This document shows, piece after piece, positions 1 to 64,000 of a stretch of DNA of 64,000 bases (position 1 is the first letter of the stretch; every line of letters starts with the position of its first letter). Made by a program: the position numbers and the translations under genes. The notes beneath the pieces are model-generated. The model ran no database searches and was not told the origin of the DNA. It worked only from the letters and a program-made list of their open reading frames with translations. Origin of the DNA: Actinernus sp. WN-2022 (Eukaryota; Cnidaria; Anthozoa; Actiniaria; Actinernidae); contig JAOWCC010001634.1 in the NCBI GenBank assembly GCA_030867875.1, positions 4,945,877 to 5,009,876 of the forward strand. The letters run 5' to 3'.

Positions 1-1128
1 TGCCGGCGAATCTGGGGAGAAACATTGTCATTCTCTTGTAGGAAGGGGGCCACATCGCCAAAGTAATCTGATACTTGTTTTAGCACCTCCCACTTGCTCC
101 ACCAACGTGTGTTACTGTGAGAACACATTGATTTCCCTGTTCTCTGTTTCCAAAGAAGTTTAGCATTATAGCTGAGGGCAAATAAATTCACCCAGTAGTG
201 AAAGAATAAATCCAAAACCTTGAAAACAAAATTGGATCCCAAAATCATCTCTGGCTTGAAACTGTGATCCACAGCAATGCAAGTCATCAGTCTCTGGGCC
301 AGCTCATTACCCTTGAGAGGCTTAGCTAGAACCTTTAGCCGCAAAAGGCGTTGGGTGGGTCTGCAATCTTGCTGTACAAACCGTATTACAATTGCAAGGG
401 CTTCACCCAGTCGTGCTGTTCCATCAAATATAATAGAAGCTTCTTTCACAACACCGAGCTCAGCTTTCAATTTCTCCTTCTCTTTATCCAATACAGCTGG
501 TATAAGGTCATTCATGTGACTACTTGAAGTTAACCTTTCTCCATACTTTTCAAAGAGGGGGCGCAGAATGTCAACTTTTGAAATAGGTATCCCTGCCAAA
601 AGAAGAGTTTCCACTACCTCAAAACGGAAGAGTCTCAGGTTTGCCGGCAATGTTGTGCCACTTGCATTTTCTTGCTTGTCTTGCCTCTGCAAACACTGGA
701 TAATAGTTTGACTCTCTTTCCTGTCTGCAGTGATACTTTCAATTCCATTCAAATGCTTCTTCGACTTCGCGTGTCTTTCGACTGACTGTGCTCTTTATCT
801 GGGCGATTATTTCATGACAAGCATTGCAGTTCAACTGTCCACGGAGGCACTCCAAATGTTGACCAGGGAACTCTTTAATCCTGTCCCAAACCGACGTTTT
901 GCTATTGGGATTCTTGTGCTCGCGACTCGCTTTATATTTCCCACTATTGACTACAATTTGTCGCTTTCGGGAAATGGACGCTTTTGCCGGTTCTGTTAAT
1001 GAAGCGCCTCTACTTATGGCAGTTTCGATGGGGTTTTCTTCCATTTCTTCATCAGTCGACGTCGACGAAGCGTCCGCCATTTTGATCTGGTCAGACAGAA
1101 CTTCTATATTAGGCATCAGATTAGTCAT
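1..1128 (-). pseudogene. BED-finger, hAT-like transposase-derived gene, frameshifted and cut by the window edge
   Basis: Reading leftward, frame one opens with ATG at 1126-1128. A better start is the ATG at 1078-1080, in AAAATGG context. An acidic, Ser/Thr-rich leader is followed by a CGGBP1/BED-like block: SVWDRIKEFPGQ, then C-x2-C (NCNAC), then KSTV. At 781-788 the plus strand has ACTGACTG, a 4-bp tandem duplication that shifts the frame and ends it at 739-741. With the shift, the other frame is stop-free from 782 to position 3 (about 260 codons). It resumes exactly within the finger: ERH-x5-H completes C-x2-C-x13-H-x5-H. Further on come SIIFDGTARLGEA, which resembles the first catalytic-Asp strand of an RNase-H-fold transposase, and NTRWWSKWEVL, which resembles the hAT TRW segment. 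hAT-like ancestry is inferred; the BED-type finger pattern and the frameshift are seen directly. The end of the gene lies outside the window. It is probably a dead copy, unless the 4 bp is an assembly error. Confidence 0.72.
781..788 (-). other. 4-bp tandem duplication (ACTGACTG) that breaks the transposase frame
   Basis: Two adjacent ACTG units. With a single unit, the frame before and after joins without a stop and completes the zinc-finger spacing, so the second unit is the lesion. Confidence 0.75.
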
Positions 1129-1137
1129 TAACTAATT

Positions 1138-1175
1138 CCACAGGCTACCCAATCACAGTCCACAGGCTACCCAGT
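1138..1175. repeat. 22-bp direct repeat, just under two copies
   Basis: CCACAGGCTACCCA occurs at 1138 and again 22 bases later at 1160, directly upstream of the minus-strand transposase start. No function is visible. Confidence 0.6.
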
Positions 1176-1182
1176 CAAAGAT

Positions 1183-1420
1183 GAAATCACCAGGGAAAGA
1201 ATTTGTTGCCAAGAGAACTTGAAATTGCTAATATAAAACAAAAAATCCAGTAATTTGCTTCAAAAAGGCAAAAAAATGGCGTGTTTCCCAAAAAGTTGCC
1301 AGAAGTTGCTCTGTGGCCAAAAAGTTGCTGTCTGCCAAAAAAGTTGCTCATAAAGCCAAATTGCGCTAAAAAGTTGCCGAGCGCAATCTGGAAAGGCCTA
1401 CCGGTCATTCAGCGCATAGA
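1183..1420. other. Non-coding stretch with five interspersed AAGTTGC motifs
   Basis: Between 1288 and 1379 the motif AAAAAGTTGC, or a close form (AGAAGTTGCT once), recurs five times at irregular 10-30 base spacing. No frame here looks protein-like. It may be a decayed short repeat. Confidence 0.4.
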
Positions 1421-3130
1421 TATAAACAACTAAACAGTTAAACGTAGTATTAAGACTTATCTTTTTAAATTAGTTTTTGTTTCTTATAATTATCAGTTTT
1501 CCTAATTTTGGATAGGTATGTCATTAGTATAGTTCTTAATGGTTTTTAATTTTACATCAATGTTCTTAGTAAGTACTTAGAATATTATATCTTACTTCTA
1601 TCTTGTATAGATTTTCATGATCATTCTACATGTACGCAAAAAGCACAATATAAATTATTTTAAAGAAATCGTTGATTTGGGTGGAGTATATTTTAATCAA
1701 CCATTTGAGGGTGATTTATGGTCGTAACATTGTTATAAAACGCATAACAAATCCGTGAAATGACGTCATTTAAGTACATTATACTAATGAGATGAACATG
1801 AATTGAGTCATACCATTGAATGTGTTTATTTTTCAGTTGTTTTGCAGGCTTCAGACATTTGATCCTTGCAATCTTATTGAAATATATTTTAATAAGTGGA
1901 GCTGACAAAAACTGAGCAAAAGGAACGAGAATTACGTTGTGACTTAAATTACGTCATAGAAGTTTGATTCCTTAATAAACGAAAATGGCAGACGTTAATA
2001 TATATACTTTTCCTATGTCGGTCATTTTGTTTTCCACTTTGACTTTTAAATCAGTGATAACTGGCTGGAGCTCATATAAACTTTAAAGATAAGCATTCAT
2101 AAATTCATTTTCCGGTCAGTCTTGCATGTTTTGTCTCGTTGTAGACACATTTTGTGTTCTCTTTCTTGAAAAGAGTATTTGTTGGCTTCCTCGGCTTTTA
2201 TATCCAGAGTTAGTTTGTGTTTTTATGTTTGAGAAATGGATCTGCTTCAATTAAGGTCCCCGGGGGTATCGGAAGTTGTTCCACTTCAGAAAGAATACCA
2301 TGAACCCAGAAGAGGGGGGAGGTATATATAAGCTACATGAGTTTGTACCACCCCAGACCGAAATGAATTATGGTTATAAGTGGTAAGCTATGCTGAACGG
2401 ATAAACTACGGTATAATTCGAAATTCGATGTGAAAAAAAATATATATATTCGTCTAAAAGCTTCTGACCCGCGTCTAGTATGACAAACGAATTTACCAGC
2501 CTTTCTGCTATTTCTACAATCCATTTCGGTCCGGGAATATCACTTGTTGTTTACCATTTATCGCGACAACCGGTTTTGAAAGATGTATACGGAATCAACA
2601 GCCAAGGCAATCGGGAAGCGAAAATGTAGAGACAATAATCAGAAATTGCATGTTGTCGTACCCTACTTTCTTTTATTCAGACATTTCACTTTTAACTCTA
2701 CAACTTAGTTTTTTTTCTCAGTCGGCTCTCAGTTGCCCATCTTTACATCGAATATTTCGTTCGAGCAACGAAAACACCACCTAAAGAGAATTAAAACGAA
2801 GTGAGAAGAGCATCCGTTTAATGTACAGCTTAGCAGGTAGTGATATGCTACTGGATAATTAGCAGCACCGTAATGCCAAAACTAAGAAAGGTTAGGGTTT
2901 CCAAAATAAAGAAAACACTTTTTTGAAAACATGTCAATTAAGCAAATCATTCTCGGTATTCACGATTAACTTTGGGATCTTCAGTTCTTAGTCGATAAGC
3001 AACTTCATCTCCACACGTTAGGTTTATAAAAAAAATGGAGGTCACCATGTACACATTGGACTTTGCAGGAAACAGTCACGTGCTGATCAGTATCACTTCG
3101 TTAACCAATGAAGTCAGTTTTGTTGCCATT
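1421..3130. other. AT-rich non-coding stretch, nothing recognised
   Basis: The only open frames are short and AT-driven, without domain-like composition. There are homopolymer runs and a small CCCCGGGGG patch near 2258. No RNA gene or clear repeat boundary was seen. Confidence 0.5.
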
Positions 3131-3270
3131 CAGGGCCGGGTTGTTCAAAGCCCGATTAGTGTTAATCCTGGATTAACTCTGCATAATCGGGCTTTGAACA
3201 ACCCGGCCCTGGTTGTCATGGAAATTAACCCTGGATTAGCACTAATCGGGCTTTGAACAACCCGGCCCTG
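3131..3270. mobile_element. Palindromic MITE with a third, nested inverted arm
   Basis: The 30 bases at 3131-3160 (beginning CAGGGCCGGGTTGTTCAAAG) are the exact reverse complement of 3241-3270, and similarity continues inward for about 10 more bases (8/10). A further inverted copy of the same arm lies at 3184-3211, so the order is forward, inverted, inverted. Termini of the CAGGG...CCCTG type are common in hAT-related MITEs. No clean target duplication flanks the outer ends. TTGCCATT before 3131 and TTGTCATG after 3212 match at 6/8, so the inner arm may be an original right end. Confidence 0.75.
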
Positions 3271-3678
3271 CAGTACAACACGTGTTGCACTCAGCTCCTG
3301 CAAAAGGCCTATTGGGTTTATTAGGATGAAAAATACAATGTCTCTAAACCGAACATATTTTTTTTTTCTTTTTTCTATAAATGTAATACCAGAAAAGTCA
3401 GTATTACTTAGTATTTTTTCTTCCGGACTCATTTTTCTCCTCTCTCCCTGTTTATAGATACATAGTTGTATATAAAATATAAAACAACAACAATTGATAT
3501 GAACAGTAGCTAGGGGCCAACTAGAAAACCTAATGGTTTATTTAGCTTCTATAGGCACTTATAATATTTCTTTTTCACTTAGCATTAATATATGTCTTGT
3601 CAATTATTTATAAATAAAATAATGTAATTTAAAGTAGTGTAAGTGTGAATACAGTAGTTGTTGTTGTTGCACTTCAAG
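3271..3678. other. AT-rich non-coding spacer
   Basis: Contains a T-rich run near 3360 and a TTGTTGTTGTTGC microsatellite near 3658. No gene or RNA was seen. Confidence 0.5.
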
Positions 3679-4206
3679 CTTAGCACACGTCTCTCCTCAG
3701 GATTTGATTCAACACGACGCTACCTTATTAATAAGTTTGGTTCACACTAGCGACATAACATAAACCTTAGCACAGTCATGTCTCTCCTCAGGATTCGATT
3801 CAACACGACGCTACCTTATTAATAAGCTTGGTTCACTAGCGACATAACATAAACCTTAGCACAGTCATGTCTCTCCTCAGGATTTGATTCAACACGACGC
3901 CACCTTATTAATAAGCTTGGTTCACACTAGCGACATACCATAAACCTTAGCACACGTCCTCCTCAGGATTTGATTCAACACGACGCTACCTTATTAATAA
4001 GCTTGGTTCACACTAGCGACATAACATAAACCTTAGCGCACGTCTCTGCTCAGGATTTGATTCAACACGACGCTACCTTATTAATAAGCTTGGTTCACAC
4101 TAGCGACATAACATAAACCTTAGCGCACGTCTCTCCTCAGGATTTGATTCAACACGATGCTACCTTATTAATAAGCTTGGTCCACACTAGCGACATAACA
4201 TAAACC
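3679..4206. repeat. Minisatellite, six units of 86-91 bp
   Basis: Units start at about 3679, 3766, 3855, 3946, 4032 and 4119, each beginning CTTAGC. Each holds CTCAGGATTTGATTCAACACGA (with minor variation), then the near-palindromic CCTTATTAATAAG, then a CACTAGCGACATA tail. Units differ by point changes (for example CACAGTCATG versus CACACGT) and small indels, so this array is older or less homogenised than the satellites downstream. Confidence 0.9.
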
Positions 4207-4507
4207 GCCACAAGCAACATCATTAGCGGCGCTTGTTCTTATCTGACAATTCTAACTATGAACACACCGCGGAAAAACGTCACGCGATCGCACGAGCGTC
4301 TCCCCTGTTTTCCGCCGAAATTAAAAGGAAACAGAGGCCGCATATTTATGTGAAATTTAACAGGTTGAAGTTTTCTTCATTTGCAATTCACTGTGAGTTT
4401 ACTAAATTATAAAATTATTTACTAAAATAGACCTCGGAAACTTGTATTTATACTCCAGAGCCTTCGTTGTTATCGGCCAGCGGAGCATAACGTTTAGCCG
4501 CGATGCA
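4207..4507. other. Non-coding flank, CpG-rich near 4265-4310
   Basis: A GC- and CpG-rich patch (CACGCGATCGCACGAGCG) is followed by AT-rich sequence. The block around 4390-4425 (CACTGTGAGTTTA) resembles the reverse complement of 4632-4668, which suggests another degraded fold-back. Confidence 0.4.
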
Positions 4508-4830
4508 CACAGCGGTCAAACGTCTGCGCATGCGTCAAAAGTCTTGCAACAACAACCTATTCCAAAACAAATTCAAAGCAAGCCGGCGGCCGTCACTGTT
4601 CACAAACCCGCTTTCAAACCTTGAGAACTTCTTTGGTAAATTACAAAACAATTTGCTAAACTCACAGTTTGAAGTTTGTTCAATTTCCCGTCGACTGTGA
4701 AAATAAAAAGCTTAACTTTCACGTATTTTTCTTAACTTTTGGGGGTAGAAGTTCACTGTAATATGTTTTAAGGTAAATTTTGCGCGGGAAATTCGCGCGG
4801 CCGCCCACGCGCAGACGTTTGACCGCTGTG
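4508..4830. repeat. Fold-back with 22-bp perfect inverted arms
   Basis: 4508-4529 (CACAGCGGTCAAACGTCTGC and two more bases) is the exact reverse complement of 4809-4830, with 279 bp between. Two small overlapping open frames inside lack any recognisable domain and are treated as chance. It could be a MITE, but no target duplication is seen outside the arms. Confidence 0.65.
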
Positions 4831-4847
4831 TTATAGATGGTTTTCAC

Positions 4848-4946
4848 ATGACGTCACGGCGGCCATGTTGGTGTACCTTTAACAATAGATTCTTCGTTAG
4901 CTTCTTTTGTTAGGTACACCAACATGGCCGCCATGCCCTTTGTCAT
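4848..4946. mobile_element. MITE with GGCGGCCATGTTGG arms
   Basis: The 20 bases at 4858-4877 are the exact reverse complement of 4913-4932, with a 35-base AT-rich loop. A looser match continues outward to ATGAC at 4848-4852 and GTCAT at 4942-4946. This is the architecture of a non-autonomous DNA transposon; the superfamily cannot be decided here. Confidence 0.7.
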
Positions 4947-7063
4947 TTGAATCTCTGGGGATAACTACGGCATTGCTTCTACGTCTGCTGCTTTCGCTTA
5001 TGCTTATGTCGCCAGAGAAAACTAGGCGTCAGAGCGCTTTTCGATTGAGTGTCGAAAGTAGTATGTGATTGCTTTAGTTTTGCGTTTGCTTAGCTTTTCT
5101 CATCGGGTAGAATCCCATTGTTTTAGGCGACATTTACTCGCGTCCGTGAGATATGAATAATTATGATACGCCTTATTAGATATTCAGCAAAGCGCTTGTG
5201 ATTGGCTGCTAGGGAATCCTTCTGGGAATATCTCATTCCCATACTTGCTCTTGGGCCTGTCAATCACTGTCATCTATCTTGTCATGGGATTAACTGAAAT
5301 CCCAAAGCTCATTAAGAGATTTCAATAGACCTTGGGTAAATAGGTAAACTCGGTTACAGTAAAAGATCACCGCAAAATCAGTTTGCCGTGGCTACTTGGG
5401 TTATAAGTTTTATCGCGCGAAGAGTTCCAAACCTATTTCGTTTGCGTTCGAGGTTTGACTCATGTCAAAATTAAAATGGAGTATAATGTCTGTATTTAGA
5501 GCTTATTCGAAAAGCCTAAGTCAAATTCAGCAATCTTTATTTTAGTGCCATATTTGTGAAACTAGTTACATAAAAGTGAACCTCGGCATTGTTCGCACGA
5601 GCTATCCAAGCGAAAGATTTCAAACTCCATACAAGCTATAAAAGTTTTTTTAACTCTTGACCAAAGCGCTTTGTTAAACACGAAAAGTCATGATCACTCA
5701 CTTTGAGAGCGCATCATAAAACTGCGTGGAAACAGTTCTGTAATTTTGTAGCTTTAAAGTCAAAATACGAGTTGGTTCAGATCACAGCACTTTACTAAAC
5801 ATAAAATAACGATCATATTCAGAAGTTCGCATCACTGACCTAAAGGTTTAGAAACAGATGTATGTACTTTTGTAGCTTTAAAATAATATATAATTGAAGC
5901 TTATCTGACCACTTAGAAGTCTAGATATCAGTAAAAGAATCGCAACTCGAGTTCAATCATGCCGAAAATTATTTTTCGGAACAGTTCGCTTCTAGGCCAC
6001 ACATAATCGTGGGAAAGGTCTCGTTTTAAAGCTTAAGACATATTAAACAATCCGTCTGTTTAATCGCTTGTGATGCGCTCTTGATTTCTGAACTTGTTTT
6101 CTTCGTTGAAGTTTAGTCATTTCACAAAGCGCGTTGGTTTTATACCAAAGGCAAAGTGCCGCTTAACTATAATACTGATCAGAAGCTGGTCCTAACACAT
6201 GGATACTTTTCGATGAATGCGCGATAAAAACGAATCCGGGATTGGAAGTGGGAACGTGAATTCAAATATAGTTTTCTAGTGTTTAACGGTGTATCCCGGA
6301 TTTGTGTAGTCTCGAGCTTTCTAACGAATTTTAAGAATTGGTGAAGGCAAGCAAAAATCTATAACTCAGCGCGATAAATACAAAATTCGGGCCGAAATTT
6401 CTTGTCAAAATCGTTTCATAAGTGCCCGGTATTTTCTTCTAGTGAAAACGCTTACCGAATCCAGGATTGTTATTTTTCAAGAATCGGGATGATTTCGAGT
6501 TTTCCTGAAGACAGTATAGTTTGTATTCTGTAGGATTCACTACGCTACAAACCGCGTAAGACAAATAACGCTCGTGTAGTAAGAGTAATAAATAAATAAA
6601 GTCCGTGATCGGTGAAAATATTTTCCTTTTTATATCAGATTGTAATTCTAATTACAACACTAACAATGATATAGAGAATAAAATTCGAATGCAAAGTTTC
6701 TCTTGATGCGTCTTTACTTTTTGATGTAGTTCTTTGGCATTTGTTATTGCAGTTTTGTCAAATTCAAAAGCCAGGCGCTACCGCTGATATGATTATCCAC
6801 TAATTAGCTTTCCACTGCCGCCCCTTTGTTTCGGTCTCTTCTATTTTAACCCAGGAGGCGGAGCTTATTATAGCTTGCCGGTCTCCCGGGAGTTTTGAAA
6901 GGTCGATTAATATGCAAGCATTGAGGACAATTTCACTGCTAGAAATACTTTTAAACTTTAATGGCAGAAATATTTAACGGATTTCGATAAAAGAACGCTC
7001 GATAACAGATAAGTTATAAAATAATATTTTCCCGTTTTTACAATTTTTAATGATATTAGACTT
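4947..7063. other. Non-coding stretch of about 2.1 kb, nothing recognised
   Basis: No sizeable open frame lies between about 4700 and 6950. A short GGGAAT-n5-ATTCCC hairpin near 5224-5240 is the only local structure I noticed. There is no tRNA or snRNA signature. Possible distal exons shorter than 60 codons cannot be excluded by eye. Confidence 0.5.
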
Positions 7064-7285
7064 CTGTACGGCCCCGCAAATGATCCCAGGCCCGCAAATG
7101 ATCCCGGCCCGCAAATGATCCCAAAATCGTCCCGGAAATGATCCCGGCCCGCAAATGATCCCAAAATCGTCCCGGAAATGATCCCAGCCGAAAATACAGA
7201 ATGGCAACGGATTTGGGATTGCGAGACTTTTTATTTGGATTTCTATATGTTTTTATCTTATGCTTATAAATTTGCATATATACAT
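7064..7285 (+). repeat. Left inverted arm with internal subrepeats
   Basis: Starts CTGTACGGCCCCGCAAATGA. The subrepeats run to about 7190, then a unique tail containing GGCAACGGATTTGGGATTGC. It pairs with 8435-8661. Confidence 0.75.
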
Positions 7286-7736
7286 TTCTTTTTTATATTT
7301 TTCAACCAAAAAAACTTGCCTGGATACACTGCATGATGAATATAGTTATCCGAAAATAAGTGTTCTGAGTACGTGTTAGTAAGTAATAGACGCCGCTTTC
7401 TTTGTAAAATAATCAATCTACTGTATTTTTAAAGCAGCTCAAATTAAAACCAGCCCGCTCAAAACACATAGGAAAACCTGGGCTCCTTGAATATTATTCC
7501 GGAAAACGTTTGACGCAATACTTTTAATTAAAATGGCATTTATAGCTCCTTTGTTTGAGAGCCATGTTTTATTAATGAAAAGAAGAGCATTGTAGTCGAC
7601 TACCGCTAGTTGATTTGCCCAACATTTCACAGGCAAGGGGTTTAGATATTAAAAGATATCAAGAAAGCAAGATCTCGAAAGCCTAAGCTGGGGTGTCGGG
7701 ATTATCCTATTTTGATTGAATAAAAAAAAAAGTCAA

Positions 7737-7817
7737 GACATCTTGGACTGACGACTGTTTAATGACGTCTTGGACTGACGACTGTTTAATGACATCTTGA
7801 ACTGACGACTGTTTAAT
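7737..7817. repeat. 27-bp tandem repeat, exactly three copies
   Basis: Units at 7737-7763, 7764-7790 and 7791-7817, all of the form GACRTCTTGRACTGACGACT followed by GTTTAAT. Each starts with GACATC or GACGTC, the latter a CRE-like half-palindrome. It lies just downstream (minus strand) of the candidate secreted-protein frame and contains TTAA-type stops, so it is non-coding. Confidence 0.9.
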
Positions 7818-7827
7818 AACATTCATA

Positions 7828-8136
7828 CTAGCCTGCTTGCCGACTCTTCTGTAATGTGGCGAACGGTAACATAAATCTACCTGATCCTAAATTGCCAACA
7901 ACAATTCTGTTAAAATCGCTTGATTGTTTTGGACTGGCAATAAGCCATGTCACTGGATCATGTCTCACATGCCATGACTGATAAATGCAGTCTTCGCAGT
8001 ATTCCATGGTATCAGAATATACCCGTACCTCTTTATTGTTCTTTTTGTCATCCTCATCTCCTACCGAGGAAACGCTCAGACAATAAAGTATAAGCAATAG
8101 CACAATAAAAGTAGCGAGGGTTTCTCCATTTTGCAT
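7828..8136 (-). CDS. Hypothetical secreted-protein exon (102 codons)
   Basis: I do not recognise the family. The frame starts at ATG 8134-8136 and ends with TAG at 7828. Residues 1-27 look like a signal peptide: a short polar start (MQNGET), a hydrophobic core (FIVLLLILYCLSVSSVG), then a highly acidic/basic stretch (DEDDKKNNKE). The mature part has a C-x2-C pair (EYCEDCIY) and two Trp. A good splice donor, CAG|GTAGAT, sits at 7875-7883, so the real exon could end at about 7881 and the last ~18 codons could be intron. No partner exon was found downstream, where the 27-bp repeats begin. It lies between the inverted arms of the surrounding element, so it may be cargo, an old host fragment or a chance frame. 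The signal peptide is the only positive evidence. Confidence 0.35.
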   Translation of the reverse strand: MQNGETLATFIVLLLILYCLSVSSVGDEDDKKNNKEVRVYSDTMEYCEDCIYQSWHVRHDPVTWLIASPKQSSDFNRIVVGNLGSGRFMLPFATLQKSRQAG

Positions 8137-8434
8137 TTGTAAACATTGAAGGAACTGTCACACAACTAGACCACCTACGAAGGGTTGATTCCCTCCGAAA
8201 CCACAGGCGACCCACAATTTGTTGTCGGCAAGTTATCATCAGTTATATATTACGCAAGCGTTTCGTAGTGAAGAGACGGTCGTTTAAACAGTAAATTGGA
8301 TTTCTAAAAATTGCACATGTTTTTTGTTATCTAAGTACCGCGTGAAACGTAGACTAAGTGTTTGTGATAGATTTTTCAAGGAATCCAGCTAAACTTTTTA
8401 TTGCCTATTACTTTACATGTCGCTAAAGTTAAAG

Positions 8435-8661
8435 AAAAATATACGCAAAATGATAATAAGCATAAGAAAACCATATGAAGAATTGCAAATCAGAAAAGTC
8501 TCGCAATCCAAAATCCGTTGCCATTCCATATTTTCAGCCGGGATCATTTCCGGGACGATTTTGGGATCATTTGCGGGCCGGGATAATTTCCGGGACGATT
8601 TTGGGATCATTTGCGGGCCGGGATCATTTGCGGGCCTGGGATCATTTGCGGGGCCGTACAG
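8435..8661 (-). repeat. Right inverted arm
   Basis: Reverse complement of the left arm, with scattered substitutions (for example GATAATTTCC in place of GATCATTTCC near 8581). Divergence is slightly higher in the AT-rich inner tail. Confidence 0.75.
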
Positions 8662-8665
8662 ACTT

Positions 8666-9074
8666 CATGAGAAAATAAGTCCTGAATAGCAAATGAGAAC
8701 GCTTTCCATACGTTTCTGACCTGAAATAACCCAAACTTCAGCCTTTATTTAATGGCAGCCGATTCCACTTAATCTACCCCCAAATTAGTGAAAATTGCAG
8801 CGTAACATCCCTACTTTAAAATCCCGTGTTTACATTTTTGTGGATATCAGTTTTTAAACCCCAAAATTGGCAATATTTTCAGGGCATAGACCAGTTTGAG
8901 GCAGTTTTCTTTGTTATTTGGCATGTGCGCTGGAGCAGAAATTTAAATCCAGCGCGCTTGATCGTGTCGCGTGACTAAGTAATGTCGCCTGATTCTGCCC
9001 GATGTATTGGCCGTGAATAATATTTTTGTGATCATCAGCCAATCAATATTTCTGTTAATTTGTATTCAGTGGTA
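8666..9074. other. Non-coding stretch, nothing recognised
   Basis: Mixed AT-rich sequence without open frame or repeat structure. It ends at the TAA microsatellite. Confidence 0.5.
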
Positions 9075-9101
9075 TAATAATAATAATAATAATAATAATA
9101 A
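9075..9101. repeat. (TAA)9 microsatellite
   Basis: Nine uninterrupted TAA units followed by GTAGCATTTATATAGCGCC. Confidence 0.95.
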
Positions 9102-9106
9102 GTAGC

Positions 9107-9150
9107 ATTTATATAGCGCCATTTCCATTTAGCCCAATGGCGCTTTACAA
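9107..9150. repeat. TATAGCGCC...GGCGCTTTACA hairpin repeat
   Basis: AGCGCCATT (9115-9123) pairs perfectly with AATGGCGCT (9136-9144) around a 12-base loop, flanked by TTTATAT and TTACA. A TAA microsatellite followed by this hairpin is a dispersed-repeat signature I associate with many marine invertebrate genomes; that association is from memory. Confidence 0.6.
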
Positions 9151-9213
9151 TCTCATGTCGTGCTAAAATAAGTCTAGGACTAGAACTATTAAGTTATATA
9201 AATTACATGCATG

Positions 9214-9233
9214 TATATATATATATATATATA
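9214..9233. repeat. (TA)10 microsatellite
   Basis: Uninterrupted TA run. Its last TA forms the left target site of the adjoining MITE. Confidence 0.95.
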
Positions 9234-9387
9234 CAGTCGATGCCAAAAAGGTTATCCAGCAGAACATAATATAATACTATAATATCCATTGTTTTGGGCT
9301 ATTGTCTAGGCTAAAACAATAGGCCAAAACAATGGATATTAAAGTATTATATTATGTTCTGCTGGAGAACCTTTTTGGCATCGACTG
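9234..9387. mobile_element. 154-bp MITE with 64-bp inverted repeats and TA duplications (Tc1/mariner-like)
   Basis: 9234-9297 and the reverse complement of 9324-9387 agree at about 62 of 64 positions. Termini are CAGTCGATGCC...GGCATCGACTG with TA on both sides (9232-9233 and 9388-9389). TA duplication with CAGT-type ends is the Tc1/mariner pattern. The 26-base loop contains CTATTGT and ACAATAG and is itself weakly palindromic. The near-perfect arms suggest a young insertion. Confidence 0.82.
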
Positions 9388-9389
9388 TA

Positions 9390-9525
9390 TATACATACAT
9401 CCTGTGTCCAAAGTGCAGAGTTGCCATAAAGCCATTATGGTGATAGCCGAGATGGCGCATTGTATCATGATTCCATGTTTGTTCAACCTAGCGAATTGGA
9501 CAGATGTGGATGATTGTATATATAT
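9390..9525. other. Unique spacer between MITE and array 1
   Basis: About 130 bases without recognisable features, ending in GATTGTATATATATAT, the TA tract next to array 1. Confidence 0.5.
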
Positions 9526-9527
9526 AT

Positions 9528-9691
9528 GAGGACTGTTAACACAAAAGGAGGACTCACGTCTAACACCCCTCTGAGAAGAATACCGGTTAAAGACTGAACA
9601 AAAAAAACGAGAAAAGCCGGGAGACCAAAAACTGCGTGCATGCCAGCCAAGTATGGTGGGTAGTAGTAGCCTTTTTGTGATAACGACGCTC
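9528..9691 (+). repeat. Left terminal E module of array 1
   Basis: 164 bp, preceded directly by a TA tract. The left end is GAGGACT + GTTAACACAAAAGG; the right end read in reverse is GAGCGTC + GTTATCACAAAAAGG. The inverted ends are imperfect but clearly paired. Confidence 0.75.
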
Positions 9692-12501
9692 ATGATGTGC
9701 GAAGTTTTACCTATAGTTCGGGTTGCATTCCCAGGAGGCAGTGCAGAACCGGTTGCACTGATATCATCGGACCAATCGCCGTTTCAGAATGAACCGGCGC
9801 ACGTACACTGAAATGCAAAGTAGGATAACTACATGAGCCGGCACTTCTAAACGATTTAGCATTAGTTAAGCATCGTAAAGAGCGATAAAACTCGCGAGCG
9901 CGCCTATATGCTTTTAATAAAGAGAGAAAATACTGACGTATCGACATCGTAACGTCTGAGAATTCATGAGAGCATATGGCTTTTAATAAAGAGAGAAAAT
10001 TCTGAAATATCGACACAAGTTTGCTATCATGAGGACTGTTAACACAAAAGGAGGACTCACGTCTAACACCCCTCTGAGAAGAATACCGGTTAAAGACTGA
10101 ACAAAAAAAACGAGAAAAGCCGGGAGACCAAAAACTGCGTGCATGCCAGCCAAGTATGGTGGGTAGTAGTAGCCTTTTTGTGATAACGACGCTCATGATG
10201 TGCGAAGTTTTACCTATAGTTCGGGTTGCATTCCCAGGAGGCAGTGCAGAACCGGTTGCACTGATATCATCGGACCAATCGCCGTTTCAGAATGAACCGG
10301 CGCACGTACACTGAAATGCAAAGTAGGATAACTACATGAGCCGGCACTTCTAAACGATTTAGCATTAGTTAAGCATCGTAAAGAGCGATAAAACTCGCGA
10401 GCGCGCCTATATGCTTTTAATAAAGAGAGAAAATACTGACGTATCGACATCGTAACGTCTGAGAATTCATGAGAGCATATGGCTTTTAATAAAGAGAGAA
10501 AATTCTGAAATATCGACACAAGTTTGCTATCATGAGGACTGTTAACACAAAAGGAGGACTCACGTCTAACACCCCTCTGAGAAGAATACCGGTTAAAGAC
10601 TGAACAAAAAAAACGAGAAAAGCCGGGAGACCAAAAACTGCGTGCATGCCAGCCAAGTATGGTGGGTAGTAGTAGCCTTTTTGTGATAACGACGCTCATG
10701 ATGTGCGAAGTTTTACCTATAGTTCGGGTTGCATTCCCAGGAGGCAGTGCAGAACCGGTTGCACTGATATCATCGGACCAATCGCCGTTTCAGAATGAAC
10801 CGGCGCACGTACACTGAAATGCAAAGTAGGATAACTACATGAGCCGGCACTTCTAAACGATTTAGCATTAGTTAAGCATCGTAAAGAGCGATAAAACTCG
10901 CGAGCGCGCCTATATGCTTTTAATAAAGAGAGAAAATACTGACGTATCGACATCGTAACGTCTGAGAATTCATGAGAGCATATGGCTTTTAATAAAGAGA
11001 GAAAATTCTGAAATATCGACACAAGTTTGCTATCATGAGGACTGTTAACACAAAAGGAGGACTCACGTCTAACACCCCTCTGAGAAGAATACCGGTTAAA
11101 GACTGAACAAAAAAAACGAGAAAAGCCGGGAGACCAAAAACTGCGTGCATGCCAGCCAAGTATGGTGGGTAGTAGTAGCCTTTTTGTGATAACGACGCTC
11201 ATGATGTGCGAAGTTTTACCTATAGTTCGGGTTGCATTCCCAGGAGGCAGTGCAGAACCGGTTGCACTGATATCATCGGACCAATCGCCGTTTCAGAATG
11301 AACCGGCGCACGTACACTGAAATGCAAAGTAGGATAACTACATGAGCCGGCACTTCTAAACGATTTAGCATTAGTTAAGCATCGTAAAGAGCGATAAAAC
11401 TCGCGAGCGCGCCTATATGCTTTTAATAAAGAGAGAAAATACTGACGTATCGACATCGTAACGTCTGAGAATTCATGAGAGCATATGGCTTTTAATAAAG
11501 AGAGAAAATTCTGAAATATCGACACAAGTTTGCTATCATGAGGACTGTTAACACAAAAGGAGGACTCACGTCTAACACCCCTCTGAGAAGAATACCGGTT
11601 AAAGACTGAACAAAAAAAACGAGAAAAGCCGGGAGACCAAAAACTGCGTGCATGCCAGCCAAGTATGGTGGGTAGTAGTAGCCTTTTTGTGATAACGACG
11701 CTCATGATGTGCGAAGTTTTACCTATAGTTCGGGTTGCATTCCCAGGAGGCAGTGCAGAACCGGTTGCACTGATATCATCGGACCAATCGCCGTTTCAGA
11801 ATGAACCGGCGCACGTACACTGAAATGCAAAGTAGGATAACTACATGAGCCGGCACTTCTAAACGATTTAGCATTAGTTAAGCATCGTAAAGAGCGATAA
11901 AACTCGCGAGCGCGCCTATATGCTTTTAATAAAGAGAGAAAATACTGACGTATCGACATCGTAACGTCTGAGAATTCATGAGAGCATATGGCTTTTAATA
12001 AAGAGAGAAAATTCTGAAATATCGACACAAGTTTGCTATCATGAGGACTGTTAACACAAAAGGAGGACTCACGTCTAACACCCCTCTGAGAAGAATACCG
12101 GTTAAAGACTGAACAAAAAAAACGAGAAAAGCCGGGAGACCAAAAACTGCGTGCATGCCAGCCAAGTATGGTGGGTAGTAGTAGCCTTTTTGTGATAACG
12201 ACGCTCATGATGTGCGAAGTTTTACCTATAGTTCGGGTTGCATTCCCAGGAGGCAGTGCAGAACCGGTTGCACTGATATCATCGGACCAATCGCCGTTTC
12301 AGAATGAACCGGCGCACGTACACTGAAATGCAAAGTAGGATAACTACATGAGCCGGCACTTCTAAACGATTTAGCATTAGTTAAGCATCGTAAAGAGCGA
12401 TAAAACTCGCGAGCGCGCCTATATGCTTTTAATAAAGAGAGAAAATACTGACGTATCGACATCGTAACGTCTGAGAATTCATGAGAGCATATGGCTTTTA
12501 A

Positions 12502-13764
12502 GGTTACCGTATACCTTCGCGGGTGTCTCTCGCAAATAAAATCGCACGCGCATCATTTTAAAGGAAAGTATAGAAATCTATATATCACTGGAAAGGTTAT
12601 ATAATGTAGAATGCGCTGAAATGTTTTTTTTTGCACAAATATTACATTTTCAGTAAATGCTAAGGCAACAAACGCAAAAAAGACGAGTCTCACAGAAGTG
12701 AATTTATGTCCCTCCACGTTCGCGCCTACGGACGATTCCGCTGCATAATGTCAATCAGCACATGATGGCCTGTCAAAGGGTGTGAGCGTTTTTTAATATT
12801 TTACTTTGTTCAAATGCAATTCATCTTCAAAGTTTCAATCGAAATAGTTTCTGTGTTTCATCACGGCAAGTACTCTTATAAGAAAAATAATTAAAATATC
12901 GCTAAACGCTCACACACTTTGGTTCATATGTAGCTCCTCTAACACTAGGCCAAGTTTCATCAAGATCTAACAAGTCTTCATACCCTATAAATTCACCCAA
13001 AGACAGTGAATACGCATAAAAATCTATCAGCGTTTTTGGCTTCTGAAGGTTAGGAAACACATCACACCTCATCAAAGCAAACGTCAACACTTAAACCAAC
13101 CAGCCAATTATATGTAAGGATCCCCGGAGCTTATGAATCAAGTCCAGAAATTCGCGGGAAATTAGTACGTGGCTCAAATTGCATAAGAACATACATACTA
13201 GTGTCGTGTCACAAATATTCAAAAGAGCGTTGTGTTATGGCCAAAACTAGAGATAATGCGCAAAAGGGGAAAAAGAAAGGTAAATCAACGGGTTGTACCA
13301 AGAAGGGAGAGGGCCGGATATCGAAAACTAAATCGCGTCGAAAGGCAACGCCGCAAACAAGAGCGAAGGGAAAAGCGAGTGGCAGGCAACCTCTCCCTGG
13401 ATTGACCACGGCCCAGTTTGGAAACTGCGAGTCACCCAAGACATTAGAATCGATATACCGGTAAATTAAACGCTATAAAGTCACTAAACTCACGAGTCAC
13501 GGCTCACTGTGAGTCTGAAGCTCCGGATGTAGTTTCCCGCAAAAATTCAGCGGGGTGCCGTGGCACGTAATGGGATCAGAGGGATTTATCACGCCGAAGC
13601 GATTTATTTACTTTCCTTCAAAGTACGTTTTTTTCTAATATCTCGCAAACTTTTGCATGTTTAAAACATTTTTTTTCTGAAAGATGAAGATCAATCCATC
13701 AATTTCAAAAGAATTACAAAAAAAATTTTTTAAAGAAAACATGCCGCGAAGGTATACGGTAACC
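12502..13764. mobile_element. 1263-bp non-autonomous DNA transposon with TTAA target duplications, inserted in one satellite monomer
   Basis: A 21-bp perfect terminal inverted repeat (12502-12522 and 13744-13764; begins GGTTACCGTATACC) is flanked by TTAA at 12498-12501 and 13765-13768. Removing the element and one TTAA restores the exact 503-bp monomer (CTTTTAATAAAG). TTAA duplication is typical of piggyBac and Kolobok elements; no transposase is present to decide. A subterminal inverted pair, GTGTGAGCGTTT (near 12779) and AAACGCTCACAC (near 12904), lies inside. The element appears in a single monomer, so it jumped after the array formed. Confidence 0.88.
13237..13464 (+). CDS. Short Lys/Arg-rich frame inside the TTAA element
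   Basis: 75 codons from ATG 13237 to a stop at 13462-13464. The first two thirds are strongly basic (for example AQKGKKKGKSTGCTKKGEG), resembling a nuclear or nucleic-acid-binding tail, followed by a neutral end. An upstream GTG extends the frame but is not a usable eukaryotic start. I recognise no domain. It may be a fragment of a captured or decayed gene, or chance. A second small frame on the other strand (12902-13090) is even less supported. Confidence 0.2.
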   Translation: MAKTRDNAQKGKKKGKSTGCTKKGEGRISKTKSRRKATPQTRAKGKASGRQPLPGLTTAQFGNCESPKTLESIYR

Positions 13765-14819
13765 TTAATAAAGAGAGAAAATTCTGAAATATCGACACAA
13801 GTTTGCTATCATGAGGACTGTTAACACAAAAGGAGGACTCACGTCTAACACCCCTCTGAGAAGAATACCGGTTAAAGACTGAACAAAAAAAAACGAGAAA
13901 AGCCGGGAGACCAAAAACTGCGTGCATGCCAGCCAAGTATGGTGGGTAGTAGTAGCCTTTTTGTGATAACGACGCTCATGATGTGCGAAGTTTTACCTAT
14001 AGTTCGGGTTGCATTCCCAGGAGGCAGTGCAGAACCGGTTGCACTGATATCATCGGACCAATCGCCGTTTCAGAATGAACCGGCGCACGTACACTGAAAT
14101 GCAAAGTAGGATAACTACATGAGCCGGCACTTCTAAACGATTTAGCATTAGTTAAGCATCGTAAAGAGCGATAAAACTCGCGAGCGCGCCTATATGCTTT
14201 TAATAAAGAGAGAAAATACTGACGTATCGACATCGTAACGTCTGAGAATTCATGAGAGCATATGGCTTTTAATAAAGAGAGAAAATTCTGAAATATCGAC
14301 ACAAGTTTGCTATCATGAGGACTGTTAACACAAAAGGAGGACTCACGTCTAACACCCCTCTGAGAAGAATACCGGTTAAAGACTGAACAAAAAAAACGAG
14401 AAAAGCCGGGAGACCAAAAACTGCGTGCATGCCAGCCAAGTATGGTGGGTAGTAGTAGCCTTTTTGTGATAACGACGCTCATGATGTGCGAAGTTTTACC
14501 TATAGTTCGGGTTGCATTCCCAGGAGGCAGTGCAGAACCGGTTGCACTGATATCATCGGACCAATCGCCGTTTCAGAATGAACCGGCGCACGTACACTGA
14601 AATGCAAAGTAGGATAACTACATGAGCCGGCACTTCTAAACGATTTAGCATTAGTTAAGCATCGTAAAGAGCGATAAAACTCGCGAGCGCGCCTATATGC
14701 TTTTAATAAAGAGAGAAAATACTGACGTATCGACATCGTAACGTCTGAGAATTCATGAGAGCATATGGCTTTTAATAAAGAGAGAAAATTCTGAAATATC
14801 GACACAAGTTTGCTATCAT

Positions 14820-14983
14820 GAGGACTGTTAACACAAAAGGAGGACTCACGTCTAACACCCCTCTGAGAAGAATACCGGTTAAAGACTGAACAAAAAAAAC
14901 GAGAAAAGCCGGGAGACCAAAAACTGCGTGCATGCCAGCCAAGTATGGTGGGTAGTAGTAGCCTTTTTGTGATAACGACGCTC
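14820..14983 (+). repeat. Right terminal E module of array 1
   Basis: Same 164-bp module as at 9528. It stops exactly at GCTCAT and runs into TATATATATA, so the array closes on a complete module rather than at a random point. Confidence 0.75.
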
Positions 14984-14997
14984 ATATATATATATAT
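14984..14997. repeat. TA tract joining array 1 and array 2
   Basis: ATATATATATATAT lies between the closing GCTC of array 1 and the CTAGCATG that opens array 2. No other sequence separates the two satellites. Confidence 0.9.
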
Positions 14998-15060
14998 CTA
15001 GCATGTTTTCACAAAAGGGGGTTTTAGGTTCTAGGGCTCCTTTTGTGGAAACAGCGTAGA
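14997..15060 (+). repeat. First 64-bp hairpin module H
   Basis: Begins TCTAGCATGTTTTCACAAAAGG and ends with the inverted form CCTTTTGTGGAAACAGCGTAGA; 18 of 22 paired positions agree. It opens array 2 directly after the TA tract and recurs at every 895-bp junction. Confidence 0.85.
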
Positions 15061-15893
15061 TCTTGTGTGCCTTTAAGCTTTAAAAGCCAGTTACTCGTGT
15101 TTTTGCCGCTTTCTTGAAAGGGCAAATGACAGTTTACGACTTTTCTGGCCTTTCTTTCCAATAATTGATCTGTAGGTATTTTATGAGGGTGGTGTGGGGT
15201 GGGGAGGAGTAGTTCAAAAAATTTCGCGAAAAACCAACTTTGCCTGACGTATGGCGCAACGATTTGCTTAGTGAAAGATGTACATTTTCCACTAGGTCTG
15301 AGAAAAAAGGTGCATTTTTGGGATCAAAACGTTGAAAAGTGAGTTACTGGCTTTTAAAGCCAACAAGTACGCATTAATTTACTTGTGTAACCTAAATTTC
15401 AAAGTGGCGCCATTTCTCGAACTTTTAATGGATTTCGATGCACTATACGGCAATACAACGGCCTCTTCCTGTACTTTCAGACTGGCGTGCCAGTTTTGCC
15501 CTATTTGGAGTAGAAAATCCGAAAATGTTTTTTTTTTTGTAACCTAACCTTAATCTCTCAAAGTTACTTGTGTACCCTAATATCTTCAAAGTGGCGCCAT
15601 TTCTCGAGCTTTCAATGGATTTCGATGCACTATACGGCAATACAACGTTCTCTTCATGTAGATTGCGTTTAATGGGTGGAAGTTTCCTGTATTTTGAGTA
15701 ACAATACCAGAAAATGGCCTTTTTCTAACCTAAGCATAACCTCTAGGTCTCAAATAAAGAAATTATGGGATAGATCTCACACAAGTAAATTATGGGATAG
15801 AAAGGCCATTAAAGTCTTCAACTGTCATTTGCCGTTTCAAGAAAACGGCAAAAACACGAGTTACTGGCTTTTAAAGCTAAAGGCACACAAGAT
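15061..15893 (+). repeat. Monomer 1 of array 2, the most divergent edge copy
   Basis: 833 bp. It has an 11-T run at 15528-15538 where most copies read GTG plus eight T, has CTCGAAC where all others read CTCGACC (about 15417-15423), and a single-base T junction where other short junctions have A. Confidence 0.9.
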
Positions 15894-18800
15894 TCTTGTG
15901 TGCCTTTAAGCTTTAAAAGCCAGTTACTCGTGTTTTTGCCGCTTTCTTGAAAGGGCAAATGACAGTTTACGACTTTTCTGGCCTTTCTTTCCAATAATTG
16001 ATCTGTAGGTATTTTATGAGGGTGGTGTGGGGTGGGGAGGAGTAGTTCAAAAAATTTCGCGAAAAACCAACTTTGCCTGACGTATGGCGCAACGATTTGC
16101 TTAGTGAAAGATGTACATTTTCCACTAGGTCTGAGAAAAAAGGTGCATTTTTGGGATCAAAACGTTGAAAAGTGAGTTACTGGCTTTTAAAGCCAACAAG
16201 TACGCATTAATTTACTTGTGTAACCTAAATTTCAAAGTGGCGCCATTTCTCGACCTTTTAATGGATTTCGATGCACTATACGGCAATACAACGGCCTCTT
16301 CCTGTACTTTCAGACTGGCGTGCCAGTTTTGCCCTATTTGGAGTAGAAAATCCGAAAATGTTTTTTTTTTGTAACCTAACCTTAATCTCTCAAAGTTACT
16401 TGTGTACCCTAATATCTTCAAAGTGGCGCCATTTCTCGAGCTTTCAATGGATTTCGATGCACTATACGGCAATACAACGTTCTCTTCATGTAGATTGCGT
16501 TTAATGGGTGGAAGTTTCCTGTATTTTGAGTAACAATACCAGAAAATGGCCTTTTTCTAACCTAAGCATAACCTCTAGGTCTCAAATAAAGAAATTATGG
16601 GATAGATCTCACACAAGTAAATTATGGGATAGAAAGGCCATTAAAGTCTTCAACTGTCATTTGCCGTTTCAAGAAAACGGCAAAAACACGAGTTACTGGC
16701 TTTTAAAGCTAAAGGCACACAAGATCTAGCATGTTTTCACAAAAGGGGGTTTTAGGTTCTAGGGCTCCTTTTGTGGAAACAGCGTAGATCTTGTGTGCCT
16801 TTAAGCTTTAAAAGCCAGTTACTCGTGTTTTTGCCGCTTTCTTGAAAGGGCAAATGACAGTTTACGACTTTTCTGGCCTTTCTTTCCAATAATTGATCTG
16901 TAGGTATTTTATGAGGGTGGTGTGGGGTGGGGAGGAGTAGTTCAAAAAATTTCGCGAAAAACCAACTTTGCCTGACGTATGGCGCAACGATTTGCTTAGT
17001 GAAAGATGTACATTTTCCACTAGGTCTGAGAAAAAAGGTGCATTTTTGGGATCAAAACGTTGAAAAGTGAGTTACTGGCTTTTAAAGCCAACAAGTACGC
17101 ATTAATTTACTTGTGTAACCTAAATTTCAAAGTGGCGCCATTTCTCGACCTTTTAATGGATTTCGATGCACTATACGGCAATACAACGGCCTCTTCCTGT
17201 ACTTTCAGACTGGCGTGCCAGTTTTGCCCTATTTGGAGTAGAAAATCCGAAAATGTGTTTTTTTTGTAACCTAACCTTAATCTCTCAAAGTTACTTGTGT
17301 ACCCTAATATCTTCAAAGTGGCGCCATTTCTCGAGCTTTCAATGGATTTCGATGCACTATACGGCAATACAACGTTCTCTTCATGTAGATTGCGTTTAAT
17401 GGGTGGAAGTTTCCTGTATTTTGAGTAACAATACCAGAAAATGGCCTTTTTCTAACCTAAGCATAACCTCTAGGTCTCAAATAAAGAAATTATGGGATAG
17501 ATCTCACACAAGTAAATTATGGGATAGAAAGGCCATTAAAGTCTTCAACTGTCATTTGCCGTTTCAAGAAAACGGCAAAAACACGAGTTACTGGCTTTTA
17601 AAGCTAAAGGCACACAAGATCTAGCATGTTTTCACAAAAGGGGGTTTTAGGTTCTAGGGCTCCTTTTGTGGAAACAGCGTAGATCTTGTGTGCCTTTAAG
17701 CTTTAAAAGCCAGTTACTCGTGTTTTTGCCGCTTTCTTGAAAGGGCAAATGACAGTTTACGACTTTTCTGGCCTTTCTTTCCAATAATTGATCTGTAGGT
17801 ATTTTATGAGGGTGGTGTGGGGTGGGGAGGAGTAGTTCAAAAAATTTCGCGAAAAACCAACTTTGCCTGACGTATGGCGCAACGATTTGCTTAGTGAAAG
17901 ATGTACATTTTCCACTAGGTCTGAGAAAAAAGGTGCATTTTTGGGATCAAAACGTTGAAAAGTGAGTTACTGGCTTTTAAAGCCAACAAGTACGCATTAA
18001 TTTACTTGTGTAACCTAAATTTCAAAGTGGCGCCATTTCTCGACCTTTTAATGGATTTCGATGCACTATACGGCAATACAACGGCCTCTTCCTGTACTTT
18101 CAGACTGGCGTGCCAGTTTTGCCCTATTTGGAGTAGAAAATCCGAAAATGTGTTTTTTTTGTAACCTAACCTTAATCTCTCAAAGTTACTTGTGTACCCT
18201 AATATCTTCAAAGTGGCGCCATTTCTCGAGCTTTCAATGGATTTCGATGCACTATACGGCAATACAACGTTCTCTTCATGTAGATTGCGTTTAATGGGTG
18301 GAAGTTTCCTGTATTTTGAGTAACAATACCAGAAAATGGCCTTTTTCTAACCTAAGCATAACCTCTAGGTCTCAAATAAAGAAATTATGGGATAGATCTC
18401 ACACAAGTAAATTATGGGATAGAAAGGCCATTAAAGTCTTCAACTGTCATTTGCCGTTTCAAGAAAACGGCAAAAACACGAGTTACTGGCTTTTAAAGCT
18501 AAAGGCACACAAGATCTAGCATGTTTTCACAAAAGGGGGTTTTAGGTTCTAGGGCTCCTTTTGTGGAAACAGCGTAGATCTTGTGTGCCTTTAAGCTTTA
18601 AAAGCCAGTTACTCGTGTTTTTGCCGCTTTCTTGAAAGGGCAAATGACAGTTTACGACTTTTCTGGCCTTTCTTTCCAATAATTGATCTGTAGGTATTTT
18701 ATGAGGGTGGTGTGGGGTGGGGAGGAGTAGTTCAAAAAATTTCGCGAAAAACCAACTTTGCCTGACGTATGGCGCAACGATTTGCTTAGTGAAAGATGTA

Positions 18801-21800
18801 CATTTTCCACTAGGTCTGAGAAAAAAGGTGCATTTTTGGGATCAAAACGTTGAAAAGTGAGTTACTGGCTTTTAAAGCCAACAAGTACGCATTAATTTAC
18901 TTGTGTAACCTAAATTTCAAAGTGGCGCCATTTCTCGACCTTTTAATGGATTTCGATGCACTATACGGCAATACAACGGCCTCTTCCTGTACTTTCAGAC
19001 TGGCGTGCCAGTTTTGCCCTATTTGGAGTAGAAAATCCGAAAATGTTTTTTTTTTGTAACCTAACCTTAATCTCTCAAAGTTACTTGTGTACCCTAATAT
19101 CTTCAAAGTGGCGCCATTTCTCGAGCTTTCAATGGATTTCGATGCACTATACGGCAATACAACGTTCTCTTCATGTAGATTGCGTTTAATGGGTGGAAGT
19201 TTCCTGTATTTTGAGTAACAATACCAGAAAATGGCCTTTTTCTAACCTAAGCATAACCTCTAGGTCTCAAATAAAGAAATTATGGGATAGATCTCACACA
19301 AGTAAATTATGGGATAGAAAGGCCATTAAAGTCTTCAACTGTCATTTGCCGTTTCAAGAAAACGGCAAAAACACGAGTTACTGGCTTTTAAAGCTAAAGG
19401 CACACAAGATCTAGCATGTTTTCACAAAAGGGGGTTTTAGGTTCTAGGGCTCCTTTTGTGGAAACAGCGTAGATCTTGTGTGCCTTTAAGCTTTAAAAGC
19501 CAGTTACTCGTGTTTTTGCCGCTTTCTTGAAAGGGCAAATGACAGTTTACGACTTTTCTGGCCTTTCTTTCCAATAATTGATCTGTAGGTATTTTATGAG
19601 GGTGGTGTGGGGTGGGGAGGAGTAGTTCAAAAAATTTCGCGAAAAACCAACTTTGCCTGACGTATGGCGCAACGATTTGCTTAGTGAAAGATGTACATTT
19701 TCCACTAGGTCTGAGAAAAAAGGTGCATTTTTGGGATCAAAACGTTGAAAAGTGAGTTACTGGCTTTTAAAGCCAACAAGTACGCATTAATTTACTTGTG
19801 TAACCTAAATTTCAAAGTGGCGCCATTTCTCGACCTTTTAATGGATTTCGATGCACTATACGGCAATACAACGGCCTCTTCCTGTACTTTCAGACTGGCG
19901 TGCCAGTTTTGCCCTATTTGGAGTAGAAAATCCGAAAATGTGTTTTTTTTGTAACCTAACCTTAATCTCTCAAAGTTACTTGTGTACCCTAATATCTTCA
20001 AAGTGGCGCCATTTCTCGAGCTTTCAATGGATTTCGATGCACTATACGGCAATACAACGTTCTCTTCATGTAGATTGCGTTTAATGGGTGGAAGTTTCCT
20101 GTATTTTGAGTAACAATACCAGAAAATGGCCTTTTTCTAACCTAAGCATAACCTCTAGGTCTCAAATAAAGAAATTATGGGATAGATCTCACACAAGTAA
20201 ATTATGGGATAGAAAGGCCATTAAAGTCTTCAACTGTCATTTGCCGTTTCAAGAAAACGGCAAAAACACGAGTTACTGGCTTTTAAAGCTAAAGGCACAC
20301 AAGATCTAGCATGTTTTCACAAAAGGGGGTTTTAGGTTCTAGGGCTCCTTTTGTGGAAACAGCGTAGATCTTGTGTGCCTTTAAGCTTTAAAAGCCAGTT
20401 ACTCGTGTTTTTGCCGCTTTCTTGAAAGGGCAAATGACAGTTTACGACTTTTCTGGCCTTTCTTTCCAATAATTGATCTGTAGGTATTTTATGAGGGTGG
20501 TGTGGGGTGGGGAGGAGTAGTTCAAAAAATTTCGCGAAAAACCAACTTTGCCTGACGTATGGCGCAACGATTTGCTTAGTGAAAGATGTACATTTTCCAC
20601 TAGGTCTGAGAAAAAAGGTGCATTTTTGGGATCAAAACGTTGAAAAGTGAGTTACTGGCTTTTAAAGCCAACAAGTACGCATTAATTTACTTGTGTAACC
20701 TAAATTTCAAAGTGGCGCCATTTCTCGACCTTTTAATGGATTTCGATGCACTATACGGCAATACAACGGCCTCTTCCTGTACTTTCAGACTGGCGTGCCA
20801 GTTTTGCCCTATTTGGAGTAGAAAATCCGAAAATGTGTTTTTTTTGTAACCTAACCTTAATCTCTCAAAGTTACTTGTGTACCCTAATATCTTCAAAGTG
20901 GCGCCATTTCTCGAGCTTTCAATGGATTTCGATGCACTATACGGCAATACAACGTTCTCTTCATGTAGATTGCGTTTAATGGGTGGAAGTTTCCTGTATT
21001 TTGAGTAACAATACCAGAAAATGGCCTTTTTCTAACCTAAGCATAACCTCTAGGTCTCAAATAAAGAAATTATGGGATAGATCTCACACAAGTAAATTAT
21101 GGGATAGAAAGGCCATTAAAGTCTTCAACTGTCATTTGCCGTTTCAAGAAAACGGCAAAAACACGAGTTACTGGCTTTTAAAGCTAAAGGCACACAAGAA
21201 TCTTGTGTGCCTTTAAGCTTTAAAAGCCAGTTACTCGTGTTTTTGCCGCTTTCTTGAAAGGGCAAATGACAGTTTACGACTTTTCTGGCCTTTCTTTCCA
21301 ATAATTGATCTGTAGGTATTTTATGAGGGTGGTGTGGGGTGGGGAGGAGTAGTTCAAAAAATTTCGCGAAAAACCAACTTTGCCTGACGTATGGCGCAAC
21401 GATTTGCTTAGTGAAAGATGTACATTTTCCACTAGGTCTGAGAAAAAAGGTGCATTTTTGGGATCAAAACGTTGAAAAGTGAGTTACTGGCTTTTAAAGC
21501 CAACAAGTACGCATTAATTTACTTGTGTAACCTAAATTTCAAAGTGGCGCCATTTCTCGACCTTTTAATGGATTTCGATGCACTATACGGCAATACAACG
21601 GCCTCTTCCTGTACTTTCAGACTGGCGTGCCAGTTTTGCCCTATTTGGAGTAGAAAATCCGAAAATGTGTTTTTTTTGTAACCTAACCTTAATCTCTCAA
21701 AGTTACTTGTGTACCCTAATATCTTCAAAGTGGCGCCATTTCTCGAGCTTTCAATGGATTTCGATGCACTATACGGCAATACAACGTTCTCTTCATGTAG

Positions 21801-24800
21801 ATTGCGTTTAATGGGTGGAAGTTTCCTGTATTTTGAGTAACAATACCAGAAAATGGCCTTTTTCTAACCTAAGCATAACCTCTAGGTCTCAAATAAAGAA
21901 ATTATGGGATAGATCTCACACAAGTAAATTATGGGATAGAAAGGCCATTAAAGTCTTCAACTGTCATTTGCCGTTTCAAGAAAACGGCAAAAACACGAGT
22001 TACTGGCTTTTAAAGCTAAAGGCACACAAGATCTAGCATGTTTTCACAAAAGGGGGTTTTAGGTTCTAGGGCTCCTTTTGTGGAAACAGCGTAGATCTTG
22101 TGTGCCTTTAAGCTTTAAAAGCCAGTTACTCGTGTTTTTGCCGCTTTCTTGAAAGGGCAAATGACAGTTTACGACTTTTCTGGCCTTTCTTTCCAATAAT
22201 TGATCTGTAGGTATTTTATGAGGGTGGTGTGGGGTGGGGAGGAGTAGTTCAAAAAATTTCGCGAAAAACCAACTTTGCCTGACGTATGGCGCAACGATTT
22301 GCTTAGTGAAAGATGTACATTTTCCACTAGGTCTGAGAAAAAAGGTGCATTTTTGGGATCAAAACGTTGAAAAGTGAGTTACTGGCTTTTAAAGCCAACA
22401 AGTACGCATTAATTTACTTGTGTAACCTAAATTTCAAAGTGGCGCCATTTCTCGACCTTTTAATGGATTTCGATGCACTATACGGCAATACAACGGCCTC
22501 TTCCTGTACTTTCAGACTGGCGTGCCAGTTTTGCCCTATTTGGAGTAGAAAATCCGAAAATGTTTTTTTTTTGTAACCTAACCTTAATCTCTCAAAGTTA
22601 CTTGTGTACCCTAATATCTTCAAAGTGGCGCCATTTCTCGAGCTTTCAATGGATTTCGATGCACTATACGGCAATACAACGTTCTCTTCATGTAGATTGC
22701 GTTTAATGGGTGGAAGTTTCCTGTATTTTGAGTAACAATACCAGAAAATGGCCTTTTTCTAACCTAAGCATAACCTCTAGGTCTCAAATAAAGAAATTAT
22801 GGGATAGATCTCACACAAGTAAATTATGGGATAGAAAGGCCATTAAAGTCTTCAACTGTCATTTGCCGTTTCAAGAAAACGGCAAAAACACGAGTTACTG
22901 GCTTTTAAAGCTAAAGGCACACAAGATCTAGCATGTTTTCACAAAAGGGGGTTTTAGGTTCTAGGGCTCCTTTTGTGGAAACAGCGTAGATCTTGTGTGC
23001 CTTTAAGCTTTAAAAGCCAGTTACTCGTGTTTTTGCCGCTTTCTTGAAAGGGCAAATGACAGTTTACGACTTTTCTGGCCTTTCTTTCCAATAATTGATC
23101 TGTAGGTATTTTATGAGGGTGGTGTGGGGTGGGGAGGAGTAGTTCAAAAAATTTCGCGAAAAACCAACTTTGCCTGACGTATGGCGCAACGATTTGCTTA
23201 GTGAAAGATGTACATTTTCCACTAGGTCTGAGAAAAAAGGTGCATTTTTGGGATCAAAACGTTGAAAAGTGAGTTACTGGCTTTTAAAGCCAACAAGTAC
23301 GCATTAATTTACTTGTGTAACCTAAATTTCAAAGTGGCGCCATTTCTCGACCTTTTAATGGATTTCGATGCACTATACGGCAATACAACGGCCTCTTCCT
23401 GTACTTTCAGACTGGCGTGCCAGTTTTGCCCTATTTGGAGTAGAAAATCCGAAAATGTGTTTTTTTTGTAACCTAACCTTAATCTCTCAAAGTTACTTGT
23501 GTACCCTAATATCTTCAAAGTGGCGCCATTTCTCGAGCTTTCAATGGATTTCGATGCACTATACGGCAATACAACGTTCTCTTCATGTAGATTGCGTTTA
23601 ATGGGTGGAAGTTTCCTGTATTTTGAGTAACAATACCAGAAAATGGCCTTTTTCTAACCTAAGCATAACCTCTAGGTCTCAAATAAAGAAATTATGGGAT
23701 AGATCTCACACAAGTAAATTATGGGATAGAAAGGCCATTAAAGTCTTCAACTGTCATTTGCCGTTTCAAGAAAACGGCAAAAACACGAGTTACTGGCTTT
23801 TAAAGCTAAAGGCACACAAGAATCTTGTGTGCCTTTAAGCTTTAAAAGCCAGTTACTCGTGTTTTTGCCGCTTTCTTGAAAGGGCAAATGACAGTTTACG
23901 ACTTTTCTGGCCTTTCTTTCCAATAATTGATCTGTAGGTATTTTATGAGGGTGGTGTGGGGTGGGGAGGAGTAGTTCAAAAAATTTCGCGAAAAACCAAC
24001 TTTGCCTGACGTATGGCGCAACGATTTGCTTAGTGAAAGATGTACATTTTCCACTAGGTCTGAGAAAAAAGGTGCATTTTTGGGATCAAAACGTTGAAAA
24101 GTGAGTTACTGGCTTTTAAAGCCAACAAGTACGCATTAATTTACTTGTGTAACCTAAATTTCAAAGTGGCGCCATTTCTCGACCTTTTAATGGATTTCGA
24201 TGCACTATACGGCAATACAACGGCCTCTTCCTGTACTTTCAGACTGGCGTGCCAGTTTTGCCCTATTTGGAGTAGAAAATCCGAAAATGTGTTTTTTTTG
24301 TAACCTAACCTTAATCTCTCAAAGTTACTTGTGTACCCTAATATCTTCAAAGTGGCGCCATTTCTCGAGCTTTCAATGGATTTCGATGCACTATACGGCA
24401 ATACAACGTTCTCTTCATGTAGATTGCGTTTAATGGGTGGAAGTTTCCTGTATTTTGAGTAACAATACCAGAAAATGGCCTTTTTCTAACCTAAGCATAA
24501 CCTCTAGGTCTCAAATAAAGAAATTATGGGATAGATCTCACACAAGTAAATTATGGGATAGAAAGGCCATTAAAGTCTTCAACTGTCATTTGCCGTTTCA
24601 AGAAAACGGCAAAAACACGAGTTACTGGCTTTTAAAGCTAAAGGCACACAAGATCTAGCATGTTTTCACAAAAGGGGGTTTTAGGTTCTAGGGCTCCTTT
24701 TGTGGAAACAGCGTAGATCTTGTGTGCCTTTAAGCTTTAAAAGCCAGTTACTCGTGTTTTTGCCGCTTTCTTGAAAGGGCAAATGACAGTTTACGACTTT

Positions 24801-27339
24801 TCTGGCCTTTCTTTCCAATAATTGATCTGTAGGTATTTTATGAGGGTGGTGTGGGGTGGGGAGGAGTAGTTCAAAAAATTTCGCGAAAAACCAACTTTGC
24901 CTGACGTATGGCGCAACGATTTGCTTAGTGAAAGATGTACATTTTCCACTAGGTCTGAGAAAAAAGGTGCATTTTTGGGATCAAAACGTTGAAAAGTGAG
25001 TTACTGGCTTTTAAAGCCAACAAGTACGCATTAATTTACTTGTGTAACCTAAATTTCAAAGTGGCGCCATTTCTCGACCTTTTAATGGATTTCGATGCAC
25101 TATACGGCAATACAACGGCCTCTTCCTGTACTTTCAGACTGGCGTGCCAGTTTTGCCCTATTTGGAGTAGAAAATCCGAAAATGTGTTTTTTTTGTAACC
25201 TAACCTTAATCTCTCAAAGTTACTTGTGTACCCTAATATCTTCAAAGTGGCGCCATTTCTCGAGCTTTCAATGGATTTCGATGCACTATACGGCAATACA
25301 ACGTTCTCTTCATGTAGATTGCGTTTAATGGGTGGAAGTTTCCTGTATTTTGAGTAACAATACCAGAAAATGGCCTTTTTCTAACCTAAGCATAACCTCT
25401 AGGTCTCAAATAAAGAAATTATGGGATAGATCTCACACAAGTAAATTATGGGATAGAAAGGCCATTAAAGTCTTCAACTGTCATTTGCCGTTTCAAGAAA
25501 ACGGCAAAAACACGAGTTACTGGCTTTTAAAGCTAAAGGCACACAAGATCTAGCATGTTTTCACAAAAGGGGGTTTTAGGTTCTAGGGCTCCTTTTGTGG
25601 AAACAGCGTAGATCTTGTGTGCCTTTAAGCTTTAAAAGCCAGTTACTCGTGTTTTTGCCGCTTTCTTGAAAGGGCAAATGACAGTTTACGACTTTTCTGG
25701 CCTTTCTTTCCAATAATTGATCTGTAGGTATTTTATGAGGGTGGTGTGGGGTGGGGAGGAGTAGTTCAAAAAATTTCGCGAAAAACCAACTTTGCCTGAC
25801 GTATGGCGCAACGATTTGCTTAGTGAAAGATGTACATTTTCCACTAGGTCTGAGAAAAAAGGTGCATTTTTGGGATCAAAACGTTGAAAAGTGAGTTACT
25901 GGCTTTTAAAGCCAACAAGTACGCATTAATTTACTTGTGTAACCTAAATTTCAAAGTGGCGCCATTTCTCGACCTTTTAATGGATTTCGATGCACTATAC
26001 GGCAATACAACGGCCTCTTCCTGTACTTTCAGACTGGCGTGCCAGTTTTGCCCTATTTGGAGTAGAAAATCCGAAAATGTGTTTTTTTTGTAACCTAACC
26101 TTAATCTCTCAAAGTTACTTGTGTACCCTAATATCTTCAAAGTGGCGCCATTTCTCGAGCTTTCAATGGATTTCGATGCACTATACGGCAATACAACGTT
26201 CTCTTCATGTAGATTGCGTTTAATGGGTGGAAGTTTCCTGTATTTTGAGTAACAATACCAGAAAATGGCCTTTTTCTAACCTAAGCATAACCTCTAGGTC
26301 TCAAATAAAGAAATTATGGGATAGATCTCACACAAGTAAATTATGGGATAGAAAGGCCATTAAAGTCTTCAACTGTCATTTGCCGTTTCAAGAAAACGGC
26401 AAAAACACGAGTTACTGGCTTTTAAAGCTAAAGGCACACAAGATCTAGCATGTTTTCACAAAAGGGGGTTTTAGGTTCTAGGGCTCCTTTTGTGGAAACA
26501 GCGTAGATCTTGTGTGCCTTTAAGCTTTAAAAGCCAGTTACTCGTGTTTTTGCCGCTTTCTTGAAAGGGCAAATGACAGTTTACGACTTTTCTGGCCTTT
26601 CTTTCCAATAATTGATCTGTAGGTATTTTATGAGGGTGGTGTGGGGTGGGGAGGAGTAGTTCAAAAAATTTCGCGAAAAACCAACTTTGCCTGACGTATG
26701 GCGCAACGATTTGCTTAGTGAAAGATGTACATTTTCCACTAGGTCTGAGAAAAAAGGTGCATTTTTGGGATCAAAACGTTGAAAAGTGAGTTACTGGCTT
26801 TTAAAGCCAACAAGTACGCATTAATTTACTTGTGTAACCTAAATTTCAAAGTGGCGCCATTTCTCGACCTTTTAATGGATTTCGATGCACTATACGGCAA
26901 TACAACGGCCTCTTCCTGTACTTTCAGACTGGCGTGCCAGTTTTGCCCTATTTGGAGTAGAAAATCCGAAAATGTGTTTTTTTTGTAACCTAACCTTAAT
27001 CTCTCAAAGTTACTTGTGTACCCTAATATCTTCAAAGTGGCGCCATTTCTCGAGCTTTCAATGGATTTCGATGCACTATACGGCAATACAACGTTCTCTT
27101 CATGTAGATTGCGTTTAATGGGTGGAAGTTTCCTGTATTTTGAGTAACAATACCAGAAAATGGCCTTTTTCTAACCTAAGCATAACCTCTAGGTCTCAAA
27201 TAAAGAAATTATGGGATAGATCTCACACAAGTAAATTATGGGATAGAAAGGCCATTAAAGTCTTCAACTGTCATTTGCCGTTTCAAGAAAACGGCAAAAA
27301 CACGAGTTACTGGCTTTTAAAGCTAAAGGCACACAAGAA

Positions 27340-28171
27340 TCTTGTGTGCCTTTAAGCTTTAAAAGCCAGTTACTCGTGTTTTTGCCGCTTTCTTGAAAGG
27401 GCAAATGACAGTTGAAGACTTTTCTGGCCTTTCTTTCCAATAATTGATCTGTAGGTATTTTATGAGGGTGGTGTGGGGTGGGGAGGAGTAGTTCAAAAAA
27501 TTTCGCGAAAAACCAACTTTGCCTGACGTATGGCGCAACGATTTGCTTAGTGAAAGATGTACATTTTCCACTAGGTCTGAGAAAAAAGGTGCATTTTTGG
27601 GATCAAAACGTTGAAAAGTGAGTTACTGGCTTTTAAAGCCAACAAGTACGCATTAATTTACTTGTGTAACCTAAATTTCAAAGTGGCGCCATTTCTCGAC
27701 CTTTTAATGGATTTCGATGCACTATACGGCAATACAACGGCCTCTTCCTGTACTTTCAGACTGGCGTGCCAGTTTTGCCCTATTTGGAGTAGAAAATCCG
27801 AAAATGTGTTTTTTTTGTAACCTAACCTTAATCTCTCAAAGTTACTTGTGTACCCTAATATCTTCAAAGTGGCGCCATTTCTCGAGCTTTCAATGGATTT
27901 CGATGCACTATACGGCAATACAACGTTCTCTTCATGTAGATTGCGTTTAATGGGTGGAAGTTTCCTGTATTTTGAGTAACAATACCAGAAAATGGCCTTT
28001 TTCTAACCTAAGCATAACCTCTAGGTCTCAAATAAAGAAATTATGGGATAGATCTCACACAAGTAAATTATGGGATAGAAAGGCCATTAAAGTCTTCAAC
28101 TGTCATTTGCCGTTTCAAGAAAACGGCAAAAACACGAGTTACTGGCTTTTAAAGCTAAAGGCACACAAGAA
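27340..28171 (+). repeat. Monomer 15, carrying an arm-to-arm conversion
   Basis: At 27414 and 27416 this copy reads GACAGTTGAAGAC where the other copies read GACAGTTTACGAC. The changed form is exactly the reverse complement of GTCTTCAACTGTC in the opposite palindrome arm. Both of its junctions are of the short, hairpin-less type. Confidence 0.9.
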
Positions 28172-31100
28172 TCTTGTGTGCCTTTAAGCTTTAAAAGCCA
28201 GTTACTCGTGTTTTTGCCGCTTTCTTGAAAGGGCAAATGACAGTTTACGACTTTTCTGGCCTTTCTTTCCAATAATTGATCTGTAGGTATTTTATGAGGG
28301 TGGTGTGGGGTGGGGAGGAGTAGTTCAAAAAATTTCGCGAAAAACCAACTTTGCCTGACGTATGGCGCAACGATTTGCTTAGTGAAAGATGTACATTTTC
28401 CACTAGGTCTGAGAAAAAAGGTGCATTTTTGGGATCAAAACGTTGAAAAGTGAGTTACTGGCTTTTAAAGCCAACAAGTACGCATTAATTTACTTGTGTA
28501 ACCTAAATTTCAAAGTGGCGCCATTTCTCGACCTTTTAATGGATTTCGATGCACTATACGGCAATACAACGGCCTCTTCCTGTACTTTCAGACTGGCGTG
28601 CCAGTTTTGCCCTATTTGGAGTAGAAAATCCGAAAATGTGTTTTTTTTGTAACCTAACCTTAATCTCTCAAAGTTACTTGTGTACCCTAATATCTTCAAA
28701 GTGGCGCCATTTCTCGAGCTTTCAATGGATTTCGATGCACTATACGGCAATACAACGTTCTCTTCATGTAGATTGCGTTTAATGGGTGGAAGTTTCCTGT
28801 ATTTTGAGTAACAATACCAGAAAATGGCCTTTTTCTAACCTAAGCATAACCTCTAGGTCTCAAATAAAGAAATTATGGGATAGATCTCACACAAGTAAAT
28901 TATGGGATAGAAAGGCCATTAAAGTCTTCAACTGTCATTTGCCGTTTCAAGAAAACGGCAAAAACACGAGTTACTGGCTTTTAAAGCTAAAGGCACACAA
29001 GAATCTTGTGTGCCTTTAAGCTTTAAAAGCCAGTTACTCGTGTTTTTGCCGCTTTCTTGAAAGGGCAAATGACAGTTTACGACTTTTCTGGCCTTTCTTT
29101 CCAATAATTGATCTGTAGGTATTTTATGAGGGTGGTGTGGGGTGGGGAGGAGTAGTTCAAAAAATTTCGCGAAAAACCAACTTTGCCTGACGTATGGCGC
29201 AACGATTTGCTTAGTGAAAGATGTACATTTTCCACTAGGTCTGAGAAAAAAGGTGCATTTTTGGGATCAAAACGTTGAAAAGTGAGTTACTGGCTTTTAA
29301 AGCCAACAAGTACGCATTAATTTACTTGTGTAACCTAAATTTCAAAGTGGCGCCATTTCTCGACCTTTTAATGGATTTCGATGCACTATACGGCAATACA
29401 ACGGCCTCTTCCTGTACTTTCAGACTGGCGTGCCAGTTTTGCCCTATTTGGAGTAGAAAATCCGAAAATGTGTTTTTTTTGTAACCTAACCTTAATCTCT
29501 CAAAGTTACTTGTGTACCCTAATATCTTCAAAGTGGCGCCATTTCTCGAGCTTTCAATGGATTTCGATGCACTATACGGCAATACAACGTTCTCTTCATG
29601 TAGATTGCGTTTAATGGGTGGAAGTTTCCTGTATTTTGAGTAACAATACCAGAAAATGGCCTTTTTCTAACCTAAGCATAACCTCTAGGTCTCAAATAAA
29701 GAAATTATGGGATAGATCTCACACAAGTAAATTATGGGATAGAAAGGCCATTAAAGTCTTCAACTGTCATTTGCCGTTTCAAGAAAACGGCAAAAACACG
29801 AGTTACTGGCTTTTAAAGCTAAAGGCACACAAGATCTAGCATGTTTTCACAAAAGGGGGTTTTAGGTTCTAGGGCTCCTTTTGTGGAAACAGCGTAGATC
29901 TTGTGTGCCTTTAAGCTTTAAAAGCCAGTTACTCGTGTTTTTGCCGCTTTCTTGAAAGGGCAAATGACAGTTTACGACTTTTCTGGCCTTTCTTTCCAAT
30001 AATTGATCTGTAGGTATTTTATGAGGGTGGTGTGGGGTGGGGAGGAGTAGTTCAAAAAATTTCGCGAAAAACCAACTTTGCCTGACGTATGGCGCAACGA
30101 TTTGCTTAGTGAAAGATGTACATTTTCCACTAGGTCTGAGAAAAAAGGTGCATTTTTGGGATCAAAACGTTGAAAAGTGAGTTACTGGCTTTTAAAGCCA
30201 ACAAGTACGCATTAATTTACTTGTGTAACCTAAATTTCAAAGTGGCGCCATTTCTCGACCTTTTAATGGATTTCGATGCACTATACGGCAATACAACGGC
30301 CTCTTCCTGTACTTTCAGACTGGCGTGCCAGTTTTGCCCTATTTGGAGTAGAAAATCCGAAAATGTGTTTTTTTTGTAACCTAACCTTAATCTCTCAAAG
30401 TTACTTGTGTACCCTAATATCTTCAAAGTGGCGCCATTTCTCGAGCTTTCAATGGATTTCGATGCACTATACGGCAATACAACGTTCTCTTCATGTAGAT
30501 TGCGTTTAATGGGTGGAAGTTTCCTGTATTTTGAGTAACAATACCAGAAAATGGCCTTTTTCTAACCTAAGCATAACCTCTAGGTCTCAAATAAAGAAAT
30601 TATGGGATAGATCTCACACAAGTAAATTATGGGATAGAAAGGCCATTAAAGTCTTCAACTGTCATTTGCCGTTTCAAGAAAACGGCAAAAACACGAGTTA
30701 CTGGCTTTTAAAGCTAAAGGCACACAAGATCTAGCATGTTTTCACAAAAGGGGGTTTTAGGTTCTAGGGCTCCTTTTGTGGAAACAGCGTAGATCTTGTG
30801 TGCCTTTAAGCTTTAAAAGCCAGTTACTCGTGTTTTTGCCGCTTTCTTGAAAGGGCAAATGACAGTTTACGACTTTTCTGGCCTTTCTTTCCAATAATTG
30901 ATCTGTAGGTATTTTATGAGGGTGGTGTGGGGTGGGGAGGAGTAGTTCAAAAAATTTCGCGAAAAACCAACTTTGCCTGACGTATGGCGCAACGATTTGC
31001 TTAGTGAAAGATGTACATTTTCCACTAGGTCTGAGAAAAAAGGTGCATTTTTGGGATCAAAACGTTGAAAAGTGAGTTACTGGCTTTTAAAGCCAACAAG

Positions 31101-33478
31101 TACGCATTAATTTACTTGTGTAACCTAAATTTCAAAGTGGCGCCATTTCTCGACCTTTTAATGGATTTCGATGCACTATACGGCAATACAACGGCCTCTT
31201 CCTGTACTTTCAGACTGGCGTGCCAGTTTTGCCCTATTTGGAGTAGAAAATCCGAAAATGTGTTTTTTTTGTAACCTAACCTTAATCTCTCAAAGTTACT
31301 TGTGTACCCTAATATCTTCAAAGTGGCGCCATTTCTCGAGCTTTCAATGGATTTCGATGCACTATACGGCAATACAACGTTCTCTTCATGTAGATTGCGT
31401 TTAATGGGTGGAAGTTTCCTGTATTTTGAGTAACAATACCAGAAAATGGCCTTTTTCTAACCTAAGCATAACCTCTAGGTCTCAAATAAAGAAATTATGG
31501 GATAGATCTCACACAAGTAAATTATGGGATAGAAAGGCCATTAAAGTCTTCAACTGTCATTTGCCGTTTCAAGAAAACGGCAAAAACACGAGTTACTGGC
31601 TTTTAAAGCTAAAGGCACACAAGATCTAGCATGTTTTCACAAAAGGGGGTTTTAGGTTCTAGGGCTCCTTTTGTGGAAACAGCGTAGATCTTGTGTGCCT
31701 TTAAGCTTTAAAAGCCAGTTACTCGTGTTTTTGCCGCTTTCTTGAAAGGGCAAATGACAGTTTACGACTTTTCTGGCCTTTCTTTCCAATAATTGATCTG
31801 TAGGTATTTTATGAGGGTGGTGTGGGGTGGGGAGGAGTAGTTCAAAAAATTTCGCGAAAAACCAACTTTGCCTGACGTATGGCGCAACGATTTGCTTAGT
31901 GAAAGATGTACATTTTCCACTAGGTCTGAGAAAAAAGGTGCATTTTTGGGATCAAAACGTTGAAAAGTGAGTTACTGGCTTTTAAAGCCAACAAGTACGC
32001 ATTAATTTACTTGTGTAACCTAAATTTCAAAGTGGCGCCATTTCTCGACCTTTTAATGGATTTCGATGCACTATACGGCAATACAACGGCCTCTTCCTGT
32101 ACTTTCAGACTGGCGTGCCAGTTTTGCCCTATTTGGAGTAGAAAATCCGAAAATGTGTTTTTTTTGTAACCTAACCTTAATCTCTCAAAGTTACTTGTGT
32201 ACCCTAATATCTTCAAAGTGGCGCCATTTCTCGAGCTTTCAATGGATTTCGATGCACTATACGGCAATACAACGTTCTCTTCATGTAGATTGCGTTTAAT
32301 GGGTGGAAGTTTCCTGTATTTTGAGTAACAATACCAGAAAATGGCCTTTTTCTAACCTAAGCATAACCTCTAGGTCTCAAATAAAGAAATTATGGGATAG
32401 ATCTCACACAAGTAAATTATGGGATAGAAAGGCCATTAAAGTCTTCAACTGTCATTTGCCGTTTCAAGAAAACGGCAAAAACACGAGTTACTGGCTTTTA
32501 AAGCTAAAGGCACACAAGATCTAGCATGTTTTCACAAAAGGGGGTTTTAGGTTCTAGGGCTCCTTTTGTGGAAACAGCGTAGATCTTGTGTGCCTTTAAG
32601 CTTTAAAAGCCAGTTACTCGTGTTTTTGCCGCTTTCTTGAAAGGGCAAATGACAGTTTACGACTTTTCTGGCCTTTCTTTCCAATAATTGATCTGTAGGT
32701 ATTTTATGAGGGTGGTGTGGGGTGGGGAGGAGTAGTTCAAAAAATTTCGCGAAAAACCAACTTTGCCTGACGTATGGCGCAACGATTTGCTTAGTGAAAG
32801 ATGTACATTTTCCACTAGGTCTGAGAAAAAAGGTGCATTTTTGGGATCAAAACGTTGAAAAGTGAGTTACTGGCTTTTAAAGCCAACAAGTACGCATTAA
32901 TTTACTTGTGTAACCTAAATTTCAAAGTGGCGCCATTTCTCGACCTTTTAATGGATTTCGATGCACTATACGGCAATACAACGGCCTCTTCCTGTACTTT
33001 CAGACTGGCGTGCCAGTTTTGCCCTATTTGGAGTAGAAAATCCGAAAATGTGTTTTTTTTGTAACCTAACCTTAATCTCTCAAAGTTACTTGTGTACCCT
33101 AATATCTTCAAAGTGGCGCCATTTCTCGAGCTTTCAATGGATTTCGATGCACTATACGGCAATACAACGTTCTCTTCATGTAGATTGCGTTTAATGGGTG
33201 GAAGTTTCCTGTATTTTGAGTAACAATACCAGAAAATGGCCTTTTTCTAACCTAAGCATAACCTCTAGGTCTCAAATAAAGAAATTATGGGATAGATCTC
33301 ACACAAGTAAATTATGGGATAGAAAGGCCATTAAAGTCTTCAACTGTCATTTGCCGTTTCAAGAAAACGGCAAAAACACGAGTTACTGGCTTTTAAAGCT
33401 AAAGGCACACAAGATCTAGCATGTTTTCACAAAAGGGGGTTTTAGGTTCTAGGGCTCCTTTTGTGGAAACAGCGTAGA

Positions 33479-35268
33479 TCTTGTGTGCCTTTAAGCTTTA
33501 AAAGCCAGTTACTCGTGTTTTTGCCGCTTTCTTGAAAGGGCAAATGACAGTTTACGACTTTTCTGGCCTTTCTTTCCAATAATTGATCTGTAGGTATTTT
33601 ATGAGGGTGGTGTGGGGTGGGGAGGAGTAGTTCCAAAAATTTCGCGAAAAACCAACTTTGCCTGACGTATGGCGCAACGATTTGCTTAGTGAAAGATGTA
33701 CATTTTCCACTAGGTCTGAGAAAAAAGGTGCATTTTTGGGATCAAAACGTTGAAAAGTGAGTTACTGGCTTTTAAAGCCAACAAGTACGCATTAATTTAC
33801 TTGTGTAACCTAAATTTCAAAGTGGCGCCATTTCTCGACCTTTTAATGGATATCGATGCACTATACGGCAATACAACGGCCTCTTCCTGTACTTTCAGAC
33901 TGGCGTGCCAGTTTTGCCCTATTTGGAGTAGAAAATCCGAAAATGTGTTTTTTTTGTAACCTAACCTTAATCTCTCAAAGTTACTTGTGTACCCTAATAT
34001 CTTCAAAGTGGCGCCATTTCTCGAGCTTTCAATGGATTTCGATGCACTATACGGCAATACAACGTTCTCTTCATGTAGATTGCGCTTAATGGGTGGAAGT
34101 TTCCTGTATTTTGAGTAACAATACCAGAAAATGGCCTTTTTCTAACCTAAGCATAACCTCTAGGTCTCAAATAAAGAAATTATGGGATAGATCTCACACA
34201 AGTAAATTATGGGATAGAAAGGCCATTAAAGTCTTCAACTGTCATTTGCCGTTTCAAGAAAACGGCAAAAACACGAGTTACTGGCTTTTAAAGCTAAAGG
34301 CACACAAGATCTAGCATGTTTTCACAAAAGGGGGTTTTAGGTTCTAGGGCTCCTTTTGTGGAAACAGCGTAGATCTTGTGTGCCTTTAAGCTTTAAAAGC
34401 CAGTTACTCGTGTTTTTGCCGCTTTCTTGAAAGGGCAAATGACAGTTTACGACTTTTCTGGCCTTTCTTTCCAATAATTGATCTGTAGGTATTTTATGAG
34501 GGTGGTGTGGGGTGGGGAGGAGTAGTTCCAAAAATTTCGCGAAAAACCAACTTTGCCTGACGTATGGCGCAACGATTTGCTTAGTGAAAGATGTACATTT
34601 TCCACTAGGTCTGAGAAAAAAGGTGCATTTTTGGGATCAAAACGTTGAAAAGTGAGTTACTGGCTTTTAAAGCCAACAAGTACGCATTAATTTACTTGTG
34701 TAACCTAAATTTCAAAGTGGCGCCATTTCTCGACCTTTTAATGGATATCGATGCACTATACGGCAATACAACGGCCTCTTCCTGTACTTTCAGACTGGCG
34801 TGCCAGTTTTGCCCTATTTGGAGTAGAAAATCCGAAAATGTGTTTTTTTTGTAACCTAACCTTAATCTCTCAAAGTTACTTGTGTACCCTAATATCTTCA
34901 AAGTGGCGCCATTTCTCGAGCTTTCAATGGATTTCGATGCACTATACGGCAATACAACGTTCTCTTCATGTAGATTGCGCTTAATGGGTGGAAGTTTCCT
35001 GTATTTTGAGTAACAATACCAGAAAATGGCCTTTTTCTAACCTAAGCATAACCTCTAGGTCTCAAATAAAGAAATTATGGGATAGATCTCACACAAGTAA
35101 ATTATGGGATAGAAAGGCCATTAAAGTCTTCAACTGTCATTTGCCGTTTCAAGAAAACGGCAAAAACACGAGTTACTGGCTTTTAAAGCTAAAGGCACAC
35201 AAGATCTAGCATGTTTTCACAAAAGGGGGTTTTAGGTTCTAGGGCTCCTTTTGTGGAAACAGCGTAGA
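33479..35268 (+). repeat. Monomers 22-23, two adjacent copies of the three-variant haplotype
   Basis: Both carry TTCCAAAAAT (33634 in the first), GATATCGATG (33852) and GCGCTTAAT (34085) where the standard monomer has TTCAAAAAAT, GATTTCGATG and GCGTTTAAT. The same three changes travel together in monomers 29, 31, 45, 48 and 54. Confidence 0.9.
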
Positions 35269-37058
35269 TCTTGTGTGCCTTTAAGCTTTAAAAGCCAGTT
35301 ACTCGTGTTTTTGCCGCTTTCTTGAAAGGGCAAATGACAGTTTACGACTTTTCTGGCCTTTCTTTCCAATAATTGATCTGTAGGTATTTTATGAGGGTGG
35401 TGTGGGGTGGGGAGGAGTAGTTCAAAAAATTTCGCGAAAAACCAACTTTGCCTGACGTATGGCGCAACGATTTGCTTAGTGAAAGATGTACATTTTCCAC
35501 TAGGTCTGAGAAAAAAGGTGCATTTTTGGGATCAAAACGTTGAAAAGTGAGTTACTGGCTTTTAAAGCCAACAAGTACGCATTAATTTACTTGTGTAACC
35601 TAAATTTCAAAGTGGCGCCATTTCTCGACCTTTTAATGGATTTCGATGCACTATACGGCAATACAACGGCCTCTTCCTGTACTTTCAGACTGGCGTGCCA
35701 GTTTTGCCCTATTTGGAGTAGAAAATCCGAAAATGTGTTTTTTTTGTAACCTAACCTTAATCTCTCAAAGTTACTTGTGTACCCTAATATCTTCAAAGTG
35801 GCGCCATTTCTCGAGCTTTCAATGGATTTCGATGCACTATACGGCAATACAACGTTCTCTTCATGTAGATTGCGTTTAATGGGTGGAAGTTTCCTGTATT
35901 TTGAGTAACAATACCAGAAAATGGCCTTTTTCTAACCTAAGCATAACCTCTAGGTCTCAAATAAAGAAATTATGGGATAGATCTCACACAAGTAAATTAT
36001 GGGATAGAAAGGCCATTAAAGTCTTCAACTGTCATTTGCCGTTTCAAGAAAACGGCAAAAACACGAGTTACTGGCTTTTAAAGCTAAAGGCACACAAGAT
36101 CTAGCATGTTTTCACAAAAGGGGGTTTTAGGTTCTAGGGCTCCTTTTGTGGAAACAGCGTAGATCTTGTGTGCCTTTAAGCTTTAAAAGCCAGTTACTCG
36201 TGTTTTTGCCGCTTTCTTGAAAGGGCAAATGACAGTTTACGACTTTTCTGGCCTTTCTTTCCAATAATTGATCTGTAGGTATTTTATGAGGGTGGTGTGG
36301 GGTGGGGAGGAGTAGTTCCAAAAATTTCGCGAAAAACCAACTTTGCCTGACGTATGGCGCAACGATTTGCTTAGTGAAAGATGTACATTTTCCACTAGGT
36401 CTGAGAAAAAAGGTGCATTTTTGGGATCAAAACGTTGAAAAGTGAGTTACTGGCTTTTAAAGCCAACAAGTACGCATTAATTTACTTGTGTAACCTAAAT
36501 TTCAAAGTGGCGCCATTTCTCGACCTTTTAATGGATTTCGATGCACTATACGGCAATACAACGGCCTCTTCCTGTACTTTCAGACTGGCGTGCCAGTTTT
36601 GCCCTATTTGGAGTAGAAAATCCGAAAATGTGTTTTTTTTGTAACCTAACCTTAATCTCTCAAAGTTACTTGTGTACCCTAATATCTTCAAAGTGGCGCC
36701 ATTTCTCGAGCTTTCAATGGATTTCGATGCACTATACGGCAATACAACGTTCTCTTCATGTAGATTGCGTTTAATGGGTGGAAGTTTCCTGTATTTTGAG
36801 TAACAATACCAGAAAATGGCCTTTTTCTAACCTAAGCATAACCTCTAGGTCTCAAATAAAGAAATTATGGGATAGATCTCACACAAGTAAATTATGGGAT
36901 AGAAAGGCCATTAAAGTCTTCAACTGTCATTTGCCGTTTCAAGAAAACGGCAAAAACACGAGTTACTGGCTTTTAAAGCTAAAGGCACACAAGATCTAGC
37001 ATGTTTTCACAAAAGGGGGTTTTAGGTTCTAGGGCTCCTTTTGTGGAAACAGCGTAGA
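34374..37058 (+). repeat. Variant trimer block, monomers 23-25
   Basis: Order: full three-variant monomer, standard monomer, monomer with only the first variant (TTCCAAAAAT). Confidence 0.8.
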
Positions 37059-40000
37059 TCTTGTGTGCCTTTAAGCTTTAAAAGCCAGTTACTCGTGTTT
37101 TTGCCGCTTTCTTGAAAGGGCAAATGACAGTTTACGACTTTTCTGGCCTTTCTTTCCAATAATTGATCTGTAGGTATTTTATGAGGGTGGTGTGGGGTGG
37201 GGAGGAGTAGTTCAAAAAATTTCGCGAAAAACCAACTTTGCCTGACGTATGGCGCAACGATTTGCTTAGTGAAAGATGTACATTTTCCACTAGGTCTGAG
37301 AAAAAAGGTGCATTTTTGGGATCAAAACGTTGAAAAGTGAGTTACTGGCTTTTAAAGCCAACAAGTACGCATTAATTTACTTGTGTAACCTAAATTTCAA
37401 AGTGGCGCCATTTCTCGACCTTTTAATGGATTTCGATGCACTATACGGCAATACAACGGCCTCTTCCTGTACTTTCAGACTGGCGTGCCAGTTTTGCCCT
37501 ATTTGGAGTAGAAAATCCGAAAATGTGTTTTTTTTGTAACCTAACCTTAATCTCTCAAAGTTACTTGTGTACCCTAATATCTTCAAAGTGGCGCCATTTC
37601 TCGAGCTTTCAATGGATTTCGATGCACTATACGGCAATACAACGTTCTCTTCATGTAGATTGCGTTTAATGGGTGGAAGTTTCCTGTATTTTGAGTAACA
37701 ATACCAGAAAATGGCCTTTTTCTAACCTAAGCATAACCTCTAGGTCTCAAATAAAGAAATTATGGGATAGATCTCACACAAGTAAATTATGGGATAGAAA
37801 GGCCATTAAAGTCTTCAACTGTCATTTGCCGTTTCAAGAAAACGGCAAAAACACGAGTTACTGGCTTTTAAAGCTAAAGGCACACAAGATCTAGCATGTT
37901 TTCACAAAAGGGGGTTTTAGGTTCTAGGGCTCCTTTTGTGGAAACAGCGTAGATCTTGTGTGCCTTTAAGCTTTAAAAGCCAGTTACTCGTGTTTTTGCC
38001 GCTTTCTTGAAAGGGCAAATGACAGTTTACGACTTTTCTGGCCTTTCTTTCCAATAATTGATCTGTAGGTATTTTATGAGGGTGGTGTGGGGTGGGGAGG
38101 AGTAGTTCAAAAAATTTCGCGAAAAACCAACTTTGCCTGACGTATGGCGCAACGATTTGCTTAGTGAAAGATGTACATTTTCCACTAGGTCTGAGAAAAA
38201 AGGTGCATTTTTGGGATCAAAACGTTGAAAAGTGAGTTACTGGCTTTTAAAGCCAACAAGTACGCATTAATTTACTTGTGTAACCTAAATTTCAAAGTGG
38301 CGCCATTTCTCGACCTTTTAATGGATTTCGATGCACTATACGGCAATACAACGGCCTCTTCCTGTACTTTCAGACTGGCGTGCCAGTTTTGCCCTATTTG
38401 GAGTAGAAAATCCGAAAATGTGTTTTTTTTGTAACCTAACCTTAATCTCTCAAAGTTACTTGTGTACCCTAATATCTTCAAAGTGGCGCCATTTCTCGAG
38501 CTTTCAATGGATTTCGATGCACTATACGGCAATACAACGTTCTCTTCATGTAGATTGCGTTTAATGGGTGGAAGTTTCCTGTATTTTGAGTAACAATACC
38601 AGAAAATGGCCTTTTTCTAACCTAAGCATAACCTCTAGGTCTCAAATAAAGAAATTATGGGATAGATCTCACACAAGTAAATTATGGGATAGAAAGGCCA
38701 TTAAAGTCTTCAACTGTCATTTGCCGTTTCAAGAAAACGGCAAAAACACGAGTTACTGGCTTTTAAAGCTAAAGGCACACAAGATCTAGCATGTTTTCAC
38801 AAAAGGGGGTTTTAGGTTCTAGGGCTCCTTTTGTGGAAACAGCGTAGATCTTGTGTGCCTTTAAGCTTTAAAAGCCAGTTACTCGTGTTTTTGCCGCTTT
38901 CTTGAAAGGGCAAATGACAGTTTACGACTTTTCTGGCCTTTCTTTCCAATAATTGATCTGTAGGTATTTTATGAGGGTGGTGTGGGGTGGGGAGGAGTAG
39001 TTCAAAAAATTTCGCGAAAAACCAACTTTGCCTGACGTATGGCGCAACGATTTGCTTAGTGAAAGATGTACATTTTCCACTAGGTCTGAGAAAAAAGGTG
39101 CATTTTTGGGATCAAAACGTTGAAAAGTGAGTTACTGGCTTTTAAAGCCAACAAGTACGCATTAATTTACTTGTGTAACCTAAATTTCAAAGTGGCGCCA
39201 TTTCTCGACCTTTTAATGGATTTCGATGCACTATACGGCAATACAACGGCCTCTTCCTGTACTTTCAGACTGGCGTGCCAGTTTTGCCCTATTTGGAGTA
39301 GAAAATCCGAAAATGTGTTTTTTTTGTAACCTAACCTTAATCTCTCAAAGTTACTTGTGTACCCTAATATCTTCAAAGTGGCGCCATTTCTCGAGCTTTC
39401 AATGGATTTCGATGCACTATACGGCAATACAACGTTCTCTTCATGTAGATTGCGCTTAATGGGTGGAAGTTTCCTGTATTTTGAGTAACAATACCAGAAA
39501 ATGGCCTTTTTCTAACCTAAGCATAACCTCTAGGTCTCAAATAAAGAAATTATGGGATAGATCTCACACAAGTAAATTATGGGATAGAAAGGCCATTAAA
39601 GTCTTCAACTGTCATTTGCCGTTTCAAGAAAACGGCAAAAACACGAGTTACTGGCTTTTAAAGCTAAAGGCACACAAGATCTAGCATGTTTTCACAAAAG
39701 GGGGTTTTAGGTTCTAGGGCTCCTTTTGTGGAAACAGCGTAGATCTTGTGTGCCTTTAAGCTTTAAAAGCCAGTTACTCGTGTTTTTGCCGCTTTCTTGA
39801 AAGGGCAAATGACAGTTTACGACTTTTCTGGCCTTTCTTTCCAATAATTGATCTGTAGGTATTTTATGAGGGTGGTGTGGGGTGGGGAGGAGTAGTTCCA
39901 AAAATTTCGCGAAAAACCAACTTTGCCTGACGTATGGCGCAACGATTTGCTTAGTGAAAGATGTACATTTTCCACTAGGTCTGAGAAAAAAGGTGCATTT

Positions 40001-41533
40001 TTGGGATCAAAACGTTGAAAAGTGAGTTACTGGCTTTTAAAGCCAACAAGTACGCATTAATTTACTTGTGTAACCTAAATTTCAAAGTGGCGCCATTTCT
40101 CGACCTTTTAATGGATATCGATGCACTATACGGCAATACAACGGCCTCTTCCTGTACTTTCAGACTGGCGTGCCAGTTTTGCCCTATTTGGAGTAGAAAA
40201 TCCGAAAATGTGTTTTTTTTGTAACCTAACCTTAATCTCTCAAAGTTACTTGTGTACCCTAATATCTTCAAAGTGGCGCCATTTCTCGAGCTTTCAATGG
40301 ATTTCGATGCACTATACGGCAATACAACGTTCTCTTCATGTAGATTGCGCTTAATGGGTGGAAGTTTCCTGTATTTTGAGTAACAATACCAGAAAATGGC
40401 CTTTTTCTAACCTAAGCATAACCTCTAGGTCTCAAATAAAGAAATTATGGGATAGATCTCACACAAGTAAATTATGGGATAGAAAGGCCATTAAAGTCTT
40501 CAACTGTCATTTGCCGTTTCAAGAAAACGGCAAAAACACGAGTTACTGGCTTTTAAAGCTAAAGGCACACAAGATCTAGCATGTTTTCACAAAAGGGGGT
40601 TTTAGGTTCTAGGGCTCCTTTTGTGGAAACAGCGTAGATCTTGTGTGCCTTTAAGCTTTAAAAGCCAGTTACTCGTGTTTTTGCCGCTTTCTTGAAAGGG
40701 CAAATGACAGTTTACGACTTTTCTGGCCTTTCTTTCCAATAATTGATCTGTAGGTATTTTATGAGGGTGGTGTGGGGTGGGGAGGAGTAGTTCAAAAAAT
40801 TTCGCGAAAAACCAACTTTGCCTGACGTATGGCGCAACGATTTGCTTAGTGAAAGATGTACATTTTCCACTAGGTCTGAGAAAAAAGGTGCATTTTTGGG
40901 ATCAAAACGTTGAAAAGTGAGTTACTGGCTTTTAAAGCCAACAAGTACGCATTAATTTACTTGTGTAACCTAAATTTCAAAGTGGCGCCATTTCTCGACC
41001 TTTTAATGGATTTCGATGCACTATACGGCAATACAACGGCCTCTTCCTGTACTTTCAGACTGGCGTGCCAGTTTTGCCCTATTTGGAGTAGAAAATCCGA
41101 AAATGTGTTTTTTTTGTAACCTAACCTTAATCTCTCAAAGTTACTTGTGTACCCTAATATCTTCAAAGTGGCGCCATTTCTCGAGCTTTCAATGGATTTC
41201 GATGCACTATACGGCAATACAACGTTCTCTTCATGTAGATTGCGTTTAATGGGTGGAAGTTTCCTGTATTTTGAGTAACAATACCAGAAAATGGCCTTTT
41301 TCTAACCTAAGCATAACCTCTAGGTCTCAAATAAAGAAATTATGGGATAGATCTCACACAAGTAAATTATGGGATAGAAAGGCCATTAAAGTCTTCAACT
41401 GTCATTTGCCGTTTCAAGAAAACGGCAAAAACACGAGTTACTGGCTTTTAAAGCTAAAGGCACACAAGATCTAGCATGTTTTCACAAAAGGGGGTTTTAG
41501 GTTCTAGGGCTCCTTTTGTGGAAACAGCGTAGA

Positions 41534-44218
41534 TCTTGTGTGCCTTTAAGCTTTAAAAGCCAGTTACTCGTGTTTTTGCCGCTTTCTTGAAAGGGCAAAT
41601 GACAGTTTACGACTTTTCTGGCCTTTCTTTCCAATAATTGATCTGTAGGTATTTTATGAGGGTGGTGTGGGGTGGGGAGGAGTAGTTCCAAAAATTTCGC
41701 GAAAAACCAACTTTGCCTGACGTATGGCGCAACGATTTGCTTAGTGAAAGATGTACATTTTCCACTAGGTCTGAGAAAAAAGGTGCATTTTTGGGATCAA
41801 AACGTTGAAAAGTGAGTTACTGGCTTTTAAAGCCAACAAGTACGCATTAATTTACTTGTGTAACCTAAATTTCAAAGTGGCGCCATTTCTCGACCTTTTA
41901 ATGGATATCGATGCACTATACGGCAATACAACGGCCTCTTCCTGTACTTTCAGACTGGCGTGCCAGTTTTGCCCTATTTGGAGTAGAAAATCCGAAAATG
42001 TGTTTTTTTTGTAACCTAACCTTAATCTCTCAAAGTTACTTGTGTACCCTAATATCTTCAAAGTGGCGCCATTTCTCGAGCTTTCAATGGATTTCGATGC
42101 ACTATACGGCAATACAACGTTCTCTTCATGTAGATTGCGCTTAATGGGTGGAAGTTTCCTGTATTTTGAGTAACAATACCAGAAAATGGCCTTTTTCTAA
42201 CCTAAGCATAACCTCTAGGTCTCAAATAAAGAAATTATGGGATAGATCTCACACAAGTAAATTATGGGATAGAAAGGCCATTAAAGTCTTCAACTGTCAT
42301 TTGCCGTTTCAAGAAAACGGCAAAAACACGAGTTACTGGCTTTTAAAGCTAAAGGCACACAAGATCTAGCATGTTTTCACAAAAGGGGGTTTTAGGTTCT
42401 AGGGCTCCTTTTGTGGAAACAGCGTAGATCTTGTGTGCCTTTAAGCTTTAAAAGCCAGTTACTCGTGTTTTTGCCGCTTTCTTGAAAGGGCAAATGACAG
42501 TTTACGACTTTTCTGGCCTTTCTTTCCAATAATTGATCTGTAGGTATTTTATGAGGGTGGTGTGGGGTGGGGAGGAGTAGTTCAAAAAATTTCGCGAAAA
42601 ACCAACTTTGCCTGACGTATGGCGCAACGATTTGCTTAGTGAAAGATGTACATTTTCCACTAGGTCTGAGAAAAAAGGTGCATTTTTGGGATCAAAACGT
42701 TGAAAAGTGAGTTACTGGCTTTTAAAGCCAACAAGTACGCATTAATTTACTTGTGTAACCTAAATTTCAAAGTGGCGCCATTTCTCGACCTTTTAATGGA
42801 TTTCGATGCACTATACGGCAATACAACGGCCTCTTCCTGTACTTTCAGACTGGCGTGCCAGTTTTGCCCTATTTGGAGTAGAAAATCCGAAAATGTGTTT
42901 TTTTTGTAACCTAACCTTAATCTCTCAAAGTTACTTGTGTACCCTAATATCTTCAAAGTGGCGCCATTTCTCGAGCTTTCAATGGATTTCGATGCACTAT
43001 ACGGCAATACAACGTTCTCTTCATGTAGATTGCGTTTAATGGGTGGAAGTTTCCTGTATTTTGAGTAACAATACCAGAAAATGGCCTTTTTCTAACCTAA
43101 GCATAACCTCTAGGTCTCAAATAAAGAAATTATGGGATAGATCTCACACAAGTAAATTATGGGATAGAAAGGCCATTAAAGTCTTCAACTGTCATTTGCC
43201 GTTTCAAGAAAACGGCAAAAACACGAGTTACTGGCTTTTAAAGCTAAAGGCACACAAGATCTAGCATGTTTTCACAAAAGGGGGTTTTAGGTTCTAGGGC
43301 TCCTTTTGTGGAAACAGCGTAGATCTTGTGTGCCTTTAAGCTTTAAAAGCCAGTTACTCGTGTTTTTGCCGCTTTCTTGAAAGGGCAAATGACAGTTTAC
43401 GACTTTTCTGGCCTTTCTTTCCAATAATTGATCTGTAGGTATTTTATGAGGGTGGTGTGGGGTGGGGAGGAGTAGTTCCAAAAATTTCGCGAAAAGCCAA
43501 CTTTGCCTGACGTATGGCGCAACGATTTGCTTAGTGAAAGATGTACATTTTCCACTAGGTCTGAGAAAAAAGGTGCATTTTTGGGATCAAAACGTTGAAA
43601 AGTGAGTTACTGGCTTTTAAAGCCAACAAGTACGCATTAATTTACTTGTGTAACCTAAATTTCAAAGTGGCGCCATTTCTCGACCTTTTAATGGATTTCG
43701 ATGCACTATACGGCAATACAACGGCCTCTTCCTGTACTTTCAGACTGGCGTGCCAGTTTTGCCCTATTTGGAGTAGAAAATCCGAAAATGTGTTTTTTTT
43801 GTAACCTAACCTTAATCTCTCAAAGTTACTTGTGTACCCTAATATCTTCAAAGTGGCGCCATTTCTCGAGCTTTCAATGGATTTCGATGCACTATACGGC
43901 AATACAACGTTCTCTTCATGTAGATTGCGTTTAATGGGTGGAAGTTTCCTGTATTTTGAGTAACAATACCAGAAAATGGCCTTTTTCTAACCTAAGCATA
44001 ACCTCTAGGTCTCAAATAAAGAAATTATGGGATAGATCTCACACAAGTAAATTATGGGATAGAAAGGCCATTAAAGTCTTCAACTGTCATTTGCCGTTTC
44101 AAGAAAACGGCAAAAACACGAGTTACTGGCTTTTAAAGCTAAAGGCACACAAGATCTAGCATGTTTTCACAAAAGGGGGTTTTAGGTTCTAGGGCTCCTT
44201 TTGTGGAAACAGCGTAGA
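41534..44218 (+). repeat. Variant trimer block, monomers 31-33
   Basis: Same order as at 34374. The third monomer also has a private change, GAAAAGCC at 43496 for GAAAAACC. Confidence 0.8.
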
Positions 44219-47200
44219 TCTTGTGTGCCTTTAAGCTTTAAAAGCCAGTTACTCGTGTTTTTGCCGCTTTCTTGAAAGGGCAAATGACAGTTTACGACTT
44301 TTCTGGCCTTTCTTTCCAATAATTGATCTGTAGGTATTTTATGAGGGTGGTGTGGGGTGGGGAGGAGTAGTTCAAAAAATTTCGCGAAAAACCAACTTTG
44401 CCTGACGTATGGCGCAACGATTTGCTTAGTGAAAGATGTACATTTTCCACTAGGTCTGAGAAAAAAGGTGCATTTTTGGGATCAAAACGTTGAAAAGTGA
44501 GTTACTGGCTTTTAAAGCCAACAAGTACGCATTAATTTACTTGTGTAACCTAAATTTCAAAGTGGCGCCATTTCTCGACCTTTTAATGGATTTCGATGCA
44601 CTATACGGCAATACAACGGCCTCTTCCTGTACTTTCAGACTGGCGTGCCAGTTTTGCCCTATTTGGAGTAGAAAATCCGAAAATGTGTTTTTTTTGTAAC
44701 CTAACCTTAATCTCTCAAAGTTACTTGTGTACCCTAATATCTTCAAAGTGGCGCCATTTCTCGAGCTTTCAATGGATTTCGATGCACTATACGGCAATAC
44801 AACGTTCTCTTCATGTAGATTGCGTTTAATGGGTGGAAGTTTCCTGTATTTTGAGTAACAATACCAGAAAATGGCCTTTTTCTAACCTAAGCATAACCTC
44901 TAGGTCTCAAATAAAGAAATTATGGGATAGATCTCACACAAGTAAATTATGGGATAGAAAGGCCATTAAAGTCTTCAACTGTCATTTGCCGTTTCAAGAA
45001 AACGGCAAAAACACGAGTTACTGGCTTTTAAAGCTAAAGGCACACAAGATCTAGCATGTTTTCACAAAAGGGGGTTTTAGGTTCTAGGGCTCCTTTTGTG
45101 GAAACAGCGTAGATCTTGTGTGCCTTTAAGCTTTAAAAGCCAGTTACTCGTGTTTTTGCCGCTTTCTTGAAAGGGCAAATGACAGTTTACGACTTTTCTG
45201 GCCTTTCTTTCCAATAATTGATCTGTAGGTATTTTATGAGGGTGGTGTGGGGTGGGGAGGAGTAGTTCAAAAAATTTCGCGAAAAACCAACTTTGCCTGA
45301 CGTATGGCGCAACGATTTGCTTAGTGAAAGATGTACATTTTCCACTAGGTCTGAGAAAAAAGGTGCATTTTTGGGATCAAAACGTTGAAAAGTGAGTTAC
45401 TGGCTTTTAAAGCCAACAAGTACGCATTAATTTACTTGTGTAACCTAAATTTCAAAGTGGCGCCATTTCTCGACCTTTTAATGGATTTCGATGCACTATA
45501 CGGCAATACAACGGCCTCTTCCTGTACTTTCAGACTGGCGTGCCAGTTTTGCCCTATTTGGAGTAGAAAATCCGAAAATGTGTTTTTTTTGTAACCTAAC
45601 CTTAATCTCTCAAAGTTACTTGTGTACCCTAATATCTTCAAAGTGGCGCCATTTCTCGAGCTTTCAATGGATTTCGATGCACTATACGGCAATACAACGT
45701 TCTCTTCATGTAGATTGCGTTTAATGGGTGGAAGTTTCCTGTATTTTGAGTAACAATACCAGAAAATGGCCTTTTTCTAACCTAAGCATAACCTCTAGGT
45801 CTCAAATAAAGAAATTATGGGATAGATCTCACACAAGTAAATTATGGGATAGAAAGGCCATTAAAGTCTTCAACTGTCATTTGCCGTTTCAAGAAAACGG
45901 CAAAAACACGAGTTACTGGCTTTTAAAGCTAAAGGCACACAAGATCTAGCATGTTTTCACAAAAGGGGGTTTTAGGTTCTAGGGCTCCTTTTGTGGAAAC
46001 AGCGTAGATCTTGTGTGCCTTTAAGCTTTAAAAGCCAGTTACTCGTGTTTTTGCCGCTTTCTTGAAAGGGCAAATGACAGTTTACGACTTTTCTGGCCTT
46101 TCTTTCCAATAATTGATCTGTAGGTATTTTATGAGGGTGGTGTGGGGTGGGGAGGAGTAGTTCAAAAAATTTCGCGAAAAACCAACTTTGCCTGACGTAT
46201 GGCGCAACGATTTGCTTAGTGAAAGATGTACATTTTCCACTAGGTCTGAGAAAAAAGGTGCATTTTTGGGATCAAAACGTTGAAAAGTGAGTTACTGGCT
46301 TTTAAAGCCAACAAGTACGCATTAATTTACTTGTGTAACCTAAATTTCAAAGTGGCGCCATTTCTCGACCTTTTAATGGATTTCGATGCACTATACGGCA
46401 ATACAACGGCCTCTTCCTGTACTTTCAGACTGGCGTGCCAGTTTTGCCCTATTTGGAGTAGAAAATCCGAAAATGTGTTTTTTTTGTAACCTAACCTTAA
46501 TCTCTCAAAGTTACTTGTGTACCCTAATATCTTCAAAGTGGCGCCATTTCTCGAGCTTTCAATGGATTTCGATGCACTATACGGCAATACAACGTTCTCT
46601 TCATGTAGATTGCGTTTAATGGGTGGAAGTTTCCTGTATTTTGAGTAACAATACCAGAAAATGGCCTTTTTCTAACCTAAGCATAACCTCTAGGTCTCAA
46701 ATAAAGAAATTATGGGATAGATCTCACACAAGTAAATTATGGGATAGAAAGGCCATTAAAGTCTTCAACTGTCATTTGCCGTTTCAAGAAAACGGCAAAA
46801 ACACGAGTTACTGGCTTTTAAAGCTAAAGGCACACAAGATCTAGCATGTTTTCACAAAAGGGGGTTTTAGGTTCTAGGGCTCCTTTTGTGGAAACAGCGT
46901 AGATCTTGTGTGCCTTTAAGCTTTAAAAGCCAGTTACTCGTGTTTTTGCCGCTTTCTTGAAAGGGCAAATGACAGTTTACGACTTTTCTGGCCTTTCTTT
47001 CCAATAATTGATCTGTAGGTATTTTATGAGGGTGGTGTGGGGTGGGGAGGAGTAGTTCAAAAAATTTCGCGAAAAACCAACTTTGCCTGACGTATGGCGC
47101 AACGATTTGCTTAGTGAAAGATGTACATTTTCCACTAGGTCTGAGAAAAAAGGTGCATTTTTGGGATCAAAACGTTGAAAAGTGAGTTACTGGCTTTTAA

Positions 47201-50200
47201 AGCCAACAAGTACGCATTAATTTACTTGTGTAACCTAAATTTCAAAGTGGCGCCATTTCTCGACCTTTTAATGGATTTCGATGCACTATACGGCAATACA
47301 ACGGCCTCTTCCTGTACTTTCAGACTGGCGTGCCAGTTTTGCCCTATTTGGAGTAGAAAATCCGAAAATGTGTTTTTTTTGTAACCTAACCTTAATCTCT
47401 CAAAGTTACTTGTGTACCCTAATATCTTCAAAGTGGCGCCATTTCTCGAGCTTTCAATGGATTTCGATGCACTATACGGCAATACAACGTTCTCTTCATG
47501 TAGATTGCGTTTAATGGGTGGAAGTTTCCTGTATTTTGAGTAACAATACCAGAAAATGGCCTTTTTCTAACCTAAGCATAACCTCTAGGTCTCAAATAAA
47601 GAAATTATGGGATAGATCTCACACAAGTAAATTATGGGATAGAAAGGCCATTAAAGTCTTCAACTGTCATTTGCCGTTTCAAGAAAACGGCAAAAACACG
47701 AGTTACTGGCTTTTAAAGCTAAAGGCACACAAGATCTAGCATGTTTTCACAAAAGGGGGTTTTAGGTTCTAGGGCTCCTTTTGTGGAAACAGCGTAGATC
47801 TTGTGTGCCTTTAAGCTTTAAAAGCCAGTTACTCGTGTTTTTGCCGCTTTCTTGAAAGGGCAAATGACAGTTTACGACTTTTCTGGCCTTTCTTTCCAAT
47901 AATTGATCTGTAGGTATTTTATGAGGGTGGTGTGGGGTGGGGAGGAGTAGTTCAAAAAATTTCGCGAAAAACCAACTTTGCCTGACGTATGGCGCAACGA
48001 TTTGCTTAGTGAAAGATGTACATTTTCCACTAGGTCTGAGAAAAAAGGTGCATTTTTGGGATCAAAACGTTGAAAAGTGAGTTACTGGCTTTTAAAGCCA
48101 ACAAGTACGCATTAATTTACTTGTGTAACCTAAATTTCAAAGTGGCGCCATTTCTCGACCTTTTAATGGATTTCGATGCACTATACGGCAATACAACGGC
48201 CTCTTCCTGTACTTTCAGACTGGCGTGCCAGTTTTGCCCTATTTGGAGTAGAAAATCCGAAAATGTGTTTTTTTTGTAACCTAACCTTAATCTCTCAAAG
48301 TTACTTGTGTACCCTAATATCTTCAAAGTGGCGCCATTTCTCGAGCTTTCAATGGATTTCGATGCACTATACGGCAATACAACGTTCTCTTCATGTAGAT
48401 TGCGTTTAATGGGTGGAAGTTTCCTGTATTTTGAGTAACAATACCAGAAAATGGCCTTTTTCTAACCTAAGCATAACCTCTAGGTCTCAAATAAAGAAAT
48501 TATGGGATAGATCTCACACAAGTAAATTATGGGATAGAAAGGCCATTAAAGTCTTCAACTGTCATTTGCCGTTTCAAGAAAACGGCAAAAACACGAGTTA
48601 CTGGCTTTTAAAGCTAAAGGCACACAAGAATCTTGTGTGCCTTTAAGCTTTAAAAGCCAGTTACTCGTGTTTTTGCCGCTTTCTTGAAAGGGCAAATGAC
48701 AGTTTACGACTTTTCTGGCCTTTCTTTCCAATAATTGATCTGTAGGTATTTTATGAGGGTGGTGTGGGGTGGGGAGGAGTAGTTCAAAAAATTTCGCGAA
48801 AAACCAACTTTGCCTGACGTATGGCGCAACGATTTGCTTAGTGAAAGATGTACATTTTCCACTAGGTCTGAGAAAAAAGGTGCATTTTTGGGATCAAAAC
48901 GTTGAAAAGTGAGTTACTGGCTTTTAAAGCCAACAAGTACGCATTAATTTACTTGTGTAACCTAAATTTCAAAGTGGCGCCATTTCTCGACCTTTTAATG
49001 GATTTCGATGCACTATACGGCAATACAACGGCCTCTTCCTGTACTTTCAGACTGGCGTGCCAGTTTTGCCCTATTTGGAGTAGAAAATCCGAAAATGTGT
49101 TTTTTTTGTAACCTAACCTTAATCTCTCAAAGTTACTTGTGTACCCTAATATCTTCAAAGTGGCGCCATTTCTCGAGCTTTCAATGGATTTCGATGCACT
49201 ATACGGCAATACAACGTTCTCTTCATGTAGATTGCGTTTAATGGGTGGAAGTTTCCTGTATTTTGAGTAACAATACCAGAAAATGGCCTTTTTCTAACCT
49301 AAGCATAACCTCTAGGTCTCAAATAAAGAAATTATGGGATAGATCTCACACAAGTAAATTATGGGATAGAAAGGCCATTAAAGTCTTCAACTGTCATTTG
49401 CCGTTTCAAGAAAACGGCAAAAACACGAGTTACTGGCTTTTAAAGCTAAAGGCACACAAGAATCTTGTGTGCCTTTAAGCTTTAAAAGCCAGTTACTCGT
49501 GTTTTTGCCGCTTTCTTGAAAGGGCAAATGACAGTTTACGACTTTTCTGGCCTTTCTTTCCAATAATTGATCTGTAGGTATTTTATGAGGGTGGTGTGGG
49601 GTGGGGAGGAGTAGTTCAAAAAATTTCGCGAAAAACCAACTTTGCCTGACGTATGGCGCAACGATTTGCTTAGTGAAAGATGTACATTTTCCACTAGGTC
49701 TGAGAAAAAAGGTGCATTTTTGGGATCAAAACGTTGAAAAGTGAGTTACTGGCTTTTAAAGCCAACAAGTACGCATTAATTTACTTGTGTAACCTAAATT
49801 TCAAAGTGGCGCCATTTCTCGACCTTTTAATGGATTTCGATGCACTATACGGCAATACAACGGCCTCTTCCTGTACTTTCAGACTGGCGTGCCAGTTTTG
49901 CCCTATTTGGAGTAGAAAATCCGAAAATGTGTTTTTTTTGTAACCTAACCTTAATCTCTCAAAGTTACTTGTGTACCCTAATATCTTCAAAGTGGCGCCA
50001 TTTCTCGAGCTTTCAATGGATTTCGATGCACTATACGGCAATACAACGTTCTCTTCATGTAGATTGCGTTTAATGGGTGGAAGTTTCCTGTATTTTGAGT
50101 AACAATACCAGAAAATGGCCTTTTTCTAACCTAAGCATAACCTCTAGGTCTCAAATAAAGAAATTATGGGATAGATCTCACACAAGTAAATTATGGGATA

Positions 50201-53200
50201 GAAAGGCCATTAAAGTCTTCAACTGTCATTTGCCGTTTCAAGAAAACGGCAAAAACACGAGTTACTGGCTTTTAAAGCTAAAGGCACACAAGATCTAGCA
50301 TGTTTTCACAAAAGGGGGTTTTAGGTTCTAGGGCTCCTTTTGTGGAAACAGCGTAGATCTTGTGTGCCTTTAAGCTTTAAAAGCCAGTTACTCGTGTTTT
50401 TGCCGCTTTCTTGAAAGGGCAAATGACAGTTTACGACTTTTCTGGCCTTTCTTTCCAATAATTGATCTGTAGGTATTTTATGAGGGTGGTGTGGGGTGGG
50501 GAGGAGTAGTTCAAAAAATTTCGCGAAAAACCAACTTTGCCTGACGTATGGCGCAACGATTTGCTTAGTGAAAGATGTACATTTTCCACTAGGTCTGAGA
50601 AAAAAGGTGCATTTTTGGGATCAAAACGTTGAAAAGTGAGTTACTGGCTTTTAAAGCCAACAAGTACGCATTAATTTACTTGTGTAACCTAAATTTCAAA
50701 GTGGCGCCATTTCTCGACCTTTTAATGGATTTCGATGCACTATACGGCAATACAACGGCCTCTTCCTGTACTTTCAGACTGGCGTGCCAGTTTTGCCCTA
50801 TTTGGAGTAGAAAATCCGAAAATGTGTTTTTTTTGTAACCTAACCTTAATCTCTCAAAGTTACTTGTGTACCCTAATATCTTCAAAGTGGCGCCATTTCT
50901 CGAGCTTTCAATGGATTTCGATGCACTATACGGCAATACAACGTTCTCTTCATGTAGATTGCGTTTAATGGGTGGAAGTTTCCTGTATTTTGAGTAACAA
51001 TACCAGAAAATGGCCTTTTTCTAACCTAAGCATAACCTCTAGGTCTCAAATAAAGAAATTATGGGATAGATCTCACACAAGTAAATTATGGGATAGAAAG
51101 GCCATTAAAGTCTTCAACTGTCATTTGCCGTTTCAAGAAAACGGCAAAAACACGAGTTACTGGCTTTTAAAGCTAAAGGCACACAAGATCTAGCATGTTT
51201 TCACAAAAGGGGGTTTTAGGTTCTAGGGCTCCTTTTGTGGAAACAGCGTAGATCTTGTGTGCCTTTAAGCTTTAAAAGCCAGTTACTCGTGTTTTTGCCG
51301 CTTTCTTGAAAGGGCAAATGACAGTTTACGACTTTTCTGGCCTTTCTTTCCAATAATTGATCTGTAGGTATTTTATGAGGGTGGTGTGGGGTGGGGAGGA
51401 GTAGTTCAAAAAATTTCGCGAAAAACCAACTTTGCCTGACGTATGGCGCAACGATTTGCTTAGTGAAAGATGTACATTTTCCACTAGGTCTGAGAAAAAA
51501 GGTGCATTTTTGGGATCAAAACGTTGAAAAGTGAGTTACTGGCTTTTAAAGCCAACAAGTACGCATTAATTTACTTGTGTAACCTAAATTTCAAAGTGGC
51601 GCCATTTCTCGACCTTTTAATGGATTTCGATGCACTATACGGCAATACAACGGCCTCTTCCTGTACTTTCAGACTGGCGTGCCAGTTTTGCCCTATTTGG
51701 AGTAGAAAATCCGAAAATGTGTTTTTTTTGTAACCTAACCTTAATCTCTCAAAGTTACTTGTGTACCCTAATATCTTCAAAGTGGCGCCATTTCTCGAGC
51801 TTTCAATGGATTTCGATGCACTATACGGCAATACAACGTTCTCTTCATGTAGATTGCGTTTAATGGGTGGAAGTTTCCTGTATTTTGAGTAACAATACCA
51901 GAAAATGGCCTTTTTCTAACCTAAGCATAACCTCTAGGTCTCAAATAAAGAAATTATGGGATAGATCTCACACAAGTAAATTATGGGATAGAAAGGCCAT
52001 TAAAGTCTTCAACTGTCATTTGCCGTTTCAAGAAAACGGCAAAAACACGAGTTACTGGCTTTTAAAGCTAAAGGCACACAAGATCTAGCATGTTTTCACA
52101 AAAGGGGGTTTTAGGTTCTAGGGCTCCTTTTGTGGAAACAGCGTAGATCTTGTGTGCCTTTAAGCTTTAAAAGCCAGTTACTCGTGTTTTTGCCGCTTTC
52201 TTGAAAGGGCAAATGACAGTTTACGACTTTTCTGGCCTTTCTTTCCAATAATTGATCTGTAGGTATTTTATGAGGGTGGTGTGGGGTGGGGAGGAGTAGT
52301 TCAAAAAATTTCGCGAAAAACCAACTTTGCCTGACGTATGGCGCAACGATTTGCTTAGTGAAAGATGTACATTTTCCACTAGGTCTGAGAAAAAAGGTGC
52401 ATTTTTGGGATCAAAACGTTGAAAAGTGAGTTACTGGCTTTTAAAGCCAACAAGTACGCATTAATTTACTTGTGTAACCTAAATTTCAAAGTGGCGCCAT
52501 TTCTCGACCTTTTAATGGATTTCGATGCACTATACGGCAATACAACGGCCTCTTCCTGTACTTTCAGACTGGCGTGCCAGTTTTGCCCTATTTGGAGTAG
52601 AAAATCCGAAAATGTGTTTTTTTTGTAACCTAACCTTAATCTCTCAAAGTTACTTGTGTACCCTAATATCTTCAAAGTGGCGCCATTTCTCGAGCTTTCA
52701 ATGGATTTCGATGCACTATACGGCAATACAACGTTCTCTTCATGTAGATTGCGTTTAATGGGTGGAAGTTTCCTGTATTTTGAGTAACAATACCAGAAAA
52801 TGGCCTTTTTCTAACCTAAGCATAACCTCTAGGTCTCAAATAAAGAAATTATGGGATAGATCTCACACAAGTAAATTATGGGATAGAAAGGCCATTAAAG
52901 TCTTCAACTGTCATTTGCCGTTTCAAGAAAACGGCAAAAACACGAGTTACTGGCTTTTAAAGCTAAAGGCACACAAGATCTAGCATGTTTTCACAAAAGG
53001 GGGTTTTAGGTTCTAGGGCTCCTTTTGTGGAAACAGCGTAGATCTTGTGTGCCTTTAAGCTTTAAAAGCCAGTTACTCGTGTTTTTGCCGCTTTCTTGAA
53101 AGGGCAAATGACAGTTTACGACTTTTCTGGCCTTTCTTTCCAATAATTGATCTGTAGGTATTTTATGAGGGTGGTGTGGGGTGGGGAGGAGTAGTTCAAA

Positions 53201-56200
53201 AAATTTCGCGAAAAACCAACTTTGCCTGACGTATGGCGCAACGATTTGCTTAGTGAAAGATGTACATTTTCCACTAGGTCTGAGAAAAAAGGTGCATTTT
53301 TGGGATCAAAACGTTGAAAAGTGAGTTACTGGCTTTTAAAGCCAACAAGTACGCATTAATTTACTTGTGTAACCTAAATTTCAAAGTGGCGCCATTTCTC
53401 GACCTTTTAATGGATTTCGATGCACTATACGGCAATACAACGGCCTCTTCCTGTACTTTCAGACTGGCGTGCCAGTTTTGCCCTATTTGGAGTAGAAAAT
53501 CCGAAAATGTGTTTTTTTTGTAACCTAACCTTAATCTCTCAAAGTTACTTGTGTACCCTAATATCTTCAAAGTGGCGCCATTTCTCGAGCTTTCAATGGA
53601 TTTCGATGCACTATACGGCAATACAACGTTCTCTTCATGTAGATTGCGTTTAATGGGTGGAAGTTTCCTGTATTTTGAGTAACAATACCAGAAAATGGCC
53701 TTTTTCTAACCTAAGCATAACCTCTAGGTCTCAAATAAAGAAATTATGGGATAGATCTCACACAAGTAAATTATGGGATAGAAAGGCCATTAAAGTCTTC
53801 AACTGTCATTTGCCGTTTCAAGAAAACGGCAAAAACACGAGTTACTGGCTTTTAAAGCTAAAGGCACACAAGATCTAGCATGTTTTCACAAAAGGGGGTT
53901 TTAGGTTCTAGGGCTCCTTTTGTGGAAACAGCGTAGATCTTGTGTGCCTTTAAGCTTTAAAAGCCAGTTACTCGTGTTTTTGCCGCTTTCTTGAAAGGGC
54001 AAATGACAGTTTACGACTTTTCTGGCCTTTCTTTCCAATAATTGATCTGTAGGTATTTTATGAGGGTGGTGTGGGGTGGGGAGGAGTAGTTCCAAAAATT
54101 TCGCGAAAAACCAACTTTGCCTGACGTATGGCGCAACGATTTGCTTAGTGAAAGATGTACATTTTCCACTAGGTCTGAGAAAAAAGGTGCATTTTTGGGA
54201 TCAAAACGTTGAAAAGTGAGTTACTGGCTTTTAAAGCCAACAAGTACGCATTAATTTACTTGTGTAACCTAAATTTCAAAGTGGCGCCATTTCTCGACCT
54301 TTTAATGGATATCGATGCACTATACGGCAATACAACGGCCTCTTCCTGTACTTTCAGACTGGCGTGCCAGTTTTGCCCTATTTGGAGTAGAAAATCCGAA
54401 AATGTGTTTTTTTTGTAACCTAACCTTAATCTCTCAAAGTTACTTGTGTACCCTAATATCTTCAAAGTGGCGCCATTTCTCGAGCTTTCAATGGATTTCG
54501 ATGCACTATACGGCAATACAACGTTCTCTTCATGTAGATTGCGCTTAATGGGTGGAAGTTTCCTGTATTTTGAGTAACAATACCAGAAAATGGCCTTTTT
54601 CTAACCTAAGCATAACCTCTAGGTCTCAAATAAAGAAATTATGGGATAGATCTCACACAAGTAAATTATGGGATAGAAAGGCCATTAAAGTCTTCAACTG
54701 TCATTTGCCGTTTCAAGAAAACGGCAAAAACACGAGTTACTGGCTTTTAAAGCTAAAGGCACACAAGATCTAGCATGTTTTCACAAAAGGGGGTTTTAGG
54801 TTCTAGGGCTCCTTTTGTGGAAACAGCGTAGATCTTGTGTGCCTTTAAGCTTTAAAAGCCAGTTACTCGTGTTTTTGCCGCTTTCTTGAAAGGGCAAATG
54901 ACAGTTTACGACTTTTCTGGCCTTTCTTTCCAATAATTGATCTGTAGGTATTTTATGAGGGTGGTGTGGGGTGGGGAGGAGTAGTTCAAAAAATTTCGCG
55001 AAAAACCAACTTTGCCTGACGTATGGCGCAACGATTTGCTTAGTGAAAGATGTACATTTTCCACTAGGTCTGAGAAAAAAGGTGCATTTTTGGGATCAAA
55101 ACGTTGAAAAGTGAGTTACTGGCTTTTAAAGCCAACAAGTACGCATTAATTTACTTGTGTAACCTAAATTTCAAAGTGGCGCCATTTCTCGACCTTTTAA
55201 TGGATTTCGATGCACTATACGGCAATACAACGGCCTCTTCCTGTACTTTCAGACTGGCGTGCCAGTTTTGCCCTATTTGGAGTAGAAAATCCGAAAATGT
55301 GTTTTTTTTGTAACCTAACCTTAATCTCTCAAAGTTACTTGTGTACCCTAATATCTTCAAAGTGGCGCCATTTCTCGAGCTTTCAATGGATTTCGATGCA
55401 CTATACGGCAATACAACGTTCTCTTCATGTAGATTGCGTTTAATGGGTGGAAGTTTCCTGTATTTTGAGTAACAATACCAGAAAATGGCCTTTTTCTAAC
55501 CTAAGCATAACCTCTAGGTCTCAAATAAAGAAATTATGGGATAGATCTCACACAAGTAAATTATGGGATAGAAAGGCCATTAAAGTCTTCAACTGTCATT
55601 TGCCGTTTCAAGAAAACGGCAAAAACACGAGTTACTGGCTTTTAAAGCTAAAGGCACACAAGATCTAGCATGTTTTCACAAAAGGGGGTTTTAGGTTCTA
55701 GGGCTCCTTTTGTGGAAACAGCGTAGATCTTGTGTGCCTTTAAGCTTTAAAAGCCAGTTACTCGTGTTTTTGCCGCTTTCTTGAAAGGGCAAATGACAGT
55801 TTACGACTTTTCTGGCCTTTCTTTCCAATAATTGATCTGTAGGTATTTTATGAGGGTGGTGTGGGGTGGGGAGGAGTAGTTCAAAAAATTTCGCGAAAAA
55901 CCAACTTTGCCTGACGTATGGCGCAACGATTTGCTTAGTGAAAGATGTACATTTTCCACTAGGTCTGAGAAAAAAGGTGCATTTTTGGGATCAAAACGTT
56001 GAAAAGTGAGTTACTGGCTTTTAAAGCCAACAAGTACGCATTAATTTACTTGTGTAACCTAAATTTCAAAGTGGCGCCATTTCTCGACCTTTTAATGGAT
56101 TTCGATGCACTATACGGCAATACAACGGCCTCTTCCTGTACTTTCAGACTGGCGTGCCAGTTTTGCCCTATTTGGAGTAGAAAATCCGAAAATGTGTTTT

Positions 56201-56622
56201 TTTTGTAACCTAACCTTAATCTCTCAAAGTTACTTGTGTACCCTAATATCTTCAAAGTGGCGCCATTTCTCGAGCTTTCAATGGATTTCGATGCACTATA
56301 CGGCAATACAACGTTCTCTTCATGTAGATTGCGTTTAATGGGTGGAAGTTTCCTGTATTTTGAGTAACAATACCAGAAAATGGCCTTTTTCTAACCTAAG
56401 CATAACCTCTAGGTCTCAAATAAAGAAATTATGGGATAGATCTCACACAAGTAAATTATGGGATAGAAAGGCCATTAAAGTCTTCAACTGTCATTTGCCG
56501 TTTCAAGAAAACGGCAAAAACACGAGTTACTGGCTTTTAAAGCTAAAGGCACACAAGATCTAGCATGTTTTCACAAAAGGGGGTTTTAGGTTCTAGGGCT
56601 CCTTTTGTGGAAACAGCGTAGA

Positions 56623-59307
56623 TCTTGTGTGCCTTTAAGCTTTAAAAGCCAGTTACTCGTGTTTTTGCCGCTTTCTTGAAAGGGCAAATGACAGTTTACG
56701 ACTTTTCTGGCCTTTCTTTCCAATAATTGATCTGTAGGTATTTTATGAGGGTGGTGTGGGGTGGGGAGGAGTAGTTCCAAAAATTTCGCGAAAAACCAAC
56801 TTTGCCTGACGTATGGCGCAACGATTTGCTTAGTGAAAGATGTACATTTTCCACTAGGTCTGAGAAAAAAGGTGCATTTTTGGGATCAAAACGTTGAAAA
56901 GTGAGTTACTGGCTTTTAAAGCCAACAAGTACGCATTAATTTACTTGTGTAACCTAAATTTCAAAGTGGCGCCATTTCTCGACCTTTTAATGGATATCGA
57001 TGCACTATACGGCAATACAACGGCCTCTTCCTGTACTTTCAGACTGGCGTGCCAGTTTTGCCCTATTTGGAGTAGAAAATCCGAAAATGTGTTTTTTTTG
57101 TAACCTAACCTTAATCTCTCAAAGTTACTTGTGTACCCTAATATCTTCAAAGTGGCGCCATTTCTCGAGCTTTCAATGGATTTCGATGCACTATACGGCA
57201 ATACAACGTTCTCTTCATGTAGATTGCGCTTAATGGGTGGAAGTTTCCTGTATTTTGAGTAACAATACCAGAAAATGGCCTTTTTCTAACCTAAGCATAA
57301 CCTCTAGGTCTCAAATAAAGAAATTATGGGATAGATCTCACACAAGTAAATTATGGGATAGAAAGGCCATTAAAGTCTTCAACTGTCATTTGCCGTTTCA
57401 AGAAAACGGCAAAAACACGAGTTACTGGCTTTTAAAGCTAAAGGCACACAAGATCTAGCATGTTTTCACAAAAGGGGGTTTTAGGTTCTAGGGCTCCTTT
57501 TGTGGAAACAGCGTAGATCTTGTGTGCCTTTAAGCTTTAAAAGCCAGTTACTCGTGTTTTTGCCGCTTTCTTGAAAGGGCAAATGACAGTTTACGACTTT
57601 TCTGGCCTTTCTTTCCAATAATTGATCTGTAGGTATTTTATGAGGGTGGTGTGGGGTGGGGAGGAGTAGTTCAAAAAATTTCGCGAAAAACCAACTTTGC
57701 CTGACGTATGGCGCAACGATTTGCTTAGTGAAAGATGTACATTTTCCACTAGGTCTGAGAAAAAAGGTGCATTTTTGGGATCAAAACGTTGAAAAGTGAG
57801 TTACTGGCTTTTAAAGCCAACAAGTACGCATTAATTTACTTGTGTAACCTAAATTTCAAAGTGGCGCCATTTCTCGACCTTTTAATGGATTTCGATGCAC
57901 TATACGGCAATACAACGGCCTCTTCCTGTACTTTCAGACTGGCGTGCCAGTTTTGCCCTATTTGGAGTAGAAAATCCGAAAATGTGTTTTTTTTGTAACC
58001 TAACCTTAATCTCTCAAAGTTACTTGTGTACCCTAATATCTTCAAAGTGGCGCCATTTCTCGAGCTTTCAATGGATTTCGATGCACTATACGGCAATACA
58101 ACGTTCTCTTCATGTAGATTGCGTTTAATGGGTGGAAGTTTCCTGTATTTTGAGTAACAATACCAGAAAATGGCCTTTTTCTAACCTAAGCATAACCTCT
58201 AGGTCTCAAATAAAGAAATTATGGGATAGATCTCACACAAGTAAATTATGGGATAGAAAGGCCATTAAAGTCTTCAACTGTCATTTGCCGTTTCAAGAAA
58301 ACGGCAAAAACACGAGTTACTGGCTTTTAAAGCTAAAGGCACACAAGATCTAGCATGTTTTCACAAAAGGGGGTTTTAGGTTCTAGGGCTCCTTTTGTGG
58401 AAACAGCGTAGATCTTGTGTGCCTTTAAGCTTTAAAAGCCAGTTACTCGTGTTTTTGCCGCTTTCTTGAAAGGGCAAATGACAGTTTACGACTTTTCTGG
58501 CCTTTCTTTCCAATAATTGATCTGTAGGTATTTTATGAGGGTGGTGTGGGGTGGGGAGGAGTAGTTCCAAAAATTTCGCGAAAAACCAACTTTGCCTGAC
58601 GTATGGCGCAACGATTTGCTTAGTGAAAGATGTACATTTTCCACTAGGTCTGAGAAAAAAGGTGCATTTTTGGGATCAAAACGTTGAAAAGTGAGTTACT
58701 GGCTTTTAAAGCCAACAAGTACGCATTAATTTACTTGTGTAACCTAAATTTCAAAGTGGCGCCATTTCTCGACCTTTTAATGGATTTCGATGCACTATAC
58801 GGCAATACAACGGCCTCTTCCTGTACTTTCAGACTGGCGTGCCAGTTTTGCCCTATTTGGAGTAGAAAATCCGAAAATGTGTTTTTTTTGTAACCTAACC
58901 TTAATCTCTCAAAGTTACTTGTGTACCCTAATATCTTCAAAGTGGCGCCATTTCTCGAGCTTTCAATGGATTTCGATGCACTATACGGCAATACAACGTT
59001 CTCTTCATGTAGATTGCGTTTAATGGGTGGAAGTTTCCTGTATTTTGAGTAACAATACCAGAAAATGGCCTTTTTCTAACCTAAGCATAACCTCTAGGTC
59101 TCAAATAAAGAAATTATGGGATAGATCTCACACAAGTAAATTATGGGATAGAAAGGCCATTAAAGTCTTCAACTGTCATTTGCCGTTTCAAGAAAACGGC
59201 AAAAACACGAGTTACTGGCTTTTAAAGCTAAAGGCACACAAGATCTAGCATGTTTTCACAAAAGGGGGTTTTAGGTTCTAGGGCTCCTTTTGTGGAAACA
59301 GCGTAGA
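56623..59307 (+). repeat. Variant trimer block, monomers 48-50
   Basis: Same order as at 34374: full haplotype, standard, first variant only. Confidence 0.8.
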
Positions 59308-61992
59308 TCTTGTGTGCCTTTAAGCTTTAAAAGCCAGTTACTCGTGTTTTTGCCGCTTTCTTGAAAGGGCAAATGACAGTTTACGACTTTTCTGGCCTTT
59401 CTTTCCAATAATTGATCTGTAGGTATTTTATGAGGGTGGTGTGGGGTGGGGAGGAGTAGTTCAAAAAATTTCGCGAAAAACCAACTTTGCCTGACGTATG
59501 GCGCAACGATTTGCTTAGTGAAAGATGTACATTTTCCACTAGGTCTGAGAAAAAAGGTGCATTTTTGGGATCAAAACGTTGAAAAGTGAGTTACTGGCTT
59601 TTAAAGCCAACAAGTACGCATTAATTTACTTGTGTAACCTAAATTTCAAAGTGGCGCCATTTCTCGACCTTTTAATGGATTTCGATGCACTATACGGCAA
59701 TACAACGGCCTCTTCCTGTACTTTCAGACTGGCGTGCCAGTTTTGCCCTATTTGGAGTAGAAAATCCGAAAATGTGTTTTTTTTGTAACCTAACCTTAAT
59801 CTCTCAAAGTTACTTGTGTACCCTAATATCTTCAAAGTGGCGCCATTTCTCGAGCTTTCAATGGATTTCGATGCACTATACGGCAATACAACGTTCTCTT
59901 CATGTAGATTGCGTTTAATGGGTGGAAGTTTCCTGTATTTTGAGTAACAATACCAGAAAATGGCCTTTTTCTAACCTAAGCATAACCTCTAGGTCTCAAA
60001 TAAAGAAATTATGGGATAGATCTCACACAAGTAAATTATGGGATAGAAAGGCCATTAAAGTCTTCAACTGTCATTTGCCGTTTCAAGAAAACGGCAAAAA
60101 CACGAGTTACTGGCTTTTAAAGCTAAAGGCACACAAGATCTAGCATGTTTTCACAAAAGGGGGTTTTAGGTTCTAGGGCTCCTTTTGTGGAAACAGCGTA
60201 GATCTTGTGTGCCTTTAAGCTTTAAAAGCCAGTTACTCGTGTTTTTGCCGCTTTCTTGAAAGGGCAAATGACAGTTTACGACTTTTCTGGCCTTTCTTTC
60301 CAATAATTGATCTGTAGGTATTTTATGAGGGTGGTGTGGGGTGGGGAGGAGTAGTTCAAAAAATTTCGCGAAAAACCAACTTTGCCTGACGTATGGCGCA
60401 ACGATTTGCTTAGTGAAAGATGTACATTTTCCACTAGGTCTGAGAAAAAAGGTGCATTTTTGGGATCAAAACGTTGAAAAGTGAGTTACTGGCTTTTAAA
60501 GCCAACAAGTACGCATTAATTTACTTGTGTAACCTAAATTTCAAAGTGGCGCCATTTCTCGACCTTTTAATGGATTTCGATGCACTATACGGCAATACAA
60601 CGGCCTCTTCCTGTACTTTCAGACTGGCGTGCCAGTTTTGCCCTATTTGGAGTAGAAAATCCGAAAATGTGTTTTTTTTGTAACCTAACCTTAATCTCTC
60701 AAAGTTACTTGTGTACCCTAATATCTTCAAAGTGGCGCCATTTCTCGAGCTTTCAATGGATTTCGATGCACTATACGGCAATACAACGTTCTCTTCATGT
60801 AGATTGCGTTTAATGGGTGGAAGTTTCCTGTATTTTGAGTAACAATACCAGAAAATGGCCTTTTTCTAACCTAAGCATAACCTCTAGGTCTCAAATAAAG
60901 AAATTATGGGATAGATCTCACACAAGTAAATTATGGGATAGAAAGGCCATTAAAGTCTTCAACTGTCATTTGCCGTTTCAAGAAAACGGCAAAAACACGA
61001 GTTACTGGCTTTTAAAGCTAAAGGCACACAAGATCTAGCATGTTTTCACAAAAGGGGGTTTTAGGTTCTAGGGCTCCTTTTGTGGAAACAGCGTAGATCT
61101 TGTGTGCCTTTAAGCTTTAAAAGCCAGTTACTCGTGTTTTTGCCGCTTTCTTGAAAGGGCAAATGACAGTTTACGACTTTTCTGGCCTTTCTTTCCAATA
61201 ATTGATCTGTAGGTATTTTATGAGGGTGGTGTGGGGTGGGGAGGAGTAGTTCAAAAAATTTCGCGAAAAACCAACTTTGCCTGACGTATGGCGCAACGAT
61301 TTGCTTAGTGAAAGATGTACATTTTCCACTAGGTCTGAGAAAAAAGGTGCATTTTTGGGATCAAAACGTTGAAAAGTGAGTTACTGGCTTTTAAAGCCAA
61401 CAAGTACGCATTAATTTACTTGTGTAACCTAAATTTCAAAGTGGCGCCATTTCTCGACCTTTTAATGGATTTCGATGCACTATACGGCAATACAACGGCC
61501 TCTTCCTGTACTTTCAGACTGGCGTGCCAGTTTTGCCCTATTTGGAGTAGAAAATCCGAAAATGTGTTTTTTTTGTAACCTAACCTTAATCTCTCAAAGT
61601 TACTTGTGTACCCTAATATCTTCAAAGTGGCGCCATTTCTCGAGCTTTCAATGGATTTCGATGCACTATACGGCAATACAACGTTCTCTTCATGTAGATT
61701 GCGTTTAATGGGTGGAAGTTTCCTGTATTTTGAGTAACAATACCAGAAAATGGCCTTTTTCTAACCTAAGCATAACCTCTAGGTCTCAAATAAAGAAATT
61801 ATGGGATAGATCTCACACAAGTAAATTATGGGATAGAAAGGCCATTAAAGTCTTCAACTGTCATTTGCCGTTTCAAGAAAACGGCAAAAACACGAGTTAC
61901 TGGCTTTTAAAGCTAAAGGCACACAAGATCTAGCATGTTTTCACAAAAGGGGGTTTTAGGTTCTAGGGCTCCTTTTGTGGAAACAGCGTAGA

Positions 61993-64000
61993 TCTTGTGT
62001 GCCTTTAAGCTTTAAAAGCCAGTTACTCGTGTTTTTGCCGCTTTCTTGAAAGGGCAAATGACAGTTTACGACTTTTCTGGCCTTTCTTTCCAATAATTGA
62101 TCTGTAGGTATTTTATGAGGGTGGTGTGGGGTGGGGAGGAGTAGTTCCAAAAATTTCGCGAAAAACCAACTTTGCCTGACGTATGGCGCAACGATTTGCT
62201 TAGTGAAAGATGTACATTTTCCACTAGGTCTGAGAAAAAAGGTGCATTTTTGGGATCAAAACGTTGAAAAGTGAGTTACTGGCTTTTAAAGCCAACAAGT
62301 ACGCATTAATTTACTTGTGTAACCTAAATTTCAAAGTGGCGCCATTTCTCGACCTTTTAATGGATATCGATGCACTATACGGCAATACAACGGCCTCTTC
62401 CTGTACTTTCAGACTGGCGTGCCAGTTTTGCCCTATTTGGAGTAGAAAATCCGAAAATGTGTTTTTTTTGTAACCTAACCTTAATCTCTCAAAGTTACTT
62501 GTGTACCCTAATATCTTCAAAGTGGCGCCATTTCTCGAGCTTTCAATGGATTTCGATGCACTATACGGCAATACAACGTTCTCTTCATGTAGATTGCGCT
62601 TAATGGGTGGAAGTTTCCTGTATTTTGAGTAACAATACCAGAAAATGGCCTTTTTCTAACCTAAGCATAACCTCTAGGTCTCAAATAAAGAAATTATGGG
62701 ATAGATCTCACACAAGTAAATTATGGGATAGAAAGGCCATTAAAGTCTTCAACTGTCATTTGCCGTTTCAAGAAAACGGCAAAAACACGAGTTACTGGCT
62801 TTTAAAGCTAAAGGCACACAAGATCTAGCATGTTTTCACAAAAGGGGGTTTTAGGTTCTAGGGCTCCTTTTGTGGAAACAGCGTAGATCTTGTGTGCCTT
62901 TAAGCTTTAAAAGCCAGTTACTCGTGTTTTTGCCGCTTTCTTGAAAGGGCAAATGACAGTTTACGACTTTTCTGGCCTTTCTTTCCAATAATTGATCTGT
63001 AGGTATTTTATGAGGGTGGTGTGGGGTGGGGAGGAGTAGTTCAAAAAATTTCGCGAAAAACCAACTTTGCCTGACGTATGGCGCAACGATTTGCTTAGTG
63101 AAAGATGTACATTTTCCACTAGGTCTGAGAAAAAAGGTGCATTTTTGGGATCAAAACGTTGAAAAGTGAGTTACTGGCTTTTAAAGCCAACAAGTACGCA
63201 TTAATTTACTTGTGTAACCTAAATTTCAAAGTGGCGCCATTTCTCGACCTTTTAATGGATTTCGATGCACTATACGGCAATACAACGGCCTCTTCCTGTA
63301 CTTTCAGACTGGCGTGCCAGTTTTGCCCTATTTGGAGTAGAAAATCCGAAAATGTGTTTTTTTTGTAACCTAACCTTAATCTCTCAAAGTTACTTGTGTA
63401 CCCTAATATCTTCAAAGTGGCGCCATTTCTCGAGCTTTCAATGGATTTCGATGCACTATACGGCAATACAACGCTCTCTTCATGTAGATTGCGTTTAATG
63501 GGTGGAAGTTTCCTGTATTTTGAGTAACAATACCAGAAAATGGCCTTTTTCTAACCTAAGCATAACCTCTAGGTCTCAAATAAAGAAATTATGGGATAGA
63601 TCTCACACAAGTAAATTATGGGATAGAAAGGCCATTAAAGTCTTCAACTGTCATTTGCCGTTTCAAGAAAACGGCAAAAACACGAGTTACTGGCTTTTAA
63701 AGCTAAAGGCACACAAGATCTAGCATGTTTTCACAAAAGGGGGTTTTAGGTTCTAGGGCTCCTTTTGTGGAAACAGCGTAGATCTTGTGTGCCTTTAAGC
63801 TTTAAAAGCCAGTTACTCGTGTTTTTGCCGCTTTCTTGAAAGGGCAAATGACAGTTTACGACTTTTCTGGCCTTTCTTTCCAATAATTGATCTGTAGGTA
63901 TTTTATGAGGGTGGTGTGGGGTGGGGAGGAGTAGTTCCAAAAATTTCGCGAAAAACCAACTTTGCCTGACGTATGGCGCAACGATTTGCTTAGTGAAAGA
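61993..64000 (+). repeat. Variant trimer block, monomers 54-56, cut by the window edge
   Basis: Full haplotype, then a standard copy with one private change (ACGCTCTC at 63474), then a copy with the first variant before the sequence ends. Confidence 0.75.

Follow-up and report, generated by a model that had tools for sequence, protein, structure and literature searches.

It has long been asked how satellite DNA arrives at new sites on chromosomes. The present work concerns two adjoining tandem arrays in a stretch of 64,000 nucleotides of the Actinernus sp. WN-2022 genome (contig JAOWCC010001634.1, positions 4,945,877 to 5,009,876), which was analysed as a whole and is referred to below as the window. 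A preliminary description attributed both arrays to a single family of TA-targeting inverted-repeat elements with shared ends and different cores. In our analysis, the two satellite arrays are probably multi-copy forms of one hairpin-transposon family, with a mobile form H(core-H)k in which H is a foldback hairpin. The idea of one inverted-repeat family behind satellites with different cores is thereby kept, and its plain TIR-core-TIR structure is replaced by one built on H hairpins.

Structure of the two arrays

The motif pairs at the array ends proved to be the two ends of H, which is 164 bp long in array 1 (H1) and 62 bp in array 2 (H2) and is repeated in nearly every monomer. The features of the window are as follows (strand given where one applies):

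9517–9527, (TA)n tract bordering array 1 on the left, read from the sequence; up to 10 bp shared with the right-side flank
9528–14983, plus strand, array 1: nine H1 (164 bp) alternating with eight core1 (339 bp)
9528–9691, plus strand, first H1 hairpin, with facing ends GAGGACT-GTTAACACAAAAGG and GAGCGTC-GTTATCACAAAAAGG
9692–10030, plus strand, first core1, AT at both ends counted in
12502–13764, 1263-bp element inserted into one core1 and flanked by TTAA on either side; its ends GGTTACCGTATACCTTCGCGG are inverted
14820–14983, plus strand, last H1, with which array 1 ends on the right
14984–14997, (AT)7, a border tract shared by array 1 (on its right) and array 2 (on its left)
14998–64000, plus strand, array 2: units of H2 (62 bp) and core2 (about 831 bp)
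14998–15059, plus strand, first H2 hairpin, forming the left border of array 2
15884–15902, core-core junction without H, CACACAAGA-T-TCTTGTGTG, in array 2 (first unit)
21191–49471, span with seven junctions without H, CACACAAGA-A-TCTTGTGTG

Each outer end, and almost every boundary between units, is occupied by a complete H of about 60 or 164 bp. The shared inverted ends of the preliminary description are thus real, whereas its simple bracketing of each core by inverted repeats gives way to a full H at the unit boundaries. Array 1 has a complete H1 at its start and at its end, and its units comprise six full identical ones of 503 bp, one of 504 bp and one that is interrupted. Array 2 opens with a complete H2, a strong hairpin (z -20.67), and continues for at least 10 kb beyond the window (10 kb past it were examined). 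Within one element, the H copies are usually in direct orientation and near-identical, much as LTRs are. The 1263-bp insert does not belong to the family.

The 56 core anchors of array 2 correspond to 48 H2 and eight junctions devoid of H; the seven with a central A start at 21191, 23813, 27330, 28162, 28994, 48621 and 49453. Comparable core-core junctions occur at L085–L087 and L090, and both families thus have them, in agreement with the view that H copies are MITEs which inserted into older core-only satellites and were then carried passively. The same view is favoured by the position of H inside arrays 1 and 2, where the AT that it occupies belongs to a TCATGA or AGATCT palindrome. However, the H-less junctions have one or two bases (AAT, ATT, AATT, TTTT) more than a clean empty site would have, and they do not read as clean excisions either. 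A 6-bp palindromic target duplication (TCATGA, AGATCT) fits inside both arrays but fails at the outer borders and in family C, and was rejected.

The terminal motif

Rereading of the sequence and a motif search recovered all four ends of the preliminary description at the same positions:

9526, plus strand, array 1 left end, ATGAGGACTGTTAACACAAAAGG
14985, minus strand, array 1 right end, ATGAGCGTCGTTATCACAAAAAG
14996, plus strand, array 2 left end, ATCTAGCATGTTTTCACAAAAGG
15061, minus strand, right side of the first array 2 hairpin, ATCTACGCTGTTTCCACAAAAGG

The seven-base gap is constant at the four ends, and the reported agreement of their first three bases (GAG/GAG and CTA/CTA) and the extra A at the array 1 right end are both correct. 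The absence of obvious similarity between the cores was likewise borne out (best blastn match between core1 and core2, E = 0.84). The ends had been called independent, but they are not four independent outer ends: array 1 contributes its two outer borders and array 2 its left one, and the fourth end is an internal boundary because array 2 runs on beyond 64000.

That the ends resemble each other by chance, through the AT-richness of their flanks and nothing more, is so improbable as to be negligible. This explanation is refuted by three controls: the window holds 114 matches to AT-N7-GTTWNCACAAAARG, whereas 100 shuffled versions gave 0.00 on average; the 1.39-Gb genome has 14342 + 14364 matches to GTTWNCACAAAAGG and 278 + 278 to the reversed pattern (a ratio of about 50); and with TATATAT in front, the motif is found 481 + 481 = 962 times genome-wide against 0 + 0 for the control.

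Hairpin elements elsewhere in the genome

At other loci, the elements have the form (TA)n-H(core-H)k-(AT)n, k being 0, 1 or many, and the H observed fall into three families with different cores. The end pairs of H are imperfect inverted repeats. Lone H (k = 0), of 59–62 and 162 bp, occur at L005, L015, L016, L020 and L054, while H-core-H elements and longer arrays were also found at (TA)n; low-copy insertions, in line with the single-copy ones that the preliminary description proposed to seek, are present at many loci. Loci L005–L034 and further pattern-picked loci, several of which overlap, were chosen by a pattern requiring TATATAT beside the motif, and their (TA)n flank is therefore by construction. 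At L047, L048, L050 and L052, the piece examined contains one recognisable end only, or unpaired ends, and at three CAGG-type loci that have flanks in common, the orientation of the two H copies is inverted instead of direct.

Units that are 99.8–100% identical are present on three contigs with different copy numbers (k = 8 in the window, 5 at L044 and 1 at L088). This identity supports the hairpin-transposon model. Alternatively, only the low-k forms (lone H and H-core-H) might transpose, and arrays would then expand where they stand through unequal exchange of H copies, like LTR-internal-LTR-internal-LTR tandems. This is a realistic possibility and is, in fact, a milder form of the multimeric-transposon explanation. 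It agrees with the predominance of complete H-core-H (k = 1) elements among the sampled single-core1 loci (6/7) and with the near identity of units within an array, and under it, the presence of H at both array ends follows automatically; its difficulty lies in the likeness of paired hairpins considered below. Whole arrays may transpose, as opposed to growing in place only.

Borders and target site

Border and target counts were restricted to loci picked by a core1 20-mer alone. The preliminary description had named satellite borders devoid of the motif at other loci as evidence against a common family; in this set, 25 of the 34 borders examined lie at the outer end of H. The other nine include five that enter one common foreign sequence (in which no H end was found within ~9.3 kb at one locus), two that share one truncated H1, one that breaks within the core and one that fell outside the piece examined. 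Hairpins carried passively by an older satellite would not place array borders at H outer ends in this way, nor would they yield H-core-H insertions. We therefore regard passive carriage as an unlikely account of the arrays, although MITE insertion may describe the origin of the unit, as distinct from its present behaviour.

The target profile of the 25 borders is alternating and TA-rich (T at -1 in 25/25, A at -2 in 24/25 and A at -4 in 25/25), with AT adjoining H at 24 of them. In a second set, made up of 30 hand-listed elements with both borders, AT flanks both sides in 30/30 and ATAT is shared in 29/30; the shared flank is shorter than eight bases in 15/30, exactly four in 12 and only two in one. 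The TA target proposed earlier holds as far as TA/AT-rich tracts are concerned, but the less regular sites and the internal junctions favour AT or ATAT. Within (TA)n, AT and TA are indistinguishable.

An empty site, also sought on the basis of the preliminary description, was obtained in one paralogous comparison (L092 versus L095), where the limits of the insertion coincide exactly with H and ATAT is duplicated; a second one, sought for L089, gave no full-length match. The target duplication may be AT alone or ATAT, the sole empty site reading ATAT. This site has no more than a short ATAT, and the microsatellite around it is itself variable (L096, L097). Both the exact cut at H at this site and the position of borders at H outer ends support the hairpin-transposon model.

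Recombination between microsatellites, as suggested for SaTar, could also insert such units and would call for no H-specific enzyme. The flanks are indeed (TA)n or alternating, and different elements adjoin in one tract in the window and at L008, L016, L037 and L039. On the other hand, AT is frequent throughout the units and yet borders fall at the outer end of H; 4 of 12 array borders at H lie in poorer tracts (L063, L064, L067, L078), and the empty site offers ATAT only. Altogether, this route appears quite improbable.

Similarity of paired hairpins

LTR elements have terminal repeats that are identical within each copy, occur as solo repeats and form tandems in which one terminal repeat is shared between units; Cassandra arrays are reportedly an example of the latter. 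H differs from an LTR in being a hairpin of 61–164 bp at AT sites, a comparison made on sequence and open frames. In 17 elements, retained after repeat-sampled loci and identical cores had been dropped and not all independent (L028, L030 and L043 have common flanks, and L036/L037 nearly duplicate each other), the identity between left and right H was 0.963, compared with 0.817 when right ends were shuffled (maximum 0.901 in 2000 shuffles). In family A, left and right H were 0.984 identical, versus 0.964 for left H copies between loci, and 14 of 5040 permutations were as high; the effect is weaker without L037 (14/720). Judging from these values, the two H of one element resemble each other more than they resemble H of different loci, as LTRs do.

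Growth of arrays in place leaves this likeness unexplained in one-core elements unless conversion or feedback from arrays is added. It is, however, what one would expect if H-core-H were the basic transposon, remade at each jump from a one-H circle (as LTRs are from one template) or by overrunning rolling-circle copying, with arrays as direct products of multiple rounds. The single H between units, the very homogeneous head-to-tail arrays and the strength of the H2 hairpin would all agree with such a process. Against it, no HUH, integrase or other enzyme could be linked to H, and the lone H and the inverted CAGG form require extra steps; we consider it rather unlikely. It is equally doubtful that these elements constitute a distinct transposon type whose terminal repeats are complete foldbacks regenerated from one copy per jump (by either of these routes), and whose arrays would be replication multimers moving as arrays to alternating TA sites.

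Search for an enzyme or autonomous partner

The preliminary description proposed a search for a transposase with matching ends. None was found, nor was any enzyme or autonomous copy of the H elements, in the sequences of this genome that were examined. YqaJ-bearing elements are abundant (152 matches scored), and ISL2EU was considered as a partner; the one local family compared (L060/L061), among at least 152 YqaJ matches, has ends AATTCGCCTTTTCC that are unrelated to H, which speaks against that family as the partner. A 15-kb core at L035/L036 was likewise dismissed as an autonomous partner, as it holds an unrelated nested element, which we take to be Polinton-like by the look of its frames. 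The one viral-contig match to the hairpin (L001) has no AT-bordered H around it and was treated as chance. No ribozyme was recognised among 20 Rfam matches at E <= 1 in positions 9000–18000, all 20 being below gathering scores.

Proposed mechanism

In the hairpin-transposon model, H would be a tiny non-coding foldback (MITE-like) element, both ends of which carry the conserved inner motif GTTWNCACAAAAGG seven bases in from AT, in alternating TA-rich DNA. Having become joined with several unrelated cores, it would exist as lone H at k = 0, H-core-H at k = 1 and a satellite array at k >= 2. A trans-acting enzyme may recognise the inner motif and cut beside AT, and any H-to-H stretch could then move, given that a full two-ended H stands at almost all monomer boundaries; the satellites would therefore be multimeric transposons. 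The number of units could rise or fall by exchange between identical H or by rolling-circle copying, either of which would keep H copies alike.

Since transposon ends mark almost all boundaries between monomers, solitary hairpins, one-unit elements and arrays of >50 kb form one series. The step from transposon to satellite can thus be tested within a single genome, where young copies are nearly identical and the borders of arrays are exact. Transposon-borne satellites as such are already known; what distinguishes the present ones is the presence of whole-hairpin ends at nearly every monomer boundary.

Relation to known elements

A literature search that covered papers available without subscription, and did not extend to Repbase, met no description of the H-core-H form, and a prior description is possible. 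Among the closest known elements are ATon of Aedes aegypti, presented in the accessible text of PMC3422177 as short elements without coding capacity that lie at AT and are bounded by imperfect terminal inverted repeats, in which a T follows the 5' A and an A precedes the 3' T, in many families common in end sequence only, with no transposase identified there and with aberrant empty sites in which part of the AT is missing. H shares the AT insertion site and the short non-coding inverted-repeat ends. However, the ATon-I/-II end is ATAGGCC as against ATGAG or ATCTA in H (ATon has further end groups), and ATon is described in that text as single short elements, unlike the H-core-H forms, LTR-like H pairs and arrays found here (PMC3422177). 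ISL2EU also duplicates AT, in a target given as A|AT|T in the portion available of PMC4482050; the flanks here are TAT|H|ATA, not AAT|H|ATT.

Satellite-like arrays on mobile elements have several precedents. Cg_HINE, borne by oyster Helentrons, is reported in the text available of PMC7492417 to comprise dispersed satellite-like arrays on non-autonomous elements whose inverted repeats are subterminal. As described there, the array is enclosed by a unique module on the left and another on the right, and the elements have a 3' palindrome and a TT site with no target duplication. In contrast, the monomers described here carry both ends, with AT on both sides and a near-symmetric H at both ends. 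Tetris TIR-220 (PMC4079207) and Xmix/Xstir and miDNA4 of Xenopus (PMC9659126) are non-autonomous inverted-repeat elements that gave rise to satellite arrays; by the descriptions available, their repeats lie inside the element or the TIR, whereas here a whole terminal hairpin stands at nearly every unit boundary.

SaTar (guayule, rice; PMC5907723) and MuTAnT (Medicago; PMC4486113) are, in the accessible parts of these reports, small TIR elements at (TA)n tracts, where different elements lie side by side and the (TA)n may expand upon insertion; MuTAnT has a foldback form. H has the same (TA)n preference, as judged from the 25 borders picked by core1 alone. The two plant groups are described as Mutator-like, with 9–10 bp target duplications outside microsatellites (PMC5907723, PMC4486113), while a Mutator-like duplication of 8–11 bp is at odds with the 15/30 H elements that share fewer than eight flanking bases. 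As far as the SaTar report goes (PMC5907723), its multimers join unrelated elements, unlike the head-to-tail H-core units found here. Microsatellite-targeted stacking, described for plants in these reports, is now seen in an animal genome.

Anatomy of the arrays

The H arrays of the window are transposon-linked satellite DNA of a new sort, which we place in no named family. They have the form H(core-H)k, where H is a foldback hairpin with a conserved inner motif near both ends (H1 in array 1, H2 in array 2), core1 and core2 are the respective sequences between H copies, and k is the number of cores.

9528-14983: array 1, nine H1 and eight core1
12502-13764: 1263-bp element inside array 1, flanked by TTAA on either side; inverted ends GGTTACCGTATACCTTCGCGG
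14998 to at least 10 kb past the window end: array 2

In array 1 (H1, 164 bp; core1, 339 bp), six full units of 503 bp are identical, one measures 504 bp, and one further unit is interrupted by the 1263-bp element, which contains a short, very basic open frame. An H outer end adjoining (TA)n forms each border of array 1 as well as the left border of array 2. On the minus strand of array 1 (9528-14983), a 191-residue stop-free frame runs around the circularly read 503-bp unit, exceeding the shuffle 95th percentile (115).

Array 2 combines H2 of 62 bp with core2 of ~831 bp, the ends of which carry a 114-bp inverted repeat (88.6%), placing H2 at the tip of a long palindrome (fold z -20.67). H2 is present at 48 of 56 core anchors and absent at 8, where AAGAATCTT (seven times) or AAGATTCTT (once) replaces AAGAT-H2-ATCTT; the core sequence is common to H-filled and H-less units (across 54 units of 831 bp, 8 sites vary).

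The preliminary description had held that both satellites share one terminal motif (AT, seven variable bases, then a conserved inner sequence), its spacing and a TA target. All four end sequences that it claimed are found in the window, and the motif is far more frequent than chance both there and in the genome (the window being 64 kb within a 149-Mb contig of a 1.39 Gb assembly). Preceded by TATATAT, it occurs 481 + 481 times in the genome versus 0 + 0 in the control.

Borders and target site

Loci elsewhere in the genome were selected irrespective of their ends by a core1 20-mer (383 + 122 matches), among the first 100 matches listed. The H1 outer end is the exact border in 12 of 20 border windows; five continue into one common foreign sequence (98.9% identity over 3.1 kb in two loci compared), two have the same truncated H1, and one breaks within the core. 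Loci with a single core1 match contain a complete H-core-H in six of seven cases; the seventh, L090, has H at its right border and, on the left, core-core joints continuing past the end of the piece. In total, 25 of 34 borders lie at H, and the flank there reads T at -1 (25/25), A at -2 (24/25), T (23) or C (2) at -3 and A at -4 (25/25), with purine-pyrimidine alternation, with few exceptions, further out. The five arrays entering the foreign sequence are among L062, L066, L070, L072, L075 and L082-L084; where read, it interrupts core1 at a single point, extends for kilobases and has open frames of at most 309 residues.

The joined flanks of L092, an H1-core1-H1 locus, match five contiguous paralogs, of which three were read. 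The closest, L095 (92%), reads GCAGTTATGTATATGTATTTATACAA, and L092 reads GCAGTTATGTATAT|element|ATATGTATTTATACAA. From this alignment, L092 reads as an insertion whose breakpoints coincide exactly with the H outer ends, duplicating either ATAT or AT plus one microsatellite step, the tract being variable, as L096 and L097 show. A second joined-flank query, for L089, found no empty site. Among 30 elements with both borders available, AT is common to both flanks in 30 and ATAT in 29; sharing is exactly 4 bases in 12 and below 8 bases in 15. This comparison favours ATAT or AT as the target duplication. At H/core junctions inside arrays 1 and 2, AT alone stands on either side.

Forms across the genome

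A further 30 + 20 + 5 loci, several overlapping, were chosen by a (TA)n-plus-motif pattern among the first 100 matches listed; since (TA)n was part of the selection, their flanks are uninformative on target choice. Most contain (TA)n-H(core-H)k-(AT)n, complete or partial. The forms comprise lone H without core (L005, L015, L016, L020, L054), single-core elements (for example L009, L013, L019, L026, L041, L045) and elements with at least two cores within the fetched piece (L008, L011, L021, L023, L044, L049). H lengths of 62, 61 and 164 bp are most frequent, and a third H family (GAGGCAT/GACGCAC; H 61 bp, core ~340 bp) occurs in L008, L041 and L049. In the window and at L008, L016, L037 and L039, neighbouring elements share a single (TA)n tract. 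The CAGG-type elements L028, L030, L043 and L052 have the identical flank pair TTTAGTAGAAAACATATATAT and are probably one insertion duplicated together with a larger repeat; in the three complete loci the H copies are inverted.

Left and right H of the same element were compared in 17 one-core elements from the two short-H families: mean identity is 0.963, and falls to 0.817 (sd 0.020; highest of 2000 shuffles, 0.901) once right ends are permuted among loci. In family A (7 elements), left-right identity within elements is 0.984, compared with 0.964 (left-left) and 0.958 (right-right) between loci; a value this high arises in 14 of 5040 permutations, or 14 of 720 with L037 omitted. This identity is LTR-like; a simple hopping composite of two H insertions should give the reverse order. 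Identity is 99.8-100% among units of array 1, L044 (5 units) and L088 (one unit), which lie on three large contigs: the family has recently moved in forms of differing k, or recently expanded in place.

Possible mechanism and relation to known systems

Beyond the anatomy, the H borders, the target and one insertion, which are established, a putative enzyme would bind the inner motif and cut beside AT, each H would offer usable ends, and unit number may be altered via exchange between identical H copies or rolling-circle copying. For array-2-type units the H-less core-core joints read AAGA-A, -T or -AT-TCTT; for array-1-type units they read TATC-AATT-GATG, TATC-AAT-GATG or TATC-TTTT-GATG. Their one or two additional bases suggest an origin by end joining following excision, but such joints could be the ancestral state.

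ATon is the nearest likeness in target and form, and SaTar and MuTAnT resemble H elements in microsatellite choice and stacking. H elements lack the long TSD of Mutator-like elements, the AATT target of ISL2EU, and the TT site and unique ends of Helentron-borne satellites.

Other elements and repeats

3679-4206: 87-bp tandem repeat, six copies, no relation to the H arrays
7073-7189, 8537-8652: two short tandem blocks of CCCGCAAATGATCCC type in inverted orientation, ~1.4 kb apart
9237-9390: palindromic TA-flanked element with CAGTCGATGCC... ends, ~140 bp left of array 1
L060 1703-5872 and L061 1724-5893: 4170-bp ISL2EU-like element at AATT sites, with inverted ends of 79 bp

The tandem-block pair is possibly the ends of another element. 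Ends like CAGTCGATGCC... directly adjoin (TA)n of H elements at L009, L023, L081 and L091. The two ISL2EU-like copies, on two contigs, are 100% identical, and this element was probably active recently. A nested element of ~14.6 kb within a core1 copy (L035/L036) is one that we take to be Polinton-like. A cnidarian is the likely source of the assembly: the named entries among 120 listed relatives of one of its transposon proteins are from the anthozoans Stylophora, Acropora, Pocillopora, Porites and Xenia, the sole exception being labelled a gammaproteobacterial MAG.
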